A stretch of 64,000 bases of DNA from Prosthecobacter debontii (lineage in GTDB: Bacteria > Verrucomicrobiota > Verrucomicrobiia > Verrucomicrobiales > Verrucomicrobiaceae), in contig CAMAQH010000008.1 of the NCBI GenBank assembly GCA_945860295.1, positions 62,001 to 126,000 of the forward strand, read 5' to 3'. The notes beneath the pieces are model-generated. The model saw nothing but the letters and a program-made list of their open reading frames with translations, was not told where the DNA came from and made no database searches. This document shows positions 1 through 64,000 of this stretch, in pieces. The number at the start of each line of letters is the position of its first letter. Positions within the stretch are counted from its first letter, which is position 1. Made by a program: the position numbers and the translations under genes.

Positions 1-1
1 C

Positions 2-559
2 GCGGAAGAACGGCTGAAGCAAGAGTGCCTCAAGGCACGGCTCTGGGAAGATTGGATGCAGAGTTTTAAGTTGCCGGGCGTGCAGAGTTTTGACTTCGCC
101 CATAGTCTGGTCAGCACTTTTAAATATTTGATCGCAGAGAAGGATGCAGTGGCTTGTCTTCAACGTGTCGCGGCTGCGCTAAAGCCTGGAGCCATCTTTG
201 CTCTTGGCGTGCATTTGACCGACTACACCCAGACGAATGAAGATCATGAGCGATGGGTGGCTGAGCGTGATGGTATCCACGTCACCTGCAACACGCACAC
301 CTGGCCCGCCGACCGCAAGAAGCGGTTGGAAGACATTCGCACGCGGCTGACAATCCGCGACAATGGCCGCGGTCATGTGCAGGAAACGCGCTGGCAGTTC
401 CGCACCTACAACGCTACTCAAATGCGCGCGCTGCTGTGCAAAGTGCCAGCCTTTGAACTGCTGGCCTGCTACGATTTTACATATGACATCGAGTCACAAC
501 GCGAGCTGGACGACAGCTACTCGGACGTGGTGATGGTGCTCAAAAAGGGAACGGACTGA
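2..559 (+). CDS. Class I SAM-dependent methyltransferase, C-terminal part (gene cut by window edge)
   Basis: The reading frame is open to the left edge, so the true start lies outside; 185 residues are visible. The stretch FDFAHSLVSTFKYL followed about 25 residues later by a helix and LKPGAIFALGVHL matches the central and post-central strands of a Rossmann-fold methyltransferase, where the last strand comes after a 'leader/loser' decision about the substrate. The glycine-rich SAM-binding motif I should lie upstream of the window. The end overlaps the end of the convergent prfC gene by 20 bp. The substrate cannot be told. Family assignment is moderately sure; the coding call is firm because codon use and frame are continuous. 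Confidence 0.7.
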   Translation, partial: AEERLKQECLKARLWEDWMQSFKLPGVQSFDFAHSLVSTFKYLIAEKDAVACLQRVAAALKPGAIFALGVHLTDYTQTNEDHERWVAERDGIHVTCNTHTWPADRKKRLEDIRTRLTIRDNGRGHVQETRWQFRTYNATQMRALLCKVPAFELLACYDFTYDIESQRELDDSYSDVVMVLKKGTD

Positions 560-2159
560 TGTCGAACTTCTCGGAGTTCTTTGACTCGAAATAACTGGAG
601 CTGATCTTATCTCGGAAAAGCACGACCCAGTTGCCGAGGGAATCAAGAGCGAGTGTCGTGTCGTAGCTGGCGACGAGGTTTGGACGCGGAATGACGGCAC
701 CTTTCGCAGGCTTCGAAGCATCGGCGGGTTGCTTTTCGCGCAGCCAGCGAACGATGGTCCAGGGGGCGGTTTCCAGTCGCACTTCGGCGCTGTATTCGTT
801 TTCGAGGCGATATTTGAGAACGTCGAGCTGCAGGGAGCCAACGACGCCGAGCAGAGGCAGGCGCACAGCGGCATCAGGCAGCTCAAAGGGCTGGGCCAGA
901 CCTTCCTTCAAGAGCTGGTCGAGACCATCGCGGAAGCGTTTGAACTTGGCGGTGTTTTCATTGTGCAGATACGCGAAGCACTCGGGCGCAAAGCGTGGCA
1001 TTTCGTCAAACTTCACCTGGGGATCTTCGGCGAGAGTATCGCCAATGAGGAAGCCATAGTTGCCGACGAGACCGACGACGTCACCAGCCCAGGCTTCATT
1101 CACCGTTTCACGCTCCTGGGCGAAGAGGCGCTGCGAGTTGCCTAACCGAAGGCGTGCTCCGGTGCGGGTGTTGATGGCGCTCATGTCACGCTGGAAGCAA
1201 CCGGAGACGACTCGAATGAAGGCTACATGATCTCGATGCCGGGGATTCATGTTTGCCTGAATCTTGAAGACGAAGCCGCTGAAGCCGGGTGTGTCGGGAG
1301 AGATGATTTCATCCCCACTCATGCGTGGTGCCGGCGGCGGAGCGAGTTCCAGGAACCGGTCGAGCATCATCTGCACGCCGAAGTTGTTCATGGCGCTGCC
1401 GTAGAAAACGGGTGAGAGCTGGCCTTTACTGATCTGCTCCATCGAGAAGGGTGAGCCGCCGCCTTCCAGCAATTCCAACTCATCGCAGACGCGGGCATAC
1501 ACCAGCGGCGGCAGGGCGGCACGCACGCTTTCATCTTCGATCCCCTTCACGTTCACTGGGGCGCGAAATTTACCACCAACCGTGCGCTCAAAGAGATGCA
1601 CTTGGCTGGACTCACGATCAAAGACGCCTTTAAAATCCACGCCATCCCCAAGTGGCCAGTTGATGGGATAAGCGGCGATGCCGAGCACTCGCTCAAGTTC
1701 ATCGAGCAGTTCCATCGGTGGGCGCGCAGGGCGGTCCAGCTTGTTCATGAAAGTGAAGATGGGCACGCCACGACGACGGCAGACTTCAAAGAGTTTCAAT
1801 GTTTGTGCCTCGATCCCCTTCCCTGCATCGATCACCATGACGGCAGCATCCACAGCGGTGAGCACGCGGTAAGTGTCCTCGGAGAAATCTTTGTGACCGG
1901 GTGTGTCCAGCAGGTTCACGACACAGTCCTTGTACTCAAATTGAAGCACGGTGGACGACACCGAAATGCCACGCTGCTTTTCCAGCTCCATCCAGTCAGA
2001 GGTCGTGGCGCGCTGGTTCTTGCGAGCAGTCACGCTACCAGCGAGCTGCACCGCTCCGCCGTAAAGGAGCAGCTTCTCCGTGAGCGTGGTCTTGCCTGCA
2101 TCTGGGTGAGAGATGATGGCAAAGGTGCGACGGCGGGCGACTTCGGAGGCTGCAGACAT
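540..2159 (-). CDS. prfC: Peptide chain release factor 3 (GTPase)
   Basis: RF3 is a cytoplasmic translational GTPase that removes RF1/RF2 from the ribosome after peptide release. The 539-residue product has the P-loop SHPDAGKTT at residues 17-25, the switch II motif DTPGHKDF and the G4 motif NKLD, followed by EF-G-like domain 2 and the RF3-type C-terminal domain. RF3 rather than EF-G is indicated by the length, the opening RRTFAIISHPDAG and the absence of EF-G domains IV-V. The frame can be extended 38 codons upstream to 2273, but those residues do not resemble the family, so I place the start at MSAASEVARR. The gene is convergent with the methyltransferase and overlaps its end. Confidence 0.95.
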   Translation of the reverse strand: MSAASEVARRRTFAIISHPDAGKTTLTEKLLLYGGAVQLAGSVTARKNQRATTSDWMELEKQRGISVSSTVLQFEYKDCVVNLLDTPGHKDFSEDTYRVLTAVDAAVMVIDAGKGIEAQTLKLFEVCRRRGVPIFTFMNKLDRPARPPMELLDELERVLGIAAYPINWPLGDGVDFKGVFDRESSQVHLFERTVGGKFRAPVNVKGIEDESVRAALPPLVYARVCDELELLEGGGSPFSMEQISKGQLSPVFYGSAMNNFGVQMMLDRFLELAPPPAPRMSGDEIISPDTPGFSGFVFKIQANMNPRHRDHVAFIRVVSGCFQRDMSAINTRTGARLRLGNSQRLFAQERETVNEAWAGDVVGLVGNYGFLIGDTLAEDPQVKFDEMPRFAPECFAYLHNENTAKFKRFRDGLDQLLKEGLAQPFELPDAAVRLPLLGVVGSLQLDVLKYRLENEYSAEVRLETAPWTIVRWLREKQPADASKPAKGAVIPRPNLVASYDTTLALDSLGNWVVLFRDKISSSYFESKNSEKFDISPFPF

Positions 2160-2344
2160 GGTTAGGAAAAGACGGCGCGCTCCATCGCCTCCAATGCCGC
2201 GTTTCTCAAGGCCGATTCCGTGCGACAAGACACCTGGGAATTCCGTTTGCATCTCAGGGGAAGCGCTCCACACTCCGCGCTCTTTTTGCCGCCTCTAACA
2301 GACGGCACATTTCAACTGAGTCCCACCTTATAACCTCACGAGCC

Positions 2345-3523
2345 ATGCCTGCGAAAAAGAAACCAGCGCCCAAAGCTCCGGCTAAAGCCGCGAAAAAAGC
2401 CCCAGCCAAGCCAGCTCCTAGAAAGCCAGCCAAGCCAGCTCCCAAGAAGCCAGTGAAGTCTGCCCAGCCCGCGCCTAAACCGAAGGCAAAAACTCCTGTG
2501 GGAAAAAAAGTGGTCAAATCTGCCGCCAAAAAATCCCCCCCTGTGAAGAAAGTTCCCGTTAACGCAGTCCCCCCTGCCAAGAAGCCTGCCCTCAAAAAGG
2601 CTTCTACCAAGCCAGCCGCAGCAGCTAATAAAGCTCCTGCCAAGCCAGCTGCTGCAGCCAAGAAAACTGCAGCCAAGAAAACTGCGGCCAAGCCAGCTGC
2701 AGCAGCCAAGAAAACTGCGGCCAAGTCTCCAGTGCCAGTTAAGAAACCAGCAGCCAAAGCAACTGCACCAGTAAAGAAACCAGCAGCCAAAGCACCCGCG
2801 CCTGCGCCGAAGGTTGTTGTCAAAGCAACTCCTGCCCCTGCGCCAAAGGTGGTCGCAAAGGCAGAGGCTACCAAGAAGCCTGCCCCAGCACCGATTCCAG
2901 AAAAACCAGCGACCAAAGCTAACAATGGCCCTCTGGTGAAGATCACCAATGCCAAGCGCACTGCCAGTCTTGTCGATGATGGCATCACGATGGAAGCAGG
3001 TCCGAAAAAGCCCGTGCTCCCAGCCGCCTTCCTCAAAAAGCAGCGCATCCGCCTGATCGAACTGCGTGACCTTTACATGAACGCCGCAGAAGGCGTCGCC
3101 AATGAAAGCCTACGCAACAACGATGGCAATGAGTCAGCATTCGGAATGCATCAAGCCGATGCTGGCAGCGATGCTTATGACCGCGACTTTGCGCTGAGCC
3201 TCCTGGCCAAGGAACAGGACGCTATTTATGAAATCAACGAGGCGCTCAAGCGCATCGACTTTGGCACCTACGGCATCTGCGAGATGTCAGCTGATGTGAT
3301 TTCTGAGGAGCGTCTGGAAGCCTTGCCATTCACTCGCTTCACCGTCATCTGCCAGGGCCGCTTGGAAAGTGAGCAGCGTAGTGGCCGCTGGAACCGCCCA
3401 GTGCGCTCCCTATTTGGTCTGGATGAAACCGCTGAAGATGCCGACGACGACAAGGACGAAGAAGAGACAACTACACAGAGTAGCGGCAACGCCAATGAGT
3501 CGCTTGACTTCAGTAAAGAGTAA
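2345..3523 (+). CDS. DksA/TraR-family protein with long Lys/Ala/Pro-rich N-terminal tail
   Basis: The 392-residue protein has two parts. Residues 1 to about 195 are a low-complexity tail built from KKPA/KPAAAAKK-type units, like eukaryotic H1 or bacterial histone-like C-tails, and would bind nucleic acid or another polyanion. Residues about 220-345 match the DksA/TraR coiled-coil and zinc-finger region, including ALKRIDFGTYGIC. Only the outer two of the four zinc cysteines remain: C312 and C336 have the exact 24-residue spacing of the first and last Cys, while positions 315 and 333 are Ser and Thr. The C-terminus is acidic. It leads a probable operon with rpmG and rpsR. DksA proteins act on RNA polymerase; whether this one does is unknown. 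Confidence 0.85.
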   Translation: MPAKKKPAPKAPAKAAKKAPAKPAPRKPAKPAPKKPVKSAQPAPKPKAKTPVGKKVVKSAAKKSPPVKKVPVNAVPPAKKPALKKASTKPAAAANKAPAKPAAAAKKTAAKKTAAKPAAAAKKTAAKSPVPVKKPAAKATAPVKKPAAKAPAPAPKVVVKATPAPAPKVVAKAEATKKPAPAPIPEKPATKANNGPLVKITNAKRTASLVDDGITMEAGPKKPVLPAAFLKKQRIRLIELRDLYMNAAEGVANESLRNNDGNESAFGMHQADAGSDAYDRDFALSLLAKEQDAIYEINEALKRIDFGTYGICEMSADVISEERLEALPFTRFTVICQGRLESEQRSGRWNRPVRSLFGLDETAEDADDDKDEEETTTQSSGNANESLDFSKE

Positions 3524-3546
3524 CCTAGCATCACCATCCCAATTTT

Positions 3547-3720
3547 ATGGCACGAGAAATTATCACCTTGGAATGCACAGAGGCTAGAGCCGAAGGCAAA
3601 TCCCCTTCACGCTACGTCAGCACCCGCAACAAAAAGAGTCCGAATACTCCCGGACGCCTTGAGAAAGTGAAATTCAATCACTTCCTCAAGCGCCGCACTC
3701 TGCACCGTGAGATTCGCTAA
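3547..3720 (+). CDS. rpmG: 50S ribosomal protein L33
   Basis: A 57-residue protein of the large ribosomal subunit. The opening [14 protein letters not shown] and the motif [17 protein letters not shown], followed by a basic tail ending HREIR, are diagnostic of L33. Length is normal. Only one cysteine is present (C10), so this is the zinc-free (C-minus) form. It begins 23 bp after the DksA-like gene and is followed 18 bp later by rpsR, so the three are probably co-transcribed up to the terminator at 4011-4051. Confidence 0.97.
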
Positions 3721-3738
3721 TCTGCCGCACCCCACCTC

Positions 3739-3978
3739 ATGCAACCGAAGACTACCGAACGCCTCATCTCCCTGCGCAAAAACAACCGCAGGATGCCCCG
3801 CCGCCGCATGGACATCCCTGTGGATAAGCTAATTTATAGCAACCCAGAATTGCTTCAGCGTTTCCTCAGCGAGACTGGCAAACTTATCCCACGTCGTGTC
3901 ACAGGCCTACCTGCTTGGCTCCACCGCAAGGTGACCCGCGAAGTGAAGCGTGCCCGCTCCGTCAATCTGCTGCCATAA
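3739..3978 (+). CDS. rpsR: 30S ribosomal protein S18
   Basis: A 79-residue small-subunit protein that contacts S6 and 16S rRNA in the platform. The core matches S18: DKLIYSNPELLQRFLSETGK, then LIPRRVTGLPAW and the basic REVKRARSVNLLP end. The N-terminus is short and basic. Pairing of S18 with L33 is common, although S18 is more often beside S6 and L9, which are not present here. It is the last gene of the unit before a strong intrinsic terminator. Confidence 0.95.
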   Translation: MQPKTTERLISLRKNNRRMPRRRMDIPVDKLIYSNPELLQRFLSETGKLIPRRVTGLPAWLHRKVTREVKRARSVNLLP

Positions 3979-4010
3979 ACTGGTAGCTATGGTGCTGTGA
4001 AATTCACCTC

Positions 4011-4051
4011 TTCCCACTGTTGCCACTTCGCAGCAGTGGGAATTTTTGTTT
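4011..4051 (+). terminator. Intrinsic terminator after rpsR
   Basis: Perfect 9-bp arms TTCCCACTG (4011-4019) and CAGTGGGAA (4034-4042) enclose a 14-base loop and are followed by TTTTTGTTT. It closes the DksA-like/rpmG/rpsR unit. It ends only 4 bp before the folE2 start codon, so folE2 either has an overlapping promoter or is read partly by readthrough. Confidence 0.85.
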
Positions 4052-4055
4052 ACCC

Positions 4056-4844
4056 ATGCCAACTCTCAAAGACACGCAAAACGAGCATGATGATCGCCGC
4101 ATCGCCATCGACCGCGTCGGTGTAAGGGATGTGCGCTTCCCACTCCGCATCCGCGACCGTGATCAGGCCACTCAACACACCGTGGCCATTGTCAATATGG
4201 CCGTGGATCTGCCGCATCATTACAAGGGCACCCACATGAGCCGCTTTGTCGAAGTGCTGCACGCTTATGGTCGTGAACTCAGTGTAGCAGGCATCGCGGC
4301 CATGCCCAAAGAGCTACTCACTCGCCTGCACGCCAAGAAAGCGCATGTCGAAATGCGCTTCCCCTACTTCCGCGCCAAACGCGCACCGGTGAGCAAGGCT
4401 GAAGGACTCGTGGACTACGGCGTCATTTTTGAAGTGAATGCCGAGGAGGATAAGATCGATTACGTCGTCACGGTCGAGGTGCCGGTCACCACACTTTGCC
4501 CCTGTTCAAAAGCCATCAGCGAGCGCGGAGCCCACAATCAGCGCGGCCTCGTGACGCTCTCCGTCCGCTTTCACCAGCCCATCTGGATCGAGGATCTCAT
4601 CGAACTCGTCGAAGCCAGCGCCAGCAGCGAGCTTTACAGCCTGCTCAAGCGTCCCGATGAAAAAGCTGTCACTGAGCGCGCCTACGACAACCCCGTCTTC
4701 GTCGAAGACCTCGTCCGCAGCATCGCCCAAAAGGCATCCGCGCATGAGCTCATCAAGTGGTTCAAGGTCGAGGCCGTGAACTACGAGTCCATCCACAATC
4801 ACAACGCCTGGGCCGTGATCGAGCGAACGACTGGCAAGGATTAA
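4056..4844 (+). CDS. folE2: GTP cyclohydrolase FolE2 (type IB)
   Basis: Converts GTP to 7,8-dihydroneopterin triphosphate, the first step of folate (and queuosine) biosynthesis, in the cytoplasm. The 262-residue sequence shows the FolE2 signature: PVTTLCPCSKAIS with the catalytic cysteine, GAHNQRG just after it, and an N-terminal RFPLRIRDRD region. The family is the metal-flexible, zinc-independent alternative to FolE and has no sequence similarity to it. I start at MPTLKDTQ because the residues encoded further upstream derive from the terminator hairpin. It stands alone and is followed by the sulfatase gene after 57 bp. Confidence 0.93.
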   Translation: MPTLKDTQNEHDDRRIAIDRVGVRDVRFPLRIRDRDQATQHTVAIVNMAVDLPHHYKGTHMSRFVEVLHAYGRELSVAGIAAMPKELLTRLHAKKAHVEMRFPYFRAKRAPVSKAEGLVDYGVIFEVNAEEDKIDYVVTVEVPVTTLCPCSKAISERGAHNQRGLVTLSVRFHQPIWIEDLIELVEASASSELYSLLKRPDEKAVTERAYDNPVFVEDLVRSIAQKASAHELIKWFKVEAVNYESIHNHNAWAVIERTTGKD

Positions 4845-4901
4845 TCGTTGGGCAAACTCCAGAGAAGATTTCTTTACCCTAGGCGTTGAGATAGGACCGT
4901 G

Positions 4902-6419
4902 ATGTCCACACTCCTGACCGCCCTAACCATGTTTGCCTTGTCTCCGATTTGGGCACGGCAGCCGAATGTTGTTTTCATCTTGGCTGATGACCTCGGCATC
5001 GGTGATCTTGGCTGCTACGGGCAGACGAAGATCAGGACGCCGAACTTGGATCGCATGGCGGCTGAGGGCATGAAACTGACGCGGCATTACTCGGGCAATG
5101 CGGTCTGTGCCCCCTCACGCTGCGTTCTGATGACTGGGCTGAATCCGGGCCATGCTTTTATTCGTGACAATCGAGGCGTGGCTGACACTGCCCGCGTGAA
5201 GAAAGAAGGTGGCCGGCCAGAAAACGAGGGGCAGTTTCCTATCCCGGCTGTCACCTACACGCTCGCTGAATCCTTCGCTGACCGTGGGTATGCGACCGGA
5301 GGCTTTGGCAAGTGGGGCCTCGGCGGCCCAAGCACCACAGGTGAGCCTTTGAAGCAGGGCTTTAAACGCTGGTTCGGCTACAACTGCCAAGGCGTGGCGC
5401 ACAATTTTTATCCCGTCTATCTTTGGGACAACGACAAGACCATTGACCTGAAGAACCCCGCTTTCCCATCGAGTGATACCTTCAAGCCCGGTGAAGACCC
5501 GACGAAGCCGGAGAGCTACAAGCGCTTTCAGGGCACGGAGTACTCCGCCGATCTGATCGCCGAACAAGCATTGCGTTTCGCCCGTGAGAACAAGGACAAA
5601 CCCTTCTTCCTTTACTGGCCCACGACGGTGCCGCATCTAGCGCTGCAAGTGCCAGACGACTCTCTGAGTGAGTATCAAGGCAAGTGGGAGGACCCACCCT
5701 ACAAAGGCGGTAAAGGCTACCTGCCACACTTCGCTCCACGTGCAGCCTATGCGGCGATGATCACGCGCATGGATCGCGCAATCGGCCAACTCATGACTCT
5801 GATCAGCGAGCTAGGACTCGATGAAGACACGATCTTTGTTTTCACCTCAGACAATGGATCGCTCAATGGAACTCACGCAGGTCTAGCCGGGACTGATGCT
5901 ACCTTCTTTAACTCCGCCATGGGCCTGCGCGATGGAAAAGGCACGCTTTATGAAGGTGGTATCCGAGCACCAGGCATCGTGCGCTGGAAAGCTCAGATCA
6001 AGGCAGGCGGCACGTCGGATCGCATCACGGGTTTTGAAGACTGGATGCCGACACTGATCGAACTCATTGGAGCCAAAGACAAGACGCCAGCCAAGCTGGA
6101 TGGCATCAGTTTTGCGCCCACCCTGCTAGGTGAAAAGCAGCCCGCGCGCGAGTTCATGTATCGCGAGTTTCACGGCTACGGCGGCCAGCAATGCCTGTAC
6201 ATGGCGAACTGGAAGCTAATCAAAATGGGCCTCAGCCCAGGCAAGGGCAAAGCCAAATCAAGGGTAGAGCCGCTACAACTCTACGACCTGACCGCCGACC
6301 CCACAGAGAGTCAAAACGTGATGGCACAGCATCCAGAAGTCGTCGCCAAGATGGAGGCGATCATGAAAACACAGCACACGCCAAGTCCTGATTTTCGTAT
6401 GCCTGCTTTGGATCGATGA
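4902..6419 (+). CDS. Secreted sulfatase (arylsulfatase family)
   Basis: A 505-residue hydrolase of sulfate esters, exported by a short N-terminal signal ending near SPIWARQ. Metal ligands lie in LADDLGIGD; the active-site cysteine that must be oxidised to formylglycine is C69 in CAPSR; FTSDNGS supplies further metal ligands. The order and length fit family S1 sulfatases, which are abundant in Verrucomicrobiota and used on fucoidan, carrageenan, mucin or chondroitin. The substrate cannot be read. A GTG lies immediately before the ATG and could also be used. It ends 6 bp from the convergent hypothetical gene at 6426. The FGE-domain protein near 61 kb is a candidate but unproven activator. Confidence 0.93.
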   Translation: MSTLLTALTMFALSPIWARQPNVVFILADDLGIGDLGCYGQTKIRTPNLDRMAAEGMKLTRHYSGNAVCAPSRCVLMTGLNPGHAFIRDNRGVADTARVKKEGGRPENEGQFPIPAVTYTLAESFADRGYATGGFGKWGLGGPSTTGEPLKQGFKRWFGYNCQGVAHNFYPVYLWDNDKTIDLKNPAFPSSDTFKPGEDPTKPESYKRFQGTEYSADLIAEQALRFARENKDKPFFLYWPTTVPHLALQVPDDSLSEYQGKWEDPPYKGGKGYLPHFAPRAAYAAMITRMDRAIGQLMTLISELGLDEDTIFVFTSDNGSLNGTHAGLAGTDATFFNSAMGLRDGKGTLYEGGIRAPGIVRWKAQIKAGGTSDRITGFEDWMPTLIELIGAKDKTPAKLDGISFAPTLLGEKQPAREFMYREFHGYGGQQCLYMANWKLIKMGLSPGKGKAKSRVEPLQLYDLTADPTESQNVMAQHPEVVAKMEAIMKTQHTPSPDFRMPALDR

Positions 6420-6425
6420 GGGACG

Positions 6426-7124
6426 CTACGCAGCTAGTTCAGTGGAGTGATCCGTAAGCTCATCTTCAGGCACTTCGCCCATTTCTTCCTCAGACTCTGT
6501 TGATGACGCGGAGACATCTGATACTTCAACCTTGGATTCTTTAGCTTTGACCACCTTCGTTTCGAGCTTGCCATCGGGCGTGAATTTCATGCCGACAGAT
6601 TTCGCTGCTTCAGCCGCTGGACCACCGAAGCCGAGGAGCATGGCCACTTCGTCCTGCATTTGAGCTAGCTCGTCGAGACGAAGCTCTGGGTCGCGAATCA
6701 TGAAGACCTCACCGGTCTTTTTGTTTTCGTAAAAGAGCATCCGCCCAGCCTCGGTTTCTTTGGTGGCTGTGGGAGTGAGGATGCGCTTCCGCTCAAGCAT
6801 CAGCACGAGAATGTAGCGGGCGTTTTCCGTCGATGTTTCATCTTCTTCAACGAAACGCTGGAGCAGGGCCGCGGCACTTTCCTTGCTGGTTACTTCAGGC
6901 TTGGCCTCGACAAGGGTGGGTGAGTAAAGGGTCTTCCAGTCGGCGATGGGCTTGCGCTCGCTGAGCTCTTGTTTCCAGGCTTCGACAGAAATGTCACGCC
7001 GCGTGTAACCACTCGTTTCTGGATCAAAGTAGATGGCCGTGTGAAAGGTTTCTCCCTCGACAAAGTGCCGCTCCGAAAGGGCACATTGTTGGGAGCGTGA
7101 GCGAATGGACCAGTTTTGAATCAT
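6426..7124 (-). CDS. Conserved-looking hypothetical protein with acidic C-terminus
   Basis: The 232-residue product is not one I recognise. It has no signal peptide or membrane segment. The N-terminal 60 residues are rich in aromatic and charged residues (FHTAIYFDPETSGYTRRD), the middle includes ILVLMLERKRIL and LFYENKKTGEVFMIRDPE, and the last 50 residues are acidic and serine-rich. It follows the LptF/G-type gene by 30 bp on the same strand and probably belongs to the proS-lptG transcript. An envelope or quality-control role is possible only by neighbourhood. Confidence 0.75.
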   Translation of the reverse strand: MIQNWSIRSRSQQCALSERHFVEGETFHTAIYFDPETSGYTRRDISVEAWKQELSERKPIADWKTLYSPTLVEAKPEVTSKESAAALLQRFVEEDETSTENARYILVLMLERKRILTPTATKETEAGRMLFYENKKTGEVFMIRDPELRLDELAQMQDEVAMLLGFGGPAAEAAKSVGMKFTPDGKLETKVVKAKESKVEVSDVSASSTESEEEMGEVPEDELTDHSTELAA

Positions 7125-7154
7125 GACGGATGGGACGTGAAAAATGACAAGGCT

Positions 7155-8873
7155 CTAGGCTACCTGCCTGTTTCTGGGGCGCGCGACTTTCACCGGCTTC
7201 TTGAAAAAACGCGGCAGCGTGATTTTGGGCAGGTCTTTGTTTTGTGACCGATAATGCAAGAGAAGTAGGCCGAGCGAACCGAAGAGCAGATGCGGGATCC
7301 AGGGACTGAACCAAGCGGGTAGATGCGAGCCTTTACCCAGATTTAGGCAGAGGTTATTGAGAAACAAAATGCCAAAGAAAATGAAGATGGAGCCTGCTAT
7401 CCCACCGACTGCTCCGCGCCTGGAATAGGCGATCCCCAGCGGTGCTGCGACGAGCACTAGCGCAAAACTCTGCCATGGCAGCGCGAAGCGCTGATGATAG
7501 TGCGTGCGGAAGGGAGCGAGCTTATCTGACAAGTCTCTGGGGTGGGCTTTCAGATACGAAACGATTTCCGGCACTCCCATGAAGTCTGGCTGGAGCGCAT
7601 AACTAACCATGCTCCAGGGCGTCTCTTCGTAATGACGCACATCAATGAAGCTGCGGCCATTTTCAGTGATTTGGAAAGGCTTCACACTGTCGCCAGTACC
7701 GTCTTTGTAGAGCACTTCTTTGCCATCATAAAAACGCCAGACACCACTGGGCCACCACATGGCGGAGTCCGCGTGGATGACGCGCGTGAGCTGACCTTGA
7801 GCATCTTGCTCGCGCACCTGCACTCCACGCAAACGCCCGTCACGCAGAGAGAAAGGAAAGGACGAGACGAACCACACTCGCTGGGTGAGTGGATCGCGAT
7901 ACATGACAGCGGACTGCATGATGGAATCACGCTGCTTACCGACAAGGCCGCGCATGATGGCTTTCTTGTTACCCTCAGCGCGCGGTGCCCAGTAGTAATT
8001 GGCGGCAAAGCTCATGGTGGCCACGGCTGCGGCCACGATGAAGATGGGCTGGAGGATCTGCACCACACTGCGACCCGCACCGAGCATAGCGACGACCTCA
8101 TTAGCTCGGGACATCCGAGTCAGGGTGTAGAGCACGGCCAGCAGCAGCGCTGGCGGCATGACCGACACAAAGATGAAGGGCAAGACACCGAGATAAAACA
8201 AGAAAACTCGACCGAGCGAAGCGCCTGCCTCTTGGAAATCCTTTAAGTTATCCAGCAGATCCATGATCAGCCACAGGGAGGTGAAGGCGATGAAGCAGAA
8301 GACCAACGGCGCAAGAAAGGTACGCAGTGTGTAACGGCACAGCGTGTTACTACGCTGATAGTATTGAAGCAGCACTGGCACGCAGAGTGTGGCTACGAAT
8401 AGCAATACAAGTTTCAGCCAATAGGCGGCAAATGCCACAGGCTCACCCATCTCAGTCATCTGCATGGCACCGAGTTGGCTGGCGATGTCATTATTCAACG
8501 CCCAGGCGGCGACAGAGAAGGCAGCGACCCAAGTTGGCAGGATGAGCTTGCGCACATTTTCCCACTGACGCAGCAGGATGAAAACATACACGGCACCACC
8601 GACGAGCATCCACATGTTGAGATAGGGTAGCAGCACGGAAACTATTTTTAAAACAGGCCCCGCAGGTGCCACTCCCTCCTCGGCGATGAGCTGTCCATCA
8701 CGAACCTCATAGCCGACGACCTCAGCAGGATTTTCTAAATGCCGCCCCTGAGTGACCGCTAGCAGCATCGTGATAAGCGCCAGCGCAAATGCCGACCTGC
8801 CGGCATACGGCAGCGCTCGCACGCGTTCCATAAGAGCGCGTAGCTTAGGCATGATGTGCTGCAGCCAGGTCAT
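7155..8873 (-). CDS. LptF/LptG-type lipopolysaccharide export permease with N-terminal membrane extension
   Basis: LptF/G permeases form the inner-membrane channel of the LPS extraction ABC machine. The family region starts near residue 170 (YYQRSNTLCRYTLRTFLAPLVF) and shows the usual order: three membrane helices, a periplasmic beta-jellyroll (about 290-450, including VMYRDPLTQRVWF), then three helices ending at HYRSQN. The total of 572 residues exceeds the usual 350-400 because residues 1-165 add about four more hydrophobic helices. The gene lies 6 bp after proS and is co-oriented, suggesting one operon. The partner permease and LptB are not in this window. Confidence 0.88.
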   Translation of the reverse strand: MTWLQHIMPKLRALMERVRALPYAGRSAFALALITMLLAVTQGRHLENPAEVVGYEVRDGQLIAEEGVAPAGPVLKIVSVLLPYLNMWMLVGGAVYVFILLRQWENVRKLILPTWVAAFSVAAWALNNDIASQLGAMQMTEMGEPVAFAAYWLKLVLLFVATLCVPVLLQYYQRSNTLCRYTLRTFLAPLVFCFIAFTSLWLIMDLLDNLKDFQEAGASLGRVFLFYLGVLPFIFVSVMPPALLLAVLYTLTRMSRANEVVAMLGAGRSVVQILQPIFIVAAAVATMSFAANYYWAPRAEGNKKAIMRGLVGKQRDSIMQSAVMYRDPLTQRVWFVSSFPFSLRDGRLRGVQVREQDAQGQLTRVIHADSAMWWPSGVWRFYDGKEVLYKDGTGDSVKPFQITENGRSFIDVRHYEETPWSMVSYALQPDFMGVPEIVSYLKAHPRDLSDKLAPFRTHYHQRFALPWQSFALVLVAAPLGIAYSRRGAVGGIAGSIFIFFGILFLNNLCLNLGKGSHLPAWFSPWIPHLLFGSLGLLLLHYRSQNKDLPKITLPRFFKKPVKVARPRNRQVA

Positions 8874-8879
8874 GGGAGG

Positions 8880-10394
8880 TCAATAGCTCCGAGCAAAGAC
8901 GACACGCCGAACGCTCGGCGCACCTGTGATGAAGCACTTGCCCTCCTCGGCGTATTCATCACCCATCGGGATGCAGCGAATGGTGACCTTCATATCTTTG
9001 GCAATCTGGTCTTCATCCTGATTGCTGCCCGCCCAGTGCATGAGCGCAAAACCGCTGTGGGCACCGTCGGCAAAGAAGGCTTTGAACTCGTCCAGCGTGT
9101 CCATCTTCTTCATGTTCGAGTCACGCAATTCTGTGGCTCGAGTGAGTAGCGCATCCTGGATCTCCTGTAGCATCTCGGTGACGTTGCGAATGAAGTCTTC
9201 TTTTGGCAGGAACTCTTTGGCTTTCGGCCCTTGATCACGGCGGCAAACAGCGACGCTACGGCTCGTGATGTCGCGCGGACCGATCTCAAGGCGCAGTGGC
9301 ACGCCTTTCTTGATCCACTCCCAACTCTTGGCTCCACCTTGGAGATCACGCTTGTCCACATGCACACGCAGCGCCTCACCACCAAAGCTCTGCGAGCGCA
9401 GCGTCTTGGCCAGTGCTTCACAAGCGTCGATGACTTCCTGCCGTGTGTCAGGCTTTGGCGTAATAGGCAAAATGACAATTTGGTTAGGTGCCACACGCGG
9501 CGGAAGGATGATGCCATCATCATCCCCATGAGCCATGATCAGTGTGCCGATCAGGCGTGTACTCACACCCCAGCTCGTGGTGTGAACCAGTTGCTTGGTG
9601 TTATCACGACCCAGAAATTGAATGTTCGCCGCCTTGGCAAAGTTTTGCCCGAGATAATGCGACGTGCCGGCTTGGATGGCTTTACGATCCTGCACCATGG
9701 CCTCGACTGTGAAGGTACTAACTGCACCGGGGAAGCGCTCGTTCTCTGTCTTCTCACCAGGAATCACGGGGATAGCGAGGTGATTGCGCAGGAAGTCCGT
9801 ATAGACGCGATGCATCAGCTTCGTCTCCTCGATCGCCTCTTCAGCCGTTTCATGCGCGGTGTGGCCTTCCTGCCAGAGGAACTCAGAGGTACGCAAAAAC
9901 AGCCGCGGACGCATCTCCCAGCGCATCACATTCGCCCACTGATTGATTAGCAGTGGCAGATCGCGATAACTCTGCACCCAGCGGGCAAAAGCCGCGCCGA
10001 TAATGGTTTCTGAAGTCGGTCGGATAACAAAAGGCTCTTCCAGCTTGCCTGATGGGATCATCTTTGTCGTGCCATCTGGCTGCTTCTGCGCCTCCAGACG
10101 GTGATGGGTGACCACCGCGCACTCCGTGGCGAATCCTTCGGCATGCTCAGCTTCCTTTTCTAAATAGCTGAGCGGGATCAGCAGCGGAAAGTAGGCGTTG
10201 ACGTGGCCCGTCTCTTTAAATTTAGCATCGAGCTGCTTCTGGATATTTTCCCAGATGCCGTAGCCCCAGGGTTTGATGACCATACAGCCACGCACCTCGG
10301 AATTTTCAGCGAGATCAGCGGCGCGGACGACCTGCTGATACCACTCGGGGAAGTCTTTGTTACGGGTAGGGGAAATGGCGGAAGCTTGGCTCAT
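8880..10394 (-). CDS. proS: Prolyl-tRNA synthetase, archaeal/eukaryotic type
   Basis: Charges tRNA-Pro in the cytoplasm. The 504-residue class II synthetase shows motif 2 around FVIRPTSETII and MRPRLFLRTSEFLWQEGH, motif 3 near GTSHYLGQNFAKAANIQF, an anticodon-binding domain (IVILPITPKPDTRQEV) and the C-terminal extension typical of the short archaeal/eukaryotic type. It lacks the editing insertion of the long bacterial type. It is the first gene of a likely operon with the LptF/G permease 6 bp downstream. Upstream, the terminator at 10503-10535 separates it from the cytochrome gene. Confidence 0.97.
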   Translation of the reverse strand: MSQASAISPTRNKDFPEWYQQVVRAADLAENSEVRGCMVIKPWGYGIWENIQKQLDAKFKETGHVNAYFPLLIPLSYLEKEAEHAEGFATECAVVTHHRLEAQKQPDGTTKMIPSGKLEEPFVIRPTSETIIGAAFARWVQSYRDLPLLINQWANVMRWEMRPRLFLRTSEFLWQEGHTAHETAEEAIEETKLMHRVYTDFLRNHLAIPVIPGEKTENERFPGAVSTFTVEAMVQDRKAIQAGTSHYLGQNFAKAANIQFLGRDNTKQLVHTTSWGVSTRLIGTLIMAHGDDDGIILPPRVAPNQIVILPITPKPDTRQEVIDACEALAKTLRSQSFGGEALRVHVDKRDLQGGAKSWEWIKKGVPLRLEIGPRDITSRSVAVCRRDQGPKAKEFLPKEDFIRNVTEMLQEIQDALLTRATELRDSNMKKMDTLDEFKAFFADGAHSGFALMHWAGSNQDEDQIAKDMKVTIRCIPMGDEYAEEGKCFITGAPSVRRVVFARSY

Positions 10395-10502
10395 GGGGCA
10401 GCCATAGTAGGGCCATTCGGCACTCGGTCAAATGCCCACCTCCAAGCGGCCACGGAGCTATGGCAGCATCTGTGTAGCCTGCCCGCATTGATAGAGCCAT
10501 TA

Positions 10503-10535
10503 AACACAAAAGCGGCGCGGTTTGCACCACGCCGC
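10503..10535 (-). terminator. Intrinsic terminator after the small cytochrome gene
   Basis: Read on the minus strand, GCGGCGTGG and CCGCGCCGC arms (one mismatched pair) enclose TGCAAA and are followed by TTTTGTGTTT. It sits about 45 bp past the stop of the cytochrome gene at 10578 and before proS, so it isolates the two units. Confidence 0.75.
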
Positions 10536-10577
10536 AGAGATTTAAAATGTCCTGTCGTTCCGGTCTAGCCGTGGAGA

Positions 10578-10997
10578 TTATTCCACGCCTTTCCAAGATC
10601 CAAAGCTCGCTCCGGACTCGATCCACTTCTTGATCAGTGCCTGATCAGCGGCTGGCACACGGTCGCCTTTACCTTCGGGTGGCATGGCCATTTCATCGGT
10701 GTCAGGGAGCACCATGGACTTGATCATCCAGCTTGCGTCAGGCTTACCGGCGACGACGTTTTCATCTGGGTACTCTTTACCGCCTTTCATGATTGTCGCA
10801 GCGCTGTCGAGGCGCAGTCCGCCTTTGGGCTTCTTGATCTTGCCGTTGTCTTCGTGCTCTTTTTCATGGCACTTGAAGCAACTGGTTTTGAGGATAGGCA
10901 GGATCTGCTTTTCGAAATCGACGGCACCATCCTGAGCAGAAACGGTGTTGACGGCGAAAGCTGCAGCGACGGCGGCGATTATGAGTTTGGTATTCAT
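10578..10997 (-). CDS. Small exported c-type cytochrome (Planctomycete cytochrome C domain)
   Basis: A 139-residue protein with a signal peptide (MNTKLIIAAVAAAFAVNTVSAQ) and one heme-binding site, CFKCH at residues 40-44. The following pattern, with KKPKGGLRLDS, a GGKEYP...VVAGKPDAS stretch and late DEMAMPPEGKG, is that of the PSCyt1 domain found in PVC bacteria, where a methionine near the end can be the second heme ligand. It is a periplasmic electron carrier or part of a larger oxidase. Here it is a free-standing domain rather than fused to the usual PSD1 modules. The start chosen is the one that yields the signal peptide. Confidence 0.9.
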   Translation of the reverse strand: MNTKLIIAAVAAAFAVNTVSAQDGAVDFEKQILPILKTSCFKCHEKEHEDNGKIKKPKGGLRLDSAATIMKGGKEYPDENVVAGKPDASWMIKSMVLPDTDEMAMPPEGKGDRVPAADQALIKKWIESGASFGSWKGVE

Positions 10998-11037
10998 GGG
11001 GGTAGGTGCGGAATGGTGTTCGCTCCGTCTGATTTGG

Positions 11038-12600
11038 TCAAGCACGAGGAAGCTCGATTTCAATCATCAGCCCATAAGGCTCGCGGTTGCGCGCAGTGAC
11101 CGAGCCGCCGCAGGTGTCGATGCAGGTTTTGACAATGGCGAGTCCGAGCCCAGTGCCACCGGTCTGGCGGTCGCGGCTGGTATCCACACGATAAAAGGGA
11201 TCAAACAGACGCGGCAGGCTGTCTTCTGGCACGCCCTGTCCGTGGTCGGCGATGATGAGGATCACGCTCTCACCTCGGCGCGTGGCGCTGACTTCGATGT
11301 CACTTTCAGGCGCATGAAGGCGGGCATTGCGGAGGACGTTGCTGACAGCGCGGCGCAGCAGATCAGGCACGGCGCGGACGATGAGATCACGCGGGAGATT
11401 GATGCGCAGATGCTGAGCCGGGACAGCCTCTGTGCCAGCGACTTCATCGACGAGTGCGAGCAGCACGACATCTTCCGGCGGCTTGGCAGCTTGGCCGAGG
11501 GACGACTTTGAAAAGGAGAGTAACTCATTCACGAGTAGCGAGATTTGACGCAGCTCCTCACGCACATCAGCGAGGCGTATAGCGTCACTATCGGTGAGTT
11601 TATCTTCGAGAATTCCGAGACTCATCTCCATACGGGCGATGGGGCTGCAAAGCTCATGCGCGATATCCCCAAGGAAGCGCTTTTGACCGCGCACGATACC
11701 GTCGATCTGCACTGCCATGCTATTGACAGCGTGTGCAAGCCTGCCGAGTTCGTCACTGCGATTCTCTGGAACTCGGACATTGAACTGGCCCTTAGCGATC
11801 TGCTCTGTGGCCTGCATGTTCGCGCGGATACTGCCGGTGATATTGCTGACAAAAGGCAGCCAGAGAAGTGCTGATACGGCCATGGCTCCGAAGAGTCCAA
11901 GCAGCCACGGTGTGGCATCAAAGAACAAGCCGCCGCCCGTGATCCGATCCGTGACGATCACAAAAATGAGTGGCCCCTCACGCCGATTCCAACTTGGTAG
12001 TGTAGGCAGCCGAATGCCGGTGTAATAAACCGGCGGAGTGCCCACCGGCAGCATGAACGTGCCGAGCTTCACCGGCATGGACGAATTGAGTTCATCGAAG
12101 CGCGGCTCATCATCTGGCCCGTGTGGTGGGCCGCGTCCTGATGGAAAATCGTCACCAAAGATCAACGCTTCAAATTCTTCATGCGGCAGAGAATGCCGCG
12201 GTGGTGGGCGATTACCATCCGCGTTATCCCCACGAGTTGGTCGCCGATTCAGTTCGGGAAACATGTCCGCGAGCAGGCGCTCCATCGGCTCTGGCATCTC
12301 CACTTTCATCCCGGCGATGAGACGACTCGGCACCGTGATGAGTGCCGCCTGCACACCATTCTTTTGACCAAAGTCTTTCAGCACGCGATCCCAATCCGCT
12401 CGCTTCGAGGTATTGAGTGTGGCATGAATCTCACGCCCGATCGATTGCAGCCGATCCCCCACGATGCCGCCAAGCGCTCCCTGCATCCCCTCACGAAACT
12501 GCCACTGCAACACGATCCAAAACCCGCCTCCAAGCACGACCACATTCACCAACAGCCAGAAGAGGATGCGGGCGTAAAGGTTGAAAAAGCGGCGTGGCAT
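11038..12600 (-). CDS. Sensor histidine kinase (CpxA-like)
   Basis: A membrane sensor of 520 residues. Order: membrane helix at about 10-30 (ILFWLLVNVVVLGGG), a roughly 200-residue periplasmic domain rich in Pro/Arg/Asp, a second helix (ATPWLLGLFGAMAVSALLWL), HAMP linker, HisKA with HELCSPIARME (H is the phosphorylated histidine), and HATPase_c with NVLRNARLHAP (N box), DHGQGVP and GGTGLGLAIV (G boxes). Envelope-stress sensing is inferred from the CpxA-like architecture. No response-regulator gene is adjacent or anywhere in this window, so it is an orphan kinase here. It lies 40 bp upstream of the small cytochrome gene. Confidence 0.93.
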   Translation of the reverse strand: MPRRFFNLYARILFWLLVNVVVLGGGFWIVLQWQFREGMQGALGGIVGDRLQSIGREIHATLNTSKRADWDRVLKDFGQKNGVQAALITVPSRLIAGMKVEMPEPMERLLADMFPELNRRPTRGDNADGNRPPPRHSLPHEEFEALIFGDDFPSGRGPPHGPDDEPRFDELNSSMPVKLGTFMLPVGTPPVYYTGIRLPTLPSWNRREGPLIFVIVTDRITGGGLFFDATPWLLGLFGAMAVSALLWLPFVSNITGSIRANMQATEQIAKGQFNVRVPENRSDELGRLAHAVNSMAVQIDGIVRGQKRFLGDIAHELCSPIARMEMSLGILEDKLTDSDAIRLADVREELRQISLLVNELLSFSKSSLGQAAKPPEDVVLLALVDEVAGTEAVPAQHLRINLPRDLIVRAVPDLLRRAVSNVLRNARLHAPESDIEVSATRRGESVILIIADHGQGVPEDSLPRLFDPFYRVDTSRDRQTGGTGLGLAIVKTCIDTCGGSVTARNREPYGLMIEIELPRA

Positions 12601-12678
12601 AGCGGAGCGTGAGTGTGCTGTGAAGCCTACTCGCCTGACTTTCCTCATGCGTCAAAGAACTCTGAAATCACATTCCTG

Positions 12679-14028
12679 TCACTTCGCTCGAGGCTGCATG
12701 TAGTAGAGGCCGTTGGTCATGGTGTAGGCGTTTGCCAGGGGCATACGCTTCAGGGCGTGCTCAGCACCCCAAGAGTCGGAATAGAGTGCTTCACCGGTTT
12801 TGGTGTTGTAGCCGATGATGAGCCGCATGTGGCCGCCGTTGGCCTGCGGGATTTCTTTCTCCGGCAGGAGGCCGAGGGAGACGCTCCACATGACGGGGAT
12901 GCCCTGATCGATGAGCGAGGCGACGGTGCGCTGAAATTTGCCATAGCCGGAGCGGTCACGCTCGGTGTGGGAGATCTTCAGTACCTCGCCGTCCATCTGC
13001 TCGATGATTTCATTGATGTAGATGGTGCCATTGCGCGGGCTTGCATCGACTTCGGGCTTCTTGGCCTTCTTGGCCTCCTTGTTATAGTCGGCCACTTTGT
13101 TCATGAACTTTTTGTATTCCCAGTCTTCGATGACGCGCACACTGACACCCATGCGGCCTTCGAGCTTGGTGAGAGCGGCGAGCATTTTGTCCGGGCTGGT
13201 GCCGCCGCCATCGGTGGTATCAGCGACCTGCGCCATCTCGTGCTGATCGACGGGGATGCCGTAGTATTTAAAGACGCGCTCGGCGGTGGCGACGGCGCAG
13301 TAGCCTTTCGGGCCTTGATCGACCATGGGCACATTGGCGAGCACGACGTCACCGTTGGCCTCGCGTTTGACATTGTTCACGAGACTGCTGCGGCCGACCG
13401 GGGCCGTGGTTCCAGCCGTGCTGGTGGCCGCCACCGCATTGCGGGCTCCGACACCGACATTGGCGACGCGCAGTCGGATGAACTCGGCTCGGAAGGGAAT
13501 ATTGCGGCTCTTCATTTCCCGCTGATAGCTGTACTCGAGCAGGTAGGCACTGGGGGCTTTCATCCAGACGAAGCCCTCGGCGGCAACCGCACTGGATTTA
13601 TCTTTCCCGCGTTCCGTGGGGCTGACGGCGAGACGCTTTGAGATGTCGTCTTTGACCTCTTTGATACGGGCCTCAAACTGATCGCGCGTGTGAATGAGCG
13701 TCTCAGCATCACCGCGATTGTAGAGGGAGAAGGTGAGCTTCGCAGGATTGCCCTCGGGCGTGAACTCGATGATGGCTTCATTCATCTTGAGGCTGCCCTC
13801 CCAAAGGCTGAGTCCGGGGCCGAAGAAGCGTGCCTGATCCTTCTTGTCTGAAAGCCATTCGAAGCGGGAAGGTCCAAACTGCTGCTCGAACAAGGCCGTG
13901 GTCATCTGCCAGGCACCTTCGCCCGCGAGGAGAGCATCCAGCGGGCGCGCAGGGGCGGCGGTTTCCTGACTGAAAGCAGGAACGAGGGCGATCCAAAGAG
14001 TCGCAGTAAAAGTGGCGAGTTGTTTCAT
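12679..14028 (-). CDS. Exported C39-like cysteine peptidase
   Basis: The 449-residue protein has a signal peptide (ending near VPAFSQ) and a C-terminal papain-fold domain of the C39-like type. Catalytic candidates are C244 in QGPKGYCAVATAE, H400 in NGGHMRLIIGYN and D418 in YSDSWG, in the expected order. The N-terminal 230 residues form an unassigned domain. C39 proper cleaves double-glycine leaders during ABC export, but free secreted C39-like enzymes of this kind have no known partner, and none is adjacent. It lies downstream of the FG-GAP gene on the same strand. Confidence 0.82.
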   Translation of the reverse strand: MKQLATFTATLWIALVPAFSQETAAPARPLDALLAGEGAWQMTTALFEQQFGPSRFEWLSDKKDQARFFGPGLSLWEGSLKMNEAIIEFTPEGNPAKLTFSLYNRGDAETLIHTRDQFEARIKEVKDDISKRLAVSPTERGKDKSSAVAAEGFVWMKAPSAYLLEYSYQREMKSRNIPFRAEFIRLRVANVGVGARNAVAATSTAGTTAPVGRSSLVNNVKREANGDVVLANVPMVDQGPKGYCAVATAERVFKYYGIPVDQHEMAQVADTTDGGGTSPDKMLAALTKLEGRMGVSVRVIEDWEYKKFMNKVADYNKEAKKAKKPEVDASPRNGTIYINEIIEQMDGEVLKISHTERDRSGYGKFQRTVASLIDQGIPVMWSVSLGLLPEKEIPQANGGHMRLIIGYNTKTGEALYSDSWGAEHALKRMPLANAYTMTNGLYYMQPRAK

Positions 14029-14072
14029 GGGCGTGGAGATTGGGAATTCTCCGCAGTCTATTGGCCCCGAGC

Positions 14073-15269
14073 CTATTCCTGCAAGAAAACAAACACGCCG
14101 GTCTTGTTGCCGACGACGATGTCGAGCTTGCCGTCTTTGTTCACATCACCTGGAGTGACTTCGGTGCCGACACCGCTAGCATCGTCGATGAGATGCGGGA
14201 TGAAGTCAGCGCCACCTTTGTCATCGCGTTTGATTTCCCACCAGTAAAGTACGGGAGCGGCGTTGGGTTCGTCGTCCTTCAGAGGACCGTGGGCCCAGCG
14301 GCGCTTACCGGTGACGACATCAAGCACGCCGTCACCATTCATGTCAGCGAGCTGCATGGCGTGGAGCTGACTGAATTTAACTCTCTGTTTGTTATCCTCT
14401 GGCGTGGCTCCCATCAGCTTGTGCGCAGTGAAGGCGCCGTCCTTGCCCTGCTCATACCAGCCGAAGCCGTAGCCGTGGGCGTCATAGCTGGTGATCACAT
14501 CGTTGCGCTTATCACCATTCACATCATAGACGAGAATGAAGCTGCCGCCGCGCGCGCCTTCTGGTGCAAAAGGAGCAGGATGGAAAACCCAGTCGCTGTC
14601 TTTACTCATGTCCGCCGGCTGCTCACGCCAGCCTTCTTTGTCAAGGATGTCGGCGCGTCCGTCGCCATTCACATCGCCGAAACCGTAGCCGTGGGTATAG
14701 CGGAAGTACTTCTTGTCATTCTCTGGCGACTTCGGAGTGATAGGGCGGAAGCGGGCTTTGCCGAAGGGATTCTTCCAATCGATCTCGGCATAGCCGAGCT
14801 GACCACCAGTGTGGCAGATGAGCTCAGGTTTACCGTCGCCATTCATGTCACCCAGTGTTGGTGATTCGTTGTCGGTCACATCGAAGATACTGTGGCGAGT
14901 CCAGTTGCCACCTTTGCCCTGTGGGTTTTCATAGACCCATGTTTCTTTGCCTGGCCAGGAGAAAGCCAGGATGTCGGCCCAACCATCCGCATTGAAATCA
15001 TAAGTGTAGCTCAGAAAGAAATCGCTGTAGCCCTTCGCCGGATCGTAAGGTTCTTTTTCGAACTTCGGGGCGAAGCTGATGCGCTCTATGAACTCAGGGC
15101 CCTGCCAGATAAAGCGACCGGAACAGATGTCATTGTCGCCATCATGATCGAAGTCGGCGAAGTGCGCACCCTCGGCCACGAAGTCGTTGGTGAGGGTTTG
15201 CTTTTTAAAGGTGATGTCAGAACCACTGGCGGAGGCGATGACGAGAAGGGGCAGCAGGAAACGTTTCAT
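14073..15269 (-). CDS. Secreted FG-GAP/VCBS repeat protein
   Basis: A 398-residue exported beta-propeller-type protein with a short signal peptide (LLPLLVIASASGSD). At least seven calcium-binding loops of form D-x-D/N-x-D-G-x-x-D are visible, including DFDHDGDND, DFNADGWAD, DMNGDGKPE, DVNGDGRAD, DMNGDGVLD and DVNKDGKLD. The repeats are the hallmark of integrin-like FG-GAP domains common in PVC secretomes, used in polysaccharide binding or as scaffolds for enzymes; no catalytic domain is seen. The start is chosen at MKRFLLPLL because upstream codons do not look coding. A divergent DUF3500 gene starts 122 bp away. Confidence 0.88.
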   Translation of the reverse strand: MKRFLLPLLVIASASGSDITFKKQTLTNDFVAEGAHFADFDHDGDNDICSGRFIWQGPEFIERISFAPKFEKEPYDPAKGYSDFFLSYTYDFNADGWADILAFSWPGKETWVYENPQGKGGNWTRHSIFDVTDNESPTLGDMNGDGKPELICHTGGQLGYAEIDWKNPFGKARFRPITPKSPENDKKYFRYTHGYGFGDVNGDGRADILDKEGWREQPADMSKDSDWVFHPAPFAPEGARGGSFILVYDVNGDKRNDVITSYDAHGYGFGWYEQGKDGAFTAHKLMGATPEDNKQRVKFSQLHAMQLADMNGDGVLDVVTGKRRWAHGPLKDDEPNAAPVLYWWEIKRDDKGGADFIPHLIDDASGVGTEVTPGDVNKDGKLDIVVGNKTGVFVFLQE

Positions 15270-15391
15270 AGGTTGGAAGGCGAAAGGGAACACGCGGTAG
15301 CGGTGTGATCTTGCAGAGGACTGGCAAAGCGCAAGATAGAAGCAAAACGTAACTGCAAGTCCACACGATTGAGCCACGTTCTTTTCCGCCC

Positions 15392-16438
15392 ATGATTCGT
15401 CGCACCCTCTCCGCCTTGCTTTGCTCCAGTGCACTGCTTTCCACCGCCCCAATGCTCCAAGCCCACGAGGCTGGCAAACAAATGGCTGAAGTGGCCACGC
15501 TACTTCTATCGGTCCTGACACCTGAGCAGAAGGCTAAAGCGACCTTTGCCTTTGAAGACGAAGAGCGCATCAACTGGCATTTTATTCCGCGCGAGCGCAA
15601 AGGCCTGCCGCTGAAGGAAATGACCCCACAGCAAGAACTGCTCTCTCATGCCTTGATCAACACGGGCCTCGGCTTCCGTGGCGCAGCAAAGGCGGCGACG
15701 ATCATGTCACTCGAAGAAGTGCTCTATCAAATCGAAGGCGCAGATGAATCGAAGCGCGCCGCCGTCCGCCTCAAGCGCGACCCTGAGCAATATTTTGTCA
15801 GCATTTTCGGCACACCCGATGCCAAAGGAACCTGGGGCTGGCGCATTGAGGGCCATCATCTGTCCCTAAACTTCACAATCAAAGACGGCCAGCTTCTGCG
15901 TGCCACACCGACCTTCATGGGCACAAATCCTGGTGAAGTGCGCCAGGGAAATCTCTCCGGCCTGCGCGTGCTGGGTAAAGAAGAGGACCTGGGCCGCGAG
16001 CTGGTGAAATCACTCAATGAGACCCAGTTCAAAATCGCCTTGGTTGAAACCATCGCGCCAAAGGAAATGGTCACCGCGGCTGAGAAGCGCGTGAACCCAC
16101 TGAAGCCGGATGGCCTTTCTGAAACCGAACTCAAGCCCGAACAGAAAGCAAAACTGCACGAAATCATCCGCGAATATACCGACCGCCTGCGCCCTGAAAT
16201 CGCCGCAGAAACCTGGGCCGACATTGAAAAGAACGGCCCCGTCTTTTTTGCCTGGGCGGGCGGCAAAGAGCGCGGAGAGCCGCATTACTATCGCATTCAG
16301 GGCAAGACCTTCCTCATCGAATACGACAACGTGCAGAACGAGGCCAACCACCCGCACAGCGTCTTCCGCAGCTTCGAAGGCGACTTTGGCCGCGACATCT
16401 TGGCCGACCACGCCAAGACAGAGCACGGCAGTAAATGA
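15392..16438 (+). CDS. Exported DUF3500 protein
   Basis: A 348-residue protein with a signal peptide (SALLCSSALLSTAPMLQAHE). The conserved DUF3500 stretches are seen: INWHFIPRERKGLPLKEMT, WGWRIEGHHLSLNFTI, GNLSGLRVLGKEEDLG and, near the end, FFAWAGG...YYRIQGKTFLIEYDNVQNEANHPHS split by a few residues. The family is widespread in Planctomycetes and Verrucomicrobiota but has no established biochemical role; a histidine-rich core suggests metal binding. It stands alone, divergent from the FG-GAP gene and convergent with panB. Confidence 0.9.
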   Translation: MIRRTLSALLCSSALLSTAPMLQAHEAGKQMAEVATLLLSVLTPEQKAKATFAFEDEERINWHFIPRERKGLPLKEMTPQQELLSHALINTGLGFRGAAKAATIMSLEEVLYQIEGADESKRAAVRLKRDPEQYFVSIFGTPDAKGTWGWRIEGHHLSLNFTIKDGQLLRATPTFMGTNPGEVRQGNLSGLRVLGKEEDLGRELVKSLNETQFKIALVETIAPKEMVTAAEKRVNPLKPDGLSETELKPEQKAKLHEIIREYTDRLRPEIAAETWADIEKNGPVFFAWAGGKERGEPHYYRIQGKTFLIEYDNVQNEANHPHSVFRSFEGDFGRDILADHAKTEHGSK

Positions 16439-16466
16439 AGAATGACGAAACCCCAATGACGGATGG

Positions 16467-17234
16467 CTAAGCCTTCGTCACTTGACATTCGGCAATGTAC
16501 TCCTGGACGGCTCGCAAAGTCTCGCCTGCCACATCGCAGCGGGCTTTGGCAAATGAGGGTCTGAACCAGGGAAAGCTACCGAGGAGATCGGGGGTGACTA
16601 GCACTTGGCCATCGGTGTGCTGACCGGCACCGATGCCGATGGTGCTGGCTCTGATGCGGCGAGTGATCTCAGTGGCGACATCGGGGACGATACTTTCTAA
16701 GACGATGGCGACTGCCCCAGCTTGATCGAGCGCTATGGCGTCAGCGATGATGTGCTCGATTTGTTCGGGTGTTTTACCCTTCTTTTTATAGCCGCCTTCT
16801 TCGCGCACGCTCTGCGGTAACATGCCAATGTGGCCGACGAAAGGGATGCCTGCCTCGATGATGGCTTTGATCTGCGGAATGAATCCGACGCCGCCCTCAA
16901 GTTTCACAGCATCAGCTCCGACTTCCATGAGGCGGCGAGCGTTTGCCAAAGCCTGCTCGGGTGTGTCGTAACTGTGAAAAGGCAGATCGGCGATGATGGG
17001 CGCTCTTTTGACGCCTCGGCGCACAGCTGCGGTGTGGTGAAGCATCATCTGCATGGTCACGCCGGTCGTGTCAGGCAGGCCGAGCACGACCATGCCGAGT
17101 GAGTCGCCGACGAGGATCAGGTCAACACCTGCTTCATCGAGCAGGCGAGCGGTCGGGTAGTCGTAGGCCGTGAGGACGGCGAGTGGCGGGCCGTTTTGCT
17201 TGCGGTGAGAAAGCTCGGTGAGGGAAGTCAGCAT
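16467..17234 (-). CDS. panB: 3-methyl-2-oxobutanoate hydroxymethyltransferase (pantothenate synthesis)
   Basis: Transfers a hydroxymethyl group from methylene-tetrahydrofolate to alpha-ketoisovalerate, giving ketopantoate on the way to pantothenate and CoA. The 255-residue TIM-barrel sequence has VLTAYDYPTARLLDEAG, the metal-binding LVGDSLGMV, KLEGG, GHIGMLPQS and the catalytic glutamate in VLESIVP. Length is normal. The frame continues upstream to 17345, but those residues do not match the family, so the start is MLTSLTEL. panC and panD are not adjacent. Confidence 0.96.
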   Translation of the reverse strand: MLTSLTELSHRKQNGPPLAVLTAYDYPTARLLDEAGVDLILVGDSLGMVVLGLPDTTGVTMQMMLHHTAAVRRGVKRAPIIADLPFHSYDTPEQALANARRLMEVGADAVKLEGGVGFIPQIKAIIEAGIPFVGHIGMLPQSVREEGGYKKKGKTPEQIEHIIADAIALDQAGAVAIVLESIVPDVATEITRRIRASTIGIGAGQHTDGQVLVTPDLLGSFPWFRPSFAKARCDVAGETLRAVQEYIAECQVTKA

Positions 17235-17468
17235 GTGGGCAGGAGTCTGAGGAAAGCACTTTTCCCGTGTTGTATGGAAATTAGAACTGCCAAACAAGAC
17301 CTCTAAAAGAAGCCTGTTACCCATCCAATGCAACAAACGCCTCACTGTAGGTTCTCCCGACGTAATCCGGGCAAGGGTAATCCTAGCTCGACGCTCCTCG
17401 GGCGAAGATGGCTAGAAAGGTGGAAAAGAGGATTGGCAAGTAAAGAAAGGGGCGAGGGATCACCTCAT

Positions 17469-17588
17469 TCAATCCCCACCGCCGCCACAACCTCCGCCTC
17501 CGCAGCCGGATGAGCTACAGACAGAAGAACCGCTGTCGGACGAGTCGCTGCCATGACTGCTGTCGTGAGAGGAATGGTGATCCGAAGA
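17469..17588 (-). pseudogene. Detached in-frame C-terminal segment of the small membrane protein (Ser/His/Asp then Cys/Gly-rich)
   Basis: Directly past the TAA stop at 17589-17591 the same frame continues for 39 codons to a TGA at 17469-17471. The conceptual residues begin SSDHHSSHDSSHG and end SSSGCGGGGCGGGD. The composition continues that of the upstream segment (serine, histidine and glycine with cysteines) and the Gly/Cys end is a typical C-terminus of some bacterial membrane proteins. The simplest reading is that the TAA is a recent nonsense change or a readthrough site. Confidence 0.55.
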
Positions 17589-18005
17589 TTACGACTGATC
17601 CGAGGATGAATGATGACTCGGTGATGCATAGCCGCCACAGCCGGATGAGTAACCTGATGTGCAGCCCGATGATGAGTGGCTGTCCTTACTCTGCTTGGCA
17701 GGTTGAGAATGTCGTTTCGCCTGCCGAGCCAAGAGGCTTAACATGGCCACGATGGCTCCGATGATGAAGAGGATAGATTTCGGATCAAAATCCCCATCCA
17801 TGCCACTTTGACAGGCGATCAACGTGGCACTCGCTGCCAATATAGCCAAGCTGGCTGCGGCAGTATGAAGTACGCGCTGTTTGGGAACCAGCCAGACGAT
17901 TGCCTGATTGATGCGTGTCCAGCAAGCCTGTGGCGAGAAGCGCACTTTAGGATCGGGCCAGATGTCTGCGGGCGGCTCGGGTGTCTGGATGGTGATGAAA
18001 GGCAA
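17589..18005 (-). CDS. Small membrane protein with Ser/Gly/Cys-rich tail, probably truncated
   Basis: An unrecognised 138-residue product. Two hydrophobic helices are seen (HTAAASLAILAASATLIA and SILFIIGAIVAMLSLLA), separated by a short acidic loop, then a basic linker and a low-complexity tail SSSGCTSGYSSGCGGYAS. Reading resumes in the same frame after the stop (see 17469-17588). The only start for the full frame is a TTG, and the frame stays open upstream into the repeat at 18059-18115, so the 5' end may also be missing. It could be an inactivated gene. Function unknown. Confidence 0.5.
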   Translation of the reverse strand: MPFITIQTPEPPADIWPDPKVRFSPQACWTRINQAIVWLVPKQRVLHTAAASLAILAASATLIACQSGMDGDFDPKSILFIIGAIVAMLSLLARQAKRHSQPAKQSKDSHSSSGCTSGYSSGCGGYASPSHHSSSDQS

Positions 18006-18058
18006 GGCCTGAGTCGGTGGACTCCTTCGGGTGCTGGGGTGGTGATGACCGTCATTGA

Positions 18059-18115
18059 AACCGGCTAAAGCCGGGGCTCCGAACGCAGACAGGCTGAAGC
18101 CGGAACTACAAACGG
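18059..18115. repeat. Intergenic hairpin repeat with CTAC edge
   Basis: The stretch contains CCGGCTAAAGCCGG, a near-perfect palindrome, about 25 bp of spacer, and a related GGCTGAAGCCGGAACTACAAAC. The two GGCT-AAGCC motifs make it look like a REP-type pair. Similar hairpins ending in CTAC occur at 30859, 41381 and 62424. It lies between the small membrane protein gene and the tig terminator. Confidence 0.55.
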
Positions 18116-18121
18116 GGGCAC

Positions 18122-18145
18122 AAAAAAGGGGCCGCTGCCGGCCCC
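18122..18145 (-). terminator. Intrinsic terminator of tig
   Basis: On the minus strand GGGGCC, loop GGCAGC and GGCCCC form a strong 6-bp GC stem followed by six T residues. It lies 17 bp past the tig stop codon. Confidence 0.85.
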
Positions 18146-18162
18146 TTCCTGGATGATTGGTT

Positions 18163-19521
18163 TTACGCTTCCTTCGGCGAATGCGTGTCGCAATGCTCTG
18201 GCTCGGGATCGGTTTCTTCGACGAGGGCGTTGTCTTTGAGGAACTGCATGGCGCTCTCTAAAAGCAGGTCGTCACGCATGCGCTCGATCATGCCGTTCTT
18301 CTGGGCCTCGGCCATGAACTTCTTGATCGGCTGCTTCTGACGCGCGGCCATGTTGGCCAAGGCATAGGTGAGCTGCTCGTCGGTGATAGTCATGCCTTCT
18401 TTTTTGGCGAGCTGCTCAAGAATGAAGGTGACCTTCACACTTTGACGGGCCTGCTGGGTGGCGCTGCTGAGGATCTCGTCCTGCTGCTTCATCAGCTCTT
18501 CCTGCGAAATGCCCTGCTGCATGGCGCGCTGGGCGATGTCGTTGGTGCGGCGCTGGGCTTCGCGATTCACCATTTCCTGCGGCAGGTCGAACTCCACCTT
18601 TTCAAAGATGTGGGCGATGACCTGATTGGCCTTGGTGGTTTCACGGGCCTGCTCCTTGCGGCGACGGATGACTTCCTTCAGCTCGCTGCGGAGGGTTTCT
18701 TCGGTCATTTCTGGACCACCGATTTTGGCGATGAATTCGGCGTCGAGAACAGGGACGGCTTTCTCTTTGATGCCTTTGCAACTGATGGCGAGTGTCAGTG
18801 TCTTACCGCGCAGCGCTTCGAAAGCGAAGTCTTCTGGCAGGGGAAGGGCGAGGGTGCGCTCTTCGTCTTTCTTGATGCCGATGAGTGCGGCGTAGAAACC
18901 TGGGAGGAAGTCCTCTTCCGCATCGAGCAGGAACCAGTTCTCGGCGATTTCTTTGAGATGATCAGGCGCGTCTGGCATGACATCAGCTAGCGGCTGGCCA
19001 TCGAGGCTGCCTTTGCTGCCGAGCACGACGGCGTCACCAATCACGGCGTCGCGTTCGACGTCTTGGAAAGTGGTGTAGCGCTCGCGCAGGTGCAGGAGAT
19101 CGTGCTCGACATCGGCATCGGTGACGTCGATGCGCGGGAGTTTGACAGGGATGCCACGGCACTCTGGCAGCTCGATCTTTGGCGCGAGGCTGATCTCGGC
19201 GCTGAAGCTGAAGCTGCTGTCGATGTCATGAACCATCTTATCGTTGATGGCTAGGATGTTGAGCACTTCGAGACCTTCATTGCGGATGGCGGCGCGCAGG
19301 CCATCATTGATGAGGCGCTTTTCCAGTTCTGCTTCGATGTCTGGGCCGTAGCGCTTGATAACGGCGGAGTTCGGGGCTTTGCCGGGGCGGAAGCCGGGCA
19401 GGCGGACCTGCTGAGAAAAGTAAGCAACGACGGTATTCCGCTGCTTGGTGACTTCTTCTCCGGGCACACGGATGTGGGCGACGGCGCGGCAATTGGGCTG
19501 GTGTTCGACGTTGATGTTCAT
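18163..19521 (-). CDS. tig: Trigger factor (ribosome-associated chaperone)
   Basis: Binds near the ribosomal exit tunnel and shields nascent chains. The 452-residue protein shows the N-terminal ribosome-binding domain with the signature LPGFRPGKAPNSAV close to the usual GFRxGKxP, a central FKBP-like segment (about 155-250; GDAVVLGSKGSLDG), and a helical C-terminal domain (EMVNREAQRRTNDIAQRAMQQG). The acidic C-terminal tail is usual. The family start is MNINVEHQP, 9 codons inside the longest frame. clpP and clpX, often next to tig, are absent here. Confidence 0.93.
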   Translation of the reverse strand: MNINVEHQPNCRAVAHIRVPGEEVTKQRNTVVAYFSQQVRLPGFRPGKAPNSAVIKRYGPDIEAELEKRLINDGLRAAIRNEGLEVLNILAINDKMVHDIDSSFSFSAEISLAPKIELPECRGIPVKLPRIDVTDADVEHDLLHLRERYTTFQDVERDAVIGDAVVLGSKGSLDGQPLADVMPDAPDHLKEIAENWFLLDAEEDFLPGFYAALIGIKKDEERTLALPLPEDFAFEALRGKTLTLAISCKGIKEKAVPVLDAEFIAKIGGPEMTEETLRSELKEVIRRRKEQARETTKANQVIAHIFEKVEFDLPQEMVNREAQRRTNDIAQRAMQQGISQEELMKQQDEILSSATQQARQSVKVTFILEQLAKKEGMTITDEQLTYALANMAARQKQPIKKFMAEAQKNGMIERMRDDLLLESAMQFLKDNALVEETDPEPEHCDTHSPKEA

Positions 19522-19703
19522 GCGAAAGGCAGGGGTGAAAAATCCCATACTGACGCAACGATGACAGACCGCCGGGCCAGAGGGGCGCGCAGGCTAGGCG
19601 GTCTTGGGGATTTGGCAAGGCTGGCTTGCTTCGCGAACGGGACCTCGGGACATTCAGTTTGCCGCAGAGGGGCAAAGGAGCGGAGAAGGAGAGAATGGTG
19701 GAC

Positions 19704-20000
19704 TCACATCCGGGGCCAACCTGAATCAAGTAGTAGCCAAAGGATGGACAGAATGATTGTAATAGTAATCCAGCGTCCTTTCAGGCCACGGATAAAACCA
19801 GGAACGCAACTGTGAGCGAGAAGCGATACCAGCATGACATATCCCATGATGATCCTTCCTTCTCTCCAAGGATTGATGAGGCCACTATGCCCGTTCTCAT
19901 TGATGTCGCAGATGGCCCCCAAGATCAGCAAGCTGAGCATCACCAAGAGTGTGGCCCCCGAAACACGAAGCAGGCGATGTAACTTGGCCCGCGATTGCAT
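19704..20000 (-). CDS. Small integral membrane protein, unknown
   Basis: An unrecognised 98-residue protein with three hydrophobic stretches: GATLLVMLSLLILGAICD, IIMGYVMLVSLLAH and WITITIILSILWLLL, giving three membrane helices separated by short polar loops (NENGHSGLINPWREGR). It begins 12 bp after the 105-residue gene and is the last of a run of small genes after mazG, all on the minus strand with overlaps or tiny gaps, so it is probably the end of the mazG transcript. Confidence 0.6.
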   Translation of the reverse strand: MQSRAKLHRLLRVSGATLLVMLSLLILGAICDINENGHSGLINPWREGRIIMGYVMLVSLLAHSCVPGFIRGLKGRWITITIILSILWLLLDSGWPRM

Positions 20001-20012
20001 AGCCTGAATCGT

Positions 20013-20330
20013 CTAGGAGTCGGCGGTGTTACCCTGCTCCTTCTTGGCCTCAGTTTTGACTTCCATTTCGACCCAGTCGGGGCCGTCTTTGAGCCTGCGC
20101 CATTCATTGAAGACGAGCACGAGTACGAGTCCGCCGAGGGCGGCACTGGTCTCTAAAATAAACGGCGTAGCCAGGGTGCCAGCGATGGTGAAGAACGACT
20201 TAGCGAGCATCTCTTTCGCGACGTCGCTGACCTGCCAGGCGGTGATGAGGCTGCCGACGAAGACGATGGCGATCAGCAGGGGCATGAGCCACCAGCGCTT
20301 GGGGAGGACGGACGCGGACATGGGCTTCAT
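20013..20330 (-). CDS. Small membrane protein with charged C-terminus, unknown
   Basis: A 105-residue protein not recognised. Two to three hydrophobic helices are seen (WWLMPLLIAIVFVGSLITAW; FFTIAGTLATPFILETSAALGG; LVLVLVFNEW) followed by a 25-residue charged tail. Its ATG abuts the TAA of the preceding mini-gene (TAAATG), a layout that favours translational coupling. Confidence 0.65.
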   Translation of the reverse strand: MKPMSASVLPKRWWLMPLLIAIVFVGSLITAWQVSDVAKEMLAKSFFTIAGTLATPFILETSAALGGLVLVLVFNEWRRLKDGPDWVEMEVKTEAKKEQGNTADS

Positions 20331-20468
20331 TTACTCCACTGGAACGGCTTTGACAATTTTGTTTGTCTGCAAACTAGCCACCTCTACAGGGCTGAGCGCC
20401 ATGGTTTTCATTACCTGGATGCTAGGCGGAGCCGAGCTGAAGATGTGTGTTTTGGCCTCAAAGTTCAC
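20331..20468 (-). CDS. Putative 45-residue mini-gene (GTG start) in the mazG transcript
   Basis: A short frame starting with GTG encodes VNFEAKTHIFSSAPPSIQVM followed by KTMALSPVEV and ending KIVKAVPVE. It overlaps the end of the preceding mini-gene by 11 bp (GTGAACTTTGA) and its TAA abuts the ATG of the next gene. An in-frame ATG pair lies inside at residues 20 and 23, so the real product could be shorter. Composition looks protein-like, but no family is recognised. Confidence 0.35.
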   Translation of the reverse strand: MNFEAKTHIFSSAPPSIQVMKTMALSPVEVASLQTNKIVKAVPVE

Positions 20469-20589
20469 GGCCTAAGTCACTGGCAGCAATGGTAATGTTA
20501 CGACCTTTTGCTGCTTCTTCTGCAGCTTCTGCTGTGCTCGGCGATCCTCTGCCAAATACTGAGTGAACTAGCGGTTCCTGCGCTGTCAT
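20458..20589 (-). CDS. Putative 43-residue mini-gene directly after mazG
   Basis: ATG follows the mazG stop by two bases (TAGGAATG). The product begins MTAQEPLVHSVFGRG, has an alanine/glutamate helix (STAEAAEEAAKG) and ends ITIAASDLGREL. No membrane segment and no family recognised. The tight spacing and balanced composition argue for translation; length argues for caution. Confidence 0.38.
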   Translation of the reverse strand: MTAQEPLVHSVFGRGSPSTAEAAEEAAKGRNITIAASDLGREL

Positions 20590-20591
20590 TC

Positions 20592-21383
20592 CTAAGAGTT
20601 TGAGTTTAATTTCACGGCATCCCACGCGGCGTCCATTTCCTTCAGGGTGGCTTTCCCCAGCTCCAGGCCGGCGGCGGTCAGGCTGGCCTCGACGGCATGA
20701 AAGCGGCGCACAAATTTCTCGTTCGCAGCGGCGAGGGCTGCCTCCGACTCAACGCCGAGCTTGCGGGCCAAGTTGACGACGGAGAAAAGCAGGTCGCCGA
20801 GTTCTTCTTCAATCGCAGCCGCTTGCCCAGAGGCAATGGCTTCTTCTAACTCCGCAGCCTCCTCGCGGATCTTGGCAAAGACAGGCGTGGCGTCCGGCCA
20901 ATCGAAGCCGACTCGTGCAGCTTTCTTTTGGAGCTTCTGGCCACGTATGAGAGCAGGCAGGCCAATGCCGACACCGTGAAGATGGCCTTCCTTTTGAGTG
21001 CCCTTTTCCTGGCGCTTGATGGCATCCCACTGAGTCAGGACGGCATCCGTGGTAGCCACACTAGCATCACCAAAGACGTGCGGATGGCGGCGAATGAGTT
21101 TTTCAGAAAGGCCGTGCGCCATTTGATCCAGATCAAAAGCACCCGTCTCACTGGCGATCTCGGCGTGGAGGACGGGCTGTAAAAGCAGGTCGCCCAGCTC
21201 TTCACAAATGAGTTCGGGATTGCCGCTCTTGATAGCATCTGCCACTTCGTAGGCCTCTTCCAACACATGCGGGATCAGCGACTCGTGCGTCTGCTCCATA
21301 TCCCACGGACAGCCGCCGGGTGCGCGCAGGCGGTGGACGATGTAACGCAGGCGGGTCATGCCATCAGGGTGATCAAGGCTCAT
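20592..21383 (-). CDS. mazG: Nucleoside triphosphate pyrophosphohydrolase MazG
   Basis: Hydrolyses (deoxy)nucleoside triphosphates to monophosphate and pyrophosphate, cleaning the pool of non-canonical nucleotides. The 263-residue protein carries two MazG repeats: the first with GGCPWDMEQTHESL, EEAYEVADAI and EELGDLLLQ; the second with REEAAELEEAI and EEELGDLLFSVVNLAR. The E-x-x-E/E-x-x-D metal-binding pairs are intact in both. Start at MSLDHPDG is preferred to upstream codons. It heads a run of small genes and is divergent from trxA, with about 126 bp between them for two promoters. Confidence 0.95.
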   Translation of the reverse strand: MSLDHPDGMTRLRYIVHRLRAPGGCPWDMEQTHESLIPHVLEEAYEVADAIKSGNPELICEELGDLLLQPVLHAEIASETGAFDLDQMAHGLSEKLIRRHPHVFGDASVATTDAVLTQWDAIKRQEKGTQKEGHLHGVGIGLPALIRGQKLQKKAARVGFDWPDATPVFAKIREEAAELEEAIASGQAAAIEEELGDLLFSVVNLARKLGVESEAALAAANEKFVRRFHAVEASLTAAGLELGKATLKEMDAAWDAVKLNSNS

Positions 21384-21509
21384 GCCTCTGGTGATAGCGA
21401 GGAAAGAGGTCCGTGGCACGAAAAAAGTTTGCGCCACCCGTCTGAATGCCTACCTCATACATCGCCTCAGACACTTCTATCGTAACTCTTTTCCCAAACC
21501 CCAACTCCT

Positions 21510-21839
21510 ATGGCCAGCGACGCAGTCATCACTCTCAACGATTCCAACTTTGCCTCCGAAATCGCCGCTGCGACCGTCCCGGTGATCGTGGACTTCTGGG
21601 CCGAATGGTGCGGACCATGCCGCATGCTCGGACCAATCCTCGACCAGCTCGCCACAGAGAAAGCGGGCTTGGTGAAAGTGGTCAAAGTGAACGTCGATGA
21701 AAGCCCCGCGCTGTGCGCACAATACAACGTCCGCTCGATCCCGATGCTGCTCTTTATCAAAGGCGGCGAAGTGAAGGACACCGTCGTCGGCGTGCAGTCG
21801 AAAGACGCGCTGATCCGCAAGCTCGAAGCGCTGGCTTGA
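21510..21839 (+). CDS. trxA: Thioredoxin
   Basis: Cytoplasmic disulfide reductase of 109 residues with the classical active site WCGPC at residues 33-37, the preceding VIVDFWAEW, the cis-proline loop SIPMLLFIKGG and the conserved DESPALCAQYNVRSIP. One extra cysteine (in ALCAQY) lies away from the site. No signal peptide, so it is the general thioredoxin. It is monocistronic: the next gene is convergent with a 13-bp gap. Confidence 0.97.
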   Translation: MASDAVITLNDSNFASEIAAATVPVIVDFWAEWCGPCRMLGPILDQLATEKAGLVKVVKVNVDESPALCAQYNVRSIPMLLFIKGGEVKDTVVGVQSKDALIRKLEALA

Positions 21840-21852
21840 TCGGCACTGAACC

Positions 21853-24800
21853 TCAAGGCACCTCCACCCGCACGCGGACAAAGAGTCCGCTGCTGGCATT
21901 CAGTGCAGGAGTAAACCGTACGGTCACTGTTTCGGTGACACCATCTCCTGTTGGTGTGGCGCTGATCTCCTCGGCATTTGCGCCAGCAGGCTGCCATGAA
22001 GTTAGCGTGGTGCTGGTTTCGAGGTGATAATGCACGTTGGAGGGATTCGCGATGCGGCGGCGATAGGTCATCGTGAAATGCTGGCCGCTCTGTGTTGCCG
22101 CAGGCAGTGCTGCGCTAGCGAGGGCGCCGCTGATGTTGAAAGCGTATTCGAGCAGCGCAGGCACACCATTAAGGTCCGTGTCTGCTGCCGCGTCTGCGAT
22201 TCGCAGGATGGACCAGACTTCGCTGTGCGTGTTGGGCGGCACGGCATTGTCACTCGCCGTGATGGTGAAGGTATTCAGTCCGTCGGTGAGCGAGGTGAGG
22301 TTTTGTGTCCAGGCGGCAAAGGCATTCGCTGAAGACACACCGCCGCCGTTCACACTCAATGTGGAGATGCCGCTGGCGTCCTGACCTGTGCCACTGAGCT
22401 GGATTTGATCTGTGAGCACGACGCCACCAGTGCCAGGAGTCAGCGTGAAGGCTGGATGCGTGGCATCCTGTGTCGAGCGCTGTGGTTCCGACCATGCGCC
22501 GACAAGTCCCGAGGCACGCGCCCGTCCACGGTAATGATATTGCTGGCCGTCGGTGAGTCCGCTATAGACGTGCTGTTTGGCGATGACATAACCCGTGGAG
22601 CTGGCATCGCCAAAATTGCTCAGCGTGGCGCACTGGATTTCATAGTCGTAGCTGGTGTCAAGAGTGGACCATGAGATCGTGTTGCCAGTTCCGCCAGTGT
22701 AAAGCGGCTCGGCATTCAAAGTGAAGTCATTCACTGCCACCACATCCATCAGAGATGAAATGCCGTTGATATTAGGATCACCAGGCAGCGTCGCTTTCAG
22801 CCAGCCCGAGACTGCAGCAGTCTGCACCGTCAGACTGCCGTTCCATGAGCCATTGGCAAAAGTACCGCTCGTTACTGGCGTCATGTTCAGGGCCAATTCT
22901 GAACGAGTGAGCCGCAGGTTCGGCAGCGTGTTGTAGGCGCTACCACTCGGCAGCGTGGCATCCCAACTCAATGGTGCGCCATAAGCACTGTCGGTGCGGT
23001 AGGCGAGAGTGCGACTGCCGGTGATGATGCTCGATCTCACATGGCCGTCGCTGCTGTAGTTGTTGTTATTGAAACTGATGTCCACCATCAGGTTCAGCGC
23101 GCCGTCGTAGTCGAAGGGTGTGGTGAATGTGAAGGTGTTCCAGCCGAGCGTGGTCAGCGTCAGCGTGTCGCTGAACACCGTCACCCAACCATCGCTTTCC
23201 CAGGTACGATTGTTGGTCGGGTAATCGCTACGCGACGTGTGCTTTAGACGGATCGTGAAGTCCTTTAGCGCCTGCCCGGGCAGCTTGGAAACATCAAGCG
23301 CAAGCGATGTCAGTCTGCCCGCTGGTCCCGCTTCGGCGGGTGTGTAGATGCTCTGTGTGCGTGCATCATGGTAGTAGCAGGCCAGCGGATAAAACCACGC
23401 ATACGCTCCTGCTCCCGTCGTGATCGGAGCCGACTGCGCGCATGCTGCCAGTGATACAGGACCGGTGAAACCCACGATCTCATTGTCCCACTCATCATAG
23501 GCCGTGACGCGGCTGCTAAAGGCCGCTTCACGCACCACCGCACCAGGCACATCCGACCAGCCAAAGTGATGCAAAGCACCCACAGGAGGCACAGTGAAAT
23601 TCCACACCGGTCCACTCCAAGCCTGCGCGCCACGGCGGGCGATGATCTGCCAGTAATACACCACGCCAGGTTCCAGACGTGGCAGCACCACAACGGGCGT
23701 AGCGACATTGCCCAGCACATCTACCGGCACTGGCACAGTGCCAAAGAGCACATCATAGCTGTCCGGCACGCCACCACTGACGGCATCGAAACTCCACGCC
23801 AGATCACGCTCAGGATGTGTGGGTGAGTTACCATTCGCAGGACTTGGATTTGCCGGAAGAGCCGGCTGCTCATCATCCGTGATACTCATCGTGGCGGCAC
23901 CTGGATTTAAACCCGCCGCACTCGCCGTGACTTGCACAGTCTGCGCTCCGTCATTGAGCCCATCATTCACCACCATCAGATCAAATGACTGTTGGCTACT
24001 GCCTGCGGCGATGACCACACTTGCGGGCACGGTCAGTTCGCTGCTGTCATTTGAGGCTAGCGTTACCGTCAAAGCATTCACCAGCGTGCCCGCGACACTC
24101 ACCACGCCTGCACCTGCCACAGTGCCTGAGTTCTCCAGCCAAGCGGCAGGCAGAGACACCGTCAGATTCGTGCCTTCATTGTCCAGCACTTGCAGCGAAG
24201 AGTTCTGCGTGGGCCAGTTCATGACGCTTGCGCTGACCGTCACTGATTGCGCTCCATCAAGCAGCGCATCATCAGGCATGATGAGTGTGAAAAATGCCTG
24301 TGTCTGCCCCTGATGGATAGTGAGAAACGCTGGCACGGTCAGCTCCGTGAGGTCGCTGGAACTGAGTTGCACTTCAATGTTCACCACCGCCGCACTAGGC
24401 AGGCTAACATGAGCTTGATTGATCACGGGAGCACCGCCTTCGATCGCGTTCGCGGGCAGTGTCACCGTCAGTGTGACGGATTCATTGTCATGCACTGGCA
24501 GACCAGCGTCATGACTCGGCCATGCCGCTGCGCTTGCCGTGAGAGTTACATTTTGTGTGCCATCAATGCGTGTGTCGTTGATTGGCGTCACGCTGAAAGT
24601 CGCCTCGGTCTGCCCACCAAGAATCGTCACGCTGGCCGGAATGGTGACTTCCTCTCCAGGCCGACTTGACGCGAGCGTGATGACAAAATCGGCCACCGGT
24701 GCAGGGGCCACCATCACGGTGGCTGTGCCCGCAGCGCCGCCTTCTGTCAGCACGGCGGGAAGCAGCAGCCGCAACTGCTTGTCCGGCACCGCACTGATCT

Positions 24801-27174
24801 CGATGTCATCCAGATTCCAGCCTGACTGAGCATACGCATCCGAGGTGCTCACCGTGTGGCCCCAGCGCACATACACCCGGCTTTGACCATCGGCATACAC
24901 AGCCAGATCATGCAAAACGTTAGTCCAGACTTCATCACGCGGCGTCGAGACATCATTCTGCCAGACCATGTCCCAGTTCACGCCATCGGTGGAGGCTTCC
25001 ACACTGGTCGTCACCCACGGCTGATAGTCGGCATTCAGCCAGCGCTGATAGCGCAGCTTGGTGCTGTGATGACCGCTGAGGTCAAAGGGTCCGGCGGTCA
25101 GATATTGCGGCGTGTTCAGATTCACATCGTAGTCGCCTGCGAGATTGATCCCGAAGACCTTCGAGCCTGTAGCGCCTACCGTTGGATCAGCATGGCCGAA
25201 GATCAGACCACCCTGCCCCAACGGCACGCCATACGCCCACTGGCCGGTGCGTGACCAGCCAGGATCAACGTCGAGATGGGTGCTAAAAACCGGCCCTGCC
25301 GCCACCTCCAACGTCACCGGGCGCGTCTGCACGCGCCCACTTGCCGTGCTGTTGATGGTCACGGTTCCTGTGTGTGTGGTGGCCAGCAATTGATTCGCAC
25401 CTGCATTCAGCGTCACCGTCAATGTCTGACTGGCTCCAGGAGCGATGCTGCCACTCGCGGGTGAAAGCGTCATCCAAGTGCGATTCACACTCGCCATCCA
25501 GCCCGAGGTACTGGTGCCGTGATTCGTCAGTGTGAGTGTCTGACTGCTTGGGGTAAACGGTCCACCGATAGGCCCACTTGCGGTTAGGCCGCTGCTCGGC
25601 GTGGCCAGGATGTCACTCGTGGACAGCAGAGCATTGAACACATTCAGCCTGCCGCCCGACACGCATTTACCGGTCAGAGCCGGCTTGGTATCCACCGTGA
25701 TTAGAAGCAAATCGAGAATCTGCGTGTGAGTCAGAGCGGTCTTAAAACTCTTCATCAAGGCACAGGCTCCAGCCACATGCGGTGTCGCCATTGATGTGCC
25801 GCTTTTCGTGCCGTAGCCGCCATTGTGAATCGTGCTGTAAACATCACTTCCAGGCGCAGCGAGATCGACCGATGTGGCGCTAAAATTCGAGAACGATGAC
25901 AACTCGTCTGTGCGTGTTGTCGAGGCAACCGAGATGATGTTGCTGCATGTAAATGACGCCGGGTATTCAGGGAAAAGATCGAGATTGTTGCTGCTGTTTC
26001 CCGCCGCTGCGACAAACAGAATTCCCGCAGTATCAGCCTCATCAATCGCGTCCTTCATGGACTGATTATAGACGTCATTTACGTATGAATTTGAGGTCAA
26101 CGCGACACCCAAATTCGTGGCATACGAAATAGCCTCCGCGCCATCCGACTCGAAGCCGCTACCGCTAGCATCCAGAAACTTCAGACCGAGCAGCGACACC
26201 TGCCAGCAGACGCCGCTGACGCCCGCACCGTTGTTTCCCACCGCCCCTATCGTGCCCGCGCAATGGGTGCCGTGACCGTTGTCATCGTTCGGGTTGTTGT
26301 CTGAGTTCACAAAGTCCCAGCCGCGTGTGTCATCCACATAACCGTTGTTATCATCGTCCAAACTGTTGCCCGCGATCTCTCCCGGATTCGTCCACAAGTT
26401 CGCCAGCAAGTCGGGATGCGTTTGATCAATCCCCGTGTCGAGCACCGCCACGATCACAGACGCACTGCCCGTGCTTAGCGCCCAGGCTTCCGGCGCATCA
26501 ATATCCGCATCGGTGAAGCCGCTCGACTGCCCTGTGTTATGCAGTCCCCAGAGTGTCGAGTAAGACGGATCATTCGGCGGCGTCTGCGCGCGCAGGATGT
26601 GATCCGGCTCCGCCACACGCACCCGCTTCGTCATGCCAGACAACCGCGTCACCGCACGCGGCACCGTCTCCAGTTTCGGTTCTGAAAAAGCCACCAGCCA
26701 CAGGCCGGAAGCAGGCATCCGCCGCCGCACATGCGCACTGCCATCACCTAGCTCTGCGAGCAGCACCGACTCCGCCAGCTTCGGATCAAGCAGCTTTACC
26801 ATCACATGATCCCCCACCATCGCTCTTTGCCTGATTAGCCTGTCACCCTGCGGCGTGCGGATCAGTTCATCCTCCACGCGCAGGATCGGATATTTCGACG
26901 ACTCATCCCGAAGCAATCGCAGTCGCCGCACCAACGTCTCGCCATCCTTACTTATCACATTGTCCCGCTGTTCGATCACTGGACAGTTCACAAAGCGATC
27001 AATCACCGTAGGCCGCCCTTTAGCCTGAGTAGCCGCGAATCCTGCAAACCTCGGAATCTCCAAACCAATAAGTGTGCCAGAAGCTTCCAAATCCAATTTG
27101 GCACCACCTGCCCACCACCACCCCGCCAGCGCCAGCAGCGCAGCCAGTCCAAGACACTGGAAAAGGCGTTTCAT
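21853..27174 (-). CDS. Very large exported subtilisin-like protease (S8) with Calx-beta-like repeats
   Basis: A 1773-residue surface or secreted protein. A hydrophobic N-terminal segment (LAALLALAGWWWAGG) is followed by a propeptide-like region to about residue 200, then an S8 domain with the complete triad D246 (VLDTGID), H301 (GHGTHCAGT) and S461 (SGTSMATPH). Downstream come an Ig/BACON-like module (about 540-640), a lectin-like region with WNLDDIEIS, three Calx-beta-like repeats (about 810-1100, each ending in a DNE or DDE), a fibronectin-like module, and a C-terminal part with LRIADAAADTDLNGVPALLEYAFN, a segment seen at the end of many Verrucomicrobial secreted proteins. Likely role: extracellular protein digestion. 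No sortase motif is seen. Confidence 0.92.
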   Translation of the reverse strand: MKRLFQCLGLAALLALAGWWWAGGAKLDLEASGTLIGLEIPRFAGFAATQAKGRPTVIDRFVNCPVIEQRDNVISKDGETLVRRLRLLRDESSKYPILRVEDELIRTPQGDRLIRQRAMVGDHVMVKLLDPKLAESVLLAELGDGSAHVRRRMPASGLWLVAFSEPKLETVPRAVTRLSGMTKRVRVAEPDHILRAQTPPNDPSYSTLWGLHNTGQSSGFTDADIDAPEAWALSTGSASVIVAVLDTGIDQTHPDLLANLWTNPGEIAGNSLDDDNNGYVDDTRGWDFVNSDNNPNDDNGHGTHCAGTIGAVGNNGAGVSGVCWQVSLLGLKFLDASGSGFESDGAEAISYATNLGVALTSNSYVNDVYNQSMKDAIDEADTAGILFVAAAGNSSNNLDLFPEYPASFTCSNIISVASTTRTDELSSFSNFSATSVDLAAPGSDVYSTIHNGGYGTKSGTSMATPHVAGACALMKSFKTALTHTQILDLLLITVDTKPALTGKCVSGGRLNVFNALLSTSDILATPSSGLTASGPIGGPFTPSSQTLTLTNHGTSTSGWMASVNRTWMTLSPASGSIAPGASQTLTVTLNAGANQLLATTHTGTVTINSTASGRVQTRPVTLEVAAGPVFSTHLDVDPGWSRTGQWAYGVPLGQGGLIFGHADPTVGATGSKVFGINLAGDYDVNLNTPQYLTAGPFDLSGHHSTKLRYQRWLNADYQPWVTTSVEASTDGVNWDMVWQNDVSTPRDEVWTNVLHDLAVYADGQSRVYVRWGHTVSTSDAYAQSGWNLDDIEISAVPDKQLRLLLPAVLTEGGAAGTATVMVAPAPVADFVITLASSRPGEEVTIPASVTILGGQTEATFSVTPINDTRIDGTQNVTLTASAAAWPSHDAGLPVHDNESVTLTVTLPANAIEGGAPVINQAHVSLPSAAVVNIEVQLSSSDLTELTVPAFLTIHQGQTQAFFTLIMPDDALLDGAQSVTVSASVMNWPTQNSSLQVLDNEGTNLTVSLPAAWLENSGTVAGAGVVSVAGTLVNALTVTLASNDSSELTVPASVVIAAGSSQQSFDLMVVNDGLNDGAQTVQVTASAAGLNPGAATMSITDDEQPALPANPSPANGNSPTHPERDLAWSFDAVSGGVPDSYDVLFGTVPVPVDVLGNVATPVVVLPRLEPGVVYYWQIIARRGAQAWSGPVWNFTVPPVGALHHFGWSDVPGAVVREAAFSSRVTAYDEWDNEIVGFTGPVSLAACAQSAPITTGAGAYAWFYPLACYYHDARTQSIYTPAEAGPAGRLTSLALDVSKLPGQALKDFTIRLKHTSRSDYPTNNRTWESDGWVTVFSDTLTLTTLGWNTFTFTTPFDYDGALNLMVDISFNNNNYSSDGHVRSSIITGSRTLAYRTDSAYGAPLSWDATLPSGSAYNTLPNLRLTRSELALNMTPVTSGTFANGSWNGSLTVQTAAVSGWLKATLPGDPNINGISSLMDVVAVNDFTLNAEPLYTGGTGNTISWSTLDTSYDYEIQCATLSNFGDASSTGYVIAKQHVYSGLTDGQQYHYRGRARASGLVGAWSEPQRSTQDATHPAFTLTPGTGGVVLTDQIQLSGTGQDASGISTLSVNGGGVSSANAFAAWTQNLTSLTDGLNTFTITASDNAVPPNTHSEVWSILRIADAAADTDLNGVPALLEYAFNISGALASAALPAATQSGQHFTMTYRRRIANPSNVHYHLETSTTLTSWQPAGANAEEISATPTGDGVTETVTVRFTPALNASSGLFVRVRVEVP

Positions 27175-27340
27175 AGAAAGGAGTTTTGGTCAGCCAAAAC
27201 GCCGTCTCAGTCAGACAGCATTCAGGGCCAGCGCGTTGAAGAGGCTATCATGGGCAGCGTTCGTGAGTAAAGCCATTGTTCTTCAGATGTTGCCTCACCA
27301 AGCCGTTGACATTTCATACGCAGGCGGTCATCTCTTTCAC

Positions 27341-27565
27341 ATGGCCGCAGTCATCACCGCACCTAAATCCTGGGTCGCCTCAGTCGGGCGTCTTTCGCTC
27401 CCAAAAAAGTCCGCAAGCCGTTTGCAGCTCCTCATGGATCGTAACAACGACGGCCTACTTACGCCCGCAGAACGGCGAGAACTCACCGCGCTTGTCGAGT
27501 GGAGTGAAAATGTCTCCATCATTCGCGCTCAGGCATTGCAACTACTCGGCAGACAGCCTGCATGA
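27341..27565 (+). CDS. Small helical protein coupled to HNH gene
   Basis: The 74-residue product has a conserved-looking core, LQLLMDRNNDGLLTPAERRE followed by LTALVEWSENVSIIRAQAL, where DRNNDG resembles a degenerate EF-hand-like loop. I recall similar small proteins directly upstream of short HNH endonuclease genes in cyanobacteria and other bacteria. Here the stop overlaps the ATG of the HNH frame (ATGA at 27562-27565), supporting that pairing. The frame is open further upstream to 27074, antisense to the protease gene, but only this part looks conserved. Function unknown. Confidence 0.6.
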   Translation: MAAVITAPKSWVASVGRLSLPKKSASRLQLLMDRNNDGLLTPAERRELTALVEWSENVSIIRAQALQLLGRQPA

Positions 27566-27825
27566 ATGTGCCCGCGACATTAGCCGCGAGGGTGAGGCAG
27601 CGAGCCAATCATCGCTGTTAATATTGCCAGATGAGCCAATCGCTCCAAGGAGCCAGCTTCCACATTGAGCATATTCAGCCGCGTGTTCATGGCGGCAAAA
27701 CCTTCTTAGCAAACTTGGCTCTCGCCTGTCCCGGCTGCAATCTCCACAAAGCCGACCGCATCTCAGCCAAAGATCCGGCCACGGAAAATCTAGTGCCACT
27801 GTTTCACCCGCGTAAGAACAGTTAG
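27562..27825 (+). pseudogene. HNH endonuclease interrupted by an in-frame TAA
   Basis: Frame ATG AAT GTG starts at 27562. The conceptual protein reads MNVPATLAARVRQRANHRC, stop (TAA at 27619-27621), YCQMSQSL, then FHIEHIQPRVHGG, LALACPGCNLHKADR and ends LFHPRKNS. In the family the C-x-Y-C segment is normally CEYC, so the TAA stands exactly where a glutamate codon (GAA) is expected: one base change explains it. All nuclease residues (HIEH, the later N, C-x-x-C-N-x-H-K) are intact downstream. A start at the ATG at 27631 would drop the N-terminal part, including both cysteines of the CxYC pair. Whether it is dead or read through cannot be told. Confidence 0.8.
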
Positions 27826-28006
27826 CACGAGCAGTTTCATTGGTCGGGCACTCGATTGGAGGCGCTTTCAGCCGCCGGGCGCTCCACGGTCCGCCGGCTT
27901 CAACTCAATCACCCGCGCCGTCTGCTGATACGCAAAGCTGAAGGCCGCTTCGGTCTGTTCCCACCTGATTGAGCGGAAGAGGGCGACAATGCACGAAAGG
28001 CAAATT

Positions 28007-28022
28007 ACGAGCAATTGCTCGT
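28007..28022. promoter_or_regulatory. 16-bp perfect palindrome upstream of katG (candidate operator)
   Basis: ACGAGCAATTGCTCGT is a perfect 16-bp dyad, 78 bp before the katG start, in a gap without another convincing gene. katG is usually controlled by OxyR, PerR, Fur or FurA; this dyad does not match the classic consensus of those regulators, so the binding protein is unknown. Confidence 0.4.
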
Positions 28023-28040
28023 CGCCAACCTGCGACGTAG

Positions 28041-30281
<2,241 letters not shown>

Positions 30282-30305
30282 TTCCCGAGGATAAAGCTGA
30301 AAGCA

Positions 30306-30340
30306 CGCCCCCGAACCCCCACTGGTTCGGGGGCGTCTTT
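30306..30340 (+). terminator. Intrinsic terminator of katG
   Basis: Perfect 11-bp arms CGCCCCCGAAC (30306-30316) and GTTCGGGGGCG (30325-30335) followed by TCTTT, 25 bp after the katG stop. Confidence 0.85.
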
Positions 30341-30712
30341 GTATATAAAGGTGCACGCAACCTAACCAGATATTTCTGCATGATTACCGGCTCAGCATCA
30401 TGAGCATCTGCCGCTGGTGCCTGCTTGGAGGGATGAAAGACAGCGCTCTGTCAACTATCGACCCTTTCCTGCTGACCCTGCTATGCAAAACGCTGGAGTA
30501 TCTGACTGAAACCTCAGAGTCCATCCCGTAGCGGATGACGTGAGCCTTCCTGCTTGGCATCAACAGCGCCACCACCAGCAGCTCACCCCAGAGAGAGGGC
30601 AAGGCTGGTGCTTCTATCACGCATCAAGGCCTCGTGTTTGAACCGCTCTGTCAAGAACCGACCCCTGACCCGTTCCTGCCAGGAAAGCTGTCATTGTAAA
30701 TGGGGGGCAGGA

Positions 30713-30789
30713 TGCAACTGGCTGACAAAGTCGCAGCCGCAATGACTTCATGGCATTCTGTCAATCAGTTGCACACTGACCCCGTTCTC
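30713..30789. repeat. Long inverted-repeat element, copy 1
   Basis: TGCAACTGGCTGACA (30713-30727) and TGTCAATCAGTTGCA (30759-30773) pair apart from the central two bases of each arm, then CACTGACCCCGTTC follows. The same arms and the same right flank occur at 32691-32792. The outer left arm (GAACGGGGTCAG) seen in copy 2 is degenerate here. It resembles non-autonomous mobile units or REP elements of tyrosine transposases; no transposase is in the window. Confidence 0.7.
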
Positions 30790-30858
30790 TGGACCTACGG
30801 CAACGTGCCGCCAGAGCTTGAGTGAGCCGCCACCAGTGGCACATCAGGTGATCTCGAA

Positions 30859-30886
30859 CCCACAGCTCAAACTGTGGGCTACAAAG
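30859..30886. repeat. Intergenic hairpin with CTAC edge
   Basis: CCCACAG (30859-30865), loop CTCAAA, CTGTGGG (30872-30878) form a perfect 7-bp stem followed by CTACAAAGC. Located 31 bp past the end of the DUF1501 gene. No T-tract on either strand, so it is not an obvious terminator. Confidence 0.5.
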
Positions 30887-30917
30887 CACAAGCCCAGCAG
30901 CCATCTGCCGACAGCCA

Positions 30918-32327
30918 TTATCCAAACAACCCCATGACCGGTTTGCCGGTGGAGAACGGCGGGCGGATGATGCCAATGTTCATGCCGAGGTCGTTCAGGG
31001 GCACGCCCAGGGCATGGAGAACGGTGGCGTGGAGATCCTGGGGTGTGACGGGATCACTCACCGGAGCCGAGCCTGTTTTGTCGGACTCGCCGTAGATGGC
31101 ACCGCCGCGAATTCCGCAGCCGGCGACGATGGCGGAGAAGCACTTGGGCCAGTGCTGGCGACCTGGAGGCCCGGTGGTCAGGATAACAGGCGTCCGCCCG
31201 AACTCACCCACCGCGACGACCAGAGTGTCGTCCAACATGCCGCGATCCTTCAGATCGGTGAGAAGCGCGGAGAGAGCCTGGTCGAGGCGAGGCAGGCAAA
31301 AGTTCATGCCATAGGAACCGGCACCGAAGGCGTTGCCCATGCCCATGTTACCGCCATGCATGTCCCAGCTCGAGCTGGGTGGTCCACCGGCTTTTTCGCC
31401 GGGTGCTGGACCGACCCAGCCATTCACGGTCACAAAGCGCACGCCCGCCTCCACCATGCGCCGGGCGAGGAGCAGGTTCTGGCCGAGCGGATGCATGCCG
31501 TAGCGCTCGCGGACGGCCAAAGGCTCACGGCTCAAATCAAAAGCCTGCCGTCCTTCTGGCCGGGTCATGGCATCGTAGGCTTTCTCTCTGAGTTCGCCCC
31601 AGTCCTTCGCCTGCGGGTTGTCCGCCAGGCGGTCGGACTCCATGTCGCCGAGCAGCTTGCGCCGTTCCCACAGGCGGGCCGGATCGCCCATGTCATAAAT
31701 CTCCGGCGGCTTGAAATTGGGCATCGCGGGGTGGTTGTCGGCGGAGCCAATGAACACCGGTGCGTAGGCGGAGCCCAAGTATCCACCGGAGCCGATGTTC
31801 GGCGCGCAGAAGACCGGCGGCCCCACGCACTTGATGAGCCAAGCATTGGAAACCAGATTGTGTTCGCTTGGCAGATGCTTCGCCACCACTGAACCGATGT
31901 AAGGCAGGCCGTCTGGCTGTCCTTCCTTCACCCGCTCGATCAACTGCCCGCTGAGCAGGTTGTGCATGGCGTCGAAGTGATTGTTGATCGGCCCTGGGTG
32001 CGACATGGAGCGGATGAGGCAGAACTGATCCGTCACCTTGGCGAGCATCGGGTGCAGTTCGCTCAAGTGCATGCCCGGCACTTTGGTGCGGATGGGTTTG
32101 TATGGCCCGCGAATCTCAGACGGCGCGTCGGGCTTCAGATCCCAGGTGTCGAGGTGGCTCGGGCCGCCACACAGGAGCACGAAGATGCAGCACTTCTTCG
32201 AGGACACAGCCTTGCCCGAGGCATCGAATTTGTCCTTGCCGATAACCTGCCCCGGCACCGCCAAGTTAAGTGCGCCCATGCCACCAGCTTGGAGAAAATG
32301 GCGACGGGAAATCTTGGGGAGATTCAT
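30918..32327 (-). CDS. DUF1501 protein, Tat-exported
   Basis: A 469-residue protein of the large DUF1501 family (sulfatase/alkaline phosphatase-like fold) typical of Planctomycetes and Verrucomicrobiota. The N-terminus has a twin-arginine signal, SRRHFLQAGGMGALN. Family motifs follow: FVLLCGGPSHLDTWDLKP, GPINNHFDAMHN, LLLARRMVEAGVRFVTVN, WDMHGGN, VVAVGEFGRTP and HWPKCFSAIVAGCGIRGG. Metal-binding His and Asp positions appear intact, but no reaction has been established. Partners in PVC genomes are usually PSD1/PSCyt cytochrome proteins; here the neighbours are repeats and gene remnants instead. The start is placed at MNLPKISRR, which gives the Tat signal. Confidence 0.93.
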   Translation of the reverse strand: MNLPKISRRHFLQAGGMGALNLAVPGQVIGKDKFDASGKAVSSKKCCIFVLLCGGPSHLDTWDLKPDAPSEIRGPYKPIRTKVPGMHLSELHPMLAKVTDQFCLIRSMSHPGPINNHFDAMHNLLSGQLIERVKEGQPDGLPYIGSVVAKHLPSEHNLVSNAWLIKCVGPPVFCAPNIGSGGYLGSAYAPVFIGSADNHPAMPNFKPPEIYDMGDPARLWERRKLLGDMESDRLADNPQAKDWGELREKAYDAMTRPEGRQAFDLSREPLAVRERYGMHPLGQNLLLARRMVEAGVRFVTVNGWVGPAPGEKAGGPPSSSWDMHGGNMGMGNAFGAGSYGMNFCLPRLDQALSALLTDLKDRGMLDDTLVVAVGEFGRTPVILTTGPPGRQHWPKCFSAIVAGCGIRGGAIYGESDKTGSAPVSDPVTPQDLHATVLHALGVPLNDLGMNIGIIRPPFSTGKPVMGLFG

Positions 32328-32458
32328 GAACAATTTCTGGTTGAGATGAACTGAAGTTTCGTCAGTGGCACCATGTTCCCTGACCGCCGCGAGGCTGAGA
32401 CTATACAGGAAGAGGGGCCCCGATCTCTCACGAGGCATGAAATCTCACTGGCCGCAGC

Positions 32459-32690
32459 TCACTCGCTGTAGTGAATGAAGATCGCGAGCAGGATCAATCC
32501 CAGCACAATGGCGATAGCGATTTTGACCCAGCTCAGCGGGTATTCACCAGCGATCTTGCCGGTGGCTCCGTTCACGGCGACCTGATAATTTTTGCTGCCG
32601 TAAGTGTAGGTCAGCAGCCAGACGGGCAGCAGCGTGTGTTTAAACGTCTGCGCGCTGAAGCTCGGGCTGATGCGGAGATTCCGCTGCGGA
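32459..32690 (-). pseudogene. C-terminal remnant of a membrane protein
   Basis: On the minus strand the frame from 32690 to the TGA at 32459-32461 reads RISPSFSAQTFKHTLLPVWL, LTYTYGSKNYQVAVNGATGK, IAGEYPLSWVKIAIAIVLGL, then ILLAIFIHYSE. The part KHTLLPVWLLTYTYG followed by VNGATGKIAGEYP and a C-terminal helix is typical of the end of a zinc-ribbon membrane protein family common in bacteria. There is no start codon: the frame meets a stop inside the repeat that begins at 32691, so the 5' part of the gene is missing exactly at the repeat boundary. Confidence 0.75.
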
Positions 32691-32792
32691 GAACGGGGTC
32701 AGAGAACGGGGTCAGGGTGCAACTGGCTGACAAATACATAGTGGCAATTGTGTCGAATCGTTTAGTCAAGCAGTTGCACACTGACCCCGTTC
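32691..32792. repeat. Long inverted-repeat element, copy 2, at a gene-remnant junction
   Basis: Left part: GAACGGGGTCAG duplicated in tandem, then GGTGCAACTGGCTGACA. Right part: TAGTCAAGCAGTTGCACA then CTGACCCCGTTC. The outer 12 bases and the TGCAACTG/CAGTTGCA blocks are mutually inverted, about 102 bp end to end. Copy 1 is at 30713-30789. Both sides are flanked by decapitated coding fragments. Confidence 0.75.
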
Positions 32793-33043
32793 CCCCGCAA
32801 GGAATCCCCGGAGATCCAGGCGGCCCTCAAGGTCCGGCTGGAGCCAATGGCAGTGACGGTGCCCAGGGGCCGCCGGGTGAGGTGAGCAATGCCGCGCTGG
32901 CTGGTGCGATCAACGGCACGAGCAGCAACAGCAATGCAGCGCCGACGCTGGACACGGCTTTTGTGAACGACCCACCAACGCTGGCCGACATGGAGACGAT
33001 GCGCGCGGCTCACAATGCACTGGTGCTGGCCCTGCGGCGGTGA
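32793..33043 (+). pseudogene. C-terminal remnant of a collagen-like protein
   Basis: The frame reads PQGIPGDPGGPQGPAGANG, a Gly-X-Y collagen-like stretch, then SNAALAGAINGTSSNSNAAP and ends DMETMRAAHNALVLALRR before TGA at 33041-33043. Such Gly-X-Y plus short helical C-termini belong to phage-tail-fibre or surface proteins. There is no own start: upstream the frame runs into the repeat at 32691-32792. It is therefore the 3' end of a gene lost or displaced at the repeat. Confidence 0.7.
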
Positions 33044-33045
33044 AC

Positions 33046-33103
33046 AAGGAGTGAGGGCATCCTGCCCTCATGGTGGGGTGATGCCTGGAAGGCCTCACTC
33101 CTT
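33046..33103. repeat. Inverted repeat after the collagen-like remnant
   Basis: AAGGAGTGAGG (33046-33056) and CCTCACTCCTT (33093-33103) are perfect 11-bp inverted arms; inside, GAGGGCA and TGCCCTC make a second hairpin. The outer arms lack a T-tract. It could end transcripts from either side or be another dispersed element. Confidence 0.55.
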
Positions 33104-33181
33104 GGCGCAGAGACACCCACCACCTCCGCCCACGAATCCCAGGCGAGTAGGCTGTGCCATACTCGCGCTCCTTTGAGCCAA

Positions 33182-35458
33182 TCACCGACTCAGCATCAGC
33201 ATCATCTGCCGCGCCTCGGCGTGATCGGGGCGGACGCTGAGCGCTTTTTGGGCGGCGGCGATGGCTTCCTGCTTCTTGCCCATCTGCGCGAGGATGGTGG
33301 CACGGGCGTAGGGGATACCGGGGTCGGTGGGATCGGCGACTTCTCCTTTTGACAGGGCGTCGAGGGCTTCAGGGATGCGGCTCTGGCCGTTGAGGGCGAG
33401 TCCGAGATTGTACCAAGCACGAGCGAAGCGTGGGTTGGCGCGCACGGCTTCTTTGAGCGCAGCGATGGTCTTCGTCATGTCGCCCGTTTCGCTAAAGGCG
33501 AGGCCTAACTCGTAGTGATATTGAGCTTCATTGGGCGCGAGCTTGATGGCGTCTTGCAGTTTCTGAATCGTGCGCGCGGTGTTGCCGCTGGCATTGTAGA
33601 GCATGGCCAGATCGTGATGGAACGGCGGGGAGTTCGGGTCCCAGGTCACGGCGGTTTCCATGTGCTGGATGGCAGCAGGGACATCGCGTCTAGCAAAGTG
33701 AAACTGCCCGAGCTGCATCTGACCGCTGGGCTGATCGGCATTGAGCTGGAGCATGTGCTGCATGTCTTTTCCCGCAGCGGATTCGAGATTCACGCTGTCG
33801 CGCAGCGCCCATGCGGCGGTGACGCGCACACTGCGTGCAGGGTCATTCAAAAGAGCTTCCATACTACCGCGCACACCGGGAGCTTGCAGGGCTGGCTCTA
33901 AACTGCGCGCGGCGGATTGGCGGACCAGCGGATGCTCATGCTTGAGCTGAGAGCGCAGTGCCTCAGTCACAGGCGGCTGCTCGACCCAGCGATCGAGCAC
34001 GAGGCTGGCGCTGGCTTTCCAGTGTGGTGTTTCGTCGCTGTCGAGAAGTGCGATCAAGTCATCCCGCGCTGATTCATCACCCTGCCGAGCTTTGGCGATG
34101 AGGGTGGCGCGGGTGCGGGTCTTGCGGTTCATCTTTTCTCCCCACCACTTCTCCGTGGCGGCGAGCGACCATTCATTGTCTTTGTCCTGATGGCATTTGT
34201 TGCAGGCATTGGGCACGCCGAACTGCTTTGTTAAAAGCGGATCGGGAATGGTGAAGCCGTGATCGTGGCGCGGGTGCCGCTGCATGTAGGTGGTCTGTGG
34301 CATGTGGCAGTTGATGCACTGATTGCCGGTGCTCTCGGTTTTGTGAAAGCTGTGCATCTCCGGCAGGATGACCGGTGCATTCGGAAAGCCGCCGGCGGTG
34401 TGGCATCTCATGCAGAGTTGGTTGCCGGGCAGGATGGTCTTCATGCTGTGCATGTCGTGGCAGTCCACGCAGCGCACGCCAGCGTGATACATGCGACTGC
34501 TGATGAAGCTGGCGAACTCGTAGTCCTCATCTCGGATCTGGCCGTCAGGATAATAGATGTCGCTGCCATCGGTGATGGTGAGCTGGTAGTGATCCCAGAA
34601 CGATTCTCCGGGCACGAAGTCGCCCGTGATTTCACCGCGCCGTGCATGGCAGCCCGCGCAGTTTTCAGTGTGCTGATCGCGCGTCCAGCCGGACTTGATG
34701 GCGGGATTCTGCACATGCGCTTTCATCGGCCCGTGGCATGACTCACAGCTCACAGTCTGCTCGGCCATCGTGGTCTTGTAGGTGTCCGTCGGCGGGTCGT
34801 AGTTTTTGCGGACACGCGTGTTGTGGCAGCTCGCACACATTTGATTCCAAATCATGCCGCGCCCTGTCCAGTGGCCCCACTCGCCAGGCTTGCGGTCTTC
34901 ATTGCCATAAACATTGAACCAGTCGCCACGCAGCGGATCAAAGCAGGCCTCCATGGTGTGTAAGGCACCGCGTGGGCCTTTCACCAAGTACTGCCGTAAC
35001 GGATCGTGACCGATGACACGCTCCACGGGATAGGCTTCGATCTTGTCATCAAAGCCGAGTGAGGTGAGCTGAAACACGCCGCCTTTCTTTTCAGTCGTCG
35101 TGGTCTGCGTGCCGTGCTTAAAAGTCTGTGCTGGCGCAAAGCCAGCGAGATCGAGCTGGTCATTCGGCTTACGTTCCGCCAGTCCATGATGTGATCCCTG
35201 CCACTTCTCGAACTCACTCGCGTGACACGCCTTGCATGACTCTGATCCGGCATACTCAGCGAAGGCGGTCTTTTCATCGGGCATGACAAAAGGGACCACT
35301 TTCTTCACTGCCACAGGTACCACCGTGTAGTTCGGCGTCGGCCACAAAGCCCACGCGATGAGGCCCACCGTTCCAATCAGAATGCCGCCGATCCACAGCC
35401 CCGCTTTCAGAGACGATGGCTCTGATTCGGACGGTATGGCAGGTTGAGGTTTCTTCAT
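33182..35458 (-). CDS. Octaheme cytochrome c fused to HEAT-like and TPR repeats
   Basis: A 758-residue protein anchored by one N-terminal helix (AGLWIGGILIGTVGLIAWALW). Between about residues 70 and 430 there are eight CxxCH heme sites: CKACH, CASCH, CESCH, CAGCH, CVDCH, CMRCH, CINCH and CNKCH. A HEAT-like part follows (VLDRWVEQPPVTEALRSQL; HPLVRQSAARSLEPAL; SVRVTAAWALRDS), then four or more TPRs (PAAIQHMETAVTWDPNSPPF; EAQYHYELGLAFSETGDMTK) to the end. Multiheme cytochromes of this type act in periplasmic electron transfer or reduction of nitrogen or sulfur compounds; the repeats suggest a protein-binding scaffold. It follows the PrsW-type gene by 49 bp on the same strand. Confidence 0.93.
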   Translation of the reverse strand: MKKPQPAIPSESEPSSLKAGLWIGGILIGTVGLIAWALWPTPNYTVVPVAVKKVVPFVMPDEKTAFAEYAGSESCKACHASEFEKWQGSHHGLAERKPNDQLDLAGFAPAQTFKHGTQTTTTEKKGGVFQLTSLGFDDKIEAYPVERVIGHDPLRQYLVKGPRGALHTMEACFDPLRGDWFNVYGNEDRKPGEWGHWTGRGMIWNQMCASCHNTRVRKNYDPPTDTYKTTMAEQTVSCESCHGPMKAHVQNPAIKSGWTRDQHTENCAGCHARRGEITGDFVPGESFWDHYQLTITDGSDIYYPDGQIRDEDYEFASFISSRMYHAGVRCVDCHDMHSMKTILPGNQLCMRCHTAGGFPNAPVILPEMHSFHKTESTGNQCINCHMPQTTYMQRHPRHDHGFTIPDPLLTKQFGVPNACNKCHQDKDNEWSLAATEKWWGEKMNRKTRTRATLIAKARQGDESARDDLIALLDSDETPHWKASASLVLDRWVEQPPVTEALRSQLKHEHPLVRQSAARSLEPALQAPGVRGSMEALLNDPARSVRVTAAWALRDSVNLESAAGKDMQHMLQLNADQPSGQMQLGQFHFARRDVPAAIQHMETAVTWDPNSPPFHHDLAMLYNASGNTARTIQKLQDAIKLAPNEAQYHYELGLAFSETGDMTKTIAALKEAVRANPRFARAWYNLGLALNGQSRIPEALDALSKGEVADPTDPGIPYARATILAQMGKKQEAIAAAQKALSVRPDHAEARQMMLMLSR

Positions 35459-35507
35459 TTAGATAACTGCTGATAATGGAGGGCGGCTTTTCAATCAATC
35501 CTCATGA

Positions 35508-37136
35508 TCATGAACCCGACAAGCCACGCTCAAACCTCCGCCAGTAGATGACTGCGACGGGGAGGAATGAGACGCATTGCATCGCGGTGCCGACGAGCGC
35601 TTCACGAGTCGCTGTCTCAAACGCGCTGAGTAGAAAGCTAACGGCGATGATGAGCGAGGTGCCGAGGAGGAAGATCGCGGCGGGTGAAATGAGCTGGCGT
35701 GAGTGCGGCATCTCTGCTTCCACCAAATCCCAAAATTGCCAGGCTACAAAAGCCAGTATGACGATAGGCAGGTAGGCTCCTAGACCAGTGATCTGAGGTG
35801 GCTCGTAGTCGTAGATGGCGTGAGCGACGACGAGGCTAAAGAAGGTGATGATGAACTGCTGAGCGCGGTGAAAGCGAGTGCGCAGCATGTCATAGAGGGC
35901 ATGCGTGGTGAGGCCGGTCATGGCGACATGCATGAAATTGGCCGACAACAATCTCACGAGCGCCACGCCATCTCCGTAGTCCTGGTAGTAGTCGATGTTT
36001 TCCTCCAGCGCGAAACCGAGGCCGACAAAAGCTCCGGTCATCAAGGCCATGCCATGCGCACGCCGCCAGACGAGCCAGGGCATGAATAGCGCAGCCAGCG
36101 CTAGCTTGCACAGTTCTTCCCGCAGGCCGACGCCGATGATCAGATGCCACACGTCCCAGGGGAAGGGTACATCATCGACGATGCCCATCACCTCTTCCTG
36201 CCAGATGGCGAGTGAGACCGTGGGCCAGATGCTGGCGATGCCGGCAACGATGGGTGCGATAGGCCAGATCCAACGCCAGGACTGAGCTGGTGTGTGCTGC
36301 ACGAGAATGATGAACCATAAAGCAGCGGCGAGCGCGGTGATGGCCAATGCCTGATACGGCACCGTCGCCAATCGATGACGCAAGAGTCCGCGCCATTGCA
36401 TCATGAGATCACCGAGCTGCACACCCGCTAGATGCTCCATGATGGGCGGCATCTTTTCCAACCAGCCTGCACTGACGATTCGGCGCAGGCTAGTATCGTC
36501 ATTGAGTTTGAGCGCCAATCTTGTGGCCGTTTCACGCGCAGGTTCGGCATCAGCAAAGAGCGTTGTTTCACGCATCAAGGCGTTGAGAGCATCTGCATCG
36601 TGATTAGAGCGCAGAAGCAAGCTGGCGTATAGTTCGTTAGCCAGTGGCATGGGGTTTTCCTGCTGAGCCTGATCACGAATGCGCTTGGTCGCCTCTATGC
36701 CGACGGCTTCTTTCTGTGCGAGACAACCGGCGATGTAGTCGAGCAAAAGCTTCTGCATCTCAGGCGGCACGGCATGTTTTGTGAGCAGTGTCCGCACCTC
36801 ATAAGCTAGGAGTTCACCGCTTTTTTCAAAGCTAGCCCAAGTGGGCGCGTCCATGCCGAGGATGTCTGAAAGCGTGTCAATGTTTGGCAGTGTCTGGCGC
36901 AGCCAAGATGCCATTTCACGCGGCTGAGGTTCATTGGCAGCACGCAGGCTTTGCCAGTCGTTGCGCACTCTTTGCTCCATGGGGTCCATACTGACGGCGT
37001 GCCCGCGCGGCGGTGTGAGCTGGACGATGATCCACGCCAGGGCAAAGCCACTGAGCACGATGATACAGGCCATCTTTTTCAGCTTATCGCCACGGCGTGA
37101 CCAGTAGTGCAATCGTGAGCGCCAGCCGTGAATCAT
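35508..37136 (-). CDS. PrsW-family intramembrane metalloprotease
   Basis: A 542-residue protein. The N-terminal 250 residues hold one membrane anchor (IIVLSGFALAWIIVQL) and a soluble helical region; the rest is a polytopic PrsW domain. The glutamate motif is E340-E341-x-x-K344 in GLREELCKLALAALF; two further conserved blocks, HVAMTGLTTHALYDML and VVAHAIYDY, carry the histidines expected as metal ligands. PrsW cleaves anti-sigma factors in Bacillus; other members have unknown substrates. No sigma/anti-sigma pair is adjacent. Downstream comes the octaheme protein. Confidence 0.85.
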   Translation of the reverse strand: MIHGWRSRLHYWSRRGDKLKKMACIIVLSGFALAWIIVQLTPPRGHAVSMDPMEQRVRNDWQSLRAANEPQPREMASWLRQTLPNIDTLSDILGMDAPTWASFEKSGELLAYEVRTLLTKHAVPPEMQKLLLDYIAGCLAQKEAVGIEATKRIRDQAQQENPMPLANELYASLLLRSNHDADALNALMRETTLFADAEPARETATRLALKLNDDTSLRRIVSAGWLEKMPPIMEHLAGVQLGDLMMQWRGLLRHRLATVPYQALAITALAAALWFIILVQHTPAQSWRWIWPIAPIVAGIASIWPTVSLAIWQEEVMGIVDDVPFPWDVWHLIIGVGLREELCKLALAALFMPWLVWRRAHGMALMTGAFVGLGFALEENIDYYQDYGDGVALVRLLSANFMHVAMTGLTTHALYDMLRTRFHRAQQFIITFFSLVVAHAIYDYEPPQITGLGAYLPIVILAFVAWQFWDLVEAEMPHSRQLISPAAIFLLGTSLIIAVSFLLSAFETATREALVGTAMQCVSFLPVAVIYWRRFERGLSGS

Positions 37137-37157
37137 CAGAGTTCTAGTGGGCTGGAA

Positions 37158-37457
37158 TTACTTTTGCCACCAGTCCGCCGGGCGCTCCCACGGGGCAGAT
37201 TCTTCGCGCGCTGAGTTTGCTTTCGAGTCAGGCTTTTGCGCCTCGTCCTCTTCGAGCTCCATGAGCAGCTTCACATGCGACTCGGGCTTGGTGCTGCGCC
37301 GCCAGATCATCCAGGCGCAGCCCGCGAAGAAGCCGAACATGAGAAACAAAAAGCCGAGATTGGCGATGACGAACCAATCCATCGCCGCTGTGTTTTCTGC
37401 GTGCACCCCGAACTCCGGGCGCTTCATGAACATCGTGATGGCGAGGAGGTGGTTCAT
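37158..37457 (-). CDS. Small single-pass membrane protein, unknown
   Basis: A 99-residue product with one or two hydrophobic segments (DWFVIANLGFLFLMFGFFAGCAWMIW contains a likely long helix) followed by a charged, glutamate-rich cytoplasmic tail that ends WERPADWWQK. It lies 21 bp upstream of the PrsW gene and 17 bp after the GNAT gene, so it probably shares their transcript. An internal start at MDWFVIANL is also possible. No family recognised. Confidence 0.6.
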   Translation of the reverse strand: MNHLLAITMFMKRPEFGVHAENTAAMDWFVIANLGFLFLMFGFFAGCAWMIWRRSTKPESHVKLLMELEEDEAQKPDSKANSAREESAPWERPADWWQK

Positions 37458-37474
37458 GGCGTGCGACTCACTAT

Positions 37475-37951
37475 TTACGACACCACATCAAAGACGAGCC
37501 GCATCGGGATCATGCTGGAGAAGGAAAAACCATGACTGACGAAGAATGCCTGTGATTCAGCACTGATCTTGTCCGTGAGCAGGGTGATGCGTCGGAAGTG
37601 CTTGGTGCGAGCAAACTGGATGGCGTGATCGAGCAAGCGCCCACCGTAACCCAGACGCCGATGCTGCGGATGCACAATGACGTCCTCCATGAGCACGACG
37701 AGTCCGCCCTCAGCCGTGCTGATGGTGAACAGCAAGTTCACCATGCCGATGACCTGATGGTCCGTGCGCAGCACAAAGATGCGACCGCGATTTGGCTGCT
37801 CCAAAATGAGGCGCAGACCGTGCTCCTGCTTGGCATTGTTTGGCTCAAAGTCCTCCTCCTCACGAAACAGCGCTACAAGCAGCTCCACGAGCTGCGGTAG
37901 GTCTTCGATGGTGGCCGGCTCGATGCGCGGCTCGGAAGCGGGTGCGGACAT
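37475..37951 (-). CDS. GNAT-family N-acetyltransferase
   Basis: A 158-residue acetyl-CoA-dependent transferase. The acceptor site is unknown, but the fold is clear: N-terminal IEPATIEDLPQLVELL, strand IFVLRTDHQVIGMVNLLF, the acetyl-CoA pyrophosphate loop in EDVIVHPQHRRLGYGGRLLD, and the late LTDKISAESQAFFVSHGF. The Q/R-x-x-G-x-G/A pattern is present as RRLGYG. It is co-oriented with the small membrane protein and PrsW genes and lies 38 bp after the dehydrogenase gene. Confidence 0.9.
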   Translation of the reverse strand: MSAPASEPRIEPATIEDLPQLVELLVALFREEEDFEPNNAKQEHGLRLILEQPNRGRIFVLRTDHQVIGMVNLLFTISTAEGGLVVLMEDVIVHPQHRRLGYGGRLLDHAIQFARTKHFRRITLLTDKISAESQAFFVSHGFSFSSMIPMRLVFDVVS

Positions 37952-37989
37952 ATTTTGAGAATAGATGGTGATGCCACGAAGGCAAAAGT

Positions 37990-39111
37990 TTACTCCGGTT
38001 TCAGCACCACCTTGAGCAGGCCTTCCTTGTTGTCATACAGACGCTTGAACCAGCCGCCACCTTCCGCAAGCGGAGCTACGGCGCTGAGAAGTGGCTCCAC
38101 TTTGATGCTGCCGTCTTCGATGCGGCGGATTGCCTCAGGATACTCACCGGCGCAGGAGCAGGAACCACGAATGGTGAGCTGACGGGTGACGACTTCTTGC
38201 AGTGGAAAAGGCGTGCTTGGTTGCAAATTTCCGATCAAGATGACCTGCCCACCTTTGCGTACGCAACGGATCGCGAGATCGAGTGGCGCTGCAGCTCCGA
38301 CGACTTCAAAACTGGCGTCTGCGCCATCGCCACCGCAGATCTCACGCAGATGCATGGCCAGACCTTCCTGCTTGGCATGGAAGGCGTCTGAAGCGCCGAG
38401 TTCTTTGGCGAGGGCGAGACGCTTTTCATCGAGATCAATGGCGATCACACGCTCCCAGCCACGGGCCTTCAAAGCCTGGACGACGAGCAGCCCGATCAAG
38501 CCCGCGCCGACGACGACGGCGGTGCCGCCGCGCGCTTCTTCAGCATGGCATTCGCAGCCGTGACCGCAGCTTTCAGGTGCTTGTTCTGCCACTGGATCAA
38601 AAGCTTCACCGACCTCGATTCCATCCGCCAAATTCACGGCATGAAGAGCGATGGAGACTGGCTCGGCAAAAGCGGCTTTTTCATAGCTGAGTGTGTCTGG
38701 GATCGCGTAAAGGATGCGCGTGGGCAGCACGATCTTTTCGGCAAAGCAGCCGTGGCGGCGATACTCGCCCGGTGAGACGCCCAGCACTTTGCGCTTCGGG
38801 CACAGATTCACATAGCCAGCCTCGCACTCTTCGCACTCACCACAGTATTCTGTGGAGTCGAAAGTCACGCGGTCACCGAGCTTCCACTCGGTCACGCCTT
38901 CACCCACGCCGATGATTTCACCCGCTGCCTCATGGCCCATGACGATGGGAGGCTGGCGGCGACCACTGCGGCCGTCCATACCATGAATGTCACTGCCGCA
39001 GATGCCGCAGGCTTTGATATTCACCAGCACCTCGCCACTGCTTGGCACAGGGTCAGGAAAACCGATGTCGTAATTGAATTCCGAGGGCGCAGTGAGGACG
39101 AGTGCTTTCAT
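37990..39111 (-). CDS. Zinc-dependent medium-chain dehydrogenase with Cys/His-rich insert
   Basis: A 373-residue MDR-type alcohol or polyol dehydrogenase. Catalytic zinc ligands are C35 (CGICGSD) and H60-E61 (GHEAAG); structural zinc cysteines are C90, C93, C96 and C104. The NAD(P)-binding Rossmann motif is VVVGAGLIGLLV. Between the catalytic and cofactor domains, residues about 171-194 form an insert with C182, H184, C186, C188 and H189, not part of the usual fold. Best family match is the threonine/sorbitol dehydrogenase branch. Together with the adjacent aldo/keto reductase, sugar or polyol oxidation is likely. Confidence 0.9.
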   Translation of the reverse strand: MKALVLTAPSEFNYDIGFPDPVPSSGEVLVNIKACGICGSDIHGMDGRSGRRQPPIVMGHEAAGEIIGVGEGVTEWKLGDRVTFDSTEYCGECEECEAGYVNLCPKRKVLGVSPGEYRRHGCFAEKIVLPTRILYAIPDTLSYEKAAFAEPVSIALHAVNLADGIEVGEAFDPVAEQAPESCGHGCECHAEEARGGTAVVVGAGLIGLLVVQALKARGWERVIAIDLDEKRLALAKELGASDAFHAKQEGLAMHLREICGGDGADASFEVVGAAAPLDLAIRCVRKGGQVILIGNLQPSTPFPLQEVVTRQLTIRGSCSCAGEYPEAIRRIEDGSIKVEPLLSAVAPLAEGGGWFKRLYDNKEGLLKVVLKPE

Positions 39112-39166
39112 GGGACTCTGAGCATGAAAAGCTCAGGCCCCGTGGCAAGCGCAGAGGTGAGTCAGA

Positions 39167-40285
39167 TCACCACTCCAGCGTCAGGTCCCAGCGTTTGGCG
39201 GCTTCGAGCAACTCATCACGCATGGCCCATTCGTCGGGGCGGGGCTCCTGGCCGGAGTGACGGGCACTGGCACCTTTCAGGGTCATGCAGCCGGTGTTGT
39301 CACCGATCTGGCGGATGGTTTCGACCTCTTCCGAAGTCAGACATTGCGGCGGCAGATTAGCGACTTCGTCGAGCTTGCTATCAATGCTGCGAGCTCCTTC
39401 ACCGTGTTCTTGAATCATGGTCGGCACCACACTCTTCACGGCTGTATTGGCTAGGGTCCACAGACAGGCGAGTTGCAGCATTGTAATGCCATGCTTCTCG
39501 GCGATCGGGCGGATTTTCTCCAGCTTCTCCACGCCATGCTCGATCCAGCCGCCAGGACGGTGAGTGCGGTGATCACCATCACGGAAGGGATGGCCAGGGC
39601 GCACGTCATCATGGAAAATGCCACCGTAGTCCACGACTCGAGCCAGGATGTCCACGTTGTTCTTTTCAGCCGCGCCGAGCACATGCTGGCCGGGCCAAGG
39701 CTCGAATGGATTCAGGATAATCATTGCCCAGTCCATGCGATCACCGAATTTTTCAAAGCACTCGATCATGTCCAAAGTGAAACCATTCGCAGGGCCAGGG
39801 GCGATACCGAGACGATCCGCCATGCCTTCGTCCTTCAGCTTGGTGAAAGCGTTCCAAACTTTATCGCTGGTGTAAGCGATGCTATCAGGATTATGCAGCA
39901 TGAGCAGATCGAACTTCGAGGTCTGGCAGCGTTTCAGAGACTTCTCCGTGGCCATTTTGAGGTAGTCATAGTAGCCGTCAGCACCGCGCAGCGACGGATC
40001 AGTGAAGCGCGGGTAGCCTTTGGAGCCAGCACGCAGTCCTTCATAGAAATCGTGCCCCACAATTCCGACGAGGCAGTATTCATCGCGCGGGATTCCCTTC
40101 AGAGCCTCGCCCAAAAGCGCATCGGCACGACCCGCTCCATAGACATCAGCGGTGACAAAGGTGCGCACACCTTTTTCGAAGGAGAGGCGCATAAGATTCT
40201 TGTATTGCTCTTCGGAGAGCTGCTCTCCGTAATGCATAAAGCGGCCACCACTCCAGGTGCCGTAGGCGGTTCGTCCGAGATTCAT
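39167..40285 (-). CDS. Aldo/keto reductase
   Basis: A 372-residue TIM-barrel oxidoreductase using NADP(H). Seen: the opening MNLGRTAYGTWSGG with D47 and Y49 in TADVYGAG, FDLLMLHNPD with the histidine of the catalytic set, and a late TMLQLACLWTLAN plus VKSVVPTMIQ typical of the cofactor-binding end. C-terminal residues include a CMTLKGA segment. It is transcribed in the same direction as the zinc dehydrogenase, 55 bp upstream of it, so both may serve one sugar pathway. The substrate is unknown. Confidence 0.9.
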   Translation of the reverse strand: MNLGRTAYGTWSGGRFMHYGEQLSEEQYKNLMRLSFEKGVRTFVTADVYGAGRADALLGEALKGIPRDEYCLVGIVGHDFYEGLRAGSKGYPRFTDPSLRGADGYYDYLKMATEKSLKRCQTSKFDLLMLHNPDSIAYTSDKVWNAFTKLKDEGMADRLGIAPGPANGFTLDMIECFEKFGDRMDWAMIILNPFEPWPGQHVLGAAEKNNVDILARVVDYGGIFHDDVRPGHPFRDGDHRTHRPGGWIEHGVEKLEKIRPIAEKHGITMLQLACLWTLANTAVKSVVPTMIQEHGEGARSIDSKLDEVANLPPQCLTSEEVETIRQIGDNTGCMTLKGASARHSGQEPRPDEWAMRDELLEAAKRWDLTLEW

Positions 40286-40413
40286 GAGAGGTCGATGAGG
40301 TATTGTGGGTTGGTTAAAAAGAAGGGCGATTCTAGAAGCGGAATCGCATCAGGCAAGTGTCCTGGCTGAAAACAGCAAGCATCGCTCAGCGAAAGACCGT
40401 ATCCACACGCTAC

Positions 40414-40446
40414 AAAAAAAGGCAGGCCCTCACAGGCCTGCCTTTT
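40414..40446 (-). terminator. Intrinsic terminator of rpmB
   Basis: Perfect 10-bp arms AAGGCAGGCC and GGCCTGCCTT with loop CTCACA (plus-strand order, 40419-40444). On the minus strand a run of seven T follows; the other side also has TTTT, so it may work in both directions. Confidence 0.88.
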
Positions 40447-40468
40447 GACAACACAATCAGCATTAAAA

Positions 40469-40732
40469 TCAGATCAGACCAGCAGTCTTCAGGACTGTGT
40501 AAGCACCATTCTTGTTCACGGTCTTCAGGGCGCGAGCGGTGAGCTTCACGGTCACGAACTTGTTCAGCTCGGGAATCCAGATGCGCTTCGTGCGGAGGTT
40601 GGGGAAGATGACGCGCTTCACACGCTTCGTGATGTGCTTACCGATACCACCCTCTTTCTTAGCTTTACCGCTACGATGAATGTGGTGGCCGCGTGTGACG
40701 CCGACTCCGGATACTTGACAGACTTTAGCCAT
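40469..40732 (-). CDS. rpmB: 50S ribosomal protein L28
   Basis: An 87-residue large-subunit protein. The opening MAKVCQVSGVGVTRGHHIHRSG, slightly varied from the usual C-x-x-T-G-K, followed by KRVKRVIFPNLRTKRIWIP and LTARALKTVNKNGAY, is characteristic. The upstream 23 codons of the longer frame are not part of the family. It follows ndk, with an inverted repeat at 40779-40795 between them, and ends at a strong terminator. Confidence 0.96.
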   Translation of the reverse strand: MAKVCQVSGVGVTRGHHIHRSGKAKKEGGIGKHITKRVKRVIFPNLRTKRIWIPELNKFVTVKLTARALKTVNKNGAYTVLKTAGLI

Positions 40733-40778
40733 ATAAAAAGGTTCGTTAGATTGGGGGAAAAGGGGGCCCAAGGTAGCC

Positions 40779-40795
40779 GACGACTCCGAGTCGTC
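40779..40795. repeat. Perfect short inverted repeat between ndk and rpmB
   Basis: GACGACT-CCG-AGTCGTC, a perfect 7-bp stem. With the adjacent imperfect hairpin at about 40799-40829 (CCACGGAAAAG against CTTTCCGGTGG) it fills the gap after ndk, and could attenuate or process the ndk-rpmB transcript. Confidence 0.5.
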
Positions 40796-40830
40796 AACCA
40801 CGGAAAAGCACTTTTTCTTTCCGGTGGGGT

Positions 40831-41256
40831 TTAGTAACTGAAAATTTCGCCGTCCTTGAAGAAGCGCTTCAGTTCGACTGCCGCAGCTTCAGGGGAGTCC
40901 GAGGCGTGCACAACATTCGTCATCTTGTCGCTACCAAAGTCACCACGGATGGTGCCTTTCGGTGCGGCTTTAGAATCTGTAGGGCCGAGCAGATCACGAA
41001 CATGAGCAATCACATTGTCACCGCCGAGTGCCACAGCGATCACCGGATTGCTCTTCATGAAATTGGCCACGTCGGGGAAGAAAGGCTTATCAGCGATGTG
41101 CGAGTAATGTTCCTTCAGGAGTTCGTCCGTGAGAAGGATCATTTTGATGCCACGCACGCGGAAGCCTTCGGCCTCCAGACGGCGCAGAACTTCGCCATTC
41201 AGACCTTGGGCGACGCAATCGGGTTTCAGCAGGAGCAGGGAAGTTTCTTGAGCCAT
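40831..41256 (-). CDS. ndk: Nucleoside diphosphate kinase
   Basis: Transfers the gamma phosphate between nucleoside triphosphates and diphosphates, balancing the NTP pools. The 141-residue sequence has K11 in LLLLKPDCV, and the phospho-histidine H117 in MTNVVHASDS; GTIRGDFGSD is also present. Length is standard. Start at MAQETSLL; the extra upstream codons are non-homologous. It lies upstream of rpmB on the same strand. Confidence 0.97.
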   Translation of the reverse strand: MAQETSLLLLKPDCVAQGLNGEVLRRLEAEGFRVRGIKMILLTDELLKEHYSHIADKPFFPDVANFMKSNPVIAVALGGDNVIAHVRDLLGPTDSKAAPKGTIRGDFGSDKMTNVVHASDSPEAAAVELKRFFKDGEIFSY

Positions 41257-41330
41257 GGTGTTTTTTCGGGGGGATGAAAAGGGCGCGCACATTGGCGCAC
41301 CGCCCTGGAGAGTCAAGGGATTCGGTAGGT

Positions 41331-41405
41331 AGCGGAAGGCGTCAGCATTCCGTAGGATCGTGGGCTGTTACCAGATCGAGGCTGGCTCACGCCAGTCACT
41401 ACAAC
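41331..41405. repeat. Compound hairpin repeat overlapping a stop codon
   Basis: Two hairpins lie in tandem: CGGAA...TTCCG (41333-41352) and CTGGC-TCAC-GCCAG (41382-41395) followed by TCACTACAAC. The CTA of the last block (41399-41401) is the stop codon of the minus-strand gene at 41399. This right-hand hairpin shares the CTAC-edge layout with the units at 18059, 30859 and 62424. Confidence 0.55.
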
Positions 41406-42169
41406 TTCCGCAGATAGCCATCGCAGCGATTATGCCATCCGGCCAACCAGCGCTGTTCCTTCCGGGCAGCGGGTGCGTTTTGCACTCGGCGTGACAGCGT
41501 GGCTTTGGCTGAGGCCGCAAAAGCCGCAGGGCTCGGCGCGGTCATACCTTCCAGCACTTGCAACAGCCCCCAGCCGAGGCCGTTGTAACGCTCCGTCTTC
41601 ACCGTGCCCTCACCTTTGAAATTCACGTAGTCGATCAGACAAAACGCACCTTCAGGCGTCGCCGACAGGCCATCGAAGTTTGCCTTAACGCGCTTCTTCT
41701 GCTGCGACTCCGCCAGCATCTTGGGCCGGGCCGCCTTCAGCCTAACTAAAATGAAGTCCGTCTGTAAAGATACGTTTTTCGACATGATCACCCGCAACTC
41801 CTTTTGCCGCGCACCACCACTCTCGGACTCAAACGCCGCGTTGCTGCTCCACGGACACGGTCCTTTCGCCCAACTCGGCATCGCCACTCCACGCGCTTCC
41901 GCAAAGGCCACGAGTTGAGGGAAACTCTCCTCAAACGGCCCGCGCTGCCCCTTCGGATACCAAATAAAATGCCCGATCCCCAACGACGCAAAAGCCTCCC
42001 CTGCATTCCAGCTCGTCAGCCCCGCCACCGATCCCGAGCATTCATTCTGCCAGATCCGCAACCCCACCCGCTGAAGCTGAGCCTGACTCAAAGAGACGCC
42101 AGCTCCATGAGCTGAGATCAATGGGCTGGCACCGAGGGCTAGAATGAAAAAAGTACGGCGGGTAATCAT
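41399..42169 (-). CDS. Exported protein of unknown function
   Basis: A 256-residue protein with a signal that has an RR pair (MITRRTFFILALGASPLISAHG), so Sec or Tat export. The mature part begins with a helix (QAQLQRVGLRIWQNECSGSV) carrying a glutamate, followed by LTSWNAGEAFASLGIGHFIWYP. A glutamate helix before a short aromatic IGHFIWY block is reminiscent of lysozyme-like domains, but I cannot confirm this. Later CLIDYVNFKGEGTV and RYNGLGWGLLQVLEGM look conserved, and the C-terminus is basic. The stop codon sits in a repeat element, so the natural end may differ. Confidence 0.75.
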   Translation of the reverse strand: MITRRTFFILALGASPLISAHGAGVSLSQAQLQRVGLRIWQNECSGSVAGLTSWNAGEAFASLGIGHFIWYPKGQRGPFEESFPQLVAFAEARGVAMPSWAKGPCPWSSNAAFESESGGARQKELRVIMSKNVSLQTDFILVRLKAARPKMLAESQQKKRVKANFDGLSATPEGAFCLIDYVNFKGEGTVKTERYNGLGWGLLQVLEGMTAPSPAAFAASAKATLSRRVQNAPAARKEQRWLAGWHNRCDGYLRKL

Positions 42170-42214
42170 GGGTAGTTCACATGAACTCAAGCTCGAAGAA
42201 TGAACCTGATCAAC

Positions 42215-43867
42215 TCAGGGTTTTGTCGGCAAGATGACCCGTGATGCGTGACTCATGTCATGCCAGATCGTGTTGATCGCTGCGACACCTGACTCGGTGA
42301 CGAAGTGCGTGATCGGGCTGCCGGTCTGCGTGTTTGGCTCAAAATACGGCGCGCCAGTGCTGGCGATGGTGATGCGCACGCGGTGGCCTTGGTTGAAGAT
42401 GATGCTTACCCAGCCGATATCCCAGGCAAGTTTCGTCACCTGACCGGGCACGAGCAGTTTCTGATGATCGAAGCCTTCGTGATAACGCGCACGCAGTGGA
42501 TAATCGACCAGCAGGATGGAGCGCCCATCGGGATACACATCGGTCACGCGCAGCACGAAGTCAGTGTCCTTCGCAGTAGATGACACGAAGACTTCGGCTT
42601 TGATGCGCCCAGTGACTTCGAGCGGTTTGGTGAGCACCTCGCTGCTCCAGATGCGGACTTCGGCCTGCTCTTCAAACGTGCGTGCATCTTTTGCACCAGG
42701 GAAGCCGACTGCGTTGAGAATCATCGGCCGCGCTGGGTCGCTTGCATATGAGGTGCTGGCGTTCGGGACCTTGGGCTTGCTGGGGGCCAGCTTGCCATCG
42801 GGTTGCAGGAACCAGTCTGCTGCTGTGCTGGCTGGCGGGAAGTCTTCGGCCTCGCGCCAGACATTGCCTGGCGCGCCAGCTTCGCCAGTCGCACCCATCA
42901 CATAGTATTTCACAGGCGTGTCTTTCTCGGCGCCGTTGTCCACGCCTTTGAGGTAGTGGTTGAACCACTTCGTCATGTGCGGATAAACATCAAACATCGC
43001 GTTTTCAGGAAACACGAGTTCACCGATCTTGTTAGACTTCGGATAGCCACCGTGCAGCCACGGACCGATAATGAGCTGCTGCTTACCACGCGAGTTGTCG
43101 CCACCGCGCTGGTTGCGGCCGATGAAGCTCGCCACACTGCCCTGGCACATGAAATCAAACCAACTGCCGATGGTGAAGCATGGGTAATTCATCTTGTCGA
43201 AGTGCAGTGAAGCATCTTCGTCTTTCCAATACTCATCATAGTCTGGGTGCTGGTCCCACTCGCGCAGCATGTCCTCGTTGTCCTTGAGTTCACGCGCAAC
43301 CGCACCACCTTTGATGAAGCGTTGCGGCTTCGTCGCTCCGCCGATGCGGTAACCTTCTTGATACAAACTCAAACCTGTATCAGTCATGTATTGCGCGACG
43401 AGATGCGGAGGTTGTGTCACCGCGAGATAGTTCTGTGCGTAGCCTGCCTGTGAGCCGCCGTAAGTGCCGATCTTCCCCGTACACCATGGCTGTGTGGCTA
43501 GCCACTCACACACATCATAGCCATCGCGAAGCTCACCCCATTGCAGCCCGCGATAGCCGCGATACACGCCCTCGCTTTCATGAGTGCCACGATAGTTCAC
43601 CAGCGCGATGACGAAGCCGCCTTCGGCAAATTTTGCCGCCGCCTTGCGCGATCCCGCACTGGAGATGTCCGCATAGCGTTGCTCAAAAATGGCTGGCCAC
43701 TTTTGATCGCCCGCCGGAAAAAAGATATAGGCGGACAAGCGCTTCCCATCACGCATCGGGATCATCACATGCTCCTCACGCACGCTGCCAAAATCCAGCT
43801 TCGGTAGATCAGCGGCCAAAAGTGACGCATTGACGGTTAGGCACAATAAAAGATGTAGTAGGCGCAT
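42215..43867 (-). CDS. Secreted CocE/NonD-type hydrolase (X-Pro dipeptidyl-peptidase-like)
   Basis: A 550-residue alpha/beta hydrolase with a signal peptide (LLHLLLCLTVNASLLAAD). The nucleophile is S139 in GTYGGSQAGYA, as in cocaine esterase and the S15 peptidases. The N-terminal EEHVMIPMRDGKRLSAYIFFP and the C-terminal jelly-roll (TGRIKAEVFVSSTAKDTDFV; SILLVDYPLRARYHEGFD; GHRVRITIASTGAPYFEPN) complete the family layout. Substrates of the family are esters, acylated antibiotics or X-Pro peptides; none can be assigned here. Start at MRLLHLLL gives the signal peptide. Confidence 0.93.
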   Translation of the reverse strand: MRLLHLLLCLTVNASLLAADLPKLDFGSVREEHVMIPMRDGKRLSAYIFFPAGDQKWPAIFEQRYADISSAGSRKAAAKFAEGGFVIALVNYRGTHESEGVYRGYRGLQWGELRDGYDVCEWLATQPWCTGKIGTYGGSQAGYAQNYLAVTQPPHLVAQYMTDTGLSLYQEGYRIGGATKPQRFIKGGAVARELKDNEDMLREWDQHPDYDEYWKDEDASLHFDKMNYPCFTIGSWFDFMCQGSVASFIGRNQRGGDNSRGKQQLIIGPWLHGGYPKSNKIGELVFPENAMFDVYPHMTKWFNHYLKGVDNGAEKDTPVKYYVMGATGEAGAPGNVWREAEDFPPASTAADWFLQPDGKLAPSKPKVPNASTSYASDPARPMILNAVGFPGAKDARTFEEQAEVRIWSSEVLTKPLEVTGRIKAEVFVSSTAKDTDFVLRVTDVYPDGRSILLVDYPLRARYHEGFDHQKLLVPGQVTKLAWDIGWVSIIFNQGHRVRITIASTGAPYFEPNTQTGSPITHFVTESGVAAINTIWHDMSHASRVILPTKP

Positions 43868-44058
43868 GAAAACGATACGGCGGCCCACGGGGATACCTTG
43901 CCAGTGTTGAACAGGTCAATGGCTAGAAGCTGGTGCCAAGGCTGTCCTGATCACATCATCATCGCCTCTAGCCATTCGATCCGGCGCTGAAGTCAGAGAA
44001 ACACATAATAAGCGCGGGTTCTTTGACAGGCGCAAAATCAATCGGATGCTCTCCATGT

Positions 44059-44979
44059 ATGGAAGTTATTCGAGATTGTTGCCCCACCCCTGTTTTGTTC
44101 TTTATTCAGCGTCATCCTGAACTCACAGAGCTGGTACTGGCGGCTATACGAAGGGCTAGGCCTGCTCATCTTCTTGTGGCGGCAGATGGGCCGGAGGATG
44201 ACGAACGGTGTCAGCAGACACGGAAGCTAGTTCTGGAAGGCATTGACTGGCCTTGCGTCCTGCAGACGCGCTTTTCCGAAAAGCGACTCGGCTGCGGTCA
44301 GGCAATTTCACAAGCGCTGGACTGGGGTTTTACGGCTCATGAACGCTTAATCATAATTGAGGATGACTGCCTACCTGATCCCTCCTTCTTTCGTTTTTGT
44401 ACAGAGCTTCTTGAGCGGTATCAATACGAAGAAAAGGTCATGCAAATCTGCGGTAGCAATCTCAGCGGCCATAAAGCACAAAACGGTAGCAGCTATTATT
44501 GTTCGCGCTTCGCCACAATCTGGGGTTGGGCAAGTTGGCGAAGAGCTTGGATTCAAAACGATGCGCGCATGTCTGCGTGGCCAGCATATAGATCCTCGCA
44601 ATCATGGAAGAATTCGTGTAGCTTTACCGGAGAGGCGGTATGGAGAAAAGGCATCTACAATTCAGCGCATTCCGGAGCAATTGACACGTGGGATACAGCG
44701 TGGGAATTCACCAAGCAGGTTCGTTGCGGAGTCAGTTTAGTTCCATGCGTCAATCTTGTTTCCAATCTTGGGTGGGGAGCGGAGGCTACCCACACGTTTG
44801 ATCTGAATGACCCGCGTTCGCAGATGACGATAGTTTCAATCGATTTCCCCCTGCGACATGTTGAAACCATGGGGACACACGATGAAGCTGACCAGAGTTA
44901 TTTTTCCAAATACTGTCGTGCGCCATCTCTGGTGAGACGAGTAATGAATAAGTTGCTCCGGCTTTTGAATAAAAACTGA
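44059..44979 (+). CDS. Glycosyltransferase (HlpA-like, GT-A fold)
   Basis: A 306-residue transferase that opens a glycan gene block. The N-terminal half has LFFIQRHPELTELVLAAIRR and LVAADGP; a metal-binding motif lies in RLIIIEDDCLPDPSFFRFC, and CSRFATIWGWASWRRAW is typical of the hemolysin-associated HlpA-like glycosyltransferases that act on surface sugars. A TTG 12 codons upstream could start a longer frame, but the ATG is preferred. Its stop is two bases before the GT9 gene, so the two are an operon. A+T content is higher than in flanking genes, suggesting acquisition. Confidence 0.85.
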   Translation: MEVIRDCCPTPVLFFIQRHPELTELVLAAIRRARPAHLLVAADGPEDDERCQQTRKLVLEGIDWPCVLQTRFSEKRLGCGQAISQALDWGFTAHERLIIIEDDCLPDPSFFRFCTELLERYQYEEKVMQICGSNLSGHKAQNGSSYYCSRFATIWGWASWRRAWIQNDARMSAWPAYRSSQSWKNSCSFTGEAVWRKGIYNSAHSGAIDTWDTAWEFTKQVRCGVSLVPCVNLVSNLGWGAEATHTFDLNDPRSQMTIVSIDFPLRHVETMGTHDEADQSYFSKYCRAPSLVRRVMNKLLRLLNKN

Positions 44980-44980
44980 T

Positions 44981-46093
44981 ATGAATAGGGCAATCATGGC
45001 AGCTCGTTGGCTGATTTATCGCACGGTCATTACCGTGCTGATGACTTTGGTGCGTCCTCGCCACAGGATATCTTATCGCCTGACCATTCTTAAACTAGAT
45101 CGACTTGGAGATGCTGTGCTGTCTCTAGGAGCTGTCAGAAAGCTGCTTTCGAGCTTCCGCGAGGAAGAAACACTTTTGATCGTTTCCAGAATAGCCGCGC
45201 CAATCTATCACCTTGAGTTTCCTGGGATAACTCTGCTGATAATGCCTGCATTTTGTGAACGGTTTTGGCCAGACTTTCTGATATGCATGATTCGGCATGC
45301 ATATCTACTTCGAGCGATCACCACGGAGACGCTTGTTTGCCTGCGTCATCAACATTCGGACTATCTTTATGCTGTTGCGCTAATGCTGAATTCCAAACTT
45401 TGTTACGCCTCGAGATGGGAGGACAATGAGGAGCACACGAGTCTGTCATTTCCTAAATGTGACCTCTGCACTTACCCAGCCACATCAGCCAACACCTGCC
45501 TGGAACTAGAGGCGCACCGCCGTGTAGTGGAGAAAGTTTTGCATTTACGAACTGACCTCGCTGAAATGTTACCATATTTCACAAAGGTCGCGACCATGGA
45601 AGGCAACTCGTTGCTTGTCTGCCCGGTTTCAGGAAGCCCCATCCGTCAGTATCCAGTAGAACTCCTTACTGAAGCTATCTGTCTCTTTTTGCAGCAATTG
45701 ACCGACATTCCCGTTCACTTCTGCCTGCCTCCAGGTACAGATTGCACGCCCTGGGAAGATGCTTTGATGGCTTCGGGACTCACAAATGTTCAGTGGCATT
45801 TCCCGAATGACGTCGAGTCTCTTGTCAAGCTCATCGCCGAGGCACGTATCGTGCTAGCTCCTGATTCTGCACCAGCTCACATTGCTACGGCGCTGGATAA
45901 GGCAGGTGTTTTTTTACTGGGCGGAGGACACTTCGGCATGTTCGCTCCTTGGAGACAAAGTGAGCGTCAGAGATGGTTGAACCACGCCACGGAATGCTAC
46001 CAATGTCGATGGAACTGCACTCAAACTGAACCTTATTGCGTCACGCAAATTGACCCCCGTGAGATTGCATCTGCATTGTACGCTGTTCGATGA
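44981..46093 (+). CDS. Glycosyltransferase family 9 (heptosyltransferase-like)
   Basis: A 370-residue GT-B enzyme that transfers heptose or a related sugar to lipopolysaccharide core. Opening motif LTILKLDRLGDAVLSLGAVR and the donor-binding block VLAPDSAPAHIATALDKAG followed by LLGGGHFG are diagnostic; a C-terminal cysteine cluster (CYQCRWNCTQTEPYC) is common in this family. Placed 1 bp after the preceding transferase gene and convergent with the methyltransferase gene at 46116. Role: surface glycan assembly in the cytoplasm. Confidence 0.92.
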   Translation: MNRAIMAARWLIYRTVITVLMTLVRPRHRISYRLTILKLDRLGDAVLSLGAVRKLLSSFREEETLLIVSRIAAPIYHLEFPGITLLIMPAFCERFWPDFLICMIRHAYLLRAITTETLVCLRHQHSDYLYAVALMLNSKLCYASRWEDNEEHTSLSFPKCDLCTYPATSANTCLELEAHRRVVEKVLHLRTDLAEMLPYFTKVATMEGNSLLVCPVSGSPIRQYPVELLTEAICLFLQQLTDIPVHFCLPPGTDCTPWEDALMASGLTNVQWHFPNDVESLVKLIAEARIVLAPDSAPAHIATALDKAGVFLLGGGHFGMFAPWRQSERQRWLNHATECYQCRWNCTQTEPYCVTQIDPREIASALYAVR

Positions 46094-46115
46094 ACTGAAG
46101 AAAAAATGGAGGGAA

Positions 46116-46931
46116 TTAATCAGCTGAAGCATTGGTGTAGCGTTCCTTATCCAAAAGATGATCGTGCCATGTAAGACTTTTTCTTCTTAGCCTTAGCATA
46201 GCGTAAACAGATAAACAAAAGCGCGCCCACTTATTTGTTATCGCAAGCCGTGCTGTGATAGGCATATCGACGTCGCTGAAAACATGTAGGCCAGGATTGA
46301 TTTGAAAATAGCTACAGCACAACAGCTTAGCGAGTAACTCTAAAGACCGTCTTTGATAGAATGTAATGTGCTGACCAGTATCGAATGCATAATACCACCA
46401 TTCTCTTGGAGGAATTGAGGGATTAAAAGTTAGCGTAGAAAAAACCAAAGTCCGGCAACCAAACTTATTGAATTGCTGTTCGATGAATTCGACGGGATTG
46501 TGAATGTGCTCAAGAACTTCAAAGGCAAAGAGAGCATCTGCCTTGAATGGGTCTTGTGGTTCAAACGAACTCGCGAAAAGGTTTGGGCAATAAGGGTCGG
46601 TGGAAAAGCAATCAAAGCCCTTGTCTCTCAATAGCCTTGTGACCAACCCGTATCCTCCTGCCAGATCCACAAACCGTGCATTGCTGGAGAAGGTCAGTGA
46701 TAGAAAGATCTCCAAAAAGCGACTGTTGCCGATATTGCGAGCCACCAAGCCTGTGTCACCAGAAGTAATCGGCTCCTGGTAGGCTTGCTCAAGCCAGTAA
46801 GGAGCCTCGGTCTGCAAGAGGCCGCAGTGTGTGCAGCGATAGTAATGGACCTTGAATTGCCCGAGCACGGTCTCCTCAAAAGCGAAGTCCATTGGAATTC
46901 GCGAAATGGGGCAGTGAGGCGCTGTGTTCAT
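46116..46931 (-). CDS. SAM methyltransferase with N-terminal zinc-ribbon-like pair
   Basis: A 271-residue class I methyltransferase. N-terminal cysteines in CPISRIPM and YYRCTHCGLLQ look like a zinc-binding pair as in sugar C-methyltransferases of glycan clusters. SAM motif I is FVDLAGGYGLVTRLL with the acidic end of strand 2 in FSTDPYCP, then FEVLEHIHNPVEFIEQQ, and LVFSTLTFNP. A C-terminal helical region follows. It is co-oriented with the FkbM gene 18 bp away. Target is unknown; sugar or polyketide-like modification is likely by context. Confidence 0.88.
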   Translation of the reverse strand: MNTAPHCPISRIPMDFAFEETVLGQFKVHYYRCTHCGLLQTEAPYWLEQAYQEPITSGDTGLVARNIGNSRFLEIFLSLTFSSNARFVDLAGGYGLVTRLLRDKGFDCFSTDPYCPNLFASSFEPQDPFKADALFAFEVLEHIHNPVEFIEQQFNKFGCRTLVFSTLTFNPSIPPREWWYYAFDTGQHITFYQRRSLELLAKLLCCSYFQINPGLHVFSDVDMPITARLAITNKWARFCLSVYAMLRLRRKSLTWHDHLLDKERYTNASAD

Positions 46932-46949
46932 AAATCCGTGAGGCGTGCG

Positions 46950-47708
46950 CTAAGCTATTGGCTCGACTTGGATTCGTCTGAAGAAGCAGTCTGTGTAATT
47001 ATCATTGGAGGTGAGATGAAGCGGCTTCTCATAGTAGCTCTGTAGCAGACGCGTGACGGCAACGAGGTTTTCATGGCGGACTTCAATGCAGATGGCCTTT
47101 GGGCAATAAAGCTGTAGATCCAGACCTCTAAGCACATCCACCTCGAAACCTTCTACATCAAGGCTGAGTAGATCAAAGTCGGAGGGGGTCATCGTCTCCT
47201 TAAGAACCGATGTCAGTGTCCTCACGGGAACTTCGAGCAGATGCTCGGCTACCGGAAGCCCTTGCATAGCAAGACCTTCTATTGCGCGTTTCCGCTCTTT
47301 GTCATCATCCCCTAAGACTCCGCAAGCCATGGTCATCAAGCCTGCGTGACGTAACTTTAGTGTGCTGCCTTCCGCTTCCGGCGCACCCAATGCGCATGAT
47401 ACCACTATAGACTCTGCGCGCCGCTGCTGACATATCGAAGCAAGCTTGGGTAGCGGTTCGATAAGAACGCCGCGCCAGCGTTTCATGCGTGCGAGATAGT
47501 AACTATTGCTCTGCCGAAAACCATCGTAAGCGCCTGCCTCCACATACCAGCCGCCACTTTGTGGCAGCAGTCGTTCGAGTGCGATGTCGAGTCCGTTTAA
47601 AGAGGGGCGTGAGAGCCAGGCAATACCCAGGAACTCGAAAATAGGCCTGAGCAGATTTAGGAGGCGATCTCGTCGGGAAGAAACAGCGTTGTAAGGAAGA
47701 TGGTCCAT
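46950..47708 (-). CDS. FkbM-family methyltransferase
   Basis: A 252-residue SAM-dependent O-methyltransferase. Seen: WYVEAGAYDGFRQSNSYYLA, a motif I variant; GVLIEPLPKLASIC; VSCALGAPEAEGSTLKL; and the family hallmark FDLLSLDVEGFEVDVLRGLD. FkbM proteins methylate sugar hydroxyls in glycans and polyketides. It lies between two other methyltransferase-like genes with gaps of 18 and 2 bp, making a three-gene operon on the minus strand. Confidence 0.93.
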   Translation of the reverse strand: MDHLPYNAVSSRRDRLLNLLRPIFEFLGIAWLSRPSLNGLDIALERLLPQSGGWYVEAGAYDGFRQSNSYYLARMKRWRGVLIEPLPKLASICQQRRAESIVVSCALGAPEAEGSTLKLRHAGLMTMACGVLGDDDKERKRAIEGLAMQGLPVAEHLLEVPVRTLTSVLKETMTPSDFDLLSLDVEGFEVDVLRGLDLQLYCPKAICIEVRHENLVAVTRLLQSYYEKPLHLTSNDNYTDCFFRRIQVEPIA

Positions 47709-47710
47709 GT

Positions 47711-48328
47711 TTAAAACTCTTGCTCAAAACTCCCATAAACACTGGCAGGCCAAGGACTGCCCAAATGAGGAAGCATAATGGTGGCACGAATGAAGACTGA
47801 AGAACACCATGTGTAGTCGTCAACCGGCCCAAATCCATGAAAGTCGATCTCCACCATGCCCGGGGAGCGCAACCGGGCGCAAATGCGCGGATACCAGTCG
47901 GCATTATCCAGGACAAGCAACCCTCCTTCGACGAGGAAAGGCAGGGATGCTTGGGCGCTTTCTGCCACTGGACCCATCACGGTCAGGTTATCTGGAGCAC
48001 GGCGTCTTAACTTCTCCGCCCACTCAGCCCCCTCTTCGACCGTGCTGACAGACTCAGCTCTTTTCGCCCACCAAAGAGAGCTTTGTCCACCACCGTATTT
48101 GAGTACGCAGGCACGTGAGAAGTCCAGTTGGCTAAGGTAATCAAGCGCCGGATAGGTGATCCAAGGAATCGGGTGGCCCTTCGCATCCATTGGCCTTCCC
48201 GTGTGGATGATCTGCGACTGAGCGCGCCGGAACATCAGCGTTTGCATCACCCGCATTGCTTTGCCTACTCGGGGCAGAAAACGATGAATCGCGCGTTCAA
48301 GAAGAGTCATAAGCAGACGAGTAATCAT
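47711..48328 (-). CDS. Methyltransferase-like protein of the glycan block
   Basis: A 205-residue product. After a basic N-terminal helix (TRLLMTLLERAIHRFLPRVG), the stretch DFSRACVLKYGGGQSSLWWA resembles a SAM motif I with unusual Gly/Ser content, then ESVSTVEEGAEWAEKLRR and GGLLVLDNADWYP fit the rest of a Rossmann methyltransferase of the Methyltransf_24 kind. The assignment is tentative. Its frame can start at a TTG at 48391, overlapping the divergent glycosyltransferase; the ATG at 48328 avoids that and leaves 37 bp between the two starts. Confidence 0.65.
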   Translation of the reverse strand: MITRLLMTLLERAIHRFLPRVGKAMRVMQTLMFRRAQSQIIHTGRPMDAKGHPIPWITYPALDYLSQLDFSRACVLKYGGGQSSLWWAKRAESVSTVEEGAEWAEKLRRRAPDNLTVMGPVAESAQASLPFLVEGGLLVLDNADWYPRICARLRSPGMVEIDFHGFGPVDDYTWCSSVFIRATIMLPHLGSPWPASVYGSFEQEF

Positions 48329-48365
48329 TGCTTGCAGCTTTAGTAGCAACTCGTATTTGGGTGGA

Positions 48366-49277
48366 ATGGCGACCACTGCAGACAAAGCCAACCTTCACCA
48401 TTCAGTTTGGCTTGTCATTCCCGTTCATAATCGGAAGGCAACCACTAAGCGTTGCCTGAATCACTTGGATACTCTGGGTATTCGCGTTTGGGCAAATGTG
48501 CTGGTTATTGAAGATGGAAGCACAGACGGGACTCATGAAATGCTGAGAGAGGATTTCCCCTGGGCGCATACAATTAGTGGTAACGGTAGCTTATGGTGGA
48601 GCGGCGCCATCCGACTAGGAATGGAGGTGGCAATAGCCAGCGGAGCTGACTGCGTTTGTTGGTTGAATGATGATAGCTTGCCTGATTCTGGCAGCTTGGA
48701 GCAGCTCGTTCAGCTTGCTCTCGATAGCGCTGCCATCTGCGGCGGGATTTGTAGGACGCCGGACGGAGCATTCGTTTATTCGGGCGGAATCATACGCCAC
48801 CGGTGGCCACAACACTGGGCCCCCGTTCCAGAATCCACAGCGGCACCTATTTCCGTGGAGTGGCTGCACGGGAACATGGTAGCCATTCCGGCCAACATCT
48901 GCAGGCGAATAGGATTGCCAGAGAGTCACTGGATGAAACACAACTTTGCGGATGTTGAGTATACCTTGCGCGCCCACCGAGCAGGCGTTCCAGTTCTTCT
49001 GGTGCCCTCTGCCCTAGGAGTGGCGGACCGCAATACATCACCGACTTACTGGTCCTGGGCGGATGTACGCCTGTCTTGGTTGGCCATTATGCTAGGTTTT
49101 TGTAACCCAAAAGTCTGGTGGTATGCGCCAGGCCTGATCTATTTTAAAGTTTCTCAATTTGGAGCTCTTGGCACACTAGATTGCCTCTGCCTTTTTGCTA
49201 AAGCCATTCTGATTGTCTTTTACAAGTGTCTGCCCAACCAGATGTTGACCTTCATAAGCCCAAAGATTAGAAGCTAG
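48366..49277 (+). CDS. Family 2 glycosyltransferase
   Basis: A 303-residue GT2 enzyme. Seen: SVWLVIPVHNRKATTKRCLN, the nucleotide-binding VLVIEDGSTDGT, GNGSLWWSGAIRLGME, the metal-binding region CVCWLNDDSLPDSGS, and DVEYTLRAHRAGVPV. A C-terminal hydrophobic stretch (LCLFAKAILIVFYKC) may be membrane-associated. GT2 members of this rhamnosyltransferase-like type build O-antigen or capsule chains. It is followed after 11 bp by the GT4-like gene on the same strand. Confidence 0.9.
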   Translation: MATTADKANLHHSVWLVIPVHNRKATTKRCLNHLDTLGIRVWANVLVIEDGSTDGTHEMLREDFPWAHTISGNGSLWWSGAIRLGMEVAIASGADCVCWLNDDSLPDSGSLEQLVQLALDSAAICGGICRTPDGAFVYSGGIIRHRWPQHWAPVPESTAAPISVEWLHGNMVAIPANICRRIGLPESHWMKHNFADVEYTLRAHRAGVPVLLVPSALGVADRNTSPTYWSWADVRLSWLAIMLGFCNPKVWWYAPGLIYFKVSQFGALGTLDCLCLFAKAILIVFYKCLPNQMLTFISPKIRS

Positions 49278-49288
49278 GCCCCGATTTA

Positions 49289-50455
49289 ATGCCCGACGAA
49301 TCTCAATCCAGCCCCCACTCTCTTGCAGGTCACCAATGGGTGGTTTTCGGCACTGACTGGGCTCGTCACCCCTCGTCTAGTCAGCATCTCTTCAGTGAGT
49401 TTCTGGGCTGTAGCCCCGTGCTGTGGGTTGAAACCGTGGGGCTGCGTGTGCCTCAGTGGAACAGGCGTGATCTCTGGCGTTCTTTGCAAAAGGCAATCGA
49501 TTTCATCTCTGGCCGTCGTAGCCGTTTTGCCTCTGTAACACACGGCCTGACAGTGATTTGCCCCACAACATTGCCTTTCACAGGCTACAAATTCATCAGG
49601 CAATTCAATCTCTGGCAAGTGCGCCGAAGTGTAGAAAAAGCAATACGCCAACTCAATTTCAAGAAATATACACTCGTCGTCACGGCGCCGACACAAGCTG
49701 ACTTTGTCGGTAAGCTAGGTGAGGCTTTCAGTCTTTACTACTGCCTGGATCACTACGCACTTTGGCCTGGCATGAATCAAGAACATGTAAGACTAATGGA
49801 GCAGCAGTTGCTAAAACGTGTAAACGCCGTCGTAGCCGTTTCCGATTTCTTGGCAGCCCAACTTAGACTTTCGGGTAAATCAGTTCACGTTTTAACCCAG
49901 GGAGTAAATCCAGATCATTTTTTACGTTCTCAGCCGCAGGAATCCTCCGAGAGGTTCGAGGTCATCTATTTTGGCATGATCGATGAGCGGCTCGATCTCG
50001 ATCTGATAGTGGAGATCGCCCAATGCGTACCTCAAGCCACGATCCGCCTCATCGGCCAGGCTTCGATCTCCCTGCACAAGCTCGCGGGAATCGCGAACAT
50101 TCATCTTGAGTCAGCCGTACCCTATCAGGATCTGCCAGAGACTTTGATATCTGCGAATTTGTTCATCATACCCTTTTTGTTGAGTGAGCTTTCCCGCAGT
50201 TGCAGTCCGCTAAAAATTAAAGAGTACTTGGCTTGTCAGCGGCCAGTGATCGCCACAGCACTTCCAGAGGCTGAAAAACTTTCACAGTTTGTCCACATCG
50301 CCACCGATCGGAAAGCTTTTGTGGCGGCAGTAACCGCTGCATCCGAGGGGCAACTCTCTTTTGATCGGCTCGGAGTGGCCCGCTTTGTCGATTCTGAAAC
50401 CTGGCAGGCAAAGGCTTTGCAGTTTAGTCAGTTCGTGAGGGGCTTACTGCCTTGA
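49289..50455 (+). CDS. Glycosyltransferase, GT4-like
   Basis: A 388-residue GT-B transferase. N-terminal half has HQWVVFGTDWARHPSSSQHL and CLDHYALWPGM; the C-terminal half has VIYFGMIDERLDLDLIVEIA, ATIRLIGQAS, ESAVPYQDLPETLISANLFI and IPFLLSELSRSCSPLKIKEY, in which the last E corresponds to the nucleotide-sugar-binding glutamate. Similar proteins transfer sugars to surface polymers. It closes the glycan block and is convergent with aroB, 53 bp away. No polymerase, flippase or ABC exporter is within the block, so it is incomplete here. Confidence 0.88.
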   Translation: MPDESQSSPHSLAGHQWVVFGTDWARHPSSSQHLFSEFLGCSPVLWVETVGLRVPQWNRRDLWRSLQKAIDFISGRRSRFASVTHGLTVICPTTLPFTGYKFIRQFNLWQVRRSVEKAIRQLNFKKYTLVVTAPTQADFVGKLGEAFSLYYCLDHYALWPGMNQEHVRLMEQQLLKRVNAVVAVSDFLAAQLRLSGKSVHVLTQGVNPDHFLRSQPQESSERFEVIYFGMIDERLDLDLIVEIAQCVPQATIRLIGQASISLHKLAGIANIHLESAVPYQDLPETLISANLFIIPFLLSELSRSCSPLKIKEYLACQRPVIATALPEAEKLSQFVHIATDRKAFVAAVTAASEGQLSFDRLGVARFVDSETWQAKALQFSQFVRGLLP

Positions 50456-50508
50456 TAGAAGTTTCTGAACATCCGTAAACCCTTTGGCTCCAGCTGAAAA
50501 AGGCAGGA

Positions 50509-51615
50509 CTAGACCGGCTCTCTCATGAGTGCAATCACCTCACGAAAATGCTCTTCGGTGACGTCATGACTGACGTGCGCGCTGCCGAGAGCACTGAGCA
50601 GGACGAAACGGATCTTACCTTGCTCGAATTTCTTGTCCATGCGGGCGATTCGCAGGAGCTCTTCGGTTTCAAAATCAGCAGACAACTGCACGGGCAGATC
50701 AAAATGACGCAGGAGTTCGACGATGCGTTCGGCATCTCCGACAGATAGCGTGGAGAGCTCCACTGAGAGCAGTGCGGCGGCACGAAGACCGAGCGAGATG
50801 GCCTCACCATGAAGAAGTGTGCCATAACCGGCAGAGGCTTCAATGGCATGACCGAGCGTGTGACCGAAATTAAGCAGGGCCCGCACACCGAGTGTTTCAA
50901 ATTCGTCTTCTTCTACGACAGCGGCTTTGATGGCGATATTCCAGCGGATGAGTGAAGCAAGATCACCACCGCCTGCGGCCACTTGATCAATCAGCGGCAG
51001 CATCGACGCATCACGAATGCATGCGTGCTTGATGATCTCGGCGAAGCCTTCATTCCATTCACGTTTGTGCAGCGACGCGAGCGTGTCCACATCAGCCAGG
51101 ACATGGGCGGGCTGATGAAAATTTCCGACCATGTTTTTGGCATCGGGCAAATTGACACCGGTCTTACCGCCGACGCTGCTGTCCACCTGCGACAGCACGG
51201 TGGTGGGCACCTGGATGTAGGGTATGCCGCGTTGGTAGATGCTGGCGCAGAATCCACCGAGATCACCAATGACGCCGCCGCCGAGTGCGATGGCAAAGCT
51301 TTTGCGATCCATTCCCACCCGTGCCATTTCGCTACAAACAGTCTGGGCGGTGAGCAGAGATTTGCTGGCTTCACCAGCAGGCACGGTGATAAGCACGGGC
51401 CTCTTGCCAGCGACTCTCAGGCTTTCAAGCGCGGCCTCTGCGTAAAGCGGGCCAACATTCGAATCAGTGATCACGACGCAGTTGGCGCGATTACCAAACT
51501 TTTCGTTCGCCACCGCGCCCAGCGTCTTGAGCAGACCGCTACCTACATCCACACGATAACTGCGCGGGCCTAAATTGACTGGGACTGTATGGGCGGGCTG
51601 GGTGGAGTCAGGCAT
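50509..51615 (-). CDS. aroB: 3-dehydroquinate synthase
   Basis: Second step of the shikimate pathway: converts DAHP to 3-dehydroquinate using NAD and zinc. The 368-residue sequence has NAD-binding GGGVIGDLGGFCASIYQRG, QVPTTVLSQVDSSVGGKTGV, KNMVGNFHQP, RSHL-equivalent LNFGHTLGHAIEA and a C-terminal HFREVIALM. Zinc ligands (E in the EIIKHA block, and the two His of GHTLGHA) are present. It starts inside the end of miaA (46-bp overlap), so the two are co-translated. Flanked by the glycan block downstream. Confidence 0.97.
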   Translation of the reverse strand: MPDSTQPAHTVPVNLGPRSYRVDVGSGLLKTLGAVANEKFGNRANCVVITDSNVGPLYAEAALESLRVAGKRPVLITVPAGEASKSLLTAQTVCSEMARVGMDRKSFAIALGGGVIGDLGGFCASIYQRGIPYIQVPTTVLSQVDSSVGGKTGVNLPDAKNMVGNFHQPAHVLADVDTLASLHKREWNEGFAEIIKHACIRDASMLPLIDQVAAGGGDLASLIRWNIAIKAAVVEEDEFETLGVRALLNFGHTLGHAIEASAGYGTLLHGEAISLGLRAAALLSVELSTLSVGDAERIVELLRHFDLPVQLSADFETEELLRIARMDKKFEQGKIRFVLLSALGSAHVSHDVTEEHFREVIALMREPV

Positions 51616-52529
51616 GGAAAGAGATCAAGGATGTGGCTGGCCACTGATTCTGCCCCCTGCTGCGAATCGAGGCAAATCGTTTGCAGCCAGTGCTCGCGTT
51701 TGAACCAAGTGATTTGACGCTTGGCATAGCGGCGTGTGGCCTGCTGCATGGCGCTGATCGCCTCTGCCAACGTCATTTCGCCAGACAGATGTGCGCGCAT
51801 TTCTCGCAGACCGATGACTTTTTCAACGCTGACTCCCAATGACGGCAAAGAACCTACCTCGTCCAGCAAGCCAGCAGCGATCGTGTCATGCACACGCTGA
51901 TCGATCCGCGCATAGAGTGTGTCGCGTTCCCATTGCAGCACGATCCCCTGCCCTAGCGGCTGAGTTTGAGCAAAAGTCTGCCTCAACGCCGATTGCGGCT
52001 GGCCTGTGAGTAAACAAATTTCAAGAGCACGCTGCACATAGCGTGGATTCGACAGCGGCACGTTCTCCGCCGCTTGTGGATCGAGCGCTAGCAGCCTGGC
52101 CACCATCTCTTCAAACGGTAGCGCATTCAATTCAGCGCGCAGCTTTTCATCCCCACGCGGCAAATCGGCCAAGCCATGTGACAACGCTTTGATGTACAAA
52201 CCTGCTCCGCCGACAACAATCGGCACGCTCCCACGCGCGGCTACATCGGCGATGATCAGTAGAGCCATTTCACGATAGCGCTGCGCATCACAGCTCTCCG
52301 TCGGAGAAAGCACATCGTAGAGATGATGAGGCGCGCGCTGCCGTTCCTTCTGCGACGGCTTAGCTGTGATCAGGTCCAGCCCCTGATAAAGTTGAAACGC
52401 ATCTGCATTCACGATTTCTCCGCCCACACGCTCCGCCAAAGCCAGCGCGATGGCTGATTTGCCAGAAGCCGTGGGTCCAGTGATGAAAAAAGGAGTGATG
52501 GGTAAAGGCGCGCTCAAAGAGGTGATCAC
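51570..52529 (-). CDS. miaA: tRNA dimethylallyltransferase
   Basis: Adds the dimethylallyl group to A37 of tRNAs reading UNN codons. The 319-residue sequence has the P-loop GPTASGKS at residues 18-25, then NADAFQLYQGLDLITAKP (the DSxQ-type loop is varied to NADAFQ), VGGAGLYIKAL, and RRYAKRQITWFKRE near the C-terminus. The start is GTG. It precedes and overlaps aroB by 46 bp. A 52-bp gap separates it from the DHDPS-family gene upstream. Confidence 0.96.
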   Translation of the reverse strand: MITSLSAPLPITPFFITGPTASGKSAIALALAERVGGEIVNADAFQLYQGLDLITAKPSQKERQRAPHHLYDVLSPTESCDAQRYREMALLIIADVAARGSVPIVVGGAGLYIKALSHGLADLPRGDEKLRAELNALPFEEMVARLLALDPQAAENVPLSNPRYVQRALEICLLTGQPQSALRQTFAQTQPLGQGIVLQWERDTLYARIDQRVHDTIAAGLLDEVGSLPSLGVSVEKVIGLREMRAHLSGEMTLAEAISAMQQATRRYAKRQITWFKREHWLQTICLDSQQGAESVASHILDLFPCLTPPSPPIQSQSI

Positions 52530-52581
52530 CCTTCATCAAAAACTAGGGACTCGGAAAGAAGAATCACCATGTCCCATGACA

Positions 52582-53490
52582 TCATTCTGCGGATGCGAGC
52601 ATTCGATCAAATTGACGATCCACCTCGCGCTTCGTTTCTACATCAAGTGCGAAACCAACAGGTCCACGAACCAACGTGTTTTTAAAGATGCCTTGGCGCA
52701 CAAGGAGATGCTTCTCAACGGCGAGGAATCCATCCAGACTCGTCTGCATCGAAACGAGCGCGGCAAGCGGGCCATGGATGCGATCCGCCTTTTCAATATC
52801 ACCTGCCTGCAGCGCATTCCACAGCGGGACAAGGCCCCGAATTAAATCAGCTCCAGGCATGGTGCCCACAACGCCGCGTTTGAAGGAATCGACCAGTGCG
52901 ATGCCGCCGGTGCCTTCGAACACGCGCGCCCGGCCTTTCGTCGCATCACGTAGCTCACTCAATTTTGGGCCAATGGGCGAAGCTTCGGGCTTGTACTGCA
53001 CACGCTCGGGTCCAAACTCGTCTAATAGCTTTGACTGCATCGCGATAGGCATCGGTTTGCCGACGTAGCCGCTCGCGTCCTGCACAATGACGGGAATCCG
53101 GATGGCGTTAATGATGCGCGTGTAATACGCCAGCAACTCGCTCTCGCCGATGCCGATAGAAACAGGCGGAATCGCCATCACCGCATCCGCGCCAACGCTT
53201 TCAGCATGTCTGGCGTAGCGCTCGGCGACTTTGGACGATTCTGCACCAACACTGATGACCACCACACCACGTTCTTTGCCAAAGCGACACGCAGCGGTGG
53301 CAAGCTGTTCGCGTTCTTCACTGTCGAGGCGTAACGTTTCGGACACCATCGCCATCACGATGCCATTCGCGCCGCAGTCGTAGAGCCACGCGATCTCGCG
53401 TTCGAGGGTTTCGACGTCGAGGGTTTCGTCTTCGAGCCAGGGTGTTTGAAAAACCGGCAGAACGCCGCTGAGTTGGTGTTGAGGAGTCAT
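52582..53490 (-). CDS. DHDPS/N-acetylneuraminate lyase superfamily protein
   Basis: A 302-residue TIM-barrel aldolase or dehydratase. The Schiff-base lysine is in RVQYKPEASPIG, as in the family. The usual G-T-T-G-E is changed (GIVMAMVSETLRL), and the strand that in DHDPS carries the catalytic tyrosine reads IPVIVQDASGYVG rather than PLYNVP. The VQD form is seen in sugar-acid dehydratases such as L-2-keto-3-deoxyarabonate dehydratase, so lysine biosynthesis is unlikely. It lies 8 bp after the SDR gene and probably acts on the keto-acid made in that pathway. Start at MTPQHQLS; a GTG five codons upstream overlaps the SDR gene. Confidence 0.88.
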   Translation of the reverse strand: MTPQHQLSGVLPVFQTPWLEDETLDVETLEREIAWLYDCGANGIVMAMVSETLRLDSEEREQLATAACRFGKERGVVVISVGAESSKVAERYARHAESVGADAVMAIPPVSIGIGESELLAYYTRIINAIRIPVIVQDASGYVGKPMPIAMQSKLLDEFGPERVQYKPEASPIGPKLSELRDATKGRARVFEGTGGIALVDSFKRGVVGTMPGADLIRGLVPLWNALQAGDIEKADRIHGPLAALVSMQTSLDGFLAVEKHLLVRQGIFKNTLVRGPVGFALDVETKREVDRQFDRMLASAE

Positions 53491-53498
53491 GTTGGAGT

Positions 53499-54263
53499 TC
53501 ACCACAGCAGTTTGCCGCCATCAAGGATGAGCACACTGCCGGTCATGTAACTGCTAGCGTCGCTGGCGAGGTAGAGCGCGAGCGGGGCGATCTCTTCGGG
53601 GCGACCCCAGCGGCCCATGGGAATGCTGTCGGCGACTTCGCCTTCAAACTCGGGCTTCTCGCCGATCCAGCGCTTGTTGGCGTCAGTCAAGAAAGGTCCT
53701 GGTGCGATGGCGTTGACGGTGATGCCATGCACGGCCCAATCGGCGGCGACGGCTTTCGTGAACATGGTGAGAGCGCCTTTGGAGGTCTCGTAGCTGCGAC
53801 CACGCATCGCTTTGCCGGGCCAGAGCGCGTTGATGGACGAGATGTTGATGATGCGGCCCCATTTTCGCTGGATCATTGCTCCTCCAATTCGTTTCGTGAG
53901 AATAAAGGCCTGCGTAAGATTCAGATCGAGAATACGCTGCCAGTCTCCGAGCGCGAGATCCTCCGTCGGCGTGTTGATGCGGCGTCCGCCAACGTTGTTG
54001 ATGAGGATGTCGATGGGAGCGTGATCGCGTAGCACGACATCACACAGACGCTCGGCTTCTTCTGGCTTTGAGAGATCGGCTTGAATCGTGACAGCGTGAA
54101 GTTCCGCACTGGCACGTTTGAGATGCTCTTCATCTGATCCGACGATCATCAACTCCGCACCGGCTTCACCGAGCGCTTTTGCCATTTCCAAGCCAAGTCC
54201 GCGTGAGCCGCCCGTGATCAAAGCACGGCGTCCGGTAAGGTTAAAACGGTCAAATACAGACAT
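53499..54263 (-). CDS. Short-chain dehydrogenase/reductase
   Basis: A 254-residue classical SDR. Cofactor motif TGGSRGLGLEMAKALGEAG (TGxxxGxG), NNVGG, catalytic serine in INISSINALW and YETSK giving the Y-x-x-x-K pair; C-terminal GPFLTDAN and ASSYMTGSVLILDGGKL fit gluconate-5-dehydrogenase-like enzymes. It uses NAD(P). Gap to the PQQ-propeller gene is 7 bp and to the DHDPS-type gene 8 bp, so they form one operon, most likely for a sugar acid. Start at MSVFDRFNL, just after the preceding stop. Confidence 0.92.
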   Translation of the reverse strand: MSVFDRFNLTGRRALITGGSRGLGLEMAKALGEAGAELMIVGSDEEHLKRASAELHAVTIQADLSKPEEAERLCDVVLRDHAPIDILINNVGGRRINTPTEDLALGDWQRILDLNLTQAFILTKRIGGAMIQRKWGRIINISSINALWPGKAMRGRSYETSKGALTMFTKAVAADWAVHGITVNAIAPGPFLTDANKRWIGEKPEFEGEVADSIPMGRWGRPEEIAPLALYLASDASSYMTGSVLILDGGKLLW

Positions 54264-54270
54264 GACCGGA

Positions 54271-56580
54271 TCACTTGGCCTCCCGCAAGACATGATAGCC
54301 ATGCTTATTTAGCAACGCGATGGCTCCCCGGTCGCTTGAATCGCGAGCAGCGTCGGCATAGGAGTTGAGTGCATTGTAAATGGACTCAACGGCGGCAATG
54401 AGCGAATCAGGACGAGCAGCTGGATCATGAGCTTTGTAAAGACTTTCGATGCAACTGACAAAATGGAAGGTGAATTCCAGTCTCTTCGCATGATACAACG
54501 TTAGGCTGCGACTGCCTTCTCGCGCGCGAGTGTTGGCGCGGTACATCTCATTCATGGCATTGAGAAAGTGCGTTTTAACCTGTGTAAGCCATTCGGGAAG
54601 AGCTTCCTTGGAGTTTAGATGACGAAGTAAAATGTCAGGCGAGGGTAGGCCAAATTTTGGATCGTGTTTGGCGAGAAGTCGGTTGCCTTTATCGATCTCT
54701 TGAAAGCCCAGCCACATGCGCTCGGACACGCCTTCGCCACACGTTGGGGTAACAAGATCGCTAAGTGACTTTTCATCAGTGAACTCCATTTGCGGCAGGA
54801 CTGAGCCTTCCACGAATTTAGCATCGATGATCTCAAATCCTAACTTAGCGGCTTTTTTTCGGAGGCGTTCGGTGATTGCAACGACATCTGGATTTCCAAA
54901 AGTTTTGGCTCCGTCAAAGGCTTTGCGACCTGCAGTATCTCCATCGACTCGGATCGGAGTGAAAGGCCTTATCGCCAGTGGAATGGCGATAGCGGTATAG
55001 TTTAGTCTCTTGAGCTGATCGAGGCGTTTATCCAGCTCTTCATCGCTCCACGACTCCTGACCAAGGGCGCTCCCCGTGTAGCCATTCCAGACGCGCGATT
55101 TACTCACCGGAAGGGAGACAATATCGAGATGCTGTATTTTCGCATCGTGGGCAGTTGAAGCGGTGTTTGATGTACCGGAGGCGATGCAGAAAATGTTTGC
55201 TCGCGTGCGGATAAAAAGGCGGCCGTCGGCAATGGCTGGCGTGGCGATGATCTCTTCGCCGATGTCATTTTTGCCGAGCACTTTTAATTCAGGGCCGTCT
55301 TCGAGCACAACGATGAAACCGTTTTTGCCTGCGATGTACACTTTGCCATCCGCAGCGATAGGAGAGGCGAAGTGGTCGCCGAAGTTGCCGATACGGCTGC
55401 GTTCCCAAAGCGTTTTGCCATCCTTTGTATCGTAGCAGCTCGACATGCCGCCGCTCTTCACGAGATAGAGCCGGTTGTTGTAAAACAACGGCGAGGAAAG
55501 ATTCGAGGGTGTCTTCTGGTCACGATTCCAAAGCAGGTGTGTTTTTGTGACATCGCCGCTGCCGCCGCCTTTAACGGCCTGGATGATGTTACCGCCAGCG
55601 GCCATATTGTCGGGACTTTGGAAGGCCGTGTCGATCTCCTCGGGGCCGATGACTTGGTCTTTGTTCTTGTCCGAGGCATCAAAGCGCTCGTGGAATTCCT
55701 TCGGCGTTTCTACGCGTGCCAGGATGCCGTCTTGATTCGTGTCGAGCCATTCGAGCAGCGCGTGCTTTAGAGTGCGCGTGGCATCGCCATAACTTTGCAC
55801 GGCGATGTAGATGATGCCGTCATTCACAACCGGTGAGGTCATAATGGTGCGTAGCAGCGTATTGCAGGTCCATATCTCTTTACCAGTGGCGGGATCGTAG
55901 CCTTTCAATTTGCCGCTGCCGGCGATGACGAGGTCGGTGCGGCCATTCGCCTCACACATCACGGGCAGGGCGTAACCGGCGAGCATGTCTTTGCGCAGCG
56001 TCTTCCACTTCTCTTTGCCGCTCTTCGCATCAACGGCTACGACGAAGGGCGCGAGGTCGTCGTCCTGGCAAAAAATGACCATGCCGTCATGCACAATGGG
56101 TGATGATGCCGCACCCCAATCCATTAGGTAAGCAGGCTTCGGCATCGTATAGCGCCACAGTTCGGCTCCGGTGTCCGCATCAAAGGCGAGGAGACCGATG
56201 GTGCTGAAATAAACATACACGCGCTCGCCATCGGCAGCGGGGGTGGATGAAGCGTGGCTGTTTGGCGGCGTGATGCGGGGCAGCGCTCCAGTCTCAAATT
56301 CGGTGCGCCATAGTTGCTTGCCGCTTGTGGCATCAAGGCCGAAAACGCCTAGCTTTTGATCGCCAACCATCGCGGTGGTGAAGACGCGGCCATTTTTGAT
56401 AATAGGCGAGCCGATACCGTCACCAACCTTCACTTTCCAGGCGACTTTGTTCTCCGCTGAAAATTCGAGTGGCAGCGCCTTGCTGGAGGAAACACCGCTG
56501 GCGTTGCCGCCCCGGAACTGCGGCCAGTCTTCGGCGTGAAGGGACACAGTGAGGAGGATGCAGGCAGTGGCGAGTTTCAT
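54271..56580 (-). CDS. Exported PQQ-type beta-propeller protein with EF-hand insert and extra C-terminal domain
   Basis: A 769-residue protein with a signal peptide (ATACILLTVSLHAEDW). Residues about 18-490 form a BamB/PQQ-type propeller: WPQFRGGNASGV, VAWKVKVGDGIGSPIIKNG, LDATSGKQLWRTE, DPATGKEIWTC, DTKDGKTLWERS. A pair of EF-hand loops is inserted near residues 275-310 (DTNQDGILARVE and DASDKNKDQVIGPEEID). Residues about 500-769 are a separate domain, with LKRLNYTAIAIPLAIRPFTP and LRKKAAKLGFEIIDAKFVEG, that I do not recognise beyond an alpha/beta character. It may bind a quinone cofactor or act as a scaffold for the sugar operon in which it lies. Confidence 0.85.
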   Translation of the reverse strand: MKLATACILLTVSLHAEDWPQFRGGNASGVSSSKALPLEFSAENKVAWKVKVGDGIGSPIIKNGRVFTTAMVGDQKLGVFGLDATSGKQLWRTEFETGALPRITPPNSHASSTPAADGERVYVYFSTIGLLAFDADTGAELWRYTMPKPAYLMDWGAASSPIVHDGMVIFCQDDDLAPFVVAVDAKSGKEKWKTLRKDMLAGYALPVMCEANGRTDLVIAGSGKLKGYDPATGKEIWTCNTLLRTIMTSPVVNDGIIYIAVQSYGDATRTLKHALLEWLDTNQDGILARVETPKEFHERFDASDKNKDQVIGPEEIDTAFQSPDNMAAGGNIIQAVKGGGSGDVTKTHLLWNRDQKTPSNLSSPLFYNNRLYLVKSGGMSSCYDTKDGKTLWERSRIGNFGDHFASPIAADGKVYIAGKNGFIVVLEDGPELKVLGKNDIGEEIIATPAIADGRLFIRTRANIFCIASGTSNTASTAHDAKIQHLDIVSLPVSKSRVWNGYTGSALGQESWSDEELDKRLDQLKRLNYTAIAIPLAIRPFTPIRVDGDTAGRKAFDGAKTFGNPDVVAITERLRKKAAKLGFEIIDAKFVEGSVLPQMEFTDEKSLSDLVTPTCGEGVSERMWLGFQEIDKGNRLLAKHDPKFGLPSPDILLRHLNSKEALPEWLTQVKTHFLNAMNEMYRANTRAREGSRSLTLYHAKRLEFTFHFVSCIESLYKAHDPAARPDSLIAAVESIYNALNSYADAARDSSDRGAIALLNKHGYHVLREAK

Positions 56581-56583
56581 AAA

Positions 56584-58017
56584 TTATCCGAACAACTCGG
56601 TCAGCGGCTTGCCTTCATCGAGCAGGTTGTAGGCGCGGCCGAGTTTGTCTTTGGCTTCGAGGTCGTGAATGCCCATGGCATAATAGACCGTCTTGGTGAT
56701 GTCTTCAGGACGTATCGGGCGGTCTTTGGGCAACTCGGCTCTCGCATCAGTTTCACCGACGACTTGTCCGCCGCGAATGCCTGCGCCGGCCATGAGCACA
56801 CTCATGCAGGAGGTCCAGTGATCACGTCCGGCACCGAGTGTGCCGCCGGAGCGTCGGTCGCCGACCTTTGGCATGCGGCCCATCTCGCTGGTGACGAGCA
56901 CGAGTGTTTCATCGAGCAGACCACGCGAGGAAAGATCTTCAAGAAAGGCGGAGAACGCGCGGTCGAATTTCGGCAGGAGGTATTGGCGCAGACAATTAAA
57001 ATTGTCGCCGTGCGTGTCCCAACCACCGGCGCTTTTGCACTGCTTGGCGGTGCTTTCGTCCTCTTTCCAAAAGACCGTCACGAAGGGCACTCCGGCCTCG
57101 ACCATGCGGCGCGCCATGAGCAGGCTCATGCCATTGATGTCCTGCCCGTAGCGCTCGCGCAGACTCTGTGATTCAGAAGCGATGTCGAAGGCGTTTGCCG
57201 TGCTGCTTGATGAGAGCAAATCAAAGGCGCGCTCCTGCTGCTTCGCGTAGTTTTGGATCGCCACCTCGTGATCGAGTTCGCGGCGGGCATCATTCATCGC
57301 GCCGAGCAGTCCTTTGCGATCGTGCATCCGTGCCGCCGACATACCGCCACTCATCGAGATCGTGGGCGCGCTGAATTTTAGCGGTTCGTCAAAGCTGCCG
57401 TTGAGATAAAACGGATCGTATTCCATGCCGATGCGTCCGGCGAATTGGCCTGGGCGCGTGAAGGGCAGTTTACTCGGTTTGTGCGGCAGCGAGATGATCT
57501 GCGGCAGCGTCGGATGCTGTGGACGCTTCATGCCGATCACGCTGCCCATATAAGGCCAGTCTTCAGGATAGGGGCGGCGGTCGTTGCCCTGCTGCTTGAA
57601 GGTGATGTCCGGCGCGTGGCCGGTGAGATTGTAATAATAGCCCGCGTGATGATCGCCTGTGGCAAGCCCGCCATCCGTCACCCCATGCACGAGCGCAAAG
57701 TTGTGCGCTTGCTTGGCCAGCAGCGGCAGATGCTCGCAGAGACGGATGTCGTCGCCCGTGGTGCGGATGGGCTTGAAGTCACCTCGATACTCCATCGGGG
57801 CCTCCGGTTTCATGTCCCACATGTCGATGTGCGAGGCACCGCCGCAGAGGAAGAACAGCACCGTTGATTTCGCGGGCTTGGCCAGCGTTGGCGCGGCAAC
57901 TCCAGGCCCAGTCGATGCCCGCACTCCGGGCGCGAATCGCAGCGAAGCGAGTCCCATCGACGAGGCCGTGAGAAAGGCCCGGCGGTCCATGGAAGGGCGA
58001 AACAGTGGTGTATCCAT
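56584..58017 (-). CDS. DUF1501 protein, Tat-exported (second copy)
   Basis: A 477-residue member of the DUF1501 family. Twin-arginine signal SMDRRAFLTASSMGLAS, then LFFLCGGASHIDMWDMKP, LATGDHHAGYYYNLTGHAP, LLMARRMVEAGVPFVTVFW, WDTHGDNFN, TLVLVTSEMGRMP and HWTSCMSVLMAGAGIRGG. It is clearly paralogous to the one at 30918 but diverged. It starts the operon with the PQQ-propeller, SDR and DHDPS-family genes (gap 3 bp) and is divergent from glcD by 106 bp, which would hold the operon promoter. Confidence 0.93.
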   Translation of the reverse strand: MDTPLFRPSMDRRAFLTASSMGLASLRFAPGVRASTGPGVAAPTLAKPAKSTVLFFLCGGASHIDMWDMKPEAPMEYRGDFKPIRTTGDDIRLCEHLPLLAKQAHNFALVHGVTDGGLATGDHHAGYYYNLTGHAPDITFKQQGNDRRPYPEDWPYMGSVIGMKRPQHPTLPQIISLPHKPSKLPFTRPGQFAGRIGMEYDPFYLNGSFDEPLKFSAPTISMSGGMSAARMHDRKGLLGAMNDARRELDHEVAIQNYAKQQERAFDLLSSSSTANAFDIASESQSLRERYGQDINGMSLLMARRMVEAGVPFVTVFWKEDESTAKQCKSAGGWDTHGDNFNCLRQYLLPKFDRAFSAFLEDLSSRGLLDETLVLVTSEMGRMPKVGDRRSGGTLGAGRDHWTSCMSVLMAGAGIRGGQVVGETDARAELPKDRPIRPEDITKTVYYAMGIHDLEAKDKLGRAYNLLDEGKPLTELFG

Positions 58018-58123
58018 GAGGTGAGAGTTTGTTACTACGGCGGCAGCGCGCGAAGATTGTCATTGGAACGGTGAATTGTGTGCTGTGCTTGCCCATACCC
58101 CCATCTGCATTCAGGATGCGTGC

Positions 58124-59497
58124 ATGGCCTCTCTGGCAGACAATCTCATTTCACTTCTCGGACCTGACCGCGTGTCAGCGTCTGACTCCGACATAGCCAC
58201 CCACAGCACGGACAAATGGTTCGCGTCGAATCCGCCGCAGGTCGTGGTTCATGCGGAGTCCACCGAAGATGTGTCAAAGGTGCTGCGCTACGCCAATGAG
58301 CATCGCATTCCCGTCACGCCTCAGGGATCGCGTGTCGGCTATGTCGGCGGTTGTGTGCCGGTAAATGGCGGCATCGCTTTATCTGTGGCGCGGATGAACC
58401 GGATCAAAGAGATCACGCTGGAAGATGGAGTCGCTGTCGTGGAGCCGGGTGTGATCACCGGCGATTTGCAGAATGCGGTGCGCAAACTCGGCTGGTTTTA
58501 TCCGCCTGATCCGGCCTCGCTAAAAGAGTGCAGTCTCGGCGGCAATGTCGCGACGAATGCTGGCGGGCCGCGCTGTTTGAAATACGGCGTCACGCGGCAT
58601 TATGTGCTCGGTCTTGAAGCGGTTCTGGCGGATGGCAGTATCGTGAAGGCAGGCGGCCGCTGTCACAAGAACAAGACGGGCTTTGATCTCGTGGGCCTCA
58701 TGGTCGGTAGCGAGGGAATGCTTGGCGTGGTCACGGAGGCGACGCTGCGTCTCATCCCGCATCCGCCGATGCGCGCGATGATCTCCGCCGGTTTCAATTC
58801 CTTTGCTGAAGCGGCGAATGCTGTGCAGCGAATCCTCAGCAGTGGCTTCCTGCCAAGCGCGCTTGAGATTGCCGACAAATTCACGCTGCGTGCCGCTCGT
58901 GAGTATCTCGGCGAATCCGTCACGCCACAGGGTGATGCGCATTTGCTGGTGGAGATCGACGGGCAGGAAAACTCTGTGCGCGGTGAGATCACCATGCTGT
59001 CAAAACTCGTGCGTGAACTCGGCTGCATCTGTCTGCAAGAGGCGATGGGTGACTCTGCCTGTGAAGCCTTTTGGAAATTGCGCCGCGAGTTCAGCTACAG
59101 CCTGCGCAACACGGGCCTGATCAAGCTCAACGAAGACATCGTCGTGCCGCGCGGGCGTCTCGTCGATCTGGTGGATTTTGCGGAGAAGCTGCAAGCCCAG
59201 CACGGCTTCCCAGTGGCCTGTTTTGGTCATGCAGGCGATGGCAACATCCACGTCAACATCATGGTCCCCACCATGGACGATCCAGTGATCCGCGAGCGCG
59301 CCGAGCAGGCTTTGGATCAGCTCTTCCGCCAGGTCATCGCCTGGAACGGAGCCATCACCGGCGAGCACGGTGTCGGCATCGCGAAGAAGCGCTGGTGGCA
59401 GGAAGCTGTGTCGCCCGCTGCGCATGAGACGCATCTCCGATTAAAGTCCGCGCTGGACCCGAATGGGATTCTGAATCCAGGGAAGTTTCTGGGCTAA
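58124..59497 (+). CDS. FAD-linked 2-hydroxy-acid oxidase (GlcD-like)
   Basis: A 457-residue FAD enzyme of the glycolate oxidase/D-lactate dehydrogenase type. The FAD-binding region has VTPQGSRVGYVGGCVPVNGG, CSLGGNVATNAGGPRCLKYG and LMVGSEGMLGVVTEATL; the C-terminal catalytic half has CFGHAGDGNIHVNIM and ITGEHGVGIAKKRWW. No signal. It is transcribed divergently from the DUF1501-PQQ-SDR operon, supporting use in 2-hydroxy-acid oxidation in the same pathway. glcE and glcF are absent, so a stand-alone D-lactate or similar dehydrogenase is possible. The ATG at 58124 is preferred to the longer frame from 58076. Confidence 0.92.
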   Translation: MASLADNLISLLGPDRVSASDSDIATHSTDKWFASNPPQVVVHAESTEDVSKVLRYANEHRIPVTPQGSRVGYVGGCVPVNGGIALSVARMNRIKEITLEDGVAVVEPGVITGDLQNAVRKLGWFYPPDPASLKECSLGGNVATNAGGPRCLKYGVTRHYVLGLEAVLADGSIVKAGGRCHKNKTGFDLVGLMVGSEGMLGVVTEATLRLIPHPPMRAMISAGFNSFAEAANAVQRILSSGFLPSALEIADKFTLRAAREYLGESVTPQGDAHLLVEIDGQENSVRGEITMLSKLVRELGCICLQEAMGDSACEAFWKLRREFSYSLRNTGLIKLNEDIVVPRGRLVDLVDFAEKLQAQHGFPVACFGHAGDGNIHVNIMVPTMDDPVIRERAEQALDQLFRQVIAWNGAITGEHGVGIAKKRWWQEAVSPAAHETHLRLKSALDPNGILNPGKFLG

Positions 59498-59508
59498 CGG
59501 CTCTCGCT

Positions 59509-59883
59509 TCACTCCACGTCGTAGTGCTTCTCGCTCACAGATTTATCGTGATCATAGACCTGCTCCTTCATGAGGTTGCCCTTCAGCGTCCAATAGCGAT
59601 TTAGGCCGTGGCGTTGGCCGTTTTCAAAATGAGTTTCGGTGGAGAGTTGGCCGTTGTCCCACCACTCCTTCACCACGCCATGCAGGCGGCCTTCTTTGAA
59701 CGTGTACTCGCCTTTGGGCTTGCCGTTCTTGTGCTGGTCACGGGCGATGCCGTTGTACGGTTTGCCATCGAGAAAGAACACATCGTCCTGCCATTTGAGT
59801 TCTTTATAAGTGACCTGACGTGATGGTTCAACGCCGAGCACAGGTAGGCAGGCCAAGAGCAGGACGAGGAGGAGATGGTTCAT
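59509..59883 (-). CDS. Exported MORN/YwqK-like repeat protein
   Basis: A 124-residue protein with a signal peptide (MNHLLLVLLLACLPVLGVEP) and three to four repeats of the type NGKPKGEYTFKEGRLHGVVK and NGQLSTETHFENGQRHGLNR, as in the YwqK/MORN-2 family. YwqK is called an antitoxin in some databases, but the repeat is widespread and no toxin gene is adjacent. Periplasmic binding or scaffold role is plausible. Convergent with the glcD-like gene, 11 bp apart. Confidence 0.82.
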   Translation of the reverse strand: MNHLLLVLLLACLPVLGVEPSRQVTYKELKWQDDVFFLDGKPYNGIARDQHKNGKPKGEYTFKEGRLHGVVKEWWDNGQLSTETHFENGQRHGLNRYWTLKGNLMKEQVYDHDKSVSEKHYDVE

Positions 59884-60151
59884 ACGACGATGTATGCAGG
59901 CATACGCATCAAATGAGGGATTAAACTTGGAGAATCAGAGGTAAGGCAAGGGCAAAAAAGACATCTGCACAAATCACCCTAGCCTCTCAATTCATTGCGA
60001 ATGAAACCCGCGCCGATCCCCAACGCCGCTTAGATATGATCGCTCAAAAATCTCCGGCAACGCTTCGCCCAATTGCCAGATTGCCATGCCAATGCCCGCG
60101 AAGACGGTCGGCAGCGCTGACGCTTACCAGCGTGCGGCTGCTGGAGGTGCC

Positions 60152-60595
60152 TCACAACTTCCGCAGCCGGAAAAAGACGCGACCGCCCGTTGTAGTAAAT
60201 GGGAGAAATTGCTCCGCTCCGTTTACGGTGGGCGTTCCCACGACATCGGTCCAGCTTGCCGGATCCAGATCGTTGCTATTGGCTTGCAGAATCCAACCAG
60301 GAACATTGGAGCCCCAAACGACTTGCGCAGTGGAGCCCACGCTGCGGATGGAGATGGGCGGTGCACCGGCTTGCTGCAGCGCCAGGTATTGGCCGAAGAA
60401 ACCACCGCTCAGGCTATAACTGCCACCCGATGAGGTCGCGCTAGCTTCTTGCTGGGCGATGATTCCCGTCACTGCGTAAGTGCCGCCACTGCTGGCACCA
60501 CCACCACTTGCAGCTGTGTGGGAGGTGACGGAGTAGCTTTGCGCGGAGGCAATGCTGGCGTGGAAAACCGTGGCCAAAGTGATGCTTAGTTTCAT
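60152..60595 (-). CDS. Exported Gly/Ser-rich protein with Verrucomicrobial C-terminal module
   Basis: A 147-residue product with a signal peptide (ATVFHASIASAQ) followed by Gly/Ser-rich repeats (SGGGASSGGTYAVTG; SSGGSYSLSGGFFG). The C-terminal 65 residues, VVWGSNVPGWILQANSN then WTDVVGTPTVNGAEQFLPF and FFRLRKL, resemble a short beta module that ends many Verrucomicrobial secreted proteins. Function unknown; it could be a surface-display or sorting domain with most of a passenger missing. It lies about 100 bp downstream of the FGE-domain gene on the same strand. Confidence 0.72.
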   Translation of the reverse strand: MKLSITLATVFHASIASAQSYSVTSHTAASGGGASSGGTYAVTGIIAQQEASATSSGGSYSLSGGFFGQYLALQQAGAPPISIRSVGSTAQVVWGSNVPGWILQANSNDLDPASWTDVVGTPTVNGAEQFLPFTTTGGRVFFRLRKL

Positions 60596-60696
60596 AATGT
60601 TTGATGGATTGAAACAAAGTTAAAATTGTGGAAAAGACCAAGAACGAATTTCTTATTTAGCAGTCTGCTCTGCGGCTTAGCTAGCCATACAGGTGA

Positions 60697-61755
60697 TCAA
60701 GGAACTTCAGATAGGACGCTGCGGAAGCCAAGATAAGGGCTACTTTCCTGACCAATATATCCGTCGAGGGGAACCCGCCATGCACAGCGCGATGACCCCC
60801 CTGCCAATCCACAAGAACCGCCACGAATCACACGAACGGGCCCAGCTGCTGGGCCACGCGGATCTGTGCCACCAGCATATGGCGTCCCATACCAATCCCA
60901 ACAAAACTCGGAGACATTCCCATCCATATCGTTCAGTCCATACCCATTCGGTGGATACGACCCGACTGGCGCCACAAACCCCTCGTAGTTCGCAATACGG
61001 TTTGTAATCAACATGCCCAATGGAAATCTTTGCCCACTCAATCCGCCCCGCGCTGCCTTCTCCCACTCTGCTTCCGTTGGCAGACGGTAGCCATTCGCTG
61101 TCCACTTGACCTGTGCGTTGGTCAAATTCACATTGCCCGTCTTGTAGATCGTCGTCTGCGCGTTGTTCGTGTAATACACCGGCGTCTTTTCTGCTCTCTC
61201 ACTTCTTGCATTGCACCATTTGACACAGTCATACCAAGTAACATTAGAGAGGGGGAAATTTGGAGATGGGCCAACGCCGCCATTGACTCCGTCACTCAAG
61301 CTGTAGCCGTGATCAATGGCCCAGAGGTAAACCACGTCCCACTGGCTTTGTGTTACCTCGTTTATATCCATGTAAAATGCCGACACTGTTGTGGTCACGG
61401 GTGCAGCGTCTGTGATGTCAGTATCGGCAGCGACAGTATTTCCCATGGTGAATGCCCCCGCCGGAATAAGCACCATGCCGGCTGGTGCTGTGGAGACAGG
61501 TGCAACCCCAGGAATGTTCCCGTTGGCATCCCGTTTCACGAGAGTATTTGGCGTGCTCGCTGTCGTCGCCGCATTGGCGAGGTTCGCGCCAGCGGCCACA
61601 TTCGCGGCCGTGACGCCGCCGACGGATGCGATGACGGTGGTAGCCTGAGTACCGGCGACATCGCCCGCAAGATTGCCAGTGAAGCTCGCCGCACTGCCGC
61701 TCACATTGCCAGTGACATTGCCCGTGACATTGCCCGTAAGCGGGCCGCTGAACAT
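60697..61755 (-). CDS. FGE-sulfatase (SUMF1-like) domain protein, C-terminal part of an interrupted gene
   Basis: Residues about 90-352 form a formylglycine-generating-enzyme-like fold: GMVLIPAGAFTMG, FYMDINEVTQSQWDVVY, WYDCVKWCNARSE, YRLPTEAEWEKAARGG, GLNDMDGNVSEFCWDWYG and VIRGGSCG. Many such domains in PVC bacteria are ligand-binding rather than catalytic. The N-terminal part is a Gly/Asn/Thr repeat (TGNVTGNVTGN). The frame continues upstream of the ATG without a break, through a TGA at 61786-61788, into a signal-peptide-bearing N-terminal part. So this looks like the 3' piece of one gene split by a nonsense codon. Confidence 0.8.
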   Translation of the reverse strand: MFSGPLTGNVTGNVTGNVSGSAASFTGNLAGDVAGTQATTVIASVGGVTAANVAAGANLANAATTASTPNTLVKRDANGNIPGVAPVSTAPAGMVLIPAGAFTMGNTVAADTDITDAAPVTTTVSAFYMDINEVTQSQWDVVYLWAIDHGYSLSDGVNGGVGPSPNFPLSNVTWYDCVKWCNARSERAEKTPVYYTNNAQTTIYKTGNVNLTNAQVKWTANGYRLPTEAEWEKAARGGLSGQRFPLGMLITNRIANYEGFVAPVGSYPPNGYGLNDMDGNVSEFCWDWYGTPYAGGTDPRGPAAGPVRVIRGGSCGLAGGSSRCAWRVPLDGYIGQESSPYLGFRSVLSEVP

Positions 61756-61785
61756 GCCGGTGGTGGTGCCGCTGAGCGTGAGACC

Positions 61786-62262
61786 TCAGGAAAGCTGTGT
61801 GCTGCCAACCGCTCCGTTGGCAATCATTGTCCCCGAGATGGTGCCGCTGGCGATGTTTCCTGCCGCGACGGTGCCAGTCAGGTTGGTAGCATTGAGTGCG
61901 CGCAGTGCATACGGTGTGGCGGTTATACGCTGCCGAGGCGCGAGCACGGTGTAGGCAACCACACTGCCCGCAGGCCTCACTCCCAGCTCTACCCAGCGGT
62001 CGCTGCCATCAAAGCTGGCAGAACCGAAGTCCAGCGTGACACTAAAAATGCCATTCACCGCCGTGACAGGCGAAACCGCCTGCGGCGTGTCGACCGTGGC
62101 ACCAGCCGTGAGCGCGTTCTTGAGGGTGAACTGCAGGTCATAGTTGCCATTGGCAGAGGCCCCCGCATCCATGAGGTGGCCCTGATAAGTAAAGGCCGTG
62201 GATTGCGCCGAGGCGACGCCGGTTAGAGCGAGGAGGAGAAGGCAGAGCAGGTATTGTTTCAT
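61786..62262 (-). CDS. N-terminal part of the interrupted FGE-domain surface protein
   Basis: A 158-residue product with a signal peptide (LLCLLLLALTGVASAQST) and a tail-fibre-like domain: FTYQGHLMDAGASANGNYDL, LQFTLKNA, WVELGVRPAGS, VLAPRQRITATPYALRALNA, then a repeat TGTVAAGNIASGTISGTMI. It ends NGAVGSTQLS at TGA (61786-61788). Ten sense codons later, in the same frame, comes the ATG of the FGE part, preceded by GLTLSGTTTG, which continues the repeat style. Intact relatives in this phylum are normally a single secreted protein. Confidence 0.75.
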   Translation of the reverse strand: MKQYLLCLLLLALTGVASAQSTAFTYQGHLMDAGASANGNYDLQFTLKNALTAGATVDTPQAVSPVTAVNGIFSVTLDFGSASFDGSDRWVELGVRPAGSVVAYTVLAPRQRITATPYALRALNATNLTGTVAAGNIASGTISGTMIANGAVGSTQLS

Positions 62263-62375
62263 GGTGCAGATGCCGTGTTGAGGCTACATTCCTCGAAGCG
62301 ACGCGCATAGGAGTAAAGCATTCGGCCCAGTTTAACAATACAAGTTATGAGTGCGCGCGGGCGGCTAGCTCGTAG

Positions 62376-62442
62376 CGTGGCCACTCTAGGCTGTGTGGCT
62401 TCGGGATCGCTCAAAAGAACACCGGCTAGAAAGCCGATGCTA
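62376..62442. repeat. Intergenic hairpin repeat with CTAC edge overlapping a stop codon
   Basis: The stretch from GTAGCGTGGCCACTC to CACCGGCTAGAAAGCCGATGCTAC ends in a short stem (CGGCT/AGCCG) and a CTAC. The CTA at 62440-62442 is the stop codon of the minus-strand heme dehydrogenase gene. Same arrangement as at 41381-41405. Confidence 0.5.
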
Positions 62443-64000
62443 CTTCCCGAGCAAAAACGCCAGCAGGTCACTCATCTGCTCTTTGCTGATGGCGGCTTCG
62501 AGGCCATCCGGCATCAGGGTGCGGTCGAGGGACTTCATGTCTCTGATAGCGCTGCGCGAGAGGGTCTCCTTAGCTCCGCCCATCATGGCGAGGACAATGG
62601 CGTCGCTAGTTTCGTTTTGGATGAGGCCACTGAGGGTGCGTCCGTCCTTGGTTTCGATTTGATAGGCGCTCCAGCGAGCCTCGAACATACGATTGGGGTC
62701 AAGGATGTCGCTGAGGAGGCCTTCGGGGGGCTTCACTTTGACGTCGGAGAGGGGCGGGCCGACATCGACGCCCATGGCGCCATGCTTATGGCAGGCGATG
62801 CAGATGGTGGAGAAGACTTGCTGGCCCTTTTTGGCGTCGCCAGGCTTTTTGGCGGCGTTGAGGTAGGCGGTGACGACGGCGGCCCGGTTGCTGTTGGCCT
62901 CGCCGAAGAGCTTCTTGGCTAGATCAGCCATCTCGCCTTTGCCGCGTTGATAGCTCCAGCGTTTTTCGACATCGACCCACGCCGGCGGGAATTCGCCCTT
63001 CTCCATTCGCTTGAAGAGAGCGAACGCGGTGGTGGCATTCGCGGTAAGGATGGCGGCAAGGTCGCGTTTGAGCGCCGGACCGGCCTTCGGAAGTAGCTCG
63101 TAAATGAGCGGCGCAGTGCTAGTGGCGGCGAATTTCTTCAGCAAGGCGACGGCGGCGGTGGTGAGTTCGGTGGGCTGGTTGCTGCTGAGCAGGTTCTTCG
63201 TCACCGGCTCGACGGCGGTCCACTTCCGCGAGGCCAGCAGCGGCAGCACGGCGAGGCGTTGATCGAGCGGCGCTTTAGGGTCGGCGACGATATCGTCGAT
63301 CTTGGATTGCAGGGCAGCGATCTCTTGGGCGGCGGCTTCCTGGCCTTTGGAGAGCTTGGCGAGACCTTGAAGAAGAGCTGGTTTCCACCAGAGGAGTTCG
63401 CCGGGTTGTTTTTGGAGAAGCGTGAGCAGCGCTTTCACATCATCGGCTTCTGCATCGGCGAGAGCGCCTGCGGCGAAGATGCGGACGGTGGTGCTACGAT
63501 TTTCGGAGAATGTGGCGAAGAAGCTGTCGCCGAGTTGGCTGAGGATACGGCCCATTTGCTTGCTAGAAGCGGTAGCGACCATCTTGGCCATCCACGGATC
63601 ATCAGCGTGTTTGGTCACGATGGCGGCGAGCTCTTTGGTATCGGTGATGCCTGGCACTTTCAGGAAGAGGGCACGGTCGGCCTGCATCTTTGGCGCATCG
63701 CCCCAGCCGACCTCGGGAATGGCGTGGTATTTCCCCGGCGTCTTGGTGACGAGCTTCTTGATGCCCTTCGGAACCACACGCCAGATGCGACCATGATTTT
63801 CACCTTGGCGCATATCGTGGGTTTTGACGAACTCCTCGGGGAAGAAGCGGGCGTGATCGATCCAGCGGCGGTAGATGTCGCAGATGTAGATGGCGCCATC
63901 AGGGCCGGTGGTGAAGTTCACGGGGCGGCTCCATTCGTCGCTGCTGCGGAAGAACTCCGTGCGGTCGCCAACGCGGGTGGCTTTGAGGGATGCGCCGTTC
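62440..64000 (-). CDS. PVC-type membrane-bound dehydrogenase with C-terminal heme domain (5' end outside window)
   Basis: The frame is open through the right edge; 519 residues are visible before the stop at 62440. The first part, EFFRSSDEWSRPVNFTTGPD followed by AIYICDIYRRWIDHARFFP, is the end of the propeller domain typical of Pirellula/Verrucomicrobium dehydrogenases. A HEAT-like helical middle follows, then the heme-binding domain with CIACHKHGAMGVDVGPPLSD and ending DGLEAAISKEQMSDLLAFL. Electrons from a sugar or other substrate would pass to this cytochrome. The stop codon lies in a repeat. Function is inferred from family only. Confidence 0.92.
   Translation of the reverse strand, partial: NGASLKATRVGDRTEFFRSSDEWSRPVNFTTGPDGAIYICDIYRRWIDHARFFPEEFVKTHDMRQGENHGRIWRVVPKGIKKLVTKTPGKYHAIPEVGWGDAPKMQADRALFLKVPGITDTKELAAIVTKHADDPWMAKMVATASSKQMGRILSQLGDSFFATFSENRSTTVRIFAAGALADAEADDVKALLTLLQKQPGELLWWKPALLQGLAKLSKGQEAAAQEIAALQSKIDDIVADPKAPLDQRLAVLPLLASRKWTAVEPVTKNLLSSNQPTELTTAAVALLKKFAATSTAPLIYELLPKAGPALKRDLAAILTANATTAFALFKRMEKGEFPPAWVDVEKRWSYQRGKGEMADLAKKLFGEANSNRAAVVTAYLNAAKKPGDAKKGQQVFSTICIACHKHGAMGVDVGPPLSDVKVKPPEGLLSDILDPNRMFEARWSAYQIETKDGRTLSGLIQNETSDAIVLAMMGGAKETLSRSAIRDMKSLDRTLMPDGLEAAISKEQMSDLLAFLLGK

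Follow-up and report, generated by a model that had tools for sequence, protein, structure and literature searches.

A DksA-like protein with a histone H1-like tail and no four-cysteine zinc site heads a ribosomal-protein operon in Prosthecobacter debontii

Introduction

What does a DksA-type protein do when two of its four zinc ligands are replaced, when a long Lys/Ala/Pro-rich tail precedes it, and when its gene heads a set of ribosomal-protein genes? The question is raised by a dksA-like gene of Prosthecobacter debontii, which lies on contig 8 of a 4.7-Mb draft assembly that is 95% complete and which we analyzed within a window of 64,000 nucleotides, the stretch of that contig to which all coordinates below refer. 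An earlier note on this DNA had described the protein as an unusual fusion with a half-lost zinc finger and had suggested a link between nucleoid or RNA binding and ribosome supply. Its observation was confirmed by the analysis reported here, and its interpretation was partly supported.

Results

Gene organization and a predicted promoter

As had been proposed, the gene is the first of a ribosomal-protein operon, being followed at short distances by rpmG and rpsR (Table 1), whose products score above the Pfam cut-offs and are the sole L33 and S18 matches in the genome. dksA and rpmG were adjacent in 52 of 56 genomes, and the exceptions were two genomes in which neither gene was found (G013 and G016), one with only a tail-less paralogue (G021) and one in which the two genes lie on separate contigs (G049). 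Among cores followed by at least 600 bases of sequence, S18 lay downstream of 108 of the 110 from close relatives (throughout, loci L001-L165 minus L050) and of 0 of the 50 from more distant members of the phylum; L33 lay downstream of 90 of the same 110, a count obtained with a single L33 query that probably misses divergent L33. The terminator-like hairpin that follows rpsR is one feature of a region in which the terminator scan returned 9 such sites against 4.0 expected, and a crude scan found hairpins at 3 of 15 other same-genus loci.

Table 1. Features of the dksA locus in window coordinates.
Feature	Position	Strand	Description
prfC	probable ATG 2159	opposite direction	upstream gene, named by inspection
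Predicted promoter	2247..2280	+	TTGCAT 2247-2252, 16-base spacer, CACACT 2269-2274, GC-rich discriminator CCGCGC 2275-2280
dksA-like ORF	2345..3523	+	ATG start, 392 aa
N-terminal tail, aa 1-195	2345..2929	+	Lys/Ala/Pro-rich, net charge +51, predicted to bind nucleic acid; no in-frame stop
Linker, aa 196-223	2930..3013	+	from the tail to the start of the aligned core
DksA-fold core, aa 224-354	3014..3406	+	two-helix coiled coil and zinc-finger-like head without the four ligands
E296	3230..3232	+	aligned to E. coli K98 (ppGpp contact)
C312	3278..3280	+	first zinc position
S315	3287..3289	+	second zinc position
T333	3341..3343	+	third zinc position
C336	3350..3352	+	fourth zinc position
Q337	3353..3355	+	aligned to E. 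coli K139 (ppGpp contact)
Acidic C-terminal extension, aa 355-392	3407..3520	+	14 D+E, 2 K+R; terminal ESLDFSKE
rpmG (L33)	3547..3720	+	gap of 23 bases after dksA
rpsR (S18)	3739..3978	+	gap of 18 bases after rpmG
Terminator-like hairpin	4011..4042	+	13 pairs and a T run, after dksA-rpmG-rpsR
folE2	4056..4844		beyond the terminator-like hairpin; profile matches

Upstream of the start codon lies a site that we predict, from its conservation, to be the promoter of this unit. The pattern TTGCNN-N16/17-CANNNT-CCGCGC (CGCGC at L010) was present in 26 of 26 same-genus loci whose 5' end was intact and readable, a count that leaves out three loci that are too short (L002, L012 and L027), and its −10 hexamer stood 66-86 nt before the ATG. 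It was absent at L029, where the contig breaks off within the gene, and at all 18 readable loci of the same order outside the genus, where starts were assigned crudely; the script total is 26/45. Within 928 kb (464 kb of the organism's own genome, both strands) the pattern occurred once, at this site, and it occurred four times when the first base of the −10 hexamer was left free. The −10 hexamer CACACT is weak, and a generic promoter scan, which returned 2 sites against 0.7 expected, does not list the site. What the scan did list is a sigma-70-type promoter-like site at 3504-3531 (TTGACT, 16-base spacer, TAGCAT), at the end of dksA before rpmG, which raises the possibility that rpmG-rpsR have a promoter of their own. 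A search for RNA elements gave no Rfam match at 2200-4100.

Fold of the core

The reading of the protein as DksA-like, made in the earlier note from the sequence, was borne out by its predicted fold. The best PDB sequence match of the core was Chlamydia DksA (6ptg, E 2e-16), and further matches were an Agrobacterium DksA-like protein (8e-6), DksA2 (2e-5) and E. coli DksA (0.014). AlphaFold, for which the input was the protein together with 45 named relatives, gave a mean pLDDT of 78.3 and a pTM of 0.64, with values of 90-94 in the head and 53-56 at the coil tip. When the model was searched with Foldseek, the top match was DksA2 (4ijj; rmsd 1.8, TM 0.71 by query length and 0.80 by target length), followed by E. 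coli DksA and then Chlamydia DksA, and all six matches at E<=0.001 were one of these three proteins. The model thus shows a core with the DksA fold, nearest to that of the zinc-free DksA2.

The Pfam family PF01258, with a cut-off of 24.9 bits, has a single match in the genome, this gene, which scored around that threshold (24.4 bits with the full-length protein, 25.8 with the core and 28.7 in the genome search). Both NCBIfam dksA equivalog cut-offs were missed by a wide margin (TIGR02420, 36.7 vs 115.5 bits; NF033459, 52.0 vs 105 bits), and the top NCBIfam match, the YteA family of Bacillus (TIGR02890; 74.2 bits for the core and 71.9 for the whole protein), was itself well below its curated cut-off of 134.4. 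The protein had no Pfam match to CarD_CdnL_TRCF at E<=1.

The coil tip reads D272-A-G-S-D276, a D-x3-D spacing in the part of the model with low confidence, where E. coli DksA has D-x2-D-x-A. D272 was invariant in 22 aligned rows, as were H269, A273, G274, R280 and D281. Beyond the zinc positions, residues 337-392 (3353-3520) contain RPV(R/H)SLFGL, an acidic run and an ESLDF[SG]KE end; this terminus was present in 30 of 30 same-genus loci, SLFGL was seen again in several other families, and the C-terminal extension is possibly a docking peptide. A second, more distant DksA-like protein was seen in a few same-genus genomes (G008, G014, G015 and G021), and the copy in G021 (L050) has the ligands CTTV and is without a Lys/Ala/Pro tail. 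A limited, open-licence literature yielded no biochemistry on any member of the group.

Loss of zinc ligands

C312, S315, T333 and C336 occupy the four zinc positions, as had been read from the sequence, and the resulting site, C-x2-S-x17-T-x2-C, is non-canonical; the protein has two cysteines in all 392 residues and no C-x2-C-x17-C-x2-C finger. Describing the finger as half lost in this one gene proved too narrow a view, in that close relatives share the loss, and in 21 of 30 same-genus loci the last cysteine has gone as well. We compared 164 distinct cores, drawn from 214 rows and still including two doubtful rows (L189 and L050), and found the ligand pattern CSTC in 78, CCCC in 31, CTSY in 16, CSTS in 6 and the remainder in small classes. 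The 80 named loci among these are the best 80 of 470 found through group-specific peptide patterns and the 50 distant rows were hand-picked at about one per family, and the tallies are not unbiased frequencies. None of the 113 distinct cores from close relatives had a four-Cys site, compared with 31 of 50 from more distant members of the phylum, the other 19 being without it. The 30 same-genus loci comprised 9 with CSTC and 21 with the first cysteine only (CTSY 16, CSTS 4, CTSW 1), and four close relatives had three cysteines (CCTC), a state compatible with stepwise loss of the ligands.

Judging from the lack of any four-Cys core among these 113, the loss of zinc ligands is old and is not an error. 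Sequencing error at this site was also rejected on the ground that the pattern is common to independent assemblies; the earlier note had allowed for such an error, with four-Cys homologues as its mark. Unrooted trees gave at least 4 changes between the four-Cys state and its absence for 96 cores, 3 of them forced by starred branches, and at least 5 changes, 3 of them forced, for 94 cores with the ligand columns masked and L189 and L050 omitted. These trees were built by a quick method from few columns and have long branches, weak deep forks and no root; they indicate that the four-Cys state likely changed repeatedly, and they do not prove whether the direction was loss or gain.

One explanation for the two cysteines that remain is a role in redox switching or in holding metal at a two-Cys site; in its favor, the first cysteine is retained throughout the 164 distinct cores, and CSTC is the commonest pattern. 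We consider this most improbable, because a required pair would not be lost so readily: the residue at the fourth zinc position varies, being Ser, Tyr or Trp in 25 of the 164 cores (19 of them same-genus loci) and Glu, Met, Val or His among further close relatives. The absence of the last cysteine from most of the genus indicates, as far as alignment can, that C336 is not generally required.

Another explanation is that dksA, rpmG, rpsR and folE2 form a zinc-sparing set of zinc-independent back-ups for zinc starvation, like dksA2, which is under Zur control. A DksA-like protein without a four-Cys site and a FolE2 gene downstream of it are what such a set would contain, and the zinc-free DksA2 of Pseudomonas is reported to be expressed only in zinc starvation (PMC9213440). 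However, we set a zinc-starvation operon aside as highly improbable: the genome showed no zinc-using partner that these genes could replace, with a single match each for PF01258, L33, S18 and FolE2 and none for FolE. In addition, folE2 lies past the terminator-like hairpin and is on a separate contig from dksA in five genomes (G036, G041, G047, G049 and G052). Among the relatives FolE2 was the only type of GTP cyclohydrolase I found (PF02649 in 55 of 56 genomes and FolE, PF01227, in 0 of 56). It is possible that the lineage has permanently settled on low zinc use.

Residues at the ppGpp site

In E. coli DksA, residues K98, R91, K139, L95 and R129 are reported to contribute to ppGpp site 2 (PMC7676912). 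The positions of K98 and K139 are here taken by E296 and Q337, which were invariant in 22 members of the order, while L95 aligns to A293, R129 aligns to L327 and R91 falls at an alignment gap. Counted ungapped from the first cysteine, position 98 in the 133 non-four-Cys cores was Glu in 131, Lys in 1 and Asp in 1, position 139 was Gln in all 133, and position 129 was Arg in 4. The 31 four-Cys cores, counted in the same way, had Lys at position 98 in 2, Arg in 3 and Lys in 10 at position 129, and Lys at position 139 in 19. From this comparison, the change at K98 is not tied to zinc loss and the change at K139 is partly tied to it.

We also searched for the enzymes that would supply the alarmone. 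RelA_SpoT (PF04607) had no match in the source genome at its 95% completeness, under a search that gave matches in 11 of 14 control genomes, and it was found in 4 of 56 relatives (G002, G009, G029 and G048). In a phylum-wide sample it was found in 15 of 288 genomes (one of them below the cut-off), compared with 278 of 288 for the DksA profile, the two samples being the same by their listed handles. A report from 2011 described RSH proteins as absent from the PVC superphylum (PMC3153485). The scattered RelA_SpoT domains, which sit in open frames ranging from 128 to 958 aa, appear to belong to accessory or mobile alarmone synthetases rather than to a housekeeping RSH.

These domains bear on the possibility that the protein is an ordinary DksA whose ligand, be it ppGpp or another nucleotide, is made by a small alarmone synthetase and contacted through different residues. 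The presence of RelA_SpoT in a minority of relatives and of phylum members speaks for it. However, none was found in the source genome, DksA far outnumbers RSH across the phylum, and the charge at position 98 is reversed at a site where, in E. coli, K98A and R129A are reported to abolish ppGpp binding at site 2 and to leave RNA polymerase binding and the shortened life of promoter complexes intact (PMC7676912). On this evidence an ordinary, nucleotide-using DksA is very unlikely.

The polymerase itself offered two further observations. The omega match (L236, on contig 9 of G000), read from a chosen internal Met, begins MKAELVEQA and has no MAR start, with which E. coli omega begins; in this comparison, which depends on the chosen start, omega seems to be without the N-terminus that serves ppGpp site 1 in E. 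coli, and that site may therefore be altered too. No match to beta' (PF04983) was found in the assembly, although all 14 control genomes gave one, which makes a gap in the assembly likely.

The N-terminal tail

The joining of about 195 Lys/Ala/Pro-rich residues to a DksA domain was confirmed: the tail contains 59 Ala, 52 Lys and 41 Pro, together 78% of its residues, with 53 K+R against 2 D+E. The earlier note's view that such a fusion is unusual holds within the organism's own genome sample, where the dksA-like ORF was the only one of 446 greedy ORFs (464 kb, ~10% of the genome) to contain an 80-aa stretch with at least 60% K/A/P and at least 18% K, and does not hold for the phylum. At least 40 aa upstream of the core with K+A+P of at least 50% were found in 75 of 103 close-relative and 21 of 47 more distant cores (distinct and untruncated, with start codons set by a simple rule). 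Tail length varies among these relatives, and several, such as L036, L105, L113 and L128, have a short tail and retain the core.

We considered whether the tail could result from a wrong start codon and rejected this, given a conserved start motif, the lack of in-frame stops and a dN/dS below 0.25 in 7 pairs. The motif, M[PS][AS][KN], was seen in 27 of the 30 same-genus loci, and contig ends truncate the three without it (L002, L027 and L029); the reading frame of the tail is open, whereas forward frame 2 contains 3 stops and forward frame 3 contains 8; and mixed codons are used for each of Lys, Ala and Pro. Tail dN/dS was 0.12-0.24 in 7 of 8 pairs and saturated in the eighth, in a set of 7 same-genus pairs and 1 from another family of the order that overlap in membership and whose low-complexity tails align loosely. 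Taken as support rather than proof, these values suggest that the tail evolves as coding sequence under purifying selection. An antisense ORF of 264 aa (2254-3048, minus strand) overlaps the tail, two of whose reverse frames are stop-free; stop-free reverse frames are expected from low-complexity codons, and this ORF is most likely not a gene.

The tail matched no Pfam family at E<=10, in a search with HMMER filters that cope poorly with low-complexity sequence. By composition, and by that measure alone, it is H1-like, and with its basic charge it may well bind nucleic acid. It could be argued from this that the protein is chiefly a nucleoid (histone-like) or rRNA-binding protein whose DksA domain hardly affects RNA polymerase, since the strongly basic tail makes up about half of the chain and the ppGpp positions are lost. 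We regard this as unlikely in view of the core, which is under far stronger constraint than the tail (dN/dS 0.01-0.08 in the same set of pairs), has coil-tip residues invariant in 22 rows and is retained in short-tailed relatives. A combined search for DksA, lysine-rich and N-terminal extension returned nothing from the open-licence literature.

Discussion

We favor, with a probability of about 0.6, the reading that this protein is a zinc-free, ppGpp-independent DksA that is held near nucleic acid by its H1-like tail and perhaps tunes its own ribosomal operon. The basis in sequence and model consists of a DksA fold that lacks a C4 site, the replacement of the ppGpp contacts, the lack of any RelA/SpoT domain found in the genome, the coding character of the tail, the linkage to rpmG-rpsR and the conserved promoter-like site. 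Against this reading stand the spacing of the coil tip, NCBIfam scores below the cut-offs, a tail of loosely conserved length without a Pfam match, a promoter motif that is limited to the genus and has a weak −10 hexamer, and the failure of Chlamydia DksA, which by sequence is the nearest protein of solved structure, to complement E. coli.

That Chlamydia protein (C. trachomatis, 6ptg) has Cys at the first zinc position only (C, S, T, S) and Gln at both the K98 and K139 positions, where the protein described here has Glu and Gln, and its host is reported to possess DksA and to lack ppGpp-synthesis genes; the same report states that it does not complement the E. coli growth defect (PMC10995303). 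It differs in being a 132-aa chain with neither a Lys/Ala/Pro tail nor a long acidic C-terminus and in belonging to an intracellular parasite. DksA2 of Pseudomonas aeruginosa (4ijj), the best match by fold, likewise has two cysteines and no zinc (PMC9213440). In contrast to the single DksA-type gene found here, it is a tail-less paralogue of a four-Cys DksA that is expressed in zinc starvation only, and in its ppGpp-using host it has retained Lys, Arg and Lys where E. coli DksA has K98, R129 and K139. E. coli DksA (1tjl, 5vsw and 7khi) shares the fold but has a four-Cys zinc finger, the residues of ppGpp site 2 and no basic tail.

TraR of the F plasmid has a zinc finger, is 73 aa long and is tail-less. 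Like the protein in our proposal, it is described as a secondary-channel DksA homologue that acts without ppGpp (PMC9304144), and it differs in that it mimics the DksA-ppGpp pair. For the tail, the nearest analogue is CarD of myxobacteria, which is reported to combine an RNA polymerase-binding module with a K/A/P-rich, HMGA-/H1-like disordered domain and an acidic segment, and to need the HMGA/H1-like DNA-binding domain for full activity (PMC4374960, PMC9304148). This is analogy and not kinship, in that the CarD module is unrelated and binds beta and its basic domain is C-terminal.

On the favored reading of a tethered, ppGpp-independent DksA, the head would very probably fold without structural zinc, as in DksA2, and the coiled coil would probably enter the RNA polymerase secondary channel and shorten the life of weak promoter complexes without ppGpp. 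By analogy with CarD, we think it rather likely that the H1-like tail would tether the protein on DNA or nascent rRNA and so raise its local concentration near the polymerase; the acidic C-terminus might hold the tail in check. Promoters inhibited by DksA and ppGpp typically have GC-rich discriminators, as a tendency (PMC9304144), and the promoter-like site with its GC-rich discriminator suggests that the protein may restrain its own ribosomal-protein unit. We propose more tentatively that it might repress this promoter through the discriminator, such that its dose would track ribosome supply and partly replace the ppGpp signal. In a bolder version, which we regard as doubtful, this branch would have dropped the ppGpp alarm and rebuilt DksA into a brake on RNA polymerase that needs neither zinc nor a signal and is tethered to chromatin; the protein would set its own level by feeding back negatively on its ribosomal-protein promoter, and the invariant Glu/Gln of the former ppGpp pocket would stand in for the alarmone at the polymerase rim.

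Loss of zinc ligands in the DksA of a host without ppGpp has a precedent in Chlamydia. New here, on sequence evidence, are the H1-like tail, the conserved Glu/Gln at the former ppGpp contacts and the conserved promoter-like site with its discriminator. If the tail binds DNA, the protein would join CarD as the second kind of factor in which a module that binds RNA polymerase is fused to a histone-like domain. The link to ribosome supply suggested in the earlier note gains a specific, testable form from the replaced ppGpp contacts, the lack of any RelA/SpoT domain found and the conserved promoter-like site with its GC-rich discriminator. The matter bears on how bacteria that lack (p)ppGpp adjust ribosome synthesis to supply. 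In a phylum where nearly all sampled genomes keep DksA and few show a RelA/SpoT domain, the operon, promoter-like site and domain boundaries delimited here offer a direct way to test, in free-living bacteria, what DksA does without ppGpp.
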